Notes under the pieces: generated by a model
What the model was told of the DNA's origin: nothing
Database searches by the model: none
Seen by the model: only the letters and a program-made list of their open reading frames with translations
Shown here: piece after piece, positions 1 to 64,000 of the stretch
Numbering within the stretch: the first letter of the stretch is position 1
Layout of the letters: each line of letters begins with the position of its first letter
Source: Polytrichum commune
Lineage: Eukaryota > Streptophyta > Polytrichopsida > Polytrichales > Polytrichaceae
Assembly: GCA_950295325.1 (NCBI GenBank)
Contig: OX485804.1
Location: 57,350,001-57,414,000, forward strand
Length of the DNA: 64,000 nucleotides
Direction of reading: 5' to 3'
Program-made: the position numbers and the translations under genes

Positions 1-18
1 GTAGAGCTTTCTTCTCAC

Positions 19-53
<35 letters not shown>

Positions 54-795
54 ATAAATTTTAGAGAGGGATTTGGAGTTGATCTACACGGAAATATGAT
101 ATTTTTGGAGAATTTTGTTAGAGTTATCCGTCAACCCAAAATGTCGTGCCTGCCATGGTGCATGATCGATCTCCGTGAACATCTGGTTGCTTAATGCCCT
201 TACAGACGTAGGGAATAAACCTAAACCCTAAACGATGCCCATCCGGTTGCTTAACGCTCATCTGGTTGCTTTGATTATGTTGTAGTATTAACTCTATACC
301 CTTCTACATTATTGCATGGACCCTATTTTTGCTTGCTTTGTTGTTGGTGTTTTAATTGTTTTTTTTGACACTCAGTACCGTTGTGTTTAATTATGCGTGT
401 AACTTGGTTGAGGAACATGGGTTGATTTTGTTGTTTGAAACTGTTTATGAACACTCTTAATGTAAAACCTTGCTGTGCCTTGGATTTTGGTGACTTAGTA
501 CTTTGAATGCTCTTAAACCCTTTGGAGCAAAATCAAATAATTATAATGAACATACCTAGCTTAAAATTAAAGCTTCATCAAATTTAAAAGTAATTATAGA
601 GTCATTTAAAAAACAAGAAATTAGCAAATTATATAATAATACGGTACAAAAAATTAAGGATGGATAATTAAATACCCCTTGAATAAATACCCTTGTCACG
701 CACGTGCATACATATATACATGTCTAGTGAACTCCCCGAGGACTATGTCTTTCTGCATTGCAAGGATGGGACCCAGACACAAATGTATGTTAGAG
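1..795. other. Intergenic, no gene seen
   Basis: A poly-T run at 21-49, two telomere-like CCTAAA words at 220-233, otherwise AT-rich DNA. Confidence 0.6.
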
Positions 796-1870
796 CAGAG
801 GCACCCGTAACCGATCACTTGAGAGATTTTGCGCCAGGTCTGGAGAAGTATAAGGTGGTGTAAAAGTTCCCCATGTAGGTAGATAGAAGTCAGGAGGATT
901 GTAATTTCTTTTTGGTAATTCTATTCCTCATATTGAAATTATTGTGGATTTTTTAGGTCAAAAGTTGGCCCAAACAAATTACTAATGTCTAGAGTCTATC
1001 ATAACCGCTCATTCTTTCTTGTTTGAGCACTCAAAATCAAGACATATGTCATGACACTATTGGTTCCGACCTGATTGAAATTGAATCCCAGCTTGATTGA
1101 AATTACGGTACCCCTATAGATTGTTGATAGGGTCTTGATCGGGAACATGCGCCTCTACAATATTTGTGCCATTGGTAGAAATTCATTATTCTTGACAGAT
1201 CTTTTTGCGTCTCAAAGCTCAAGAAGAAAAGGGTTAGCATGTGCATCATCCGACCCCATAAGTCACAAGTGATCATGTCGGTGAATAAGTACATGCGTTT
1301 CGACACCAATACCGTGTATTGTTCTCAACACATGTATAATTGGGATTTGTTGGCCAAGTCTAAAAGGTGGAGTTGATGGTTGGTTCACGAGGTTAAAGTT
1401 TCAGCACATCCAAAAATGTATGTGAAGAAGTCAGGGTCAATCCCACAAAGCTCTAGAGCTATTCTCGAATTGATATATAGTAGAGGGGTCTATTCCCGAT
1501 AAGACCCCATCAACAATCTATAGGGTACTGGAGTTTCAATCAAGTTGGGATTGAATTTCAATTAGATTGGGGTTGAATTTTGATCATGCTGGAACTAGTA
1601 GTGTCATGACACATAACCTGGTTTTGAGTGCTAGAGTGAGGAGAAATGAGCGATTAAAATGAGCAGTGTTGGCAAACTTTAGACATTGGTAATATGTTTA
1701 GGCTAATTGTTGGCTTCAAAAACTCACGGTAATTTCAATTGAAGGAATAAAGTTATTGAAAAATGCAGTCCTTTTGATTTCTATCTTCATACACAGGAAA
1801 ATTTGCACTGCCTTATACTTCTCTAGATCGAGCGGAGAATCTCTTAAGTGATCGGGTATGAGCGCCTCTA
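796..1870. mobile_element. Long-TIR foldback element (about 1.1 kb)
   Basis: The left arm (about 796-1150) and right arm (about 1490-1870) are imperfect reverse complements over about 350 bp. Examples are GCAGAGGCACCCGTAACCGA against a right end reading TCGGGTATGAGCGCCTCTAC, and ACCCCTATAGATTGTTGATA against ATCAACAATCTATAGGGTAC. No coding capacity. Target duplication not identified. Confidence 0.65.
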
Positions 1871-2416
1871 CAATATACGATCAACGTCCATTGACAATGA
1901 ACCAAAAGAAGGTCACATAAGTACCCTCCTGAGTCCCCCCGCCAAAGTTATATTGACTATTAAATCTAGAATGACTAACAAATATTGAGCACATAGTCTA
2001 ATCTCTTCCAACCTCGTGTCTTTTTGGTGTATGTTCTTAGATATGCGTCTAACTTGAATAAAAATGGGAGAACCGGCAACTACTCTGACTTGCCAATCTA
2101 TTACTGATTCAACGTCAAAGTGGTAGAAAATTAGCTGAATCATATTTAAAGTAAAAACTAATACAAAAACTAATCGAAGCATTTCAATGTACAGCCGATT
2201 TGATACCGATAAAAATAAAGTAACGATAATGACCATGTGAGCTCAAATTTCTCCCTGATCACTGCACACACCACTCCGAAAATACACGTGTCTGATAGAG
2301 AAAAGTAACCTAATTAGGACTGCTTACCTCACAACTGGTGAGCGAGCCCACAGTGAAACTGGGCACAGAAAGCATGACCAAACCAATCTGACCCGACTCG
2401 ACCCGACCCGACCTAA

Positions 2417-2947
2417 GGGCCAAGTTCCATGTGCTGGTCCCGGTCCGTTTTTTAAATGGGTGAGAAACGGGTGACATCATCCAAAAAATGGGTGATGTCA
2501 CCCATTTTATGGAGGGGTACTTCTATGTGGGTGCTGGTTTTTTTCGATTTCCTACTTTCTAACTAAATTTGGTGAGTGATAAGACATGACACTTTATGAA
2601 GGTCACCTAGATTCTAAAAACATCATAAAATACATGTTCTCTAGGAGTACTCCTCAAATGAAGGGACTAGAAGAACAAAGTGGCCTTTAGTATCCAAGGG
2701 TGTACCCTAGGTGACTGGCCGATCCGGTCACTGGAGCTTTCTAACCGGCACATGTCCTTCTCGTTACCGTTAGGACTACCGGTCCTTTGGCACCCGTTCT
2801 TGCACAACACAAAATGTGGGACACCCATCCATGAGGGGCACCGGTCCTTGGGTGAGAAGGATGGGCACATGGCACCACCCTCTTTTCACCGGCCCACCCA
2901 TTTATTTTGAAAAAAACGGACCAGGACCGGCACATGGAACTTGGCCC
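2417..2947. mobile_element. PIF/Harbinger-like MITE (531 bp)
   Basis: Ends GGGCCAAGTTCCATGTGC and GCACATGGAACTTGGCCC are perfect inverted repeats that extend to about 37 bp with minor changes. Three-base direct repeats TAA lie at 2414-2416 and 2948-2950. GGGCC-type ends with a TWA target duplication are typical of Tourist-like elements. Open frames inside are short and unrecognised. Confidence 0.8.
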
Positions 2948-4266
2948 TAACTGGGGCCGACCGCTTTGGAACCCTTCTTTCGTTCCCCTTGCAACATCAT
3001 AAAGTCCGACTCGACGCGAGACAGATTGGGAGAAATATCTCGGGGGTCGGAGTTTTAATAAGAGAGGATAAAGCGATGCAGCAACGACGGTGTTGTTTGT
3101 GCTCGGGTAAGTTAGCACTGTGGGGAACACACAACACATGCGCATGCGCATCCATCGCAAAGCAAGTCGTGGCATGGTGTGGGCGTGGGGGAGGGAGCGT
3201 GGGAGCTAGGGAGGGAGGGGAAGGCGGGGGAAGCCAACAAGAGAGAGAAACAAGGGGCGGGGGCGCTTGAGTGAGGGCTCATTAATGGGGGGTGCTTGGG
3301 GAGTGGGCGACAGGCGGCCGACCATATGATGCCGCATTGCAGGCAGGCAGGCAGGCAGGTAGGCAGAGAGTGTGAATGCATGGGGTCCTCCTCTCCTGAC
3401 CCCCTCCCCCCCCCGGCCTGGCCTGCCCTGCCCCTGGCTTGCTAGCTCACAATGGCAGCCAAACGACCGCACACACCTCTCACACGCACCACGGCAGTAG
3501 CAGCTGCTCACTTGGCTCCTGCCGCACCCCCCTTCCCTCCTAGGACACCCCAAGCTCCGTAATATCAGCCTCCATAATGTCACACTCTCTCTAATATCTT
3601 GAAACCGTAGGGAACGGATCTTCGGAGTTCCCATCTCACTCCTTCTTATGTCACATCTCTCTCCCTTATATCACGAGATTTGTGAAGAATGCAAACCACT
3701 CAAGAAGTCAACCCACACCCTTGCATTGCGCCGTGTGTCAACATGTGGAGTGCCACCTTCTTATTCTTCTTGTTTTCCTTCTTCTTATGCCACTTGTTGA
3801 ATGTTGGTGCATGCGTCCGCCACATCGCCACATCTCCTTTGTGTTATTCCATAAATGTCACATGCTGCACTAATTCTATAGCATCACACATCCATGTTAA
3901 CACTACAAAACTCCACAATATCATGTGCACTTTATTTGCTACAGGTGTGATACTACGGAGTTTAGAGTGTAGTCCCTCCCTCCCTCCCCGCATCCGCATG
4001 CTATGCAGCTCCAGCCCTCAGTGCCTAGGGAGATTTTTGGGCGGGCAGAGTCGGTCAAAATCCTAGTGTTTCCAACCCCAACTAGTTGGGCGTTGTCATC
4101 TTTTGGTTTTTCTTTACTACTTTGAGGCGTATTTTAATAGATTCCTCTAAAATGGTCAGTAATTTTCTTGAAGTCTTGAACTTTGACCAATCATTTCGTA
4201 AACTCAACTGGGTCTTCTGTAACTAGCGGTTGGTTCTCCCTGTTTATTGCAACCCTTCATCCCCTA
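2948..4266. other. Intergenic, GC-rich block
   Basis: The interval 3000-3560 is unusually GC-rich with purine/pyrimidine strand skew and CACACA-like words. It could be a promoter or 5' UTR of an unseen gene. No supported coding sequence. Confidence 0.4.
3341..3366. repeat. GCAG tetranucleotide microsatellite
   Basis: About five GCAG units with one changed unit, in a GC-rich purine-skewed block (3170-3560). Confidence 0.85.
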
Positions 4267-4561
4267 TAACATTATTAAGCGGTGTGTGTTTGTTCATGTG
4301 GGCCCTAAGAACATAACCACGGGATGCCCCAACCTAGTGCAAGGAGACTCAAATTAAGTATGAATTTGACTCTCCTTACACTAGGTTGGGGCATCATGTG
4401 GTTGTATTCTCAGACTGAATCATAGTCTCTTTGGACTAGGTTGGGACATCCCGTGGTTGTATTCTTAAACTGAATATGAGTCTTTATGCACTAGGTTGGA
4501 GCATCCCGTGGTTGTATTCTCAGTGTCCACATGAACGAACACACATTGCTTAATAATGTTA
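4267..4561. mobile_element. Foldback MITE (295 bp)
   Basis: Arms of about 75 bp: TAACATTATTAAGC...CCAACCTAGTGCA at the left, TGCACTAGGTTGGAGC...GCTTAATAATGTTA at the right. The middle repeats the CACTAGGTTGGGGCATC block. A partial copy occurs at 25020-25143. Confidence 0.8.
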
Positions 4562-7500
4562 GGCCATTGCAACAAAAATGTGTATCTTTTCATTATAACC
4601 CCGAAGCTAGGGTGGCGGTGGTTCACATGAAGGCTGGATCGTGAAGGAGAGTCCCCTTTGGATTCTTGGAGTTGTGATTGGGTGAGAAACAAGCCAAAGA
4701 TCCAAGTTGGACTTAGAAAATAAACGAAAAGGATAATGTCTATGTTTGCCACTACTAAGGTACATAGACGTGTCTAATTCCAACACAATAATAATTCGGA
4801 CATTTGTATTTGAGTGGCATGTGTTTAGGTGTAGATTTAAGAACAAACCACAAAGGACATGTGTTTAAAAGAGGTTGGATTGTGTCTTTCAAATATGTTC
4901 AAGGTTCAAGTCAACATGATTGGGTGGGACCTATATGACCACTTAATGAGCATGAGAATCTTCACTTTGATAATGGACAAGATACTCCGGTGAGCTTATA
5001 AATTTATGAGATAAAATGTTATGAACACGATTTGGATTTGTTAATCATCTTGCACCAATTGTGTGTTTCACATCTTACTAGAAGTGGGTGTAGAGAGAAA
5101 AGTAGACAAATTAGGTGCGTCTATCTGATAATAAGTTATCCATAGACTCAGTCTTCTTGTTCAACTGCTACTACATTTTTGGACTCATTATGATGGTTCA
5201 AGGGGATGGGGTCACTTGGGAGGTAATAGAAAAAAAGCACATGGGAAAAATCTAGGGTTTCATATAATGTTTGGGCCTAGAATTCACTTAGAGAACACCC
5301 ATAAAAGTAAATGGAATTAATTTTATATAACATTCTTGGAGTATGTGCATTTTATATTACCCCCCCAATTTGCTGCACGTGGTATGAACAAAATACATAT
5401 AGTGCACCTCTTGAGGTTGTATACCAAGCAATTGGGCTCCGGCATATTGTACACGGATTAAACCAACATCCCTTTACAAGGAAAATGAATACCAACCCTC
5501 GGGGGTGATTTATACCAAGTGACCGGGGCATGAAGGGGTGAGAAATAGGGTGTGGTCCAAGTTAATTCCTAATTGGCAGTATGGTTGCTCTAATTCAGTA
5601 GGTGAGTGATACATGGTGATTTAGTCACCACCTTAATGATATTTTGGTTAGTCACCTTTGTTAAAGTCAAACTACACCCACCATCCTCCATAATTAGGAG
5701 TGCGATTGACTGCGTTATGACATATTTGATTTTGTGCGCAAGGTGGACAAATTAGGAGGGAGCAACTTGGGCAAATTAAGAGGCAACATGTGGCTATGAG
5801 GTGCCAAACAACTAGTAATGTAAGTATTTTATAATGAAAAGCCAATTCAACAACATTTTATCTTACATGTGAACGCTTTAGAGGTTAGACACAACCAAGA
5901 TTGGCATCAAACTTGATTTTCATTGGTAGATGACCCATGTAGAAATTGCTAACGATGTCGTCCACCTACACAATATTGAAAGATAAAAGAGTTCCGATCC
6001 CTCCTATAACATCACATTGAAAAGCAAAGAATAGTTGATTCCGGAGCCTAGATCAACACCTTTCTCAACTCAGACTTTGACGATTTCAAATTCTTTGGTC
6101 TTGCTTCGTATTTGCTAACATGTTCAAGCTTCCAATGCTTGAATCTATCGGCTGGATGATTCCATAGAGCTGGAGGTGTCCACATTAGCCTCATCCACCT
6201 TAACATGAACGATGAAGACTTGGTAGAATCTTCGCATGCGGGCTATGGCTTAAATTAAGAGGCTGACTCTTTCTAACCATCATAAGTTGTCATTGGGACA
6301 ACTGGACTCTGTCATACAATACGCAGATTTAACCCTCCTCCTACAACAAGGAAATTAACTCTTAACCCTTAGGGATATAGTCCACACCAAGGCTGGAGCA
6401 AGGGGTTGATCACACTAGCCACTTCTAGCATCATATATCAACATCTCCAGCTGTAAGGAAATTCAACACTCCTCTGCTGCAAGGAAAGTGTCTAGATTAA
6501 TCTTAGAGGGTAGTTTACACAAAGGTTGGATGAATGACACATTTACAATTAGATCAATAAAGTTATGTGTAACTTGCATAATGTAGTCCAGCCATGTGGG
6601 TCGGTTTCATGATCATGGAATATGTCAATTAATTTTCATGGACTCCTCGGAAGAATTGAAAATATTCATATAGTATTCACATATTCAGGTTGAATTTGGG
6701 AATTTGGGAATTTGGGTGGAGTAATACTCCCGATATTATGTGCGGGAATTATTGTTCATCACAAGAATGTTTTCAAGAAGCATTGTTCATCTTAATAGTA
6801 TTCCTTATAATTATTATTGATAGCAACACTATCATTGAGAATACTGACATTATTCACAATATTCTTACTATTCAAACCAACACTATTTATTATTTGTACG
6901 GGCGTTAGTTTCTTCCTATTTTCTAAGTTTCTTCCCATGAAAATAAGATAAGTAGAGGCCATGTCAAATGCTAAATATACGATGGAACACAACCATGCAG
7001 TTGAATAATGTTATGTGTCTGGGCATCAAACTCACAATCCTGTTTGAGGTAGGCGCAACGGATTGAAGGCTTGTGTTTTTGTATTTGATGTGTGATCCAC
7101 TTGTTGGGTATTAGGGTATAGAATTAAATATGAACTGTAACAAAGCATCTGCTGTTTACAATTGTTGATGAATACATTTGTATTTCAAAATCAAAGGATG
7201 TATTTCGAGATATCTAGAATGGGCCTAAATCCAAATATGTCTGATGGGTCCAATATTAAACACACGTGGTATATGATTGAATACACATAGCATCACCAAC
7301 CCTTCTTTCTCTGTAATTTCTCTGTATGGTAAGGTAAAGGCATCTATAACCGATAAAATAAGAGAGTTTGCACCTGTTTAGGAGGATCAATAGCAAGGAA
7401 TTGGTTTTCTTAAGAAGAGAAATAAATTCTAAGAGAATGCAAAAAATAAAGATAAATCTCATGAATATAAAAATTGCTACAGATTTCGAATCGTTAAAAT

Positions 7501-8143
7501 TAGGGTAACACATAGTTGATATGTAGGTTAATTCATAACTGCTCATCTAAATTCTAATGCTTTACTACAAAAAGAGTCAAACCTCTCATGAGGGTAATTG
7601 ATCACAAGTTGCCATCATATAAACCTTAACTCCGTTTGTTTAAGAAATATAGATCTCATCCATGTCGGCAATACATGACCCTAGTGTGCATTTAAATGGA
7701 CCTGGTTGACTATGAATGCCTTGACTTTAATCATTGTCCTCACAAAAGAGACCCAAGAAACAACTCTTGCAAATAGTCAATCTTGAACATAATAGGTATG
7801 GAGAGGGTCAGCGAAGTTGGAATATGAGCAAAAGCTAAATAGGCATACAAATAATTCTTAAGCTGCAACCACCCTTGTAATAAGCTATGGGGTAGCACCC
7901 ATTCTTCAACCACACATGTGATGGTTCTCATGTAAATAAATCAAAGTATGGAATCTAGCACAACATTGTATAACCCTTAAGGTGTGTAGTCCTAAAGTGG
8001 TATGTGATCTTAAATGCTTTCTAACATATAAGTACATATTCAAGTATGAAACATACATATATGAAAGAAAACCATTTAGAAAATATATGAGCATCACTTC
8101 ACAAATTCATAAGATATTCACTTTCATTCCAAAAATAGCAAGA
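4562..8143. other. Intergenic, no gene seen
   Basis: AT-rich, stop-dense in all frames. Contains the dispersed repeat at 6407-6459 and weakly related words at 5440-5510 and 6310-6400. Confidence 0.6.
6407..6459. repeat. Dispersed repeat, inverted copy of 18701-18750
   Basis: Its reverse complement reads TTACAGCTGGAGATG...AAGTGGCTAGTGTGAT, matching the segment within dioxygenase intron 2. Confidence 0.65.
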
Positions 8144-8719
8144 GCAACTCTCATGTTCCTCATTTGGGTTTGTGTTCATGTAAATTTTGTTCAATTGTCA
8201 AATCCCTACATATGGTGGGATGTTGAGAGTATCCACTTTAGGGACACTTACTTTAATGTGAAGGATCCTTTACACGTTCTTAAGGAATCAAAAGCCACAT
8301 ACGCAAGAATAATGACCCACTTCGATTTTGACTCTACTAGGTTTTAAAATACCTTTATCTTTGTATAATATACCACAATCCGCCAGCTTGCATACTATCG
8401 TCACCACTTGGAATTTTGCACCCAATGAATTTTGCAACTCTCATGTTCCTCATCTGGGTTTGTGTTCATGTAAATTTTGTTCGATTGTCAAACCCCTACA
8501 CATGGTGGAATATTGAGAGTATCCACTTTAGGCACGCTTACTTTAATGTGAAGGATCCTTTACACGTTCTTAAGGAATCAAAAGCCACATACGCAAGAAT
8601 AATGGCCCACTTCAATTTTGACTCTACTAGGTTTTAAAATACCTTTATCTTTGTATAATACACCACAATCTGCCACCTTGCATACTATCGTCACCACTTG
8701 GAATTTTGCACCCAATGAG
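8144..8719. repeat. 290-bp direct tandem duplication
   Basis: Unit 1 is 8144-8433 and unit 2 is 8434-8719; they are nearly identical with scattered substitutions. Each unit contains the same open frame of about 60 codons (MFLIWVCVHVNFV...DFDSTRF or close). No domain recognised, so no gene is called. Confidence 0.9.
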
Positions 8720-9948
8720 TAGTTAGCTCGCGCTTTCCACTTTTGACAAAAGGGTCACCACAACAATTCATGTCTTAACAAATGTTATGAGCGCATGAGA
8801 ATCCCAAGAAAATGGTATTCCTCCCACGTGACTGATCTTCTTGGCTAGATTGTTGTGATGTTCCTATGACTTACGACCATTTGATTGACATGGAAATACT
8901 TGGCTTCTACGCGGTCGAAGAAAAGGGAGGGTTGAGTCAACATGCTAACTCACCTCTCATTTGGGAGCTTGAGGTTGAAAACTTTTACGAACACAAGTAT
9001 ACCTAGTCCCTACTGCGCCATTTTTATTGGACCGTCAAGTTGATATTAGCCCCTCTATCTCATTGAGGCCACATTGCACTCCGGTACTCCAGGAGTTAGC
9101 TTTTTCGACACCATCTTGATGTGCTTCTAGTCTTCACAAGTCTTTTGGCTTTCTGGACTCTGAAACCAGTTTCATTCGATTGGGTAAGTTCCGCTCGTTG
9201 GCAAAGGCTTTTGTCTGTTGGCATTAAAAGAAGGGAGGAAAAGAGAAAAATAACGGGCCGGCCACGTAACTCGGTGGGGTAGCTAGGCTTCTTGTCGGTA
9301 AAAGCTTTTTGCCGGGGTGGAAATTTTGGGCGGTCCTCACAAATAATCTTCCTGCTTGTCACTTAAAGAGGCAACAAGCCGGGGACCCACAGAACAATTA
9401 TCTTGACGCGCTGGATCCGTGTGCAGGGTGGAGAGCAGACAGAACAAAGGAAGAAGGAGGGGCTTGGTAGCATCTGGTTGTCAAGAGGCGGAAGACAGGC
9501 ATCAAATTTGGGGAGGAGGCGAGCGAGGGAGGGTTCCCAATTATCTCCCCAAATGTCGGGTTTCGGGGTGGATATTATGGAGCCAACTGGAACATCGCAC
9601 ATATTCTCTGTAAACATTTTCACTTTAACCGACAACACAAATTTGTGAGAGGAAAAAGTATATAGCTTTGTCAGCCACCAGTGCGCTTCCTTTGATGACT
9701 AGTCCATGCATTCCAACTTTTCTTTTAGAATATGGAATTCCTATCGCATATCACGCGGCCACATCATTTGTATCAAATCGCTTGTGATGCTCATGCATGC
9801 AGCTCTATCCAAACAACCTCATAGCCCATCGACAGACACTCTTTGATTGCTCGATACCAAGGTGTGTCGGGGTAGGCTCATTACCTCCACTCTGTATCGA
9901 ACATGTAGAACATGAATACAAAACAAAGACGGGCTTACTCATGGATGC
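8720..9948. other. Intergenic, no gene recognised
   Basis: Mixed composition; the interval 9100-9650 is more GC-rich with 80-90 codon open frames on both strands. None resembles a known family. Confidence 0.5.
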
Positions 9949-10171
9949 AACACTAAAGTATGGTATTCAGTGTCACTTACGATTCGGAGTTACACATTCC
10001 TTTGTCTTCTTATTGTTGGTGTGATGTTTTATCAAGCAAAGTTGTAAATGCTTTATAATGTCGAAGCAACCTATTTGACCTTTGTTGGTACAAAAATGAG
10101 ATGTAGAGTAAGTCATTCTATCGTTGCGTAATTTCAGATAGTAAGTGACACTAAATATCATGTTTAGTGTA
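9949..10171. mobile_element. CACTAAATAT-type MITE, diverged copy (about 223 bp)
   Basis: The left end ACACTAAAGTATGGTATTCA with AGTGTCACTTAC pairs with the right arm GTAAGTGACACTAAATATCA and a TAGTGTA end. Same terminus type as the elements at 14.7 and 48.9 kb. Confidence 0.6.
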
Positions 10172-12493
10172 CTACATAATATTGCTAAGTTTCATACTCC
10201 TTCACCCATTCTAAATGAAAGAGATGCCAAGTTTCACGGGGACCTTGCCGTGGCCTTAAGATTGAAGCCGTTGTTTTTCGAGAATCCCAACACATTTATC
10301 CCTAGTCCTTGATCGAACTATTCTCCCGCCTAGGATAAGTGCCAGGTGGAGCTTAGCAATGTTGATAATGTAGTTACCCTCATCCATAAAATTATTTAGT
10401 GTGGTCTAGAATAAAACCTGAATTAACTCCAGAGAGAATGTAGAATTTACGTCGAGGTGAGTTAAATTCAATTTTGGATTCAATGTCACTTGCCGATGAT
10501 CATTGTCCCTGAACTGTCCTCTTCCAATGCAACTACCACGGCTTTGACATCCAAACCTCCTAAAACAAACCCTCGCACTTACTTGGATCATAATCCCCAT
10601 TTATATGGTACATTTATATTTTTAGGAAACATAATTTCTTGCACTACAATGTTTGTGGTATTCACATGATCACTAACTATCTGGAATAACCCAATGCTAT
10701 ATTAATTGTGTAGTATAATATATTCTAGAGAATAGTAGATTGTTTGGACAATATAGAACATAATTAAATTTACTTGGCGGATTATCTACATTCAAACAGT
10801 AAAAAATATATAATGATGCGTAGTCTCCACATTATATACTAGCAAGAAGTGACTATAACTACCATGAACAATGTAGCAAAATAATGCTTTATCAGTTGAA
10901 TTATTGTCAAGTTTTATAGTATTTGTATGGATAGGTAATTTCATTTTGAGTGCTTTGTGAGTTGATAATCATGTATTGCAAGTTGAAGTCAATGGATAAA
11001 GTAGTTGTGTGTCATTATAGTGGCACGGCAACACATGTTTGATAAGCAGGGGTCCGTTAACAAAATAAAGTTTGGACACATTATAATAAGTTCATATTAA
11101 AGCATAAAAATGTTAAAATAAGAATATAAAATATAAAATAAAGTATAGTAAGGTATAATAAGGTATAATAAGATAGAATGAGGTACAGTGAAACCTATTC
11201 TTGTTAATTATGTCATTACAAAAATATAATTATATAATATGTGATGGATTTCTTTATTCTTCTCTTATATTCCATTATATTTCTTTTATTCTTATATTCT
11301 ATTATATAATAAAATCTTATTACATAAATATGGCAAATGGGTGCATTGACACACTCCATTAGTACTTACTGTACATGTTCAAGTAGACAGAGTGGATTAC
11401 ATTCGCTGCTACCCATGACGACGACAATGATGATGAGCAAAGCAGGGCAAGGGACAGAATAGAATTGCTGGAGGCGGCTGATATTCTGCAAGCTTGGGAG
11501 GCATCAATGATATCTCTGGAGCAAGCTCGGAAGGTGTCAGGTGTTGCCCCCTCTGCCCCAGGCTGGACTATAAACTGAAGTGGTGATGACTTAGAAGCAA
11601 AGGCAAGCTTCAAGGCCAGGCTCTGCAAAACATTTACTTGGAACCCAGCTCGGGTGATGATTTCTTTCAGACTTGTAGGCAGTGTATATTTGAGCCTGAC
11701 AGTGCGTTCCGGTGTTGATTGGCTGAGATCGGGGAATTTTATGAGCTTGTCTCACAGGAATAATCATGGTCGTGAATGAAGACTTGAAGTCACTAGTACC
11801 TAGTACACAGTAATGTTGTATACATTTCATATTAATCAGTTTTGAGAAGTTACAGTAGCAACTACTCGACAGCAACAACCTGTATAATAAGCAAGGGTCA
11901 TCGGCAAAAGAAGGCACTGACAGTTTATACTACGTTCTTTATTAAGCATGAGTTTTAATATAATAATAATATAATATGTCAAAATAAGATATAATGAGGT
12001 ACGATCTATCATAATTAGTTATTCTAAAGAATATACTTATTATATCTTAAGATTCATGTATAATATATATCTTTAATCTGATCTTATCATCCATTGCCCA
12101 TGGTAAATACAGAGGTCAACTACGTCAAATAAGAGACCATTGGATTCGTCTTCTTGAGTTCTATGCAACACCAAATCCATTGGGACAATACCATTTGTGA
12201 AAAAGGGAGAGCATAATGAACAAAGATAAATTTCTTATTATAAAACGCATGTTGCCGCCCCGGGAACGTAGCTAGCAACATGACTAGATTACTTTGGATG
12301 AAACTTAGACCTTGGAACTTAGGCCACTTCACACACAAGACTGAAGGCCTGTGATGATTGCAATCTAAGAGCTCTTGTTGGTCGAAAGGGTGGAGACCGT
12401 CCAAGTTCACTTCACACACAAAGGTGAAGGCCTAAAGGCCCAAAGAAAACTTCATGGATGAAAAGTCTACGTGGCGGACTATGGATAAAGTTT
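10172..12493. other. Intergenic with one candidate exon
   Basis: AT-rich. The interval 11100-11330 has repeated AAGGTATAATAAG-type words. Only the candidate exon at 11391-11578 stands out. Confidence 0.5.
11391..11578 (+). CDS. Candidate terminal exon, unknown protein
   Basis: After a possible acceptor GTAGACAG the plus strand stays open for 61 codons to a TGA. It encodes an acidic, helix-prone peptide (DDEQSRARDRIELLEAADIL) ending APGWTIN. Codon usage and composition look more protein-like than the AT-rich surroundings. No upstream exon or ATG was found, so it may be a captured or relic exon. Confidence 0.25.
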
Positions 12494-12564
12494 CATGGTC
12501 TCCGGGAATTTTTGTCACAACCACCTCCAAGAGGTGGGCTTGACGCAAATTCCGGGAGACCATG
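12494..12564. repeat. Perfect 18-bp stem hairpin with nested inner stem
   Basis: CATGGTCTCCGGGAATTT pairs perfectly with AAATTCCGGGAGACCATG; an inner CCACCTC/GAGGTGG stem lies in the loop. Flanking sequence also repeats CACTTCACACACAA words. Confidence 0.8.
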
Positions 12565-14730
12565 ACTTTTTAAATATTTTTTCCAACATGACAGATTTCA
12601 AGATAAATCGCTAGACATATTCAAAAAGAGATTCCAAGATAGATTCCAAGATAGACAAGCACCACCAAGTAGTTCTCTCAAATTGATAGAGTTTGAGACA
12701 TATTAGTAGTTCTCTTTTTCAGCCAACAAAATATGCAATGGTCCTGCAACATGGTCCATTCTCACTTCACACTATGCTTGAGGGCGTGTGACTACATGAA
12801 ACGGCTTTCCCAACACCCATGGTACGGCCTTTGGACGAGAGTCAAGGGTCCTCACCACTGCAAAGGTCATGGCTCTTGGCTCATGTGTGAAGTGGCCCTT
12901 GGTATGTCGTATTTACAAGTCAGGACTGCAGGCATGCAGTACTGCTGTAGTGCTACAGAGCCAGGCAAAAAACTTTTCCACTATGCCAACAACATATATA
13001 TGAGTAATTCTTGTCAGCTGCTTGTTTTAGCTACTGGCATTGACAGTGTCGGCAATGACAAAAGTTAACCAGCAAAGCTCACAGTTGGCGTCATGTCATG
13101 CTTAACAGTAACACAGTTCTTGTTCTGCTCTGGCTATGGGTAATGTGAAATTTCAATAGGCAGTCACTGGCTCGATCCCAGCCCAGATCTCTCAAAGAAT
13201 GCGATGAGGCAGAAATCATATCAAAAGCATGTACCTGATATGTAAACCCAATAATTATATATAATTGTCTTTAGTGTTTATTTTGTATACAGTTCTTGTG
13301 GTATTATATTCATTCTGAACAATAATTTACCAACACACAGGCGGTAAAGAATGGCTAGTTTAATTTTGAAGAAGAAACGTTATACTAGCACCAAGTGCTC
13401 CAGCTATATGCAATAGACAGGACGATAATGGTATAATCATAGAACAGATATAAAAATCATTCAAGATGATTACAAAAGTCCCTGTATTCATGTTTTGATC
13501 ATACCTGTCTGCAAAATGATCTCAAATTCCTGGTAGATAGTCAGACAGTACCTGCACTGCCTGTTTGTTTCCTCTGGAGTCTGGCCATATACATGCGTGA
13601 CCAGAGATTGAAGTGTCTACTGATCATTTGCAACACAAATGCAAATGGCCACATGGCTGCTCATAAAGCTGGGTTATGCGTATTATATGTCCCTGCACGT
13701 GTCCTTTGCAAGTGCTCTAGCTGGAGGTGAATTGCCTCGCGTCTGAAGTGAGTTGGTACCAGTGTGTTTTCCAGTTTTTCCTACTTATGGCCAGGGTGTC
13801 TCTCTTGGTTTTTTTTCTTCCATATTTTTCATATTTTAAGAGACAAATATGAAAACAGGTTATTCCATTGCTAAAACACACACAGGGCCAGCCTCAGGTG
13901 GAATTTACATAACCCCTAGAACTGAAGCATAATTAACAAACCTACATTAGATGATTTGATATTCCAACCTCCAAGAAATCTTAGAGTTAGAACGAAAATA
14001 TATAGAGGCGGTTATTAGCTCCCTATTATAGCACATTGAAGCATTACAAACTAAGTCTCTTCTGAAATTTTCTACATGCAGCTAGGCTGCACTCGCTTCA
14101 ATTTTCCTGGTGGAATTTTTCTGTAAGGAGTACCATATATGGTTTTCATGCATCATGTGCCCATCTGTACCATTGCATGACTCGTTTGCAATTGATCACC
14201 AAGGTGTATGTCTACAAGACGAGATTGCCGATAGAAATATTATCATGCACAAGGGCCCTCAGGCTCTGAAGTTCATCACCTCTGCACTCAGTATCTAGCA
14301 CGTAGCTAGATGGTAACACTGGTGAAAGTGGTACATCTACCATAATATCCTATGTTTTGGAACAGACGCAGGTGATGAACTTTAGGGCCCCTGTTATGAG
14401 CTTAGCCCTGTAGCATGAAGTCTAGTATTGTCAAGAGCCACCGATGTGGATAATAATCTCCGTGGGCATTGATATTGGATCCAAGTCAAGTGATCATCTG
14501 AAGCGCCTGAGTGTATATTGAAGAAGCACCATCTTGATCAGTGTGTGACATGCATCATGCCCTCCGTAGGTTAAGGTCATCTACAGTGACACATGAATGG
14601 AGGGGAGTTAAGGATTTTTTTCAGTCAGACTGATCCCACCATGCTCGTTGATATGATTAGTATTTAATACAGTGATGCTGGGTGCTCCTGAAAATTCCAA
14701 TAACTTAAATGCCTTTGAAATCAGTGTAAC
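12565..14730. other. Intergenic, no gene recognised
   Basis: The longest frame (111 codons near 12733-13068) shows no domain. Nothing else is supported. Confidence 0.5.
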
Positions 14731-15046
14731 TACACTAAATATGATATTTAGTGTTTGATACACTAAATACGAACAAATACACTAAATATCATTAACTCTT
14801 TGAAAGTAAGTAACAATAAATGTAAACTCAAACACTAAATATCAACTATAGTAATATGTGGAAGTTACATGTTTGAATTTGGTGTTGGTAAGGATATGTA
14901 AAAAAATCTAACAATGATAAAAGGAGAAATGAGGTCGCAGTAGGGAAGGTGGCGGCGCACTTATGTCTAACACTAATTATCAAAGAATTAAAAATAAGTG
15001 TTGAGCAGGATAGGGTGGTAACAACATTAAATATCATATTTAGTGT
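14731..15046. mobile_element. CACTAAATAT-type MITE, copy 1 (316 bp)
   Basis: Both ends contain CACTAAATAT and ATATTTAGTG around a single base, so each end is itself a palindrome as well as an inverted repeat of the other. The interior matches 48892-49214 almost throughout. Confidence 0.8.
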
Positions 15047-15178
15047 AGTGTTTTGGGTCCTTTAGTTTCTGTCTAGCTGGTAGACTCGCAGAATTAATCC
15101 TAAGATCATGCTAGCTAGCTAGGTATAAATAGGTTAATACGTTGTTGCAGCTGTAGGTTATGATGGCATATTTAATGT

Positions 15179-15577
15179 CCACTACACCGATTATCCTATT
15201 TAGTGAGAATTGGCTAATCATGTGTTTAGAAGGTGATACTACCAGCTCTAAACACATGATTAGCCAATTCTCACGAAGTACTCAGTGGTTCTTTCACAAT
15301 GCTACCATACCTTTTTACAACGCTTGAAGTTGTTATTGTTGTTGTTGTTGCTGCACCAATGCACCATTGAGAATGATCCTCAAAGTTGCAACCTCAAGCT
15401 TCAAAATATCTTAGAGCACAAACCTAATTTTCTTGAAATGTATGGTAAATGAGCATGTATTCATGGATTTTATATCACTGAAAAAAAAAAATCAGCCCTC
15501 ACTAACTTTGAGATTTGGGCAAATAGTGTGTATTTTGGGAATTATCACCACACACGCTGAATAGGATAATTAGTGTA
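15179..15577. mobile_element. MITE with CTACACNRATTATCCTATT ends (about 0.4 kb)
   Basis: The left end CTACACCGATTATCCTATTT pairs with the right end GAATAGGATAATTAGTGTAG. It contains a long perfect hairpin (15203-15274). Target duplication unclear. Confidence 0.7.
15203..15274. repeat. Perfect 28-bp hairpin
   Basis: The arm at 15203-15230 (GTGAGAATTGGCTAATCATG...) is perfectly complementary to 15247-15274, with a 16-nt loop. A possible small-RNA precursor if transcribed; this is inference. Confidence 0.85.
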
Positions 15578-16505
15578 GTTATTGGGTGAGTTACCCATGG
15601 TTTCATATCTTGCTGGTTTGGGAAGTCAGTGCAGACACGTATATTTAATTTATGAATTGTAGTCTGACACCTCTTTGGACGACAAGCTAATGTGTGTACA
15701 AAACGAAAGGCTCAGTCAAAACTGTTTGGTGGTTGAGATCTTTGATATGCCTGTCAGAATTGACTTATAGCAATTTCTTCAGGCTTGTGCTAATCAAAAA
15801 CATCCCCAGCATTAGCAAAGCAGGAAGATCTAATTAACTTCCTAGTGGAAATTTCCATATGTTGTTCCGTGTGTAGTACTTTGTGACCTACTTGTTGTAT
15901 TCCTGGAATGGAAGCTCCATGCAGTTTGAGATAGTCTTCTGATAGTTAAAATGTTTTATATAGTCATGCATATAGAGAATGAGATGATATATGTACACGG
16001 CCTAGCAATTAGGTTGATATATGTATTGGTTTTTAAGCAACTCCGTATTTAACGGTATATTGTCAAACTCAAACTCAAACTTACATGTGTGTGTGTGTGC
16101 ATCACAGCTTAAGCCGTCTATCATTCACTGCACTCAGTTGCAACACCAAAACCTATGACTTACGTTTATCGACTATTTTGTGCACCGGTCTGTTGACCTC
16201 CCTGTAATCTTGTCTATACTAGACTCAACAAAAAAAGAAGTCCCGATATTCCCTCAGTTCTGAACCTGACCTATTGGACCACATGATTTCATCGTCTTCC
16301 TAGCCAAACAATGTGATTGGATGGTAAATCTGCCTAGGAAGATGATGATCACAAAGCCATTGAATCTTCAAAAAAATGGTCTAGCAGTAACTTGGAGAGG
16401 ACCATCTCTGAGCTAGTTGGCAGATTTGCCAGGAAAACCTTGATGAAGCAGCTGGTGGAAAATAGTAGCTGATCAAAAACTTGCAATTAACCCTGAATCC
16501 TCACT
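15578..16505. other. 3' flank of the dioxygenase gene
   Basis: It should contain the 3' UTR and polyadenylation region. No canonical minus-strand AATAAA close to the stop was identified. A (TG)n run lies near 16086-16100. Confidence 0.4.
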
Positions 16506-19500
16506 TCAGTGCACGGAAGGAGCTGGTGAGACAGGCACGTCGAGCCCTCTGTTCAGGTAAAAGTACTCGTGGCGGTCGCTCCCAGTTATCGGGTGGTTTT
16601 TGTAGGCATTGCTGAGATACTCTTTGAATGTGAATGGTCGATACTGTTTAGGATACTGAGGTGTGATGAGCTCAGGGGGTGCTTCCACGGTCAGATGCAA
16701 TCGCGGATTGAGGAAAAAGGCGAGAGACAGACGATCGTGCTGTCCGTTCACAAAGGCGCGGTGCTCCACGCTCTTGTAGTGGCGGTTGCTATACACCTGC
16801 AGAGGGAATATTAATTGAAATTATCAGCTTCCTGTCAGAAATTATATTCATGTCTCATATTTAATACATTTTATAACCTTTGCTGCTATCCATGCCAATA
16901 TAGGCCGGCCAGGATCATATCTATATTACAGTGTCTTTCTAACTACTTAACCCCATCCTAACCGAGGTTGAATCATTAATCATCCGAAGCCATCAACAAA
17001 GGACATGGGTGTGTGAAAGAATTTTCTGCAGCATGTCAACCAGCGGCGGTCAGCAGCGTCTTGAGAACTTTGTTTAGAGCTACTACTTTAACATGTCTAA
17101 AGAGCAGCCTTTGTTTGGTGCTGATGCTTTTGTACTATAAGCAATGTACCTTGATCTAAAAATATCATTTCTAATAAATTTTTAAAGTTTTTCTTAGATT
17201 CAGTGACAATAAATTCCTACCAGAGCGGTGTGGCTGGTGACGAGCTCTGCTTCAGAAGGAAAACTTCTGAATCTACTTGTTCTAAAACCATCGTCATTTT
17301 GAAAATGCAAATCATCTTTTCTACACAATCAATACTCAAATGGTATCATTCAATTTCTCTCAATGCCTTCCCTCTTTCCAAGTATGTCAAATCATCCAAA
17401 CATTTAAAAAAGAAAAAGAAATGGACCTACTAGTATTAGTGATAGAAATGTACCATGAAGAGGTCGCCGATGTTAATCACAAAGCAGTCCTTGCGTGGCT
17501 TCACTGTGATCCACTTTTCGGTGCCTGCGACTCGCACCTGCAGTCCAGGCACGGAGTCCTGGTGCAAGACAGTGATCAGGTGTGGATCGGTGTGAGCTCG
17601 AAGTCCGATTACTTTGCGGGGCTCGGGGCATTTGGGATAGAAGTTGAAGCGCATGGACGTCATCCGGTCCGGAGTGAGGTAGTCGTTGACGAGTCTGTCG
17701 GGGTGCAGGCCCAGCCCTTCGGTGAGAAGCTTCACTACGCGCACTGCCAAATCCTCCACACTTGCCATGTACTCCTCGATTGCCGAGCTGCCCACAATTA
17801 CCACATTATAGGGAGGTGAGCGCGTCGCGAATTCTGTTGCTTATCTTAGTCAGACAACGCAAAGACATGTGGTTAAAGAGATTGGTCAATGTCCTCAAAA
17901 TATTTCAACTATTTCTATTAGTTCAAATTTTGATCTTTAACTTGGGGGTTTAACCTATATTATATTGAGAAAGACAGGGAACGAACTTCATTTTGATAAT
18001 GTATAAGATATTCAATTAAGCTCCAGGAAGTCTGAAGAGAATCGGTACTCGTCTCGTACTTATCATCCTAGCCTGTACGAGATTCAGTCGGCTAATCAGA
18101 AAAAAAGGTAACCATTTCCGACCTGTCTACGTTACATGCAGCACCAGCTCAACACCTTGTAGGCGGTTAAGCATTCATGCCCATCTGCATTTGCATTGCC
18201 GGCCGTAGCTAGCTGCTTACTTCTCCAACTTTTCGTTTCAGATTGCTGATGCTAGAGTACGACTAACTTACTGCTTTTGGGACAGGGAATTGAGCTGGAC
18301 GAGGAGGACGTACGCATATGCTGTCAGGACCGCCCTATTAATAATTTCTGGATTATGTGAACCGCCAGGACAACTACCCAACTCCTTCAAAACATCACAT
18401 ACGACCTTGACATGAAACAAACTTATAAAATTACCCTGCACCCACGAACATGTCAATTTCTCTAGAGAGTACTGCTGCTGCCCCACTCAACTTGTTACGT
18501 TCTGCTACGTGCGCATAGTTGTCAATGCATGAGGAAGCTAGCTAGAACAACAGTCCTGACTCCTCCACATCATGAACAAGGAGCAAATCAATGATGGTGT
18601 CTCACGCCCCGATCACACCAAACGTTCTGTCAGGTTCTAGCCGTGAAATTGCTGGGGATTATGTTGAGAAATACATGTTGGCCCACCACTTTTCATACTA
18701 TTACAGCTGGAGATGCCTACATATGATACCATAAGTGGCTAGTGTGATTAGAATCTCACATTCACCTAGATTATTGTATTAGCTATGATACATGACATCA
18801 CCTTTGAAACTAGATGATGTCACCAATTTGCTCCATTTTAACAATCATGACTATAACAACAACCCCATTGAAGCTCTAACGGGCCAATGAGCTTAAAAAG
18901 CGAGCAAATTCATAATCTTTTTGTACAAAAATAATTTTGTTGAAGCAACCAACTTTGGTGGAAGAAGCTTATGTGAAGGCTACACATGTTTAAAAGCGCC
19001 GGCTTTCAAACGGAGTTTGGTAAGCCGATGTTAAAATCACTTAGCCTTGACATGTGCCTAACCTTGGGGAGATTTCTTTCAAGGTCGGTCCTTCTTTATT
19101 GGGTAGAATTGACCATTTTCAACCCTAATCCGTAATAGCAGGTTTGAAATGGACATTTCTAACCATCCTTGAAACTAAGCTCCTCAAAGTTGGACACATG
19201 TTAAGGCCAATTTTTTTTACCTTGACCCACCAAACTCCCCTTTCAAAACCCCACAAGCACAAGTAGGGGAAGAGCAAGGGAGAATAATTGAAGCACTAGG
19301 CCAACTGACTCAAGGGCCAACTAATTAAACATGCTTTAACAAATTAGGGTCACGGTATATGATGAATTATTTCCTGTTGGGGATCATGTGAATGAGTGGT
19401 GGCGGCTGGGATATTCCTCATGTCCTTCACAGAGACTCGCTGACTTTTGCTATGAACTCAAAATCTCGATCGACGAATATCTTGACTTCCTGTGTAAATA

Positions 19501-22500
19501 GTTTCCATGGAGCAATACTGGACCTCACTGAACTGATATTGTCGACGACTATGTATTTGTTACTCTCGATGATCAAATTGCCCCTCATTCATGAAAATAT
19601 ATATACGAATGTACATATATATGATATCTATCTATCTGCTGCAAGCCGGCAAGGAATCAACAAGCAGGACTCTCCTGTGCAGGGGACTGAAGCTGGGTGA
19701 ATGTGCTTGACAGTCTTTAAACTTTTTACTAGTGATATGAAATGAAATTGGCGTACGTTGACACTCCTCCCAACTAGTGAAACATCTAGTCATTCATCGT
19801 GTCCAGCATGTATCAATACCTCCGAGGGGGAAGTCACGCTGAGCTGCGACTTTCAGACATACATGTGGGTGGGTGGGACCCTCACAAAGTTTCTTATACC
19901 CAACTATTCTCAAGCATGACATTCAAAGATTTACTTCAAGAGGATATTGCGGCTAGCAGTACAGTTGTTACCACCAATTGCGCAGCTACCTTGAACGTCT
20001 TTCATGCTCAAGACAACGATCAATTGCAGGGACATGAAGGAAGGTACGACTGTACCTGAACTTGGGAGGAGAGCCTAAGCTCACCTTCTTGTTACAATAT
20101 ATTCTATAGTCTATACTTGAGTCGATTCCAGTGTGATCAGTTTGTGTCCAACTTATAATACTATGCTTATACCTACTGGGAGCTTCTGAAGCTGATCACA
20201 GATTCATAGTCGAAAGTCCATGTACTGTACTTCTAGAAGTCAATAAAACTGTAACAAGACTAATTTATTTATGCTACCATCAGCCAATCTACCCCCAGAA
20301 GGTGCTGGACCACCTTAGGGGAGGGAAATTAATGCCGCGTGTCCCAGCTTTGGTGATGAATATCTAGTACTCGTGTGGGTCCGCAGTAGCTAAGTAGCTA
20401 ACAAGCCAGGTGTGCAACAGATCATCACATGAGTTGATCTTTTGATTCTAGAAGTCCACCCTCTCACGTTTGGATCTATTGTGTATGGAGATTGGCTTCT
20501 TCAGCTACTACACTAAAGCGGCCAGGCCAGCTTTTTCTGTTCAACTGTTGTGGGAATTGGCTACAATACCTGTTCACTTGGCGGCTTGCTGGGACACACC
20601 AACAGTAAGATGTGTACTAATTTATAATTTTGTGGCCACTCCGGTCAAGTTAGGTATCTCAGTGTTTGGACGTTCTGATGGCGGGTGGTAATACTGTATA
20701 CATGTCTGTATATAAGCAGTACGCTCGCTTGAATCCTACGAGATTTACAAGACCCAATATTTCCTTTTCGGCTACTCTTGTCTTCTTTACAAGACTGACA
20801 TTCATCGAGATTCAGTGAAAACTTGGGCTGCACATAGTGCCAAACTACACTCGGGTGCAGAAACTCTCAAAGGTTTGACTGTTGACAACGAGTGGAATAT
20901 ATATTCATCTCTAGTTCGAAATCCAGTCCGCCCTAACCCTTGTCGATCGAGAGAGAGAGAGTTCATTCCAAAAAGTGAACAACATTAGCAGGAGTGAGAA
21001 CTGTACACTGAGATTCGCACCTGAATGTGTGAGCAGGGGTGTGGTCGAACATTTTGGCCGCCATCTCTTGAATGTTGTTTTTGGGAGTCATCTGCATATG
21101 AAAAGACTCAGCCCAATGCATTACTTTTTGATTGACCCATGTGTTCGCTCCGTAGCCAAAGGTCTCCCCAGGCTCACGGTGGCATCTCTCCTTCCGGTCC
21201 AGTGGTAGACCAAACATCCTGTGAGACTCCGCCACACAGTTGGCAATGAGGGCGGGATCAATCCCATGGTTCTGGACTTGGAAGAATCCCCACTCCTGAC
21301 AAGCTTTCGCGGCAGCTGCCACCAATTCCGTTCGCTGCAAATTAGGGTTGCTGCTGCTGCTGGTCTCCAGAAGCGCAAAGTCCAGCACTGGGATGTCCAG
21401 GTCTCCAGCCTCCCACATTGACCCCGATTTCATCTTCATCGACAACTCTGAGCCACCTCCCTCCAGATCCATGTTGCTCACATACTGATGCTTGTCGGGC
21501 TCAATGAAGATCTCTGGCACTTGCGTGGCGCCCTCCCTCACAGCAGCCATCAGCTTCGCGTTCACGCTTGCATTGTTGATGTATAATTTCGAGCTATCAG
21601 CTGCACTTGCTCCTGCGGATTTGTCCACACCACCTGCGCCATGGATCAATCACAAACAGGGAGACATTTTAGAAGTTTCTGTTGATCCCATGTGCAATCC
21701 AGGAAGATTTACGACTTCTACAATCAATAATACTTGACACCAGGTCCTGCAATATCACCGGCAGGAGATTTTAGAACTTTCTGCAAATGGTGGCACCACC
21801 TGCATGCACCAAAGGAGGAAGACTTACAACTTTCTGCAATTTATATTTGACACCGACTTCATCACATAATTAAGAGATTTTAGAACTTTCTGTAATTATA
21901 TTTGACACCGCCTCCATCACATAATTAAGAGATTTTAGACCTTTTTGCAATTATATTTGATCACAGGAAGAGATTTCATCAGAACTTTCTGCAATGTTGC
22001 AGACGTGACCTGCATCACAGGAAGAGCTTTTAGAACTTTCTGCAATGGACACCTACATCACAACAGGAAGGTTCTTACAACTTCTTGCAAGTTTTGCAAG
22101 ATTTAGAACTTTAATCTGCAGTGGGAGAACTGCATCACTGCAGGAAGGTTTTTAGAACTTTCTGGAGCTTTAAGTGGTGGTGATTTAGTGCAGTTTCGTT
22201 CATTGGTTATTCATCAGTTCGTCTGGCATCTCGCGGGGCAGATAGTGAGCCAGACAGACAGACAGCCAGACAGCCAGACAGACAAGCACTGTCTCACTTG
22301 ATGATTCTCTGCTGGCAAATGGAGAAGAAATTCGAACCTTGATCCGGCTGTGCTGGATCATCTCCGCCGATATGACGAGTTGCAGAAATTATCGGGACTG
22401 CCGTGTCGTCGTCGTCGTGGTTGTTGTTGTTGTTGTTGTTGTGGCTGCTGCTGCTGCTGCTGCTGTCTGCTGATGCAGGCAGAAGACTTGAAGTAATTGC

Positions 22501-22506
22501 TGCCAT
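16506..22506 (-). CDS. 2-oxoglutarate/Fe(II)-dependent dioxygenase (DOXC class, gibberellin-oxidase-like), 4 exons
   Basis: Predicted soluble oxygenase coupling 2-oxoglutarate decarboxylation to oxidation of a small molecule. The minus-strand exons are 22506-22338, 21633-21021, 17787-17454 and 16796-16506. All introns are GT-AG, the phases close, and the 1407 nt give 468 aa plus stop. The start is the first in-frame ATG; the open frame extends further up but without ATG. Residues 15-34 are a Ser7-His-Asn7-His-Asp4 run. The DIOX_N region begins at IPVLDF (about 137) and includes WGFFQVQNHGI (161-171). The catalytic domain has MRFNFYP (306-312), iron ligands H326 and D328 (HTD) and H384 (SVEHRA), and the 2OG-binding R394/S396 (RLS). 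LITVLHQD, NIGDLFM and SLAFFLNP recall gibberellin 20-oxidases, but substrate cannot be assigned. It is longer than the usual 340-380 aa because of about 130 extra N-terminal residues. No damage seen. Alternative: another DOXC subfamily. Confidence 0.9.
16797..17453 (-). other. Intron 3 of the dioxygenase gene (657 bp)
   Basis: Donor ATG|GTACAT, acceptor CTGCAG|G, phase 0; it joins NIGDLFM to VYSNRHYKSVEHR. Nothing else is recognised inside. Confidence 0.85.
17788..21020 (-). other. Intron 2 of the dioxygenase gene (3.2 kb)
   Basis: Donor TTCAG|GTGCGA, acceptor GTGGGCAG|C; these join HTF to SSAIEEY in frame. The intron holds no recognisable coding sequence. It contains a roughly 50-bp repeat (18701-18750) whose inverted copy lies at 6407-6459, and AT-rich microsatellite-like stretches near 19600. 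Confidence 0.8.
21650..22165. repeat. Degenerate minisatellite inside dioxygenase intron 1
   Basis: About eight to nine imperfect units of about 50-60 bp, each built around TTTTAGAACTTTCTGCAAT and usually preceded by CATCACAGGAAGA or CATCACATAATTAAGAGA. They occupy most of intron 1 (21634-22337). The exact consensus needs a tandem-repeat finder. Confidence 0.75.
22251..22284. repeat. CAGA/CCAGA microsatellite in dioxygenase intron 1
   Basis: Run of CAGACAGACAGACAGCCAGA type, about 50 bp from the intron donor. Confidence 0.8.
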
Positions 22507-23068
22507 TGACCCTCTCTTCTTACACGGCAATTTTACAGCAGGCACCCGGGGGGATGCAGCTCCAATTAACACTCCTCTTCTGATCGACGGTACTTGTGCA
22601 TCCTACAAGGGTCATTCAACACTGAATCAATATTTGCATCATGGAACTTGTGATGGAATAAGTTTGGTGGTTGTTCTCCTACATAATCTAGTAGTAGTCC
22701 ATGTAAGCTGCAGGCCGGAAGCCAAAAAACTTATGCATTTAATCCTCAACTCCGAATGCTGAGCAGGCAGCATAGTGACTTGAGTGGGTTTTCTTTCTTC
22801 CTTTATGGGATAATACAAAGTTATTACACCTGTGCTTGCTGCACTCAATTAATCATCAGCAAGTTAGGTCCCGCAAATGATTGATCACACGTCCTCCAAC
22901 AATTTCCCAATAGTTTTCGCTGGCACACTGAGTGCAGGCCAATCCGGTGCCAATTGCTGGACTAGGCTTTGGCAGCTGAAAAGAAATTGGAGGTACCACC
23001 AGTTGGCGGTGCTCATTTTCTTAATTAAAAGCAAGTGAGCGCAGCTAGCTGATGGCACCTCCGATTCC

Positions 23069-23074
23069 TTTATA
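23069..23074 (-). promoter_or_regulatory. Candidate TATA box upstream of the dioxygenase gene
   Basis: The minus strand reads CCTTATAAAGG here, about 560 bp upstream of the chosen ATG. The distance would imply a long 5' UTR or a 5' UTR intron. No transcript evidence is available. Confidence 0.25.
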
Positions 23075-23835
23075 AGGATTTAAAGTGTTCATTGCTTGAC
23101 CACCGACTCCTGCGCAATCTCCTTCCACGAACTAGTTTAATTAACATGAACAGGAAACAAACCGCCACCCCACCACCATCTACACCAACCAGCAAGTGCA
23201 GAATCTTAGCTCCACCCCTAGCTAATTATAACTCCAAGCATCATAATGTGACTGTTCCACTTGAAGACTGGCGATTCATCTTATGCCCGCGCCTTCTGAT
23301 ATGACTCATGGACCGGTCATGGCCACCGCAGACAGACTGGCACACGATTGATTTAGCTCCAAAATTATCAACAACGAATCATAAGCAACTCGAATTATGA
23401 TCAACTGGACACCGGCAGTTGCATTACCAATGCGCGAAAGCAGGTGGAGGACGACCCATATCCCAAAGAGTTCATCTTCAACATAACTAACTGCAAGGAA
23501 TGGTATGAATTAATAAATAAATGACTGAATGAAGAATCCCCTGAGCAAGACTGTGTTCCTCTCCTCCCTCTTCCTTAACCACTCACCGGCAAGGTGCTGC
23601 AGGGATTGAATCAAGAAGGTAAGAAGTACTCTGAGTACCCCGAGCACCTTGAGGTAGGATCAGAAGCTTTGGGATTCAGGTTGTGATGAGCGAATGAGGA
23701 GGTTTGGAATAGCACAGGTTTGCAGGAGCGTGGCCTTCTTATATGGCCCTCTGTGAATGGCTATGGCGGGACCTGCAACCCAAAAAGGACATCACCATGC
23801 TTACACCTCTGCAGGCTAGCTACCTGCTCAGCTCA

Positions 23836-23872
23836 GCCTAGCCCAGCCCAGCCCAGCCCAGCCCAGCCTTGC
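23836..23872. repeat. AGCCC pentanucleotide microsatellite
   Basis: About six AGCCC units on the plus strand in the region upstream of the dioxygenase gene. Confidence 0.85.
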
Positions 23873-23929
23873 CGTGGCTTGCGTTGCCTGCTACCTTGTT
23901 CCATTTGTTGCAATGAATGGGGAGAACCA

Positions 23930-24450
23930 ACCACTAAGTTACAGATGAACCGGCTGAGTTTGAGAAATAACCGGTTCCAGTTATTCGGAAAATAATCCAT
24001 CATTTTAGAGAATAAATATAATAATCTTCAAATTAATAAAGAAAAAGCAAAAGATGTCATGCAACCGGTTGGACTTGGAAACATCAAGATCTCGACCATT
24101 TATGTCCAACAATCTCCCCGGACCAACGACCGGGGAGAACCGACCTCAAGTCACAGATAATCCGGTTGAGTTTGAGAAATAACCGGTTGAAGTTCAAGAC
24201 GCCAGGAAAATTATTGATCATGTATAGGATATACCTAACTTGAATGAAGAACCGACCTCAAGTCACAGATAATCCGGTTGAGTTTGAGAAATAACCGGTT
24301 GAAGTTCAAGACGCCAGGAAAAATATTGATCATGTATAGGATATACCTAACTTGAATGAAGATTGAAAAACCAAAAGACCACAACATGCAGCCGGTTGGG
24401 CTGGGAAACAGTAGGATTCTGACCACTTATGGCCAGAAATCTCCCCGGAC
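23930..24450. repeat. AACCGGTT-rich tandem repeat, locus 1
   Basis: Two near-identical 112-bp units (24137-24248 and 24249-24360) starting GAACCGACCTCAAGTCACAG, flanked by diverged relatives. Words such as AACCGGTTGAAGTTCAAGAC are shared with loci at 41.6 and 47.1 kb. Confidence 0.8.
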
Positions 24451-25019
24451 ACTGATTTGTTAGACGGATCGCTCGCGAGTTAGATTTTCTGGTGCTGGCC
24501 AGGCTAGGCTGTTAGGGGTGGTGATGGAGGTGGAGCAGTGACTGTAGTAGACGAGTGATGGAAGGGAGTACAGTAATACGATGTGATGATGGGAAGGGGG
24601 AAACCGGGAGTGTGGATTCTTTGATTCCGCTGGCCTTGGGTTGTCAGGCCGTTAGTGTTGCAGCAGCAGGATCACAGGAATTCAACCCAGGCTAGCTGCA
24701 GGTCGCCCAGCGCGGTTCCGGGGCGGCCACTCCTCCATAGGATCAACTGGAGTCACCCACTTACATTATCATCATGTTCCATTTGTTTATGTTTATATAT
24801 ATGTATATATGTATATATGTATATACATACATATGGTTTTATCTCTATTATTAATTGCACGTTGTCACGTGGATGGTCACTTTCTCATTCAAGAACAATG
24901 TCATGTTCTCCTGATGATAATGTTTTCATCCGTTTTTGGGGCATTCTCTCATATTTTGATTGCAAAGCTTGCAAAAAGATCAACACAAGTTTGTAACTCC
25001 TTGCTTTTCACTAGCACAT
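24451..25019. other. Intergenic, no gene seen
   Basis: Contains the TATATGTA microsatellite and otherwise nothing recognised. Confidence 0.5.
24795..24833. repeat. TATATGTA microsatellite
   Basis: Repeated TATATATGTATATATGTATA words. Confidence 0.8.
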
Positions 25020-25143
25020 GACATTATCAAGCGATGTGCATTTGTTCATGTGGACCGTGAGAATTAATGTAACCATGTGATGTCCCAATCTAGTGCAAGG
25101 AGACTTAGATGAAGTTCAAATATGCACTAGGTTGGGGCATCCC
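25020..25143. repeat. Partial copy of the 4267-4561 MITE
   Basis: It shares ACATTATCAAGCGATGTGCA, CCCAATCTAGTGCAAGGAGA and TGCACTAGGTTGGGGCATCC with the MITE at 4.3 kb. It is interrupted at 25144 by poly-G DNA. Confidence 0.65.
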
Positions 25144-25486
25144 CTCGGGGGGGAGGGGGAGTGTGTTAAAAAGTTAAGGATATAGGTGCGAACAACCACT
25201 ATTTTATAGGGGGGTATTACTTTCAATTCTCTTCTTTTTTCACATGCTATCATTATGTAAATTTCTACTTTGGGTTAATAGAAAAATGGCTTGCATAACT
25301 TATAATTCCAAATTACCTATTATTCCATACCCTATAGTACTTTAAAGATGTCCAGTGCCATTTTTGATACCCTATATTACTCTTAAGTCCATTTATAATT
25401 TTTTGTCCCCATGTTTTTAAAATACCCTATCATTTGTTTGCACGTATATTGCTGCTCCAACAAATCACTTCCCCCCCCCCCCCGAG
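25144..25486. mobile_element. Possible member D of the same MULE-like family (343 bp)
   Basis: Ends CTCGGGGGGGAGGGGGAGTG and CACTTCCC...CCCGAG resemble element C. No matching direct repeat was found at its flanks. It adjoins a partial copy of the 4267-4561 MITE. Confidence 0.45.
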
Positions 25487-26957
25487 AATAAAAGTAACAA
25501 TATGTATACATAAAAATATTACATTCATGTAGTCATTACCATAAGTACGCAAATATGCTTTTGAATAAAAATCAACCCTTACCATAAGTATAATGTAAAA
25601 CCCTAGCATTCATCAATAAAGTTATTGAAGACTTTTTCATCCCCCAGATGTAATTCATAAGCATCTAAGTCTATAACACCTACAATATATGTCATACAAG
25701 CTACTGTAATTGTAATTTCTACAATTTTCATCAAATGATTAGTTTTATTGGAAGTCCACTTGTTGTTGATTCCTTTTTGATACCAACATAAGCCAAACTC
25801 CATGTTTGATGGACAGTCCATCAAGCCAATTACTCCACCCAATGATTACCAAATTTTGTATACATCTTATAAACCCTCCCAAGAAACTAGACCTTTATTG
25901 GAGCTAATATTTTGGTCTACCACTTTTTTGATAATTCTAGCTTCAAGTGTGTTCTTGTCTCGACTTTCCTTGCCTACATCCTATAGTTTTAACAACAATT
26001 ACAACTCAAAGTACCTTGAACAAAAGAAAGCTACTTGACCCATTTTATTCCACTTGTTAATTAGTGTCTACCATGCATGCTTTGAAGATAGCCAAAACTT
26101 AATTCGGAGACAAGACAAGCATTCTACTCTCTATTCAAAACCAAGAATTTAATTGATGATTGTTTTAATCTATTATTACTTCCACAATCAAATACACAAA
26201 ACCATGAATGTGATGAGCATCCGAAATGACGTAGGGGCAATGTGAAACACACAAAATGAATGAGGAAAGGAGTACCGTAGTTTTGAGCACCTTTGCAACT
26301 TCAACGAACCTTTTTGCGTGAGGGGGAAGAGGCTATTCATTCATGCTTGCTCCCTAAGGAGCCACCATTTATAATATTATATAAGATCTAAAATTTTATA
26401 ATGAGTTCATAACAAGAAAACGGTAGAACCGTGAGGCTCCGTCCTTTACTATGAAAGACTACAACTATAGTTGTCCACTTTGCTCATGCCAATCCATGGC
26501 TATTTACTAAACCTATAACCAAACCTTTCTCGGATGTTGTGCACCTTCTTCTCAAATGCGGGTCAAGGACTGAAGCTTACTCATTTATCACCCAAAAATT
26601 TCAAAATAAATAATTAACAAGTGCCAAAATAACTATAGTTAACTAGATTTTTTCTTTAGTACATTTTAGGCAGCAACTATAGTTAACATCCACACTAACT
26701 AAACTGGACCAAAAATAAGAGGAACAAGTAACATCCAAGTGTGAACGCATAATGGTTAGGGAATTTGCTCTTGAAACAAAGAAGTAGATGTATAGTCTTT
26801 GTCCCACAGACAGAGCCAATAAAGTAGAAATGAAAATGGCTTTATGATGGAAATGAGAATGTGACCATAGTGGAATGTAATCAGAATGTAATTGTAGATG
26901 GGTGATCACTTCTTGTTAGTTGGTTCAAGTGTATGAATGTTGAGTCCATACACATCG
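25487..26957. other. Intergenic, no gene seen
   Basis: AT-rich; short frames only, none recognised. Confidence 0.6.
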
Positions 26958-26974
26958 AGTTAGGGAAGGAGCAT

Positions 26975-27045
26975 GGCTCACCCGGGTTGGTTGTATTTTG
27001 GGTTACCTTTGCAATTGAATTTTTCAATTTGTGTCCAAAAAAAAA
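26975..27045 (+). mobile_element. Extremely 5'-truncated LINE insertion (71 bp) with 17-bp target duplications
   Basis: The insert ends in an A10 tract and carries TTGCAATTGAATTTTTCAAT, matching the LINE tail at 45.76 kb. Direct repeats AGTTAGGGAAGGAGCAT flank it at 26958-26974 and 27046-27062; the A at the boundary is shared with the tail. Confidence 0.9.
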
Positions 27046-28628
27046 AGTTAGGGAAGGAGCATCATGGACATAGTAAAACAATTAGCCCAATAGTGGTTGA
27101 GTGAGGTAATTTGTGAGTGAAAAGAGGAAGCTTAGTACAATGAACAGATGCACATGAAGTGGAAAAGAACCCATATACAACCATTGGCCAAAGAAAGTAT
27201 GTATGAAAGATGTTCATGAATCAAGGATGAAGTTCCACCATAGTCTGTCAGTGCTTTGCAAGGAAGGTCTCCAAGCGATTGAGACAAAGTAGAGGGATAG
27301 TCCAATTAGGAAGATAGTGAAGAAGGAGACCACAGTTGATTAAGATCAAGGAGAACCTTGTGAGAGGATGAACGTAAGGTGATAGAACAACACAATTTTA
27401 TCAAAAAATTTAGGCATGAGTTATCCTAGGGTTAAGTAGATATCTTAGATGGATACTTAGTTTAGGGATTGTGATCTTTGAGAGTGGAGTGTAAGTTGAC
27501 CAAATTAACTATGATCTTGTGTGTTACCATGGTTCTTGTTATTGTTGTAGTTGTGCAAGACAACCAAGACTATAGCATGACCTTGGTCCTAGCTAATAAT
27601 TACAAAGTTGTGAGTTATAACTAAATCTAGGAAATAATAAATAAACAATTTGTTTTGCATTAGAATTAGCATTGACCAATTAATGAAGGAACTTGTTGTA
27701 ATTTGAAGATACATTGGCTAATGGTTACAAAGACACTTGTTAAAATAAAAGATCATGGTTATCAAAGACTGTTGCTACACATTATAATAAGGGAATGAGA
27801 CCCTACAGACCATAGCCAAAGGAAAAGACCAAATGAGATGCTAAAATCGAGGTCCCAAGAGGAACCTTTGGAAGAAAAAGGAATAAAAAACATGTCACTT
27901 GAATTTTTAGAGTGAAGTAGAAATTTTTTTTGTTTGATTAATGAATTGTAATGTGAGAGATGATTATTAGAGACACCAGTTAAGCTTTTCTTGAGAGTCT
28001 TTACCCTGGGTTTTGGTTGTTTTAAGTGATAACAAAACATAACTATAGTTTTAGCCATCAAAAGGAACACCTACGACATTGCAACCTTCATGTAAACTAA
28101 ACCAACAAAGTTCCAATAATATCCCACATAGGGTTGGAGACCCACATGGTTGTGTAATATCAAAGATTGCATGCGGTAGCATTTGCACTTTAAACTAGCC
28201 TTGTGCAAATGTGTTGTACCCACATGAGAGAGCCTAATGTTGTCAATGCAACAACAACAACTATAACAACCTTGACAAAGCATCACCCTCCTCACGACCA
28301 CCACACCATTTGAATAAAAATCCACCAAGATTTTTTTGGCAGTCGATTAGTTGGTCAAGTACTCTAGGTTGACTCCTATAGTCGACCAAGATCAATCATC
28401 TAGTTGGTTGACTACTATTAGCAGTTGACTTTTAGGAATTCCACCCAAAAATATACATAAAGAATTCCCCAAAAATCTAGATCTTTAGATCTTGCATCCA
28501 ACAAAGACTAACAATCCATACTATTCTTGGAGTTTTTAATTTTAATTGTGGAAATCAATAGCTAGTAGCAATTGTCTAGAGTAGTCAACCAAAAAACTTA
28601 ATAAATTTCTACAAAAACAAGGCTAGTT

Positions 28629-28681
28629 CAATGAAAAACAAGGCTAGTTAAACAAGGCTAGTTTAACTTTGTTTTTCATTG
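28629..28681. repeat. Bulged hairpin
   Basis: CAATGAAAAACAA and AGTTAAAC pair with GTTTAACT and TTGTTTTTCATTG, with a small bulge and a 7-nt loop. Confidence 0.6.
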
Positions 28682-31600
28682 TAGCAAGTCTAGTTTAATG
28701 AAAAAATTACCATGTCAAGGGAAGTCACGTGCTGATGTGACATGATGTGATGGCTTCGTCACATTTTTGTGACATGATGAGATGGCCAAGGATCACGTCA
28801 TGTCCATTTGCATATCTTTATTGGAATTTATCTTCTTGGCAACATCAACAATTAGACACTCAACAACCTCCTATCATAACTTCGACACGAATGTCATGAG
28901 CCCTCAAACTTTGCAAATCCCGTCTCCTTTGCATTTGGCTCAATGCCATAATCATGAGACTGCAAGTCCAATCAAGACAAATCTAGTACTTTAGTATGGT
29001 ATGGTTTTTTTTCTTCCACCTCAACCGCGCATACATGAGATTAACATGCATAAACCTCATTCGTTATCTGAAGTGCTCATCATCAACAAATCTTGGAGGC
29101 ACAATTTAACAACCAATGACCTCACATTGAGCTACTTTTTCATGTTGAACTACACATCAACCGTATCCACCTCCACCTATATTTTCTATTTTCAGCACCA
29201 TCTAACAATGACGGAATCTACAACAAGAGGTTGAAAATGCACACATGGAATATAAGTGCAAGCATATAACAAAATTTCCTTTGAAAAGCAACAACGCCTC
29301 CCCTCCCAAGCTTTTGATGTTCTTCCTTGTAGTGTAGCATTCTTGGTTTTTCCAAAAGCCAGTACATGCTTACAATCCTTCTTTTGCCGCTCTAAATCGT
29401 CTCGAGCAAACTGGTGCTCTCCATAGGATAGATTTTTTTTCCCCACCCTTAGAATTAAGAATTTTATGGGTTACTTTGGTGGATGGAGGATAACCGTTTG
29501 CCCATGGATCTACTCAGTTTCTCATTTCCAACGCTCTTATCCCTCTAGTCCTCTCTCTCAGATTTAAGAGTCTCCACTCTTTGACAATGGTTTCACCTTG
29601 CATTGTAATCTTCTCTCTCTAATTCGTAATTTCTTTCCCTCAAAGGTTGATTTATTTTCTTATCAATTCCACTTCACGCTTATTAATTCGGATTCATGCC
29701 CTGACTCGCTCAATTATACTCACAATCTCTCATTCATTCAATTACAGCTTCAACTATGGACAATCATTTCACAAGTATGTCTTCACTCATCAAAACAAGA
29801 AAATAATTCAACCAACCTTGGGTCCTTCAATAAACTTTTGATTTAAATCAATATTGAAATCAATAATCCCAAAATCACTACGGTGATTACACAAATTACA
29901 TAATATGGTCTAACTATTACCCTCACACAATCTTTGTGATGAGGGAGACAAATTGGTTAAGTTTAGCTATACTCTCAAATTGCTTACAAGAATGCATGCC
30001 TCTCTCTCTTCTGCCAACCTCTTTAGGCCAGCAAGGACGACGATAGTTACATTGTAACCAACTATGGGCACTTAAGTTCATGCCTATAGTTATAACTACC
30101 TCTTATAGCCTATAGTTACTTATTTTCATCCGCTTGGATATAGCTTCATCCAATTATTTTCTATCTGCCCATAGTTAAACTATTTGGCCAAAAAGTCGGC
30201 TCACAATTATCACGGATACAACTTCATTACTGAGAGTGTCATACAATTGCTTCACAAATAAATATCACACTTAATTACAACAGTATACAAACTGTGGTTA
30301 AAAATTTGATTTCAAAGTGGCTCACATGCCAAATAATCAGCAAAGTCTGATATTAAAATATAAGAATCTGAGCCTCTATTCACCAACCAAATCTCTCACA
30401 GACCATGGTCGTTCAATTCATTCACATTCACAATTATAATTCAATTTCACGATTTGTTCAAACGAGAGTGTGAATCATTCTCAACTCAAACCTCTATACA
30501 TTGCAAAATTACCCGCACGTGTTAATTTTAGTTTTGATGAATGTTGAAACTTTGCCAAATTTTACAATTGAATTATGATATTTTGAACCATGTGTGTGAG
30601 AGGCATACTAGTTTGACTGTTGTTTGTGCATCTAGGATGATTGAACAAGATAGTCAAAATAATATAAATTGAATTTTTTAATATCACAATTGCAAGTGAA
30701 ATTGCAGAAACAACATGGAGTGATTCATTTGTTGTGTTTGATATATCATCTTAATATCACTACCTAAATAGGACTTGATTGATTACCACAATACGTCATG
30801 ACAATAGTCTGATAATGGATTAAAGTGGTTAGAATTATTACTGAAAGAAAGGAAAAGTTGAGTTATTAGGCCAAATAGATATTTGTACTCTAGATCAAGA
30901 ACAAATTTCATTTAGAACAATCAAGCATTTTCAATTAATACTCGTACATTCATTGACATTGAGCTCAAACTAGTGTTGTGGTAACTCTTTCCTTAATTGC
31001 CTCCAAATTTCTACCTTTAACTTCTCTAGTTGTTTATCTCAAGTGAGATGCCAGGGAAAGGTTCTCATACCTACAATGTACATCCACCTATGGATCACCA
31101 CCCAAGTCTTGCCCTCCACATCTCCATTGTCATTTGTGAGATTTGGATTATTATATGCAAATTGGTATTGTCTTTCAAATTTATGCATTGCAATAAGTTA
31201 AACTATCTCCTCCCTGCTAGTTTTATCTTTCTGGTAAAATATCCTTGTCATATGAGGTTGAGCTTGGTGTAATTGAGCATTAGTAAGCTTGCACTTTTTT
31301 TTTGCTCCCAGCTTGATATTCACCCTCAAGAAGACATCATCATCCATCCAATTCAATTTCTCGCGGGTTTTCGAAACAATCCAACTCGGGAACAGGGTAA
31401 CTACCTTGAACTCCAAACAAATGATAGTAGGGTAGGCTAGCCAGGCCACATGTTCATTGGTAGCATATTTCTCCAAAAAATGAAAGCGCAACAACATAGA
31501 AGCAAGTTGTTGAAAAGAAGACAAGGTGACACAAAAGATGAAGCAAATAAGACAAAGAAAACCAAGAAGGATGTGATTGAAGTTGGCGGCAAAGAAAAAG

Positions 31601-34600
31601 AAGAAGAAGAAATTTCAAACTGCATCACCTAATTACTATTCAAGGTGATGTGAATAAAAATTCTAATGTACAAGCAAACAAACAAGGCAAAAAAAAATTG
31701 AAGTCAATAATTTTTTTAAGTATGAGTAATTTTTTAAAAACATTAATATTAAAAAAATTATAAATAAATTGCATAACATTGAATGTGAATGTATGAGGTT
31801 GTATGTGGGCCATAAGATGAGGCCGTAGAAGGCCTTGACCTTAGCTGTATAGACCCTATGCTCCCCTTTCCTCTAAAATAATGTTAACTGTTGCCACAAG
31901 GGTTTCGATATTTGTTTACTATATTTAGATATTTCAACACATAAGGACGTTTAAATTTGCATCTCTTTGGTTCAAAATTATTCCGCTTCCTCCCTCAAAC
32001 CAATAACCCATCTCTTATTTCTGTCCTTACTACTAACATTGCTCTTAAGTATCCTAACTTTTCTTAAGCTAATTTTTTTTTCCATTGCAATTTTCATTTT
32101 GTTTTGTCTTCTGCAGGTGTTAAAATTTTAACAATTGCATATTTGATTTGTGGTTGTAATCAAAGGTTTTAATCATTCTTGGTTATCATGGACAAAAATA
32201 CAAATTTCTTTTCAAAGAATCAAGACTGACAAGAGATTTATTAATAGCTCTATACCAATTCTGTATTATTTGTGATAATGTACTTTTGTAAATTCCCTAC
32301 AATTCTCTTATAATTTGCAATCCATCACCACTACCCAACCTATGCAATGACATTGCTACCTTCTCTTGCACTAGCACAATGACCCTAAAATGAGTATCCT
32401 CTATCTTCAAATACAAGCCCAACCTCTCATACAAAAAAATGAATGTAATGTATTTTACTCAAGTTTGCTTCTTAATTTTTTTCTCCATCCACGAACCCAA
32501 CAACAAAGTGGTCTACAAATTTGTATATCACTTCTTGACTCCATATGCTCCTATCTTCATGCCCCATAATCTCATAAACCAAGTTTAAAATTGCAAACTT
32601 CTCCCATTCTCCTTGCAAAAGCAATGCTTGAATGTCCACAACATGCTTCATGAGCATGTACAAAAACATGTGTAATCCTAAGAGCAAAATAAGGCTCCTC
32701 CTCCTCTCCTACATTACAATCATGCTTGCTGAAATTCAAGGCGAAAACAAGCGAAAACAAGAAGTGAAGCCAAGAGAAGACAAATGAAACCAAGAACATG
32801 GTCAAACTTGATTTATTTTTTTAAACTGCTCTTTTTGGGCATATATAAAAAAATTCAGCACATTCACATTTTGGTGCATGGTCATTCCTCTTGGTCCATA
32901 TTTGGTTTACACTTAGTAAGGGGCCCAAAGGCTTTGTGATTTGATTTTTTAAGAAATTAGTCTATGGAAAAAGGCCATCTTCCATGGTCCGACTTCATGG
33001 TCCATGGTGTAAATCGGCCCTTAGATCTAGAAGCATCAAAGAAGCTTTTTCAAAGCCCATGTGTACTTTTGATTATTACTATTTATCTATTTTTGTAATA
33101 AAGTAGCCATCTCCTTTGAAGATGTGACGTGGCTTTTGCAATGCACTCTTTTTTAATTAAAAAAAGACCCCCCCTAATTAATGAAACTCCCAATATACAC
33201 CATTCTGTCATCCTTCCTCAGAATGCAATTTGAAAGACTCAAATGTGGTAATAATTTTGAACATCTCTACCTATATATTGTCTCTGAGGTAAACCCTGAG
33301 GTAGATGATCGTGCTTAAACCGTCCAAGTTTAAAGTGTTGTTGAGCATGCACACATGTTAGATTCAAAGTGTTTTCAAAGATTCTTCATTAGCAATTGAT
33401 AGGGGATTGCAACACACCAACGTATTTTTGAACTTTTTCTTGGTAGATGATCTAAACATCAACATGGGGGTTTGATTTACTTAGTTAATTTTGTTCACAC
33501 ATCCTATCTTACTACATTTATGCATGAGGCATCATCCTTTACCTTGTTAGTGCATCCCATAGCTCGGAACCTTCTATGGCCTCATGTAGGTCCCTTGAAG
33601 GTTGAGTGACAGCTCAAACCCTTTGGACTTCAACGATCCGAAGGGTAGTGTCATCCTACCGAGTTAAGTTCTCAATTCGGGTTTTCTTGCCACCAAAGGG
33701 TTCACAATATGTTTGGTGGATTTTATCGTTAAGTGTGTTACACTAGATGGACCCCCAAATGCAAAATAATTGGACCAAGATGATAGACAATGTATATGTT
33801 CAACATGTTGCATAATCTTCAGGGATTGGGGCCATAACTCCCAGTCTATGGGGCCAACAATACAATAGTGGATTTGTGGGTCATTAATTCCACCTTTCCA
33901 CCAACAACATATAGAGTAAATTGTGCTAGTGATAATCCGACTTCACCATATACGAAACCTTTCTAATAATCAAAGTTACTACCACGAACATACCAAGGGG
34001 GCCCCGAGAACAACAAAGTTGGATACCTCCCTTGGTGGTCAAGTGGTTGAACCACTTGACCTTACGAAATAGGTGAGTGGGTTTAAAAATGTACACATTG
34101 GCTGAGCTCCCTCCAATCCTAAATTGAAGACTAGGATTACTTGGCTTACATAAGTGTTCATTGTTTGGTTTGGGTTTGATGTGGGCCAAACCGCTACCTC
34201 CTTGTCCTATTCCCAATCCTCGAAATGTGCTCCGAGCGTTGTTTTCTACCCTTAAACAAACATTCCCAATTTTTGCTTCACTTCCCGAGAGTTAACCTTA
34301 TCTCCTTTTTTTTAGCCAACTTAGTTTTAGAACATAGATTATTCAATGATTTAAACATTACTTTTATATATTATAATTTTGGCTCCACCATGGGTAAGTG
34401 TACACTAGACCTTGTACTTTTGGGTGTCACAAAGTAAAAATGTACAAGTACATGACTTTGTACTTCGAATTACCACATCTTACACTTCATTTTCTTCATA
34501 TTTGTTGTATTCTCTATGTCCATCAATACTTAAAGAACCATAAACATCAACGACTTATGCAAAAATTCTTTAGTTATTACATGTAATGTGTACTTTTGTA

Positions 34601-36439
34601 CTATTCAATTTGGATGTCACAAAGTACATAATACCCACAAAAGTACAAAGTTTGTGTGTCTTCCTAACTTGAATCAAGGGAGCCGCCTACAAGAAGATAC
34701 GTACCAAAACTCCCTTTTAGATGGAATAAGATTTGCGTTGGTTGCATTCTTCATATTTCATAGATCTACAGAATAGGAGGGAGTTTTTTTTGCAATGAAA
34801 AAAAGGCACAAAATTTTGACTTTTTTCTGATTTCTTTAGCAGATTCCGGAAGATTGGAAGGAGTTCTAGGATGGCTACTCGTTAATTCAACGAAAAAAGC
34901 TCTCTATCAGATATTGGCGGAGCTATATCGGGAGATCTAGATCCCCCGATCTAGATCACTCGATCCGACGGCCAAGAGAACTCGTGCCGGAGTACATTGA
35001 GTACACTTTAGTACTTCAGGGTATTTCAGTTACAACTTGGTTTTGCCAAAAGTGGTGTGGGTCTAGCGTACACTTACCCCCCATAATTAATCCACTAGTA
35101 CATGTCATCAGTTTTTTAGAGACCTAAAATCCACTCCAAAGGGATAAAAACTGCAAAAATTATGAGGCTTGGAAGCACATTGTCCATTCAACCAATCCTT
35201 CCACCTCCACCTATATAACCTCCAACTTCAAGAATTTATAACTAATTTATTATATCTCAAATTATGGCTTATCATATACCTTTGGAAAGCTAACAAGGAG
35301 ATCTATGGGAAAAAAATGTGAGCTTTGAAAAGTAAACCGAGATGGATCCATAAGCCTCACTCTAACACAAGTAGTCAACTAGAAGCCTAGACTACATTTA
35401 ACTTGAGAAAAAATAAACCTCCCCAATTCATATCCCACTCAATCTATCATGAAATACAAATCTAGAAAGAATATGGACTTGTTTATAAGAGGAAAATATC
35501 AATTAGGTTTGCACATCCACCTTAATGCAATAACATTGATTTTATACACCTAGGCAACAACAGTGCCCAAATTGTCTAACCAATTTTAGAAAATTCATAT
35601 TTAATTTATTACTTAATTAAATCATATATTCTAAACGGCCCTAAAAAATTAGATACGAGCTCTAATTTGGAAAAAAATACATAACATTAGAGATTGAGGT
35701 TTTTTACAGACCAACAGGTATAATCCAACAGCCATTGCGCTAATGAACGACCAACTTTGTTTTCCAACTTTGGAAATTCATAACTTCTTATTCTTTCAAC
35801 CAAATCACAAATGAAAAATAGCTATAGATAGCTACAAAAAAACTCTACAAGGTTAAAATAATAAGTGTTCGATTCAAGGTAATAAACTGAGCATTTATAT
35901 CACTAGCCGCCAAGGTCTACAATACCTTAATTCTTAAAACATGAACTCTAACCTACCTCTAAAAAACAATAGAGAGTTATTTTTTATGCTAAAAAATACA
36001 CACAATACCTAGAAGAAAATAGAGAAAAAACTTCTTTAAGGCTTTCTAAAACGATAATGAAGTGACAAAGAGAGAGTTTTTTACCTAACTACACGGAGGT
36101 AGGGTTTTGCCCAAGTGTCGGGGAGAAGAGAGAGATTGTAACGTAAGAGGAAGGAGTTTTTAAAATCCTCTCACAAAATGATTGGATCCCTCCGCCATCA
36201 ATTCCATTTTTTTGAATCTCCCACCCTCCAAAAAACTTGAGTTCAGGAGGTTTCTCAGTTGAGGTTGCCACCTTCTCGCAAAGATGGCTCCGATGAGAGT
36301 TCTTCAAATTTGTGCTAAATTTTCGCCACCTAGTTGGTAAGGGAGCAAGTGGGCAAATGACCCTTTGCTTTTTCTTTTAAAAAAAAACAAATCTTCATGC
36401 CAATTTCGTCTTTTTACGCCGAACACCTCCACTTCTCTT

Positions 36440-36640
36440 GCGTGGCTCACACTAACTAATAAATTAATCCTTGCTTAGCTAGCCTCTACTAACTTAACAT
36501 CTTAGCTAGTTTATTTTATTAGCTAGCATTTCTTTTCGCTAAGCTAGTTTCTTTCCTAGTTAGCAATTTTCTAACTTAGCTAGTTTCTATCACTAGTTAG
36601 TTTTCTTTTTTATTATTCCTACATTAACTAGTTTTTCCTC
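36440..36640. repeat. TTAGCTAGTTT-rich degenerate tract
   Basis: Repeated CTTAGCTAGTTT, CTAGCATTTCTTTT and ACTAGTTAG words without a constant period. Confidence 0.5.
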
Positions 36641-37958
36641 TTCACGGGCGAAGACCCGAAGTTCTCGATGATTCGCCTTCCATTTTGGGGACTAAACATT
36701 AAATGAACTAATTTTTTTTCCAATTCTCTACTTTTGATTCTAAAATCCTAAGTAAAAGTGACCCTGCAGAGTGGTAGACCACTCTAGGGATTCACATGCC
36801 AATATGTAAACATTAAAAATTATATTATTATATAGTCATTAACATAAGTAGCACCATATTTGGTAATTTGAGATTTTTTGAGCATTTTAAGACATTTACA
36901 AATATAAGAACACAAAAAAATCCAAAAAAACATTGGAGAATAATGTGTGAAATATGTGCATAATGAAGAGTTGTCATTACATCAATACATGCAACAATAA
37001 AGGGTGCAACTTAAATAAGAACTCAAATTAAGATGGTTTTGGTAGGACAACCCAAACCGGAGATAATATTGGAATAGAAAGAAGATATTCATATTAAAGA
37101 AATTAGAATATACAAGACATAGTCAATGAAATTAAGTAACAAACGAGCGCCACATAACCATTATTGGACAGTTTGACCTAGACTAAGCCTACTTATGTAC
37201 AATGTCTAAACTAATGTTGGCCTTTCTGGCTTTGACCACCAATTCTTTTGCTCACATCACCTCCATGTTCCAGGAAATCTTTGCTTCACAGCTATAGCCT
37301 TGGTTATGACATGTGCCCACCATGATACGTTTAGGAAGCCAGCGAGAGCCCAAATATAAGAGGATGAGTTCAAATGGGATGTCAATAGGGAAGAATATTG
37401 CTTCACACCTCTATGTAAAGCGTAGAAATGCTCAAATTTAATGTCTAAAAGTATGTGCATCCCCAATATGGCACATCCCCGGGCACATCCAAAGTATTCT
37501 TTTTCTCGAGCTTCCTCTAAAATTTAAATTTCATCCTAAAGTTTTGATTTGTATTATTATACTTTTAAGCTTAATTTCTATATTAGATGACTTCAAAAAG
37601 GAAGTGGCTTTCCTTCACAACATGTATGGTTTGGTTTCTTTAACCAAATTTTATAGATGATTTTCTTATATATAGAGCTACATGTTTTAATAAATACATT
37701 TTTTAAAATTTAATACTAAAATTTACTCATAATTATATATATAATTCATTAAAATATAATTTATATAATTATAAGATCAATTTTATAATATTAGATATAT
37801 TAGAAAATGTATATAATTTGCAACATTGTATGATAATCTATAATGCATTAGAAGTCATTATATCTTGCATATTTGTGAAATGTGAATTGCCACCCTAGGG
37901 GATGCGGGCATGCATTTATGTTTGGTTCTTGTGAACATGAGCATCATATGATTTTTGT

Positions 37959-39980
37959 CACGGGGAGATCACTGACAAAAATTGTAGAAACAATGTGCGA
38001 TAAAAAATAAGGTCTAATATATTCATTGTAGGTAAATTTTGCAAAAAAATGTAAATATAATATAGGGGGTTTTTAAATAATGAAACTTGTTTACATGTAA
38101 AATACCATCACATATAATGGCCTCTTTTATCTAGTCAGTGCATGTAAAACAACATGGAAATTATTACTAGGGGTAGCAGGTCTAGGGTAGGGTCTGTGCT
38201 AGTGGATGAGAAAAAAAACAATTTTCTGTTGAAAATGCTTGGATGGATGACTTTGCACGCTGTCGTAATGTAAATACGTACACTGTATAGATGTGTACGT
38301 ATTTAGAATTGCATTGTGATTTTGTACCCATAGGTTACTCTTAGTTACCTATGCTAAAGAATAAAAATAAATTACCTTTATGTTTACTCATAGTTACTCT
38401 TAGTTACCTTTACTAAAGGATAGAAATAGATTACCTTTTTGTTTACTCATAGTTTACTCTTGCCTTTTTGTTATCTTGAGTTACTTTGGACCAATAGGTG
38501 ATTAGAAGCCATGTGATGGGGATAAGATGAAACTTTGTCTCGAGCATTGAGGGGGGAGAGACATTGTGAAGAGAAGAGTTGTGGTGTTGTTATTGTATTG
38601 AGGAGGTTGTAGAGAAGAAGGGACTTGATTTGAAGCATGGTGTGTGTTGTGTTGAGAAGAATTTGAAATAAAATACGGAGGAGTTGTGATTCAAAAAGTT
38701 GTTTCTTTAAGAGTGATCACTTGTTTGTTTTAAAGTTAGCAATCGAAATCTGTGCTAGTTTGAGTGGAGGGAGGTTTGTTGGTTCTTAAAAAAGAAGAGC
38801 CGAGGCTTCGATCGACCATAGAAGACGGACGGATTTGAAGATTTGAGAACTTCACAAGACTCAAGAGCGTTGTTCGTTGTGTTTTTTTTGTGATTCCAAG
38901 CCGGTTTTGGAGGCTAGTTGCATTTGTAATTTTCATCGTAAATTTGTTGCGGTTATGTGGGAAACCAAAAACCCCGTTTCATGTTTGTGACAACGAAGTG
39001 GGATTGATGACCCACAAGATTGTTTCATGTTTGTGACAACGAAGTGGGATTAATGACCCGCAAGGTTGTTTTATGTCGTTCCCATTGGTGAGGCGCGATT
39101 GCTGGTCACCGTGGGTTTGAAAGTTTGGGAGCCAATCTTTCGGACGTCAGCTCGTGTTCTGACGTCCCGTTTTACCCGTCCGAGGCCTGTGGTATCTTAT
39201 CACCCTACCCTTACCCTTGACCCATATAGAGCCGCAACAGGATAGGTTGACGGGAAGAGTTTTGAAGACTTGAAGAAACTGAAGACCAAGACTCTTGAAG
39301 ACTAGAAGATTCGACGGTCCGGTAAACAAGTCCAGTTGCAGCCAAAAGCCCAGTGCTTTCCCAAGGCGGAACCCTCTCTACCCGACAACGCTAGCTTGCT
39401 TGAACGCTACTAAACTAGTGATTCCAATGTGGAGTTAATGGTCTCTACCCACGTGCTGGGAGGGAAAATTTCGGCGCTTTGTTTGACTTTATTTCACAGT
39501 CTAAGACAATGCTCTAGTTCCTTGCCTTTGCCTTAAGTTTATTATTTTGATTTAGTTCATGTGAGTTTAGCATGATGGTTGAACTTCATAATTCATGGTT
39601 GTAAGAAGAGAAATGTCCTTCATGATTAAAAAAAATTGTCGCTTACAGAACCAAAGAAAAATGGGATATACGAAATCAAATGCGGTTTAAGAAAAAAATG
39701 GACAACAGTTCAACTCAGAGAAAAAAAATTGGGGTAAAGTCAAAAAAATTGTTTACTTGAAGTATAAGAAAAAAAAATGCACTATACATAAAATAGGGTA
39801 TTTTTAAATGATTCCTCCCAAAAATTATAATGATTGATAGGGTGTATTAAAATACAAGCATCTACCTTTATTTTGAAAAATATCATACCTTATAATCTTT
39901 TCTACAAGGTAAATAGCCCCCCGATAAATATGTCCTAAGCGCACGTGTATGCATTAATAAAAGAGGGAGTGACCTCCCCG
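37959..39980. mobile_element. Non-autonomous MULE-like element A (2.0 kb)
   Basis: The left end CACGGGGAGATCACT pairs with the right end AGTGACCTCCCCG. Direct repeat TGATTTTTGT lies at 37949-37958 and 39981-39990 (10 bp). Its two ends match element B internally, but it has about 1.4 kb extra in the middle, including 46-bp tandem repeats. No transposase is present. Confidence 0.75.
38976..39067. repeat. 46-bp tandem repeat inside element A
   Basis: Two copies starting GTTTCATGTTTGTGACAACG, 46 bp apart, and the beginning of a third at 39068. Confidence 0.85.
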
Positions 39981-40372
39981 TGATTTTTGTAAGATGATAA
40001 CGCTATGATGATGCGACATGATGATTTTGATGAAAATGTGACACTTATGGGTGACATAGGTGAAATTGTGACACTTTGCAATCTAGAGATTAAACCAATA
40101 GTTGGTGGTTCTCATTTTTGGTGATGAATCTCAAAGCATTCATGAAGCTTTTGTTGGAATATTTGACTGTGAGCCATTAAATAATAACTATCATGAACTT
40201 AATGATATTTTAATACAATCTCAAGAGTTGATCTCATATGGTATTACGTGGTTGTGCACAAGGGTGTTTAATGAGAGTTTGGTTTACAAGGGTGCAAATA
40301 CAGTACAGTGAACAACTCTAGATCCCTACCACATCACCAGCGGACTCACTCAAAATTCCAAAAATTCGTGAC

Positions 40373-40875
40373 CACGGGTAGATCACTTAGTGCATTTTAA
40401 AAACAACGTGCGGCATAATATAGAGAGGATTAAAATCATTTGAAATAAAAATTATAAAGGAATTCCAAATAATGAAGGGGCCATTAAATGTAGACAATCC
40501 CATTATAAGTAAGTTAGATGGACATAAAACATGGGCCATTATTTTTTTGTAAAATTAATATAGGGGCTGAAGATAAGGATCCTAGAAGGTATGTTTAGTA
40601 TGTTTAGGTATGTAAATGGGTTTAGGACTCATGGGGATGAATGATAATTGGGATTTCCGTCTGTCCAAAATTACTTAAAAGGAATAATAGAGTACAAAAA
40701 ATTGCAGTGACTTGGACAATATAAGTAATGGAAGGGTGCAAACAAATGGGCCATTTTTAAAATTTAAGTAATTATAGGGAGGCTTTAATTCAGCCCTCGA
40801 AGGTAAATAGCCCCAAAACAAAAAATCCCCAGCCGCACGTGGTGCACAAAAATGCCTTAGAGTGATCTACCCGTG
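40373..40875. mobile_element. Non-autonomous MULE-like element E (503 bp)
   Basis: Ends CACGGGTAGATCACT and AGTGATCTACCCGTG are perfect 15-bp inverted repeats; direct repeat TTCGTGAC at 40365-40372 and 40876-40883. Sub-terminal ACGTGCG and AAGGTAAATAGCCCC tie it to A-C. Confidence 0.8.
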
Positions 40876-41629
40876 TTCGTGACCTCCCCAGATAGATAGA
40901 TAAAAACTCCGATCCTTTTATAGGACCGGCGTGAATAGAGTGTTTGTTCGTCTTGGAGACCTCCCCACACAATAATGAACAGATCACCCACCGTTACAAA
41001 CTTTAGCTCTTGTGAAGGTATGCACTCGCGAGTCATGACAAAGAGAAGTGCAAGCAAACTATTCCAATTGTACACCCAACTTGAGACAACGTCAATTGTT
41101 GTTGTTATGCAACATTGACTGGTTGAGTTTTAGAAGCAAACGGTTGATGTTCAACACTTCGGCGATCTCTGTAAGGTAGAAATACCATAACCCGTTAACC
41201 ACCCTCTAGCCGTGTACTAGACCGCTGTCATAATGGTGAAGTGCTATTTTTGAAACGGATCATGGCTCGACGGCAACTTCAATGCGTGTACACTTAGTGT
41301 AGCCAATGGGAGTCAAGTGTTAATGTACTCATGAGGTAACCGATTTAGGAGATGTTATGTATGGAAATGCGGATTACTGTGTTCCGTGTAAGGAGAATCT
41401 AGTGAACGGGTAGGGGGTTGGACAACTTTCCACTTTGAAAAATCGTAGCATTTTTTTGTACAGGGCAGAAAAATATGAAACAACTTGCATACGTCATGAA
41501 TCCTTCTCGTCTATCTTGGAGAATTATCTCATGATTGTCAGACCAGATCTTCAATGCGAATCACCTTATTTTCACGGGTTATGGTATTTCTACCTTAGAT
41601 GAAGTTGTGGAGTGAATCCAAAATGAATA

Positions 41630-41720
41630 AAGAAAACCGAAAGACCACAACATTCAAGCGGTTGGACTTGGAAACAGTAGGATATGCCCAAAAACTTCCC
41701 CGAACAGAGACTCACATCCC
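41630..41720. repeat. AACCGGTT-family fragment, locus 2
   Basis: GAAAGACCACAACATTCAAG, GCGGTTGGACTTGGAAACAG and TAGGATATGCCC match the part of locus 1 at about 24370-24425. Confidence 0.65.
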
Positions 41721-41825
41721 AAATGTCGACACAAGACAAACAAACATGCACGCTAAGAAAATCAAAGCTCTATTTCCAAACCAATAAATCACAAACCCAT
41801 ATGGCTCACATCTTCTTAGTCATTC

Positions 41826-42657
41826 CTCGGGGGGGGGGGGGGGGGGGGGCACTGGTGAAAAACGTAGGAACTACGTGCGATAAAATATAGGGTCTTGTAT
41901 AAAAATTTGGCGTAAAATTTGTAAAATTATTAGATGTAGTATAGGGTGCTCTGGGATTATGAAACATGATTATATGTAATATAGCATTTGACAAAACATG
42001 ATTGAATTACCTAAGTGGTACATATAAAATAGCATGGAGAAAAAACGATAGTTTCAAAAATTAAATACTTTGTCACCAAAATATAAAACCAACCCCACTT
42101 CAGACCTTTCGGAAATTGCATAAATGAAAAAAAAATGCCGGCTAATTGCCTAAATACATTAGGAAATGGGGGCTATCAACTGATAAATTTTGCACTCTCT
42201 AGGCCCACTCTCGGGTAAAATTTGAAAAATCCGAACTACCTCCAGAAAGCTCGGCAATTAGCCGTTTCCTCTACAGAACTCCCCGGACTCTGCTCCCGCC
42301 CTCTCTCGCCCCCGCCTCCGTCAACCCTAGTTGGCAGACCTCAACTTGGTGCAAGAGTGGCACTCTGCTTCTCCGAGGCCCTGGAACAATCGGAGGATTC
42401 GGCTTCCAAACAATCGAAAACAATCAAGCAATCACCACCGGAAGCATGGACATATAAGTAATATAGGGTACCATAAAATCAACCATCCAAGAATTTATAA
42501 TTACCAATAGGGTGCAAATAATCACAACAATTTACCATTATTTCAAAAATTAGCATACCTTATAATCCTTTCTCATAGGTAAATAGCCCCCATTTTAATA
42601 GGTCATTATTGTAGGTGTATGCAAAATATACAAGGGAGTGCCCCCCCCCCCCCCGAG
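41826..42657. mobile_element. Non-autonomous MULE-like element C (832 bp) with GC-rich insert
   Basis: Ends CTCGGGGG...CACT and AGTGCCCC...CCCCGAG; direct repeat AGTCATTC at 41818-41825 and 42658-42665. Sub-terminal sequence (ACGTGCGATAAAATATAGGG and GGTAAATAGCCCCC) is shared with A, B and E. Positions of about 42220-42450 are GC-rich and include a 79-codon open frame unlike the rest of the family. Confidence 0.8.
42222..42461 (+). other. GC-rich, Pro/Ser-rich ORF inside element C, possible captured exon
   Basis: A 79-codon open frame (Pro/Ser-rich, then Gln/Ser/Lys-rich) in a segment clearly richer in G+C than the element. Pack-MULEs typically hold such fragments. No parent gene recognised, so function is not assigned. 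Confidence 0.35.
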
Positions 42658-42665
42658 AGTCATTC

Positions 42666-43814
42666 TAGTTAATATTTGCACTCAAAAATATACCATGTAC
42701 TTGCTTGAGGGTAAAGACAAAAAGAGATGTGTAGCCGAAACACTTGAACTCCGAGTAGACGTCAAGAGTTGCTTCATAAAGACTATTTTAAATAAAAAAA
42801 AACCCCACACATGTAGACACTGCTCACCATGTGGCACTCACTAAAACAAAATAATCACAACATTCATTGATTAAAAGCAACAAACTAGGAGACATGTGAG
42901 CTCTCTGGTGTAGCACAAGAAAAGAAAGCTAGATCCAGATTCAGAGCTCTTTGTTACCAACTTATTAACCAAAGAAGAAATGATTTCATTATATGAGATT
43001 TTCTTCCACAAGAGACATCATAAAATAACTTTGAAAAACCACAATAGAGTATGAGGATCCTTCAACATAGCAAGACAAAACCACCTTTGAAAGATCCAAC
43101 TGAAAGAAAACCACCACGACCGGATCCAATTTAGAGAGAGTTGCCAACCTTGAAAAAAAAACACCTCCTATGCTACTTCCTCAAAGCTTGCTCAGCTACT
43201 TCCGTATTATTAGACTTGGCGGGGCTGCTGAATATTTTGCTCTTACCTACCTACCAAAATAATCGGGCAACACAAAGGGTGATTTGTTAGAAACCCCGCC
43301 ATAGTCACCGGGATGGGTGGTGGGCTTCACTCAAGCCCATTATTCTTAAGAGAAGACAACTTATCAACTAAATAATGCTATGTGATCAATGAGACCCACA
43401 TATACCCATAACCATGTGATAACTATGTAGATAACCCGACCAACATTCATAAGTATTCAACCGACCTGAGTAGCAATTGGATTCCATTTATAATTTGGGT
43501 AACGCATGCTAGAACCAAGACCACGTCCAAAACCAACACCCTAAGTATTTTGCAATATAAATATGTATTGATTTTGAGAAAATCTGCTATCTTAACATTA
43601 GCCTCCCGTGTTGGTTTTGGGCCACCTTCCAAAGTTTTAAGTTTTTAAAAGTAATGTATAGGTGAATGCATTGTATCAGCAATCAACATCAATAATGGTA
43701 TCAAAAAACCTAGGCATGGGTGTAAAAATTGTAACACCAATCAAATATTGATAGTTTGATGGGTATCTCAAAGTGAGAGAATATTTATATACCCTGAGTT
43801 ATTATTGCATCAAT
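42666..43814. other. Intergenic between elements C and B
   Basis: No gene or clear repeat recognised. Confidence 0.5.
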
Positions 43815-43822
43815 ACCATTCT

Positions 43823-44413
43823 CTTAGGGAGGTCACTCCCTCTTATATTAATGCATACACGTGCGCTTAGGACTTATTTATCAGGGGGTTATTTACCTTG
43901 CAAAAAATATTATAAGGTATGGTATTTTTCAAAATACAGGTAAATTCTTGTATTTTAATGCACCCTATCAATAATCATAATTTTTATGGGGGAATCATTT
44001 TAAAATACCATATTTTACTTATACAATGCCCTAAAATTTTCCCTCCCAGCACGTAGGTAGAGAACATTAACTCCACATTAAATACATTGGTTTAGTAACA
44101 TTCAAGCCAGCCAATCTGCAAAGTCATCGATCCAAGAATTTTCAACAAAAAAATTACCTCTTTTCATCCACTAGCATAAACCCTACCCTAGACCCACTAC
44201 CCCTAGTAATTATTCCGACGTTATTTTACATGTACTGCCCAGATAAAAGAAGCCATTATATGTGATGGTGTTTTACATGTAAACATGTCTCATTATTTTA
44301 AAACCCCCTATATTATATGTACGTTCTTTTGCAAAATTTATCTATAATGAATATATTAGACCCTATTTTTTATTGCACGTTGTTTCTACGATTTTGCCAG
44401 TGACCTCCTCGAG
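43823..44413. mobile_element. Non-autonomous MULE-like element B (591 bp), inverted relative to A
   Basis: Ends CTTAGGGAGGTCACT and AGTGACCTCCTCGAG; direct repeat ACCATTCT at 43815-43822 and 44414-44421. Its sequence is the reverse complement of the outer parts of element A (the regions around 38000-38220 and 39770-39980). Confidence 0.75.
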
Positions 44414-44421
44414 ACCATTCT

Positions 44422-45099
44422 ACACTATATTAATACTACGTAGGTATGAAGATCCTTGCATGGTTTATAGACCCAAACGGTATCATAAACAAAAAGATCT
44501 TCAAATTCTCATACCTTACTAGTATTAAAAATAAATCTTCAATAGAGATACCCAATTGGTAAAAAAAAAAAAAAAAAATGTTTCCAATCCAACACTAGTA
44601 GATACACTCCTCGATTCATGTGACAAGTTGGCTCTTGATCTATCCCCACACTTAGATCGCCAACCTTTATTTGGTCACTTTTCTTAGACATCTAATTCTG
44701 AGCGATATGCAGTTAGGTGTGCCTTCAAAGAACAAATACCAAAAAGAAATGCATTTAAGAATGATTGGAAGACTACGTGATCAAAATATGATAACCATTC
44801 TAAAATTTAAAGTCATCATAATCGAGAGACCTATATGACCATTTAATGAGTACAATAATCTTCACTTTGATAATGAATGAAATAATCATATGAGCTCCAA
44901 AAATTGTGCGGAAAGTGGCTACAATATCAAATTGAACTTGGTACCCATCTCATAGTTATCACGTTTTTCACTTATCCTAGGAGAAGTGGGCTACTAAGGA
45001 GGGGAGAAAAATGGATTACTAAGCAAGAGGCCCTCAAGAAGTCAATTCCACATAAATGGTAGGATGAAATTCCTCCCTGCACTTCTCCTAAGTGGAATA
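44422..45099. other. Intergenic before the LINE fragment
   Basis: A18-like tract at 44561-44578. The last about 100 bases may belong to the LINE (KSIPHKW-like words), but the frame is broken. Confidence 0.4.
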
Positions 45100-45800
45100 T
45101 CATTTGACACAAAGCCAAGGCACAAAAAGACGTTGCATTTCTATGGTTGTTCTTTCATAAGGTTGTGGTAGATAATGAATGGTGTGGGAAAATCTCGGTA
45201 GAAATTGACACGAGCTGCCCGCAGTCGGTGGAATCAGTGGAGCATAGGTTCTTCAATTGCCCACTCGCTCAACAAGGATGGCGGTATGTTGCAATTCTTT
45301 GCCAAAAGAGGGAATCTTGGCCCAAGGAAATCCTTTTCTATGATGCAATGCCTCTTTGACCAACCTTTGTGCAAGACACTTAAAAGGTTTAGTCGCATCT
45401 GGTTCTTCTTAAGGAGTGATCTTCTGTGGATTATATGGCGCCAACGGAATGATCTGGTGTTTAATGCCTTGCAATGGCCTGTTGAGAAAACACGACAAGT
45501 CATTTGGGATACCTTGCAGGGTTATGGTAAGATTGAGTGGAAATGGACTCTCTCCGATCTGGAAAAGGCCCCGGACGTGGCCTACCAGGATGCCCTTAAC
45601 GAATTTGTTTTGACTTGGGGGGTCAAAGGTCTTATTATGATCCAGAGTAACTTAGTAGTCACGTGGAAGGGTTAGGCCTCAGATGGGTATTATTTTTTGA
45701 TTTCTCCTCGGTGTGCGCTGGTTCTCCTGAAGTGGTTGTATTTTGGTTCTTCTTCTTGCAATTGATTTTTCAATTTGTGCCAAAAAGAAAAGAAGAGAAG
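45100..45800 (+). mobile_element. LINE remnant: end of ORF2 (zf-RVT region) and 3' tail
   Basis: Reads FLWLFFHKVVVDNEW, then ESVEHRFFNCPLAQQGW and, in a second frame, LLWIIWRQRNDLVFNALQW. These are the conserved words of the zinc-binding region after plant LINE reverse transcriptases. A frameshift near 45290 and no upstream RT show it is a dead 3' fragment. The 3' tail (TTGCAATTGATTTTTCAATT) also occurs at 27009-27030. Confidence 0.75.
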
Positions 45801-47107
45801 TGGGCTATTTGGAAATCAAAGATGTTAAGGGGTTGTCTACCTTAGTCACAAAGTGGTAGAGAAATTGGGTGTCAAGGCCAGCAAGTCCTTAAGTTCAAAT
45901 GTGCAACCAATATATATTGGTGTACAAGAGTAGCTCGTAGTTCTTGGTTTCATGCATGACTCCCTTGTTGAAGACTTGCTTCCAAAATTACAAAGCTCAA
46001 AAGGGAAGTTCGCCATGTCATCTGGGAGTTTTTTCTTCTTCTGACTATTTAATTTTTTGAAACACCCCAAAGAACAGGGGCACTAGAAGCAGTGGAAAAA
46101 ACTCGCATTGGCCGACAATTCATTTAGCCATGTGAAACATGGGGGAGCATTCAACACCACATCACTCATATGTGAATACGTGGATAGTTGTCATCAAAGG
46201 AATAGGAAAGAACGCCAATCGCAAAAGGTTAGTCACCACAACACTTAGATGCTTGTGATATGGAAGCTTGCCGGAATGTACACACATACACCATAAGAAG
46301 CTTCTTCAAGAGGGCTTCCCATTTGCACTTGTCAAGTCATCATGTGGTCAACGAGTACTTCATTTTTTGTCGTGATGCGGATCCCTTGTTTTTATGATAG
46401 ATGACCTAACAAACAACTGCGTAATAGGCGACAACCATTAAGTATGCTCAAAGAAAAGGGAAGGAAGGAGAGCTCCACACGACATCATGGATCCCTTCCC
46501 CCATTTCTTTCGCCACAACCTCGACACTTTGCTTGTCAAGATTGGATTTACTTTCCTGCTATATCAACTTTTCGCATATTTCAACCATCCACTGGATGAG
46601 ATGTGATACTTTCAGTCAAGAAGAAACTGACACCTACCAACAAACGAGTCCTACCCAATCGCCCTACACTGGTGAGAGAGGTGCGAATCTACCACTGTGA
46701 TAGATTTGCAGATTTTGCAGTGACGTTTGCAAGTCAATTGCCCATGACCCTTGTATGTGATAAGGTACTATGGGGAGTGCCTGACTTGTGTGCCCCCCAC
46801 CCCACCCCACCCCACTCCAAGCCAAAGCCGCAATCAATTTATTATTGGAAGCGGTCCGCACTATAATACTTATAGTGCGGCTACAAATCGTAAAATTCAT
46901 CTAATTGGTGGCCCAAGAATCTTCACAAGGCCTGTGCTCTAAAGACTTTTAGGAAATGTGTGAGGGGCCCTCTTAACTTAACTTAACTTATCAACCCTTT
47001 GGCTCAATTGCAAAGCACAAGCAAGCGTGACCAGTGACAGGATATTGACTTACAAGTGCTTGCTTGTTAACCTCTCCACCCCCGACTTTCAAGGCAATTG
47101 CCAGGAC
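45801..47107. other. Intergenic, no gene seen
   Basis: A CCCCACCC run at 46794-46812 and a CTTAA repeat at 46973-46992; no supported coding sequence. Confidence 0.5.
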
Positions 47108-47740
47108 AATGAATGGGGAGCACCGGCCTATGATCGGGGAGAACTGGCAGTTAGTTACAGATGAACCGGTGAAGTTTGAGAAAGAACCGGTTGAAGTTGA
47201 AGACGGTAGGAAAATTACCGATCATTTTAAAGGAATTTATAGAAGAATATAACCCAATTTGATAAAGGAAACCCGAAGGATGTCAACATGTAACCGGTTG
47301 GACTTGCAAACACGAGGATCTCAACCGATTATGCCTGCCCAAAAATCTCTTCGATCATTAGAACCGACCCCTAGTTACATATATATGAACCAGTTGAAGT
47401 TGGAGACTTCAGGAAAATTACCGATCATTTTAAAGGAATTTATAGAAGAATATAACCCAATTTGATAAAGGAAACCCGAAGGATGTCAACATGTAACCGG
47501 TTGGACTTGCAAATACAAGGATCTCAACCGATTATGCCTGCCCAAAAATCTCTTCGATCACTAGAACCGACCCCTAGTTACATATATATGCACCGGTTGA
47601 ATTTAAGAAAGAACCGGTTGAAGTTCAAGACTTCGAGAAAACTATGGATCAATTTAGAGGAATTTATAGAAGAATATAACCCAATTTAATAAAGGAAACC
47701 CGAAGGATGTCAACATGTAACCGGTTGGACTTGGAAACAC
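47108..47740. repeat. AACCGGTT-rich tandem repeat, locus 3
   Basis: Three units with a period of about 203-224 bp. Each has AGGAATTTATAGAAGAATAT, AACCCGAAGGATGTCAACAT, GTAACCGGTTGGACTTG and CAACCGATTATGCCTGCCC. Open frames across it are repeat artefacts. Confidence 0.8.
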
Positions 47741-48106
47741 TATGTCATATGGTAATTTATGTCCCTATGGCAACTTTTCCAACGACACTTATGAATAAAT
47801 TGAACAAATATTGTCATGGATGATGGGTGAGTTCATCCATTGGCCAACGCCCTACCATCTCTTTGTCAGCAACTTGTGATGAAATATTGTCGTGGATGAT
47901 TGAAATTTGGATGAAAAAAACCACTTGGTAAGTGACAGTGATTGCAACCGTGTACATCTATAATCCCCCAATTTTTATTACAAGAAATGACAAATAATGT
48001 TGGGTTAACATTTAGGGTTGGTGAAACTATATATACCATGGTTTACAATTAGTATTGAGCGAGGCGATTAAAATTGTTGACTCTAAATATCATCTTTTTA
48101 GTGTAC
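47737..48106. mobile_element. TAAATATCAT-ended MITE, copy 1 (about 370 bp)
   Basis: The interior (ATGGATGATGGGTGAGTTCA, TGTCAGCAACTTGTGATGAA, GTACATCTATAATCCCCC) is the reverse complement of 49333-49693. The right end is CTAAATATCATCTTTTTAGT. Confidence 0.7.
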
Positions 48107-48607
48107 TTATTCAACATTAGACTGATCATCTCAATTAATTCGTGCTACTAGTCGGAGTTAGGTACCTCTATAACTATTTAACGAGAATGTAACATTTTAC
48201 CGAGAACTAGTCATTCATGATCTATAACGTCCAAACAACCTATTGAACTCTTGAGTATAAAGTTATTGCATTGCGTAACTCTGAATAACAACACACACTA
48301 ATTGAGATAATAAGTAGACTTAGCTTGCATGTTCAACTTCACCCATCCAAGCACTCCATATATTGGACCATGTTGTAGACAAGATTGTACTTAAGACCCA
48401 ACACTTTTGCACGGCAACCAAAGTAACGTTTTATGGACTAGGTTCCCGGTAGGGCCTAGCGGGGTCATAGCGTTATTGGACGTATTAAGGTACTTACTAA
48501 TTTTTCTTTTTAGGACACCTCTATGTTGAGCGGAAGTCGTAGAGTAGGGTTGGCATATTGATTAGGATAAACTTTTGGGTGCTAGTACGGAATTCTAGGT
48601 GTTGACG

Positions 48608-48680
48608 AATACTCCCTCTGTCCCAAAATGATTGTCCTACCTCCTGGAGTTTTTGGTCCCGAAATGATTGTCCAGTTTAT
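48608..48680. repeat. Solo MITE end with CTCCCTCTGTCCCAAAATGA
   Basis: TACTCCCTCTGTCCCAAAAT is the typical terminal word of Stowaway-like elements in plants. It recurs in part 45 bp later (GGTCCCGAAATGATTGTCC). No inverted partner was found. Confidence 0.4.
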
Positions 48681-48891
48681 CTGTCCAACTAGAAATGTGA
48701 GGCTCAAAGTCAAATATTTTTGCGCCAATCTTTCTACATCAAGAAGTCTTTCGACACCGCAACTTCCACGGTGGTTTCGGAGTAGTTGTTGTTTTTTATT
48801 TTAAGAGTCATACTTACAACTGCTCGGTCAATGGTTAGCAGGCCTTAATCTTGCCAAAGTGAGTGTGGGACTTGGGGTGGCTAACAATGAC

Positions 48892-49214
48892 TACACAAAA
48901 TATGATATTTAGTGCTTGATACACTAAATACGAACGCATACACTAAATATCAAAAACCCTATGAAAGTAAGTAACATTAAATGTAAAGTCAAACACTAAA
49001 TATCAACTATGGTAATATGTGAAAGTTATATGTTTGAATTTAGTGTTAGTAAGGATATGGAAAAAATATATATATAATAAGGAAGGTGACAGTAGGGAAG
49101 GTAGCGGCACAATTATGTCTAACACTAATTGTCATAGAATTGAATTAGTGTTGAGCATGGTAGGGGGGTAACAACACTAAATATAATCAAACACTAAATA
49201 TCATATTTTGTGTA
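48892..49214. mobile_element. CACTAAATAT-type MITE, copy 2 (323 bp)
   Basis: Same layout and interior words as copy 1: GAAAGTAAGTAACA, AACACTAAATATCAACTA, GTCTAACACTAATT, GGGGGTAACAACACTAAATA. Confidence 0.8.
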
Positions 49215-49332
49215 CTAGGAACATAAAATAGGTTAAGTCTTCTATTTTTAGCAATTTTTTTAAATCTTTATAGCAGGAGGAACATCCAGGCAATTGAGTC
49301 ATGTAGGCCACATAGACAAAGTGGATAGGAAC

Positions 49333-49693
49333 TACATTAAAATTTGATATTTAATGTCAGCAATTCTATTTGTCTTGCTCAATAGTAATTGTAGACCATG
49401 GTATAGTGTCACCAACACTAAATGTGAACCCCGCATTATCTGCTGTTCCTTGTGATTTTTTTGGGGGGATTATAGATGTACAGTGTTGCAATTACTGTCA
49501 CTTATCAAGTGATATTTTCATCCAAATCTCAATCACCCATGACAATACTTCATCACAAGTTGCTGACAAGAGAAGGTAAGGGTTTTGGCCAATGGATGAA
49601 CTCATCCATCATCCATGACCATATGTGTTAACTTGTTTATAAGAAGTGTCATCCAAAACTTACCATATCACATTAAATATCATATTTAGTGTA
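49333..49693. mobile_element. TAAATATCAT-ended MITE, copy 2 (361 bp), inverted
   Basis: Ends TACATTAAAATTTGATATTT and CATTAAATATCATATTTAGT. It is an inverted copy of 47737-48106, with the 48892-49214 MITE lying between the two. Confidence 0.7.
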
Positions 49694-49974
49694 CCAACAC
49701 CGTAGTTATGCGTACCGGGTCTTTTCCGGTAAGTTCAAAATTGGTCATTCTAGACCAACCTACAATTTGGTATGTGTTACCGCTAAGGGCATTCAAGAGG
49801 ATGTAGAGTTAAGAGACAAGTCCGGTAAGAATGGCCTTATCTATTATCATATAAGATTCTTTAACAAGAGTCTTTCCATGTTGCATTAAGCAATAAAATA
49901 AAACCCTTGTATACATGTGTCATAGTCTTAGCTTCACATTTTATTTCTATGCTATATTTATATATGCATATCTA

Positions 49975-49981
49975 TATATGC

Positions 49982-50013
<32 letters not shown>

Positions 50014-50020
50014 ATGTGCT
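49975..50020. repeat. (TA)n(TG)n compound microsatellite just left of the MULE
   Basis: A TATATATATA run followed by TGTGTGTGTGTATGTG, about 300 bp from the left end of the 12.8-kb element. Confidence 0.85.
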
Positions 50021-50322
50021 TCTTGCTATTTCTTAGTTATATAGCTTTGTATGTAAATTGTACTTTTTGTCCACGCAAAACCAATTTACGAGGGTTTTAA
50101 TTTGAAGGTGACACATGCACTTAACTCATGCTTTAGGGAAGGTCACTCTTTGTAAGATATTAAGACCCACGCGCACAACAAATTAGGATGGAATAAAATC
50201 CTAATGAGTTAACTTTACAAAACAATTGCCAAGTAATAGGGTACTAATTTTTTTGAGGATATTCATCCATGTTTATGATATATCTTCTGAATTTGTGCAT
50301 TGCTTCATAGCCCCCCTAAAAC

Positions 50323-50400
50323 GAGGGAAGCTATCTTATAAGCGATGAGCAATGAGCAGTGAGCGGTGAGCAATACGACATGAGCAGTGAGCGGTAATAT
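50323..50400. repeat. Left terminal inverted repeat of the 12.8-kb MULE
   Basis: GAGGGAAGCTATCTTATAAG followed by iterated GATGAGCAATGAGCAGTGAG and GAGCAGTGAGCGGT blocks. It pairs with the right TIR. The iterated TGAGCRRTGAGC blocks are plausible transposase-binding repeats. Confidence 0.85.
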
Positions 50401-51945
50401 ATGAATAATGAATTCAAAAATAGTAAAGGTGCACGAGTTTAGGGTACATGAACTAAATATAGTACTACATGAATTGAAGATTTTCAAATGTAAAGAGTTC
50501 AAATGAAGCAAGAAGGAATCGTATTACCGTGGATCATTGGAAATACTTCCAGTCCATTGCTAATTTTTATTATAACAATCCAAACCAAAACATGTCATTT
50601 TTTGACATTCAAATATATGGTACTTAATAGACCATTTGCAATACTACTCACACTCTACAATACCAGCAAGTTCAAGTAGTCGCATGACCTCGTTATAGGT
50701 ATATGTAGGTGCATGAATGAACTTGTCACTCTCGTAATCCACCTTGCACAAAAATCTAAACACATAATAAAGATGTTTACAATACACCCATTTTCCTTTC
50801 TTTCCCAATGCATGAGAGGACATTTTCGTGAAATCCGGGCATGTGCAATGCGGGATGTCGCTAATTGTGACATGGTATGTGATATCTTGCTTGGAGACAA
50901 TGTTGATTATCACTCCAAAGCCCGGATATGGAATGGCAGTGACCCCAACCACATAGTAACCCTCCATGAGTCCGGCACTCTCCCATTTGTTTTTGTGATC
51001 CGCTAGCGGTATTGTTGGATTACGACACACTGTCTTCCCAAACCTGAATGTAGGGTGGGCATCTGGGTTTGGTGGCATAGAAAAATGCGAGTGAGGGATG
51101 GGGAGAGTTGCAATTGTTGAAAGCCTACGACGAGGGGACAATGCCTCCCTCTGCTGTAGTTGAAATCCAGCATCTTCAAGTGCCAAAACCTCCTCTCTCG
51201 ATAGATTGGTACCTATCTTCACCGGCCACGTGTTGGGTACTATAGGCCAGTCCAACACATATTTCTTCTTACTGCCACTCACACAACGCTTGATGTCGTC
51301 AGGGCAAAACCAAAATTCATACTCCACATTGTTGGGAGATCGAAATTCTTTCCTGAGCCCTTTGTATGTTGGGGCAGGTGTGCCATGTTTCCCAGTCCCG
51401 ATTTTAGCATTGCACATAGTCCCTGTAATGGCCTGCAGTGCCCAACATCGTTTGGCTGAGTTGGGTGGTAATCTTCCAATGTGCCAGTTGGAAGCAAGAG
51501 AATCAGTCTCTAACACGGATGTAATATGAGCCACACCATGAATTGCAGAACTCAACGATTCCTCTATGCGTTGACGAGTTATTCGGGTGTTGGGACGAGG
51601 AATGGAATAATTCACTTTATCGGGTCGATGAGAGTCACAATCAGCACCCGGTGGTAGGTTGAGTTTGCGTTTGGTGGAACCAAAGAGTTCTAACCCTTCC
51701 AATGCACAATCTCTAGTGTTGACGTCTTCTGCCCCTGGGTAAGACTTCATGGCATCAGCCAACATTTTTGGATCTCCACACCTGGCAGCTGCTTTGAGTT
51801 TCAAGGAGGCCGAATCAGGATCTTTACCATCAGACCCCCCTTTCAACCATGTCCGGTAATTTGCAATTTGCATGAAGGCACGGATCATGTCGTCCACTGT
51901 AGCTTTATATAAACAAGTCATCTTGTTGCCGGACTGTTGGAGCCA

Positions 51946-52214
51946 TTTGTTGTGTACAATCTCTGCAAGGTTGCATATTGGCATTTCCGCACGCTCTTCT
52001 ATTGTCATATCCTAAGAACAACACACAAATACAAGGATAAGACAAACATAAGATAGATTATATATCTAGGTTTGGGTCGTTCGACCCAAACTGCATATAA
52101 GGTTTGGGTTGAACAACCCAAATTGTTTGTTATTTGTTGTGTACAGTCTCTGCAAGGTTGCATATTGGCATTCCCACACGCTCTTCTATTGTCATATCCT
52201 ATGAACAACACAGA
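51946..52214 (-). repeat. Duplicated splice acceptor and exon-2 start in the transposase gene
   Basis: The segment at 52135-52214 repeats 51947-52027 closely, including the acceptor and the first about 70 coding bases (D-MTIEER...MPICNLAE). The upstream copy ends in a stop after VHNK, so splicing to it would give a transposase lacking the SWIM part. The interval between holds the TTTGGGTCG palindromes. Confidence 0.8.
52071..52122. promoter_or_regulatory. Pair of TTTGGGTCG-class palindromes in the transposase intron
   Basis: TTTGGGTCGTTCGACCCAAA at 52071-52090 and TTTGGGTTGAACAACCCAAA at 52103-52122. Four more copies of the class lie in the central spacer of the same element. Confidence 0.6.
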
Positions 52215-55040
52215 AAGACAAAAATAAGAAAAACATAAGATATATTACATTGAGTAATGAAGTTTGATATGTACTTACAAGTAACATATGGCCACCCCAT
52301 TGTCTGTAACGAAAGTGCCAAAATTCCAACCACTCTGAAAGGTCAAGGATGCCTTCTTCGGAGGCAGCTCCAGATGACAACCACCAAGAACGAATCACAT
52401 GGTACTTGGTCTCAGCGTCGTCCATTGTTTTCGCGTCTTTGTAATCCTTGCATATTTGTTTGTATTGAAATTGCAAGGATGGTTTGATATACTTTTGGAT
52501 CACCTTATCCAAGCTTGCGGACCAATGGAAAAGACATGTACGCTCACGTGCAACCATGGGTAGACTTGGATCACCATCCCCATAAATCGCCCTCACCGCA
52601 TTCCAATTAGCTTGAGCACTATCAGCCATAAACCCTTTGAAGTTTACGTTTGATACACAATTTTTTGCCATGACAGCATTCAAATTTTCCCAAAAGAAAA
52701 TTTGTGCAGCACCATTTTCAGATTGCATGTTACAACACGCAATAGTCAACACTTTACAGTATCGACTGTCGTACACATGGCAAGCCATGGTCGTCCAGTC
52801 CTTCAAACGTTTGACATGGTCAAACATAATCCATAAATTCTCCATATCCCCACCGACTTGCATCCTCTTCACAAGCTCCACACCACTACCTGGAAGGTCT
52901 ACAGACATCTTAAAAACAAACATTTTGTCCTTTGACTGCCCTGGGAACCGACTACCATGGACGAACTTGAAAGCAGAGTGGTCTTTGAGCGCCATAATAC
53001 TATCCATAGTTCCCATTCCACTACGCAAAAAACGCTTTGATCCAGATACAAAGTTACGACAATTTGGAGACGCAAGAGTGCTGAATTTGTCCATAACGAC
53101 CTCTAGGGATGAACCAACCAAGTGATGGCCTTCGACATTTGCGGGAGATTTGAGAAGGTAATCGGCCAAGAATTGTTTGTTCGTTGCCATAACTATGGCT
53201 GAATTTTTTGCTGTGGGTGTTTTCAATACTTCATTTGCAACGCATTGGTATGCCATGTCCAATGATTCACGGCATGTGCTATTGGCCACAGGGTGATCAT
53301 GTACACCAAGATGAATGCAAACCCTGGACATTCCAATCGATGTGGAGTGGATGTATATGATTTGAGCATTACACAAAGCAATGCACACAGGTGTGGAACG
53401 ACATACCTTACACTCGATAGTGGACTTAGTAGGAAGAACAACACCCACAGCAAATGGGATAGGAGTTGAACCGGCCCATTCAGTGTTGTTCCGGAGGCCC
53501 CCATTGCGATTCATGTAATCACAGTAGTCATTATGACATTGGAGATGACCAGCACAAGTAGAGCGCCGGAAGGACAGTCCAAAGTCATTTTGGATATTCG
53601 TGGTTTTGGTGGTGCACCAAGGGTGACCGTCGCACATTTTGTCCATGTCGTCCATTGAGCGACCATACGTACTTGGAGCTTTGAATGCCACAGGAGGATC
53701 TTTTTCTTTTTCTTTGATTTTTTTCTTGACTTTGTCAGCTTCAAGGCATCAACCATAGTCAACCCTGTAGATGAAGGTGAAGGGTGTAGTGGAGGACGTT
53801 GAGAAGGTGAGATTTGGGGAACCACCTTCTTGTACATAAGACCGCAAGGGGATTTGGCTACATGTATAGGAAGTTGAGAAGGAGTATAATGAACACTTCT
53901 AAATGGAAATGGCGATGTGTTTAAAAGATCAACAGATGCACAAATGTCATCTTCTGAATCTGATAGCACAAACACACTATCATCAAGGGGTTCTACCTTA
54001 ACATGTGCGATAGAAGGAATTTGAACTGTGGATGTACCGGATTCGTTTGTCAAAATGACAGTTGAAGCTTGCATCTGAGACTCAGAAAGTCCTATCACCC
54101 TAAATGAACCAGGTCCTAAGATCCACATAAAACCAACATCAGATCAATTTTTTGGAACCAAAATCGTTTCATACACCTCTCCATCTGCAGAGTACATCTC
54201 ATGCTCTAAATACACGGTTCCTATCTGGAGGTTGAATCTCAAACTAAGTAAATCCTCTGAAACACTCACATGACCATTATCTTGGAGTGGCAAGATGAAG
54301 GGAACAAAAGATCCATGAGCTCTAATGGTAGCCATAGAAAATCAAAAGAACATATGAACAACACATCACAAAAATATGGGGTGAATGTTACTTTTGTATA
54401 GAGTTGTGTGAGGAAATGAATGGAAATGAAAACGTGTGATACAATAATGGATGGAGATGAAAGCGTGTGATACATAGCATCTAATAATACAGAAGTGGAC
54501 ATAACACAATAATAATCAAAGAATATTTACGAGCAAGATATACACAAAATATCGTCAAATACTAAAAGTATTGGTAGAAATTTAAAATATATATGTGTGG
54601 ACTGACGTAGATGTAGAAAAAATTAAAATTGGTTGGAAAAATAAATTATTGATCATTATGAATAGAACAAAGTAGGTGTCAGAAAATTTTGGCAGATATA
54701 ACAAAAATAAACACATAATGACAAACGCGTCGAAATATCTCGTTCATTGAACGCCAATTACAACATGTGATCGTAATATACGCCGGATTTTGTGAGATAG
54801 ATACATTGGAAGAATAAATGATAGTACCTGATAGAAAACATATCATAGACACCAACGATGGTGGACGATGTAGAGAGAACACCCGTAAGGCCGAAGAGAA
54901 GACGTAGGAAAGCTTTGTATTTCACTTCCAAGAAAAAAAAGTTCAGATTCAGTGTGGGAAAGAAGAATGCAAATAAGGAAGGGAAAAGAAACTTGTAGAG
55001 TACGGAAGAAGAAACTGTGAAAACACTGGATTTTGATGCG

Positions 55041-55139
55041 ATGGAGGATGATGAAGGTACAAAGAGCAAAGAAGATGTAGACGATCGTATATCAGAGTCC
55101 GAATTGAAGACGGGTTCAAAGAAGACCACAAACAAAAAG
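55041..55139 (+). CDS. Candidate short first exon in the MULE spacer
   Basis: ATGGAGGATGATG opens a 33-codon acidic, Lys/Ser-rich frame that ends exactly at a consensus plant donor AAAAAG|GTAAGT in phase 0. It lies on the same strand as the methylase-like gene and could be its upstream exon, but the acceptor next to 59157 does not match its phase. Weak evidence. Confidence 0.25.
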
Positions 55140-55319
55140 GTAAGTCAGTTCAACGTTCACATAATTTGATAGTGCATAAGTTGTAAGTTAGGACGGAGAA
55201 CCTTGTACGTTCACTCACATGTCATGTAGTAACAATTTATAGAGGTTATAAATTGGAGTGGAGAAACCCTATACGTTAATGCACATGGTATGTAACAGAA
55301 ATTTAGGAAGGCTAAAAGT

Positions 55320-55510
55320 CAGGAGAAGAACGCACAGGGTTTATAAGAGCAACTTAGGAGGCGAGAAGTTGGGAGGAGAAACCCTGTGCGTTACCTCACA
55401 GGGTTTGTAAGAGCAACTTAAGAGGCAAAAAGTTGGGAGGAGAAACCCTGTGCGTTAACGTACAAGGTTTGTAAGAGCAACTTAGGAGGCAAAAAGTTGG
55501 GAGGTAAAAC
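55320..55510. repeat. About 62-bp tandem minisatellite with GTGCGTTA core in the MULE spacer
   Basis: Three units of the type AACCCTGTGCGTTA...CACAGGGTTTGTAAGAGC, followed by AACTTAGGAGGCAAAAAG and TTGGGAGGAGAA. Each unit contains one copy of the GTGCGTTAACGCAC-class palindrome in more or less mutated form. Confidence 0.75.
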
Positions 55511-55909
55511 GACTAGGAGAGCCTAAAAGTAAAACAAATATCTATTGTATGATTTAAATCGATGTTCAGAGCGTAGGAGCAAAAAAACTATTCAAAACGG
55601 GGTTAGAATGCAAGAAATGATAAATATGTCTACTCAAGTATTCATGCAATACGTTATAGGAGCTAGAAAATGACACAAAATAGCATAATTTTTTTTTTGC
55701 CCCGAAACCTAAAATCTACGAGGTGGCCCAAAACAAGGAAATAGATAGAAGAATGAGAAAAAAAATTGATTTCAAACCAAAACAAAATATAAGAAGAATT
55801 TGTAGCTACGGAAGATAATATAGCATATTTTTGTTTTTTTTTGGACCCCATTAGCATTTTTTCCAGATTTTACAAGTTTTGGCAAATCTACGAATTCATG
55901 TCCGGCCCA

Positions 55910-56426
55910 GTGCGTTAACGCATAGGGTGTATACGCTAACGCACAGGGTGTATGCGCTAACGCACAATGGCCTCAAAGTTGCCAGCACAGATCTTGTGCG
56001 TTAACGCACAGGGTCTACGCTAGCAACTTTCTAGCGGCTATGCGGGGCCACGAAAAGCCACGCTAAATATGGCTGCAGGGATGAGTAGTATAAATTGCCA
56101 CACCCCCAAAGCATTCAGTTTTTTTTCTCTCATCTGTCGGACCTGAGCTCGTCGCTGCAAGCTCTCTCATCTACAAGTGCAGTACAAGGTTTGTTTGCAC
56201 TTTCGTGATGACTGGGTAATTGCGCATAATCAGGCGTAAATTGCGGACAGTTTGGGTCGTTCAACCCAAAATGTGAGCATGGTTTGGGTCGAACGACCCA
56301 AACTGTCTGCCTAGTTTGGGTCGCTCGATCGAAACCGCGTGGACAGTTTCAGTCGTTCGACCCAAACCTCGCGTCCAACTTTGGTAGACATGTAGTTGGA
56401 CACACAGACCATGTGCGTTAACGCAC
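55910..56426. promoter_or_regulatory. Cluster of GTGCGTTAACGCAC palindromes
   Basis: Perfect 14-bp palindromes at 55996-56009 and 56413-56426, with close variants at 55910-55923, 55932-55944 and 55954-55966. The motif is usually followed by AGGGT. Concentration inside one transposon spacer suggests a bound protein; this is inference. Confidence 0.6.
56251..56366. promoter_or_regulatory. Cluster of four TTTGGGTCG-class palindromes
   Basis: Copies at 56251-56270, 56283-56302, 56315-56334 and 56347-56366, spaced at exactly 32 bp start to start. Arms are TTTGGGTCG and CGACCCAAA around a two-base centre. Two further copies sit in the transposase intron, also 32 bp apart. Confidence 0.7.
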
Positions 56427-56814
56427 AGGGTCTGCCCTTGTAGTTTTGGGGTGAGCGGCCACCCTAATCGTACAATATTTAAAGGTGCAAATGGCAGTGT
56501 CTAGAATAATTTTTGTCATTTTTCCCTGTGTTCGTGGTATTCTGTTGTTATTGTTGTAGTAAGGATTTTAGGTTTGGGTTCAATCTCTCAAAAAACCCCA
56601 GGGAAGACCAAATAAGTGTCAGGTGTAACTTTAGTGTGTCATAATAAGATTAATTGATAGGTTGAAAGGATTATGAAATGCTTTTGACAGTCAATTAACT
56701 TAGGTTTCACTTTCTCATTTATACTTAGTGACCACTTGTAGGGGTTACTTAACTTATAAAGAGTCTAAGTGTTCATAAAATAAATTATCATCTTGTTTTA
56801 CTCACCAAAAGTCT

Positions 56815-57050
56815 AGTAACGAGTAACCGGGACCGAGTCTAAGCGAACGAGCGAACAAGTCCTAAGCGTCTTAATCGGCCTGAGTGTCACGAGTCTAGTG
56901 TCGAGTCAAGTGCCAAGAGTCTAGAGTCCAGAACCAAAGTCTCAAGTAGACAACCTAGTCACCAGTGCCAAGTAGACAGTCTGAGTAGCCAAGTAACGAG
57001 TCTAGTAACCAGTAACCAATAGACAGTCTTGTGTCATGAGAAGCGTCTAG
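56815..57050. repeat. Degenerate GAGTCTAGTAACCAGT repeat tract
   Basis: Repeated GAGTCTAGT, AAGTAGACAGTCT, CAAGTAACGAGT and similar words without a clean period. Possible old tandem array. Confidence 0.5.
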
Positions 57051-57096
57051 ACACATTAGCCACTGGGAAAGGTTTGGTTATATACCTGCCCTTGGA

Positions 57097-57454
57097 GTGA
57101 ACCGCAACCAATATGGGTTAAAGGCGCGCTTGACTCCCTCTCTCAGCTTCTTCCTCGCCTACAGTTCTTCCTCCAGTTTCATTCACGCTTGCTTCTGCGA
57201 CGCTAGCTTGTCAACCTTGAACACAGTTCACATCTCTCAATCATACTTCATTGATCATGGAATTGGTGGCTCCTACCAGGATCCATTTACAGACATTGAA
57301 GCGAACTAAACACGCGGTGCTCGACTTCCGTTCAACTTCTTCAGAACCAAATGCGGCAAATAATTCCCATTCTGACTTTTTGTCCACCTGTGAGATCCTC
57401 CCGAATGCAATCTCCTTCTTCCTCACAATCATCAAGTTTCTATCTCACATTTGA
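57097..57454 (+). other. GC-richer segment with 65-codon ORF, possible captured gene fragment
   Basis: A C/T-rich leader like a 5' UTR precedes an ATG at 57257, opening a frame of 65 codons (MELVAPTRIHLQTLK...). The composition is unlike its surroundings. Mutator-like elements often carry host gene fragments, but no parent gene is recognised. Confidence 0.3.
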
Positions 57455-59156
57455 CTTTTCACTCCTGCTTCAGTCTATAATTTATTAGGCCCCAGTTTCT
57501 CTCTCCACCAAAGAGGACATCAAATTAGAGAGAGGGAATAGACTTTCCCTGGATTATCAAAAGGGTGATATTTTGGGATTGACACTTCTTCACCAGGATC
57601 GCTTCAACCATCCCCCGAAGACACCATATTGAGATCACCGAGGATTCATTATGAATCGGTGACCTGTAGGAGGAGAAACTTACACAGCCACTTCAATTGG
57701 TATAGGAAAGCTACCAGATGCGAGAATTTGATCGAACTGGTGGGAATCAGAGCTGATTGATAACTCCCTCTCTGGTTCAACAGATAAAAGTCATGACTGG
57801 AGTCTGTATGAGTTAAATGTGTTCTCCACACATATAATACTTTCTAAATTGGCAGGCAATAGAACTTCACATTCAATGCGCCATAGATGATATGGAATTA
57901 ACTATCCTTGACTGTTCCTGTCACCACGGTTACTCACATCATTCACATCCTAGTGGTACTGCTACAACGACACCACTGGAAGTACTCATAAATAATTCAC
58001 ACATTTGTCTTACCTCTCTTAAGGATGAGATTACAAACTCCTCCTCAACTTCTCCTGGGAGTCCTCTCGTTCCCGAGGGAATCACCAGAATTTCCCTTAC
58101 AGAATCCTCAAGAGTTAATTATGTAATTACTCACGGTGGAATTTCACATTCCACTCGTGAGGTATAATCACAATTATAATAATATCGGATTTGAGATCCG
58201 TTGTCTGTTCCACTCAACTTTACTCTGCTCACACATTTAAAGCAGTAAGACACACCCAAGGAATGGGGATTACATGGATTGGTGTGAGGGTGTAATTTCT
58301 TAGAGACTTATCATACGACTGAGAGTTTCTCACTCCTTTCTCTGTCACTGGTTCCTTTACAGGAGTTTGAAGTTGCACAACTAATCCTTACTCCCTTCAC
58401 AAGAGTAGGATAAAATGAATTTCCTCTTGACTTACTCCGAATTAGGGACATTCACTGTCCCCACATCAACTGTAGTTTGTCTTTAGAATCTTAAGACACT
58501 GTCCAAGAAGTTTTGGACTAGACTGTTTACGATCCAATCATGAAACATATGCTATTCAATTCAAGAGTTTCACACTCCTGAATCACAACTCCACATCAAC
58601 AACAATGTTCACAATTTTACATTCACCATTCACCGAGAAAGAATTCAATAATTGTACTGTGTATTGATATAAAAGATGTTGTACAACAAAATTAAGGGCT
58701 TCACACCCTAAGAGTTGAGGAATTCACTCTCTTCACGAGAGGAAGGTCAAAATTACAAAATCCCCCCTTGTCTTCTCCTTCCTTCTTCTTATCTTTCTAT
58801 CCTCAAAAGGTGGTGACTATCTGCAGCTAGGATTCCAAGTGCTACTTCTAATTGTCACATGTGAATTCCATGCCCCCTCATATCCTTCTAAACTCTGGGC
58901 AGCAAAGGAAATTCTTCTTTCCTAGCATGTTTCCATTTCGTAGTGGCTAAGTGTCTAATACTTCACTATTTCACTAGTCTTGAGTAAAATTTGACATTCA
59001 TTTACATCTCAAAACTAAAACTTAAGCATTCAGACCAAAAAATGGTACCACAATTGTTGTTGCTATTGTTGTTGTTTTTGTAATGTTATTGCTAATGTGT
59101 TGCTACTGGTTTTGAAATATTTATGAAACTTATTTCATTTGTTTTAAGACCAATCA

Positions 59157-62100
59157 ATGGATTTGGAGAGAACGACTCCTATTTTTACTGATGATGATTC
59201 CACAATGCGTTCAACTCAAGATCGTCCATTTCAACAAGTTCATCATCATCAGGACATATCGTCAAATCTTCATAATAAGAAAAAGAAAAAAATAAATGAA
59301 TCCCTCGATGATTTTGACTCAGATGAAGATAATGATGGTGACAATAAAACTTATCAACAGAAAGTGTGGGAGCTTACGAACAAACAAAAGGTCAATTCCA
59401 CTTCCACAATTTCCTCAATCCGTGCTGGACCTAATGCTCGCTTACGTGTACCCTTATGTCGCATGGTTCCTATGCCGATTGTGCGTCCTGCTTTGAAGGA
59501 TGATATTACTAAATCGGAGGCTGATTTTTTCAATGGTTATCGTGATGGTGACCGTGTGTTTTATATATCGGCCACCGATTCTAAGGGAAACTTTCAATTC
59601 GTGGATGATGAGGTTCGCGTATCTTGGAGCCCAAATTGGGCTCAAGCCAACGCCCTGTTTGAATTTCAATTGGATACAGATTTGTCATTGACGTCATACA
59701 AGAACAAGATGTTTTTTTATATGGGATGGAAATCACAGATTTTTTGCTTGGAAAAATTATATTGACCGCGTATATACCGAAGATTATGAACGTCATGTCT
59801 TTGTGGATTCTATCATTTTGGCGTCCGAGCCTGACGACATTCCAAGTTTGTTGACTGCTATGCATGACATCAACAAGTAATGTTCTTACCTATTTTTTTA
59901 CACTTATTTCTAGTTTATATTTTGTTTTCCAAATTATATCATCATGAATCTAATCAATTTAATGTTTTTTTCAGGTCAACCAAAAATTCTCACGTATCCA
60001 CCAATTTGGTGCATACTTAATATCGGATGCAAAGTATTGGCACAATGCCTTTGACTTTCTTCAGAAAGCAACTGGATCCAAAGAGTTATAAACGATGTGA
60101 GGAGAAGTCTGTCGAAACTTGGTATTCTTTGACACGACTAATTTTTTTGAATTACATGTACAATGTAAGTTCTTCTACCATTGCTAATATGTGCCTTATG
60201 TTTATTCACCTTCATTTTACATTACATCTATATGTACTTATCAATATTGACTTTTGTTTGATTTTTCAGCAAGAACTTGCTGAGGCTAGCGATATTGCTC
60301 TCAACCAGTACAATGAAATTCATCCTCTTTAACGGACATCAGACGGAGTTTCAAAAGCAATGTCCGCAGCTGTCAACAAAAAACGTGCAATGTTATCTTC
60401 TAGTTTTACGAAACAACTAGCGATTGCCGACATCAACCTTACCTCTGCTTTCCTTGAAGAAGTTAAGCACCATTGGGGTTCATTTTCGGTGCCTGAAATG
60501 CTACAAAAGAAACTTCATCGTGTTGCTGTCAGTAATGTGGATGCAGAAGTCAAAGTTGGATGGCTCAAGCTTTGGAATGGCAATAGATTTGACAAAGATG
60601 CATTGCATTTCCCGAAATCGCCCCTCTCTGATTCTGCACTTGATGATTGGTTATCAAAGTCTACATATTGGGCACAGTTGGAAAAAAAAGCTATCGAAGA
60701 GCTTCAAAGTATTCTTTCATCTCCTCTTTAGTTGCCTACAGATGCGCCTACTCTCTCCGAGTATATCCAAACCTGGAAGTTTGCGGCTTTCAATTTAATA
60801 TTTTATCGTGAATTCCAAAGCAGAAAAGTTAAAAAATACAACGGTTGGGATGAGCAACCTAATATTGATCTTGCTATGAAACGTGTATTATACAGGTACA
60901 ACCTAATCTTATTATTTTTTTGATTTCATTTGTCAAATTGTCATGGAATATTTGACTTACAATATTTTTGTGTGTAGGTATTTTCGATATGTTTTGATTC
61001 TACATAAATGTGTTATAGGGGAACCTTGTTTTTTCCCAAATTGGCATGACACTGGTGCAGGAGATTCATGCATGTTCACTACTGAGATTTGTTTGGATTG
61101 GTCGCTCCCACACTATGAGGATTGTGGTTGGTATCTTGATTGTCCTAAGGATGCATGTCCGTCAAGTGAGAAGACAATCCGTCAGATAAATGATGCTAAA
61201 AATGTGGATCCTCGTGATACTGCAATTTTGCAAGCACAAATTGTGCAGCTTAAACTTAGAGAGCCAGAACCAAAAAAGACTAAACATGGTAAGAAGAAAC
61301 ATGTTCCTGAAACCAAAATACAAGATCAATCGGAAATTTCACAACATGAAGAATTGCTTGTTCTTTCCAATGATTTGGATAAGAATCCACTTGGAGGCGA
61401 AAGTTCAAAGTCTGAGTGCGATGTATTGGAATTTCATTACTCCAGCACCTATGACGCTATTCATCGTGCGCCAACGGATATTTTGAGAAAAGAGTTATTC
61501 ATACTGAAGAACTTTCTCACGCTCTCGTTTGCTCGATCTACTGCTGTCAAGAACAAATCTGAAGGGGTGGATGTAGGCCCTCCTGAGTGGATCCAATGGC
61601 GGGAATTTATTGAAAATGTAAGTATTATTGTTTTGGTATTTTCTCTAATGTTTTTACTTTCATTTAGGTTTTATTTTGTGTCTTATATTGTGATATATTG
61701 TGGTATTTCAGTTCAATGACAATCGCGAATTTCATGTCATGGGAAGTCCGACTTCTTTTGCCGTTGACCTGATTTTTCTCCAATTTCCCGACGGTCTTGA
61801 CTTGAACCTCTCCAATAGACCTACTGAAATTCTTCTTTGGAATAAATATGACAAGAACTGGATGGTTGCAACAATGTCCTTGTGCAAGTTCATCTTGTCT
61901 GATGATAACGTCCTCATAGTATTTTCTGCTATCGATATGCAAACCAAAAAGGTTTTGAATTCAACCTTATACAACGGCAACATGAAAGCTCTTAAGACTT
62001 TTATTTGCCTCAATTCGTACATGGTGTTCAAGGATCCGGAGTCTCCAACCTACACCGTAAGTATAACACATCACAATTGTTTCTATTTAATTATTTTGGT

Positions 62101-62610
62101 ATTATTTGCATTGTATATAGTTTTAACACAATTTACATTTTTTTGTAGACTCCGGCATTTATGACTCATGTCTTGGTAAGGGATTTTACTACCACAAAAT
62201 CCACGAGACAACCAAACTCCACTTTTTTTGGCACTGGATTGAAAAGCAAAAACTTGCTTTTCAATTTTGTGGATGAAAAAAACATGCTTCTTCAAAAATC
62301 GGGAAGACCTTGGAGGGGGCCATATCAAAAATCGCCGCGTTTTTTTCAAGATCTTATTGAATTGTTTACACCATCGAATGGACGCGTTGTTGATTTGACA
62401 TGTTCCACTGGAGCTTCTATCCTAGCAACACGCGCATGTGGCAGACATCTTCTTGCATTTGAGGGTAATAATGACATGTTTGAGCACATATTGAAACCGC
62501 TTTTGGAAAACGTTTTGAAAGAAGGGTCATCTAAGGAGAATATACAAGATCTCACAAAAGAAGATGATAACCTCTCGGATGAGGAGATGCTTGAATTTGA
62601 GTGTGAGTAA
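59157..62610 (+). pseudogene. ParB-like / N4-N6 DNA methyltransferase-like transposon protein, 6 exons, damaged
   Basis: Accessory protein of the MULE, about 993 aa. Exons 59157-59876, 59975-60164, 60270-60895, 60978-61617, 61712-62056 and 62149-62610 have GT-AG borders and phases that close after removing one T from the T7 run at 59712-59718. In-frame stops lie at 60018-60020, 60330-60332 and 60729-60731. The N-terminus is acidic and Lys-rich. After the frameshift the frame reads IWDGNHRFFAWKNYID (W189-R194 in restored numbering), resembling the ParB/sulfiredoxin DGxHR motif. Exon 4 opens with a Cys-rich segment (about 523-568). Exons 5-6 look like a permuted N6_N4 methyltransferase: DLIFLQFPDG (744-753) at the catalytic motif IV position, RPWRGPYQKSP (893-903), then motif I VVDLTCSTG (920-928) and FEGNND. 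Motif IV lacks the usual D/N/S-P-P-Y/W, so catalysis is doubtful. Role inferred only. Confidence 0.65.
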
Positions 62611-62691
62611 GTTTTAATACAATAAATTTTTATTCAAATCATTCGTTTCATTCAATTCATTGGTTCATTTTTATTTCTTCACATTATTTAC

Positions 62692-62967
62692 ATGTTTCAT
62701 CGATTTGATTTCAAGAATACGATTGAAAAGAGGACATGTCTCCCGTTTTGGGCACATAGACAATTCCTACGAAGTCCAAGCCGTAGCCCGCATCTCCCAT
62801 CATATGCCGAGAATGTTGCAATTGCAATGTTGAATCTCGAAGATTCGGATCCAAATGAAGAATCTTGCTATAGTTCCAAAATCAATTCGCAATGCAAAGG
62901 TGCTCGAATATATATAGATGACGAGGCAAAAGATAGTTTCATGTCTAGTGCTACTACTGATGAATAA
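62692..62967 (+). CDS. Candidate last exon of the methylase-like gene or small separate ORF
   Basis: A 91-aa open frame just inside the right TIR, ending in a Ser/Thr/Asp/Glu-rich tail. An acceptor-like TTTCAAG lies at its start (about 62717), but no donor at the end of the previous exon joins it without creating a stop: the strong GTGAGT at 62602 leaves the wrong phase. It may be a diverged terminal exon. No family recognised. Confidence 0.35.
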   Translation: MFHRFDFKNTIEKRTCLPFWAHRQFLRSPSRSPHLPSYAENVAIAMLNLEDSDPNEESCYSSKINSQCKGARIYIDDEAKDSFMSSATTDE

Positions 62968-63077
62968 ATTTTTGGACTTCATGTTGTTTATCCTTCTCAA
63001 CCCTCTTATTACTAAACCCTAAATCATCATTTTTAAGGCCACAATTCCACGGTTATAGGATATTGGTGGCCCTATTA

Positions 63078-63151
63078 CCAAAATTTTCATCTTCCTCACT
63101 GCTCATAAGTTACCGCTCATTGCTCACTGCTCATAAGATAGCACTCCCCCC
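63078..63151. repeat. Right terminal inverted repeat of the 12.8-kb MULE
   Basis: Its reverse complement begins GGGGGGAGTGCTATCTTATG and continues AGCAGTGAGCAATGAGCGGT, matching the left end with a few indels. The direct repeat CCCTAAAAC follows immediately at 63152-63160. Confidence 0.85.
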
Positions 63152-63160
63152 CCCTAAAAC

Positions 63161-64000
63161 TACCCCTCCTTTGCATGTGGGGGCGCAAGCATGGTCAAGT
63201 ACATAGCTCCAGTACCATGCATAGGTTTAATTGAATGTGATTCAAAACTATATACTAACTTTGAATTCTATGAAGGAAAAAACCATAAACATTTGAAAAA
63301 TGCATTAATCTACAAAGCCAAGCAATTCATGTTGATAATTTTTTTCAAGAAAAAATCTCTTATTTTAGAAGACAATACAAGTAGTGTGCAAGAAGGTACA
63401 TCGAACACGTCATTGTCTAAAAATTGTTTAAAATATGACAAAATTACATTAAATTGATGTGTTTCTACAAAATTTTGCAATGATGCCCTCAAGTTTATAA
63501 TGTATTCAAGGAATATGGAAAAAAAAATATCCAACCTCCGAATATTTAAGGTCATGAAATCTACGTCCAAAACCAAGTTGAGTCATTACCTTTTGAGCAT
63601 CACTTTTAGTGATAAGTTTTGAAGATCTTATCTTGATATTCTAAATTTGAATACCTAACACAAACAGAAGGTGCCATGAAAAAATTACCCAAATTCAACA
63701 ACACTTTGCTACTACTTTTGGGTGTTTGACCAAAACATTTATGGTTTTAAGTATACCAGAGCACTTTTCCCGTATACTTGACTGTGCTTGCTCTTGTGGT
63801 CCTTATCAGCGCAAGGAAATTACTCCTAGGACTCATGCTTTTATTGAAAAATGCACCTCCCGAGGCCACCTTGGATGCCAAATTGGCCACGTGTTTGCAA
63901 GACCCTTGCAAAAGGAAACAAATCGTGCGAGATTGACATTCCGAGAGCGGTGAGGAAGCGCATGATAAAGAGGTAGAGGGGGTGGCCGGCATGCAACAAG
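63161..64000. other. Right flank of the MULE, no gene recognised
   Basis: Short frames on both strands; none recognised within the window. Confidence 0.5.

Follow-up and report, generated by a model that had tools for sequence, protein, structure and literature searches.

Within the 64,000-nucleotide window (the whole stretch of Polytrichum commune DNA analysed here), a minus-strand transposase gene and a plus-strand second gene are enclosed by terminal inverted repeats (TIRs) and a target-site duplication, which confirms that the element recognised in the earlier note is real. The element is a decayed member of a large family of DNA transposons with two genes, and its features are as follows.

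50313–50322, plus strand: left copy of the target-site duplication CCCCTAAAAC, from ends and flanks
50323–63150, no strand: two-gene DNA transposon copy, from TIRs, ends and flanks; right end ambiguous by 1–2 bases (C run)
50330–50372, plus strand: left TIR, 43 nt
50644–52011, minus strand: transposase C-terminal ORF, 455 codons; SWIM-like CxC...CxH by eye, Pfam SWIM 12.2 bits
52071–52122, no strand: palindrome TTTGGGTCGNNCGACCCAAA, two copies with no more than 2 mismatches, lying between the transposase ORFs; probably within a transposase intron
52192–54143, minus strand: main transposase exon region, frame split (ORFs 52192–53748 and 53511–54143)
55329–55504, no strand: tandem array, 64-bp unit, TGTGCGTTAACGCACA-type palindrome
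56249–56367, no strand: tandem array, 32-bp unit, palindrome TTTGGGTCGNNCGACCCAAA (starts 56251, 56283, 56315 and 56347; up to 2 mismatches)
56555–59052, no strand: nested solo-LTR-like insert, 2,498 bp, TG...CA, 5-bp repeat ATTGT; foreign to the element
59157–59876, plus strand: exon 1 of the second gene, with an acidic N terminus and a ParB/sulfiredoxin-like domain; 1-base insertion in the window copy
59975–60164, plus strand: exon 2 (gene model)
60270–60895, plus strand: exon 3 (gene model)
60978–61617, plus strand: exon 4 (gene model)
61712–62056, plus strand: exon 5, methyltransferase-type domain (first half); LQFPDG at the motif IV position
62149–62606, plus strand: exon 6, second half of this domain; VVDLTCSTGAS at the motif I position
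62715–62967, plus strand: exon 7, splice acceptor lost in the window copy
63100–63142, minus strand: right TIR, 43 nt
63151–63160, plus strand: right copy of the target-site duplication CCCCTAAAAC, from ends and flanks

The two TIRs of the window element are 79 % complementary over their 43 nt. A perfect target duplication of about 10 bp was present in nine of the ten copies with both ends found, the window copy included (ends read by eye); copy C1_66.7, for which both ends were also found, has no such duplication. Of the 9-bp direct repeat described earlier, the duplication itself holds but its length does not, being about 10 bp across the family, and at the window element the exact length is blurred by the C run. 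The nested insert was missing from all four other full copies aligned.

The outward plus-strand gene was likewise correctly recognised, except that it contains seven coding exons rather than six (1,076 codons, 59157–62967 in the window, start ATG assumed). The window copy of this gene is broken by three in-frame stops, the 1-base insertion and the loss of the last splice acceptor, and the transposase is represented by overlapping ORFs in two frames, compared with a single 722-aa frame in copy C3_1.7. Owing to these second-gene lesions and the split transposase frame, the window copy is non-functional. An intact second gene was found in two of the 15 copies read.

Recurrence of the gene pair and relationship of the transposase

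For the search of other copies, which had been set beforehand, we located a 26-mer of the second gene at 135 genome places and a 24-mer of the transposase at 174, each with up to two mismatches, while the reversed control patterns of both gave none. The two-gene layout recurs: of the 105 second-gene places and 107 transposase places listed, 67 of the former are paired with the latter in a single orientation, and the spacing between the two genes is 7.0–9.1 kb in 57 of these 67 pairs. Exceptions consisted of one other arrangement within 25 kb and one more within 30 kb, on which basis a chance architecture was rejected. At 84 of the 107 listed transposase places a second gene is found no farther than 30 kb away on the divergent side, which runs counter to the plus-strand gene being always absent from transposase copies. 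Nor does the methylase-like gene reside mostly outside such TIRs, since the same right TIR stands at the end of 14 of 15 second-gene copies read and the same right terminus (up to three errors allowed) ends 18 of 19 sampled unpaired copies. The latter count also led us to reject a second gene living outside the element. At least two further families of the genome keep the same divergent pair, namely family 2 (L035/L032), with a transposase identity of 78–86 %, and family 3 (L050), with 45–54 %. Contig C8 carries a Fer4_NifH match that could be plastid chlL or a bacterial contaminant, and no host lineage was based on it.

Between the two intact second genes, which represent two subfamilies of family 1, dN/dS was 0.13 at a dS of 0.20, and 126 of 188 differences were in third positions. 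Second-gene divergence amounted to 10–11 % in exons 1–2 versus 19–23 % in introns 1–3. Over pairs of 15 family-1 copies the median dN/dS was 0.55, as expected where most copies decay. The low dN/dS of the intact pair and the exon–intron contrast indicate that the second gene has been held by purifying selection, as measured between these two subfamilies of family 1.

The element had been called Mutator-like. Target-site duplications of Mutator and MULE elements measure about 8–11 bp, a range that the length of about 10 bp in nine of ten copies fits, and TIRs common to the copies, a Mutator/MULE criterion, were also found. For MULEs, the available text of PMC6446971 gives 8–10 bp, and that of PMC5225508 describes most of them as having a CH motif downstream of the second D. 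A D...CxxH pattern can be seen by eye in the transposase (MADSAQANWNAVR ... CLFH). Pfam SWIM scores on the transposases were 12.2–13.0 bits, below the cut-off of 19.6, and the MULE model PF10551 had no match in the transposase pieces scanned. The window transposase was absent among the PF10551 rows listed for the genome (150 scored of 271 candidates), and hhalign against MULE transposases of the same genome, using small profiles (3–7 rows), returned a probability of 0.2 %. The name draws on duplication length, TIRs and the by-eye SWIM-like motif; no match to the Pfam MULE model or to a profile of recognised MULEs was found, and as far as transposase homology goes, membership of Mutator is unproven.

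Domain composition of the second protein

Pfam searches with the whole second protein found no known DNA-binding domain (E ≤ 10), NCBIfam gave one weak unrelated match alone, and an Rfam scan returned nothing at the gathering threshold. On profile matches and predicted fold, the C-terminal domain is a relative of the beta-class N4/N6 DNA methyltransferases. The family-2 (L032) protein matched Pfam N6_N4_Mtase (PF01555) at 32.4–34.5 bits (cut-off 26.7; E 1.1e-7 for 32.4), and 8 of the 18 rows of alignment A1 matched this model at E ≤ 1. The window family reached only 15.4 bits (copy C5_18.5) and is linked to L032 by 36–37 % identity across exon 6. A PDB profile search led to 5hek, M1.HpyAVI (E 7e-7). 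For the predicted model of the family-2 domain (pLDDT 56.7, pTM 0.61), the best Foldseek E-value was 5.4e-6 and all 33 rows at E ≤ 0.001 were amino-methyltransferases; structure comparison gave Z 12.1 for VIA (rmsd 4.3 over 167 residues) and Z 11.3 for the rotifer 4mC methyltransferase. PDB sequence searches yielded no match with the window-family domain; with the L032 ORF, the only methyltransferases retrieved had E-values of 0.32 and 0.42. In PHROGs, a DNA methyltransferase appeared at E 0.016 and a family of unknown function at E 0.0096; tblastn of the family-2 domain against phage records gave no match, and a close-relative search of prokaryote contigs with one protein confirmed none.

The canonical catalytic motif IV of amino-methyltransferases is [DNSH]PP[YFW]. 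None of the 14 rows covering this position has it; ten read D-x-P-[E/D], the fourth (aromatic) residue is acidic in 12, and one family-2 copy reads DIPYG. The Asp of motif I is kept in the covering rows, with TG in most (by eye). The methylase-like partner of the earlier note thus keeps its methyltransferase ancestry, to which Pfam, the PDB profile and the fold all point, but motif IV lends no support to a working methylase. The putative loss of catalysis is read from this motif, and it is unlikely that the second protein methylates DNA.

The N-terminal domain is predicted to fold like ParB/sulfiredoxin. Intact copies carry IWDGNHRFFAW in this domain, and DGNH is invariant in alignment A2. The predicted model (pLDDT 78, pTM 0.76) superposed on ParB 7bnr with Z 9.4 and an rmsd of 1.9 over 90 residues, the leading rows of the structure comparison being ParB, Noc and KorB, with Srx below them; Foldseek matches to ParB/Srx had E 0.05 or weaker. 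The Pfam ParB models matched none of 20 members, and a PHROG ParB-like partition protein was matched weakly by one (E 0.29). Searching the PDB with A2 retrieved nothing beyond unrelated chains at E 0.49 or weaker, and no match was confirmed in the viral contigs searched with it.

Palindrome arrays and the possible role of the second protein

Palindrome arrays between the genes recur in all three families, with differing sequences. Copy C1_64.5 has 15 dyads (arm at least 8) in the 1,950 bases between its genes, against a shuffled mean of 0, and L050 has 12 against 0.40. Since TTTGGGTCGNNCGACCCAAA has 9,731 genomic occurrences and neither gene was matched at the single other cluster of it that we examined, this palindrome is not specific to the element family, and we rejected the idea that every family has palindromes exclusive to it. 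CTGTCGGATCCGACAG has 374 places; of the 50 that were listed, 46 are no more than 10 kb away from a ParB-type exon of family 3.

A second gene that joins a ParB-like domain to a methylase relative with a replaced catalytic motif suggests that what the element supplies for itself is a helper protein able to recognise DNA, rather than a working methylase. We estimate at about 0.5 the probability that catalysis has been lost and that the second protein is a DNA-binding accessory factor playing a VANC-like part. Such a protein would no longer methylate, would bind DNA sequence-specifically by recognising palindromes like those arrayed between both genes, and would oppose the silencing of its own elements or control their expression and mobilisation, a role equal to that of VANC in Arabidopsis VANDAL elements. 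Sequence-specific DNA binding is more likely than methylation. More tentatively, a ParB–methylase fusion may have become a catalytically dead reader of palindromic arrays, acting in parS-like self-recognition and anti-silencing, with arrays and reader co-diverging by family. If true, bacterial-type DNA-modification proteins can become readers inside a transposon, and because the palindrome arrays, with units of 32, 64, 105 and 171 bp, are direct candidate targets, transposon self-recognition would be testable in one system.

We consider it rather doubtful that the second protein is instead a transposition factor, which would bind ends or assist integration, the arrays then being either incidental satellites or sites for the transposase. 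The co-inheritance of the two genes and the occurrence of the palindrome outside these elements would agree with it, as would mudrB, apparently required for integration according to the available text of PMC6446971; yet it leaves unexplained both the ParB-type plus methylase-type build and the recurrent, sequence-divergent arrays in three families. Less probable still is that the second protein has amino-methyltransferase activity despite its unusual catalytic motif, marking element DNA with 4mC or 6mA to protect or de-silence it. The whole-domain Pfam match, the beta-class fold, the retained motif I and the related fold of the rotifer enzyme, reported active in the accessible part of PMC8885841, are compatible with activity, but the canonical motif IV is missing from all 14 rows and an acid replaces its aromatic residue in 12 of them. 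A gene fragment captured from the host or from bacteria and carried as a passive passenger (Pack-MULE type), in line with the uptake of host gene fragments by MULEs elsewhere (PMC6446971, in part), was rejected in view of the low dN/dS, the introns with conserved splice sites, the 135 second-gene places and the presence of the gene in three diverged families.

Comparison with known systems

To our knowledge, few transposons with their own epigenetic helpers are known (VANC, TET/JBP, SET-domain genes), and among the open-access matches listed we found no recognisable description of a transposon with a ParB–methylase-type second gene, which does not establish its absence from print. The pseudo-methyltransferase subunits METTL14 and MTA9 keep the fold, have lost the catalytic motif and are nucleic-acid-binding partners; unlike the transposon protein, for which no partner enzyme is known, they are host genes of the MT-A70 family. 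As described in part of PMC5512222, bacterial ParB–methylase fusions such as Bacillus cereus Bce_0392 also join ParB-type and adenine-methylase-type domains, but they are prokaryotic and their ParB domain is reported to nick DNA. The rotifer N4CMT and the Marchantia 4mC methyltransferase (PMC8885841, in part) are amino-methyltransferases of bacterial origin in eukaryotes as well; both belong to their hosts and reportedly write 4mC, whereas the second protein is transposon-borne with its catalytic motif replaced. Fungal DNA transposons with a TET/JBP dioxygenase, in the available portion of PMC12730594, also carry a DNA-base-modification-type protein, discussed there as countering silencing, although it belongs to another enzyme class and the second protein studied here has lost its catalytic motif.

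The VANDAL/VANC system of Arabidopsis differs in that VANC, compared by description in the accessible text of PMC5735166 and PMC10398659, is not described as ParB- or methylase-derived. The arrays here are palindromic, one of the palindromes is common outside the family as well, and anti-silencing is a putative role. In both systems, as far as these sources describe VANC, a transposon-encoded accessory gene lies beside a transposase, Mutator-type in VANDAL elements and Mutator-like here, and noncoding tandem repeats whose copy number varies between copies occur upstream and in introns, the targets of VANC being noncoding tandem repeats that contain short motifs and lie in upstream regions and introns (PMC5735166, PMC10398659).

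A recurrent two-gene transposon

The window occupies G000:C2:57350001-57414000 of the 408-Mb assembly and contains the following features:
50323 to about 63150, two-gene transposon copy with terminal inverted repeats and a flanking direct repeat
56555-59052, nested insert of 2,498 bp within this copy, with TG...CA ends and ATTGT on each side; solo-LTR-like

The terminal inverted repeats of the element span 43 nt with a complementarity of 79%, and the direct repeat CCCCTAAAAC flanks it on both left and right. The nested insert interrupts the second gene of the window copy in its 5' region and is missing from the four full copies aligned. We inspected the printed ends of 15 copies, comprising the window copy and 14 fetched ones, which were picked non-randomly among paired copies. 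Both ends were located in ten copies: nine of these are flanked by a perfect duplication of roughly 10 bp, whereas C1_66.7 has none. The left end was not located within the fetched stretch of four further copies. For C5_18.5, the search covered the right terminus, which was not found; this copy has an open second gene, which is thus not always accompanied by intact termini. Structurally, the inverted repeats, the duplication of about 10 bp and a SWIM-like motif make the element Mutator-like, while homology of its transposase to Mutator, sought by sequence and profile comparison, was not demonstrated.

Searched genome-wide with at most two mismatches, a second-gene tag (26 bases) matched 135 places and a transposase tag (24 bases) matched 174, with no match for either reversed control. 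Among the matches listed (105 second-gene and 107 transposase places), we found 67 divergent pairs no more than 25 kb apart and one case of another arrangement. The spacing was 5.4-9.8 kb in 64 pairs, including 57 at 7.0-9.1 kb, and 14-20 kb in the other three. Protein searches, from whose matches 29 additional second-gene places were hand-picked, then gave a partner to 17 of the 40 remaining transposase places. Of these partners, 16 lie no further than 7.8 kb away and one lies 27 kb away; a single case of another arrangement was seen up to 30 kb. Altogether, 84 of the 107 listed transposase places were paired with a second gene and 23 were unpaired. When every second one of the 38 listed unpaired second-gene places was read on its right side (n = 19), 18 ended in the right terminus of the element (at most three errors), with flanks that appear distinct.

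Other families and selection on the second gene

When the genome was scanned with the Pfam model N6_N4_Mtase, five matches exceeded the cut-off. Two of them lie on the large contigs C4 and C1 and belong to one family. The other three lie on contigs C10 and C12, which are possibly bacterial contaminants. A strong Fer4_NifH match (382.8 bits) was also seen at C8:28693-29496, representing plastid chlL or a bacterial gene.

The second-gene homologue L032 on C1 reads in two frames in its first part, possibly through a frameshift, and upstream of it, in L035, lies a divergent transposase with 78-86% identity to family 1. In the second copy of this family (L033/L036), the transposase is partial (residues 1-226, 77%). 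In a third family, represented by L050, a transposase sharing 45-54% identity with that of family 1 lies beyond a ParB-type exon. Because L035/L032 and L050 keep a divergent transposase beside the second gene, the layout is common to at least three families. A protein search with the family-3 exon of L038 gave 912 initial candidates, and all 150 of those scored were matches, indicating that this gene type is very abundant in the genome. No transposase was found in 9.9 kb of L038 or in 8 kb of the locus L034, which counts against universal pairing.

In C5_18.5, the second gene comprises 1,076 codons over seven exons with GT-AG borders, assuming an ATG start. It is fully open in two of 15 copies, C5_18.5 and C3_1.7; in the window it is disrupted by three stops, a single inserted base and the loss of an acceptor. 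Between the two open copies, dN was 0.027 and dS 0.203 (ratio 0.13), with 126 of the 188 differences at third positions, which shows selection on the second gene between these copies. Across all pairs among the 15 family-1 copies the ratio ranged from 0.13 to 1.24 with a median of 0.55, which fits decay of most copies once they have inserted. For the transposase, the comparison of families 1 and 2 gave dN 0.056 and dS 0.472 over 316 codons. Divergence between the two open copies drops toward the 3' end in exons (10-11% in exons 1-2, 3-7% in exons 3-5, about 1% in exons 6-7) and introns (19-23% in introns 1-3, 14% in intron 4, 2-5% in introns 5-6) alike, which suggests recombination or conversion among copies toward this end. 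L026 and L007/L008 (L007 being C5_18.5) represent two subfamilies whose second genes are near-identical in the 3' exons and introns and 10% apart in the 5' exons.

Domains of the second protein

The methyltransferase-type domain of L032 matched N6_N4_Mtase with 32.4 bits (E 1.1e-7, cut-off 26.7); the window-family protein of C5_18.5 alone scored 15.4 bits (E 0.018), under the cut-off. Searching PDB with an 18-row profile retrieved M1.HpyAVI (5hek, E 7e-7) and CcrM (2.5e-5). For the L032 domain, the AlphaFold model was of only moderate confidence (pLDDT 56.7, pTM 0.61), but the 33 matches that it had in Foldseek at E<=0.001 were amino-methyltransferases, and VIA scored it at Z 12.1 against 5hfj and at 11.3 against the rotifer 4mC enzyme. 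Motif IV precedes motif I, which fits the beta class. The motif IV readings were DIPDG, DLPEG, DVPED, DIPEN, DISEN, DYPDG, DIPAG and LQFPDG, with DIPYG once; none of the 14 rows is canonical, and an acid replaces the aromatic residue in 12. For this reason methyl transfer has probably been lost. It is descent rather than its active site that places the second protein among the amino-methyltransferases.

At the N-terminal domain, D-G-N-H is invariant across 20 rows and P-L-C-R, close to the start, is nearly so. Its model (pLDDT 78, pTM 0.76) superimposed on ParB 7bnr with Z 9.4 and rmsd 1.9 over 90 residues; the other matches included Noc and KorB and, further down, sulfiredoxin. Foldseek E-values were weak (best 0.05, none at 0.001), and a Pfam ParB match was found in none of the 20 members of the domain set. 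Against viral predicted structures, the top match was a ParB-like phage protein (E 3e-3).

Palindrome arrays and possible function

Tandem units with palindromes occur between the transposase and the second gene and also between the transposase ORFs. In family 1, TTTGGGTCGNNCGACCCAAA occurs at 18-20 places in three copies and at 5-6 in the window copy and C4_45.6 (at most two mismatches), and TGTGCGTTAACGCACA at 6-13 places per copy. Family 2 carries TGTTTGTGCGCTGGCGCACAAACA in a unit of 104-105 bp, and family 3 carries CTGTCGGATCCGACAG in a unit of 171 bp. Dyad counts were above the means from block-of-two-bases shuffling (20 shuffles for regions below 10 kb, three for longer ones): 15 vs 0 in C1_64.5, 3 vs 0.05 in the window intergenic region, 4 vs 0 in the rest of the window element, 12 vs 0.40 in L050, 5 vs 0.30 in L035, 4 vs 0.10 in L036, and 7 vs 3.33 in 50 kb of the window outside the element.

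Genome-wide, TTTGGGTCGNNCGACCCAAA was found at 9,731 places, and the sole outside cluster examined, C1:1174000-1194000, contained neither transposase nor second gene; both results count against a private target. CTGTCGGATCCGACAG was found at 374 places, with 46 of the 50 listed lying no more than 10 kb from a ParB-type exon of family 3, and is tied more tightly to its own family than TTTGGGTCGNNCGACCCAAA. The C1 cluster (L091, L089, L090) is repeat-rich, with 18 exact TTTGGGTCGNNCGACCCAAA palindromes, a DUF7869 ORF (E 5.6e-24) and an ORF with DFWLIDGQYNVEASKK that is ParB-like by eye only, with no Pfam match.

We propose as the most likely mechanism that the transposase mobilises the element and that the second protein, built from a ParB-type and a methylase-type part, would bind DNA, perhaps at the intergenic palindromes, and would either aid escape from silencing or control the element's own expression. 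The sequences show this build, the selection and the arrays, and from them the binding and its effect are inferred.

Within the literature searched, we found no recognisable report of a ParB-methylase-type second gene in a transposon. The second genes named in a survey of MULEs are PMD, FAR1, DUF, MutB and unknown ORFs (PMC6446971), and a recent paper describes TET/JBP in fungal transposons and mentions SET-domain genes for others (PMC12730594). In bacteria, ParB-type domains fused to adenine-methylase-type ones are on record (PMC5512222), and the second protein resembles these fusions in build. VANC, the accessory protein of Arabidopsis VANDAL elements, offers a parallel for the second protein: its targets are described as noncoding tandem repeats that differ among VANDAL families (PMC5735166, PMC10398659), and the arrays found here are candidate targets of the same kind.
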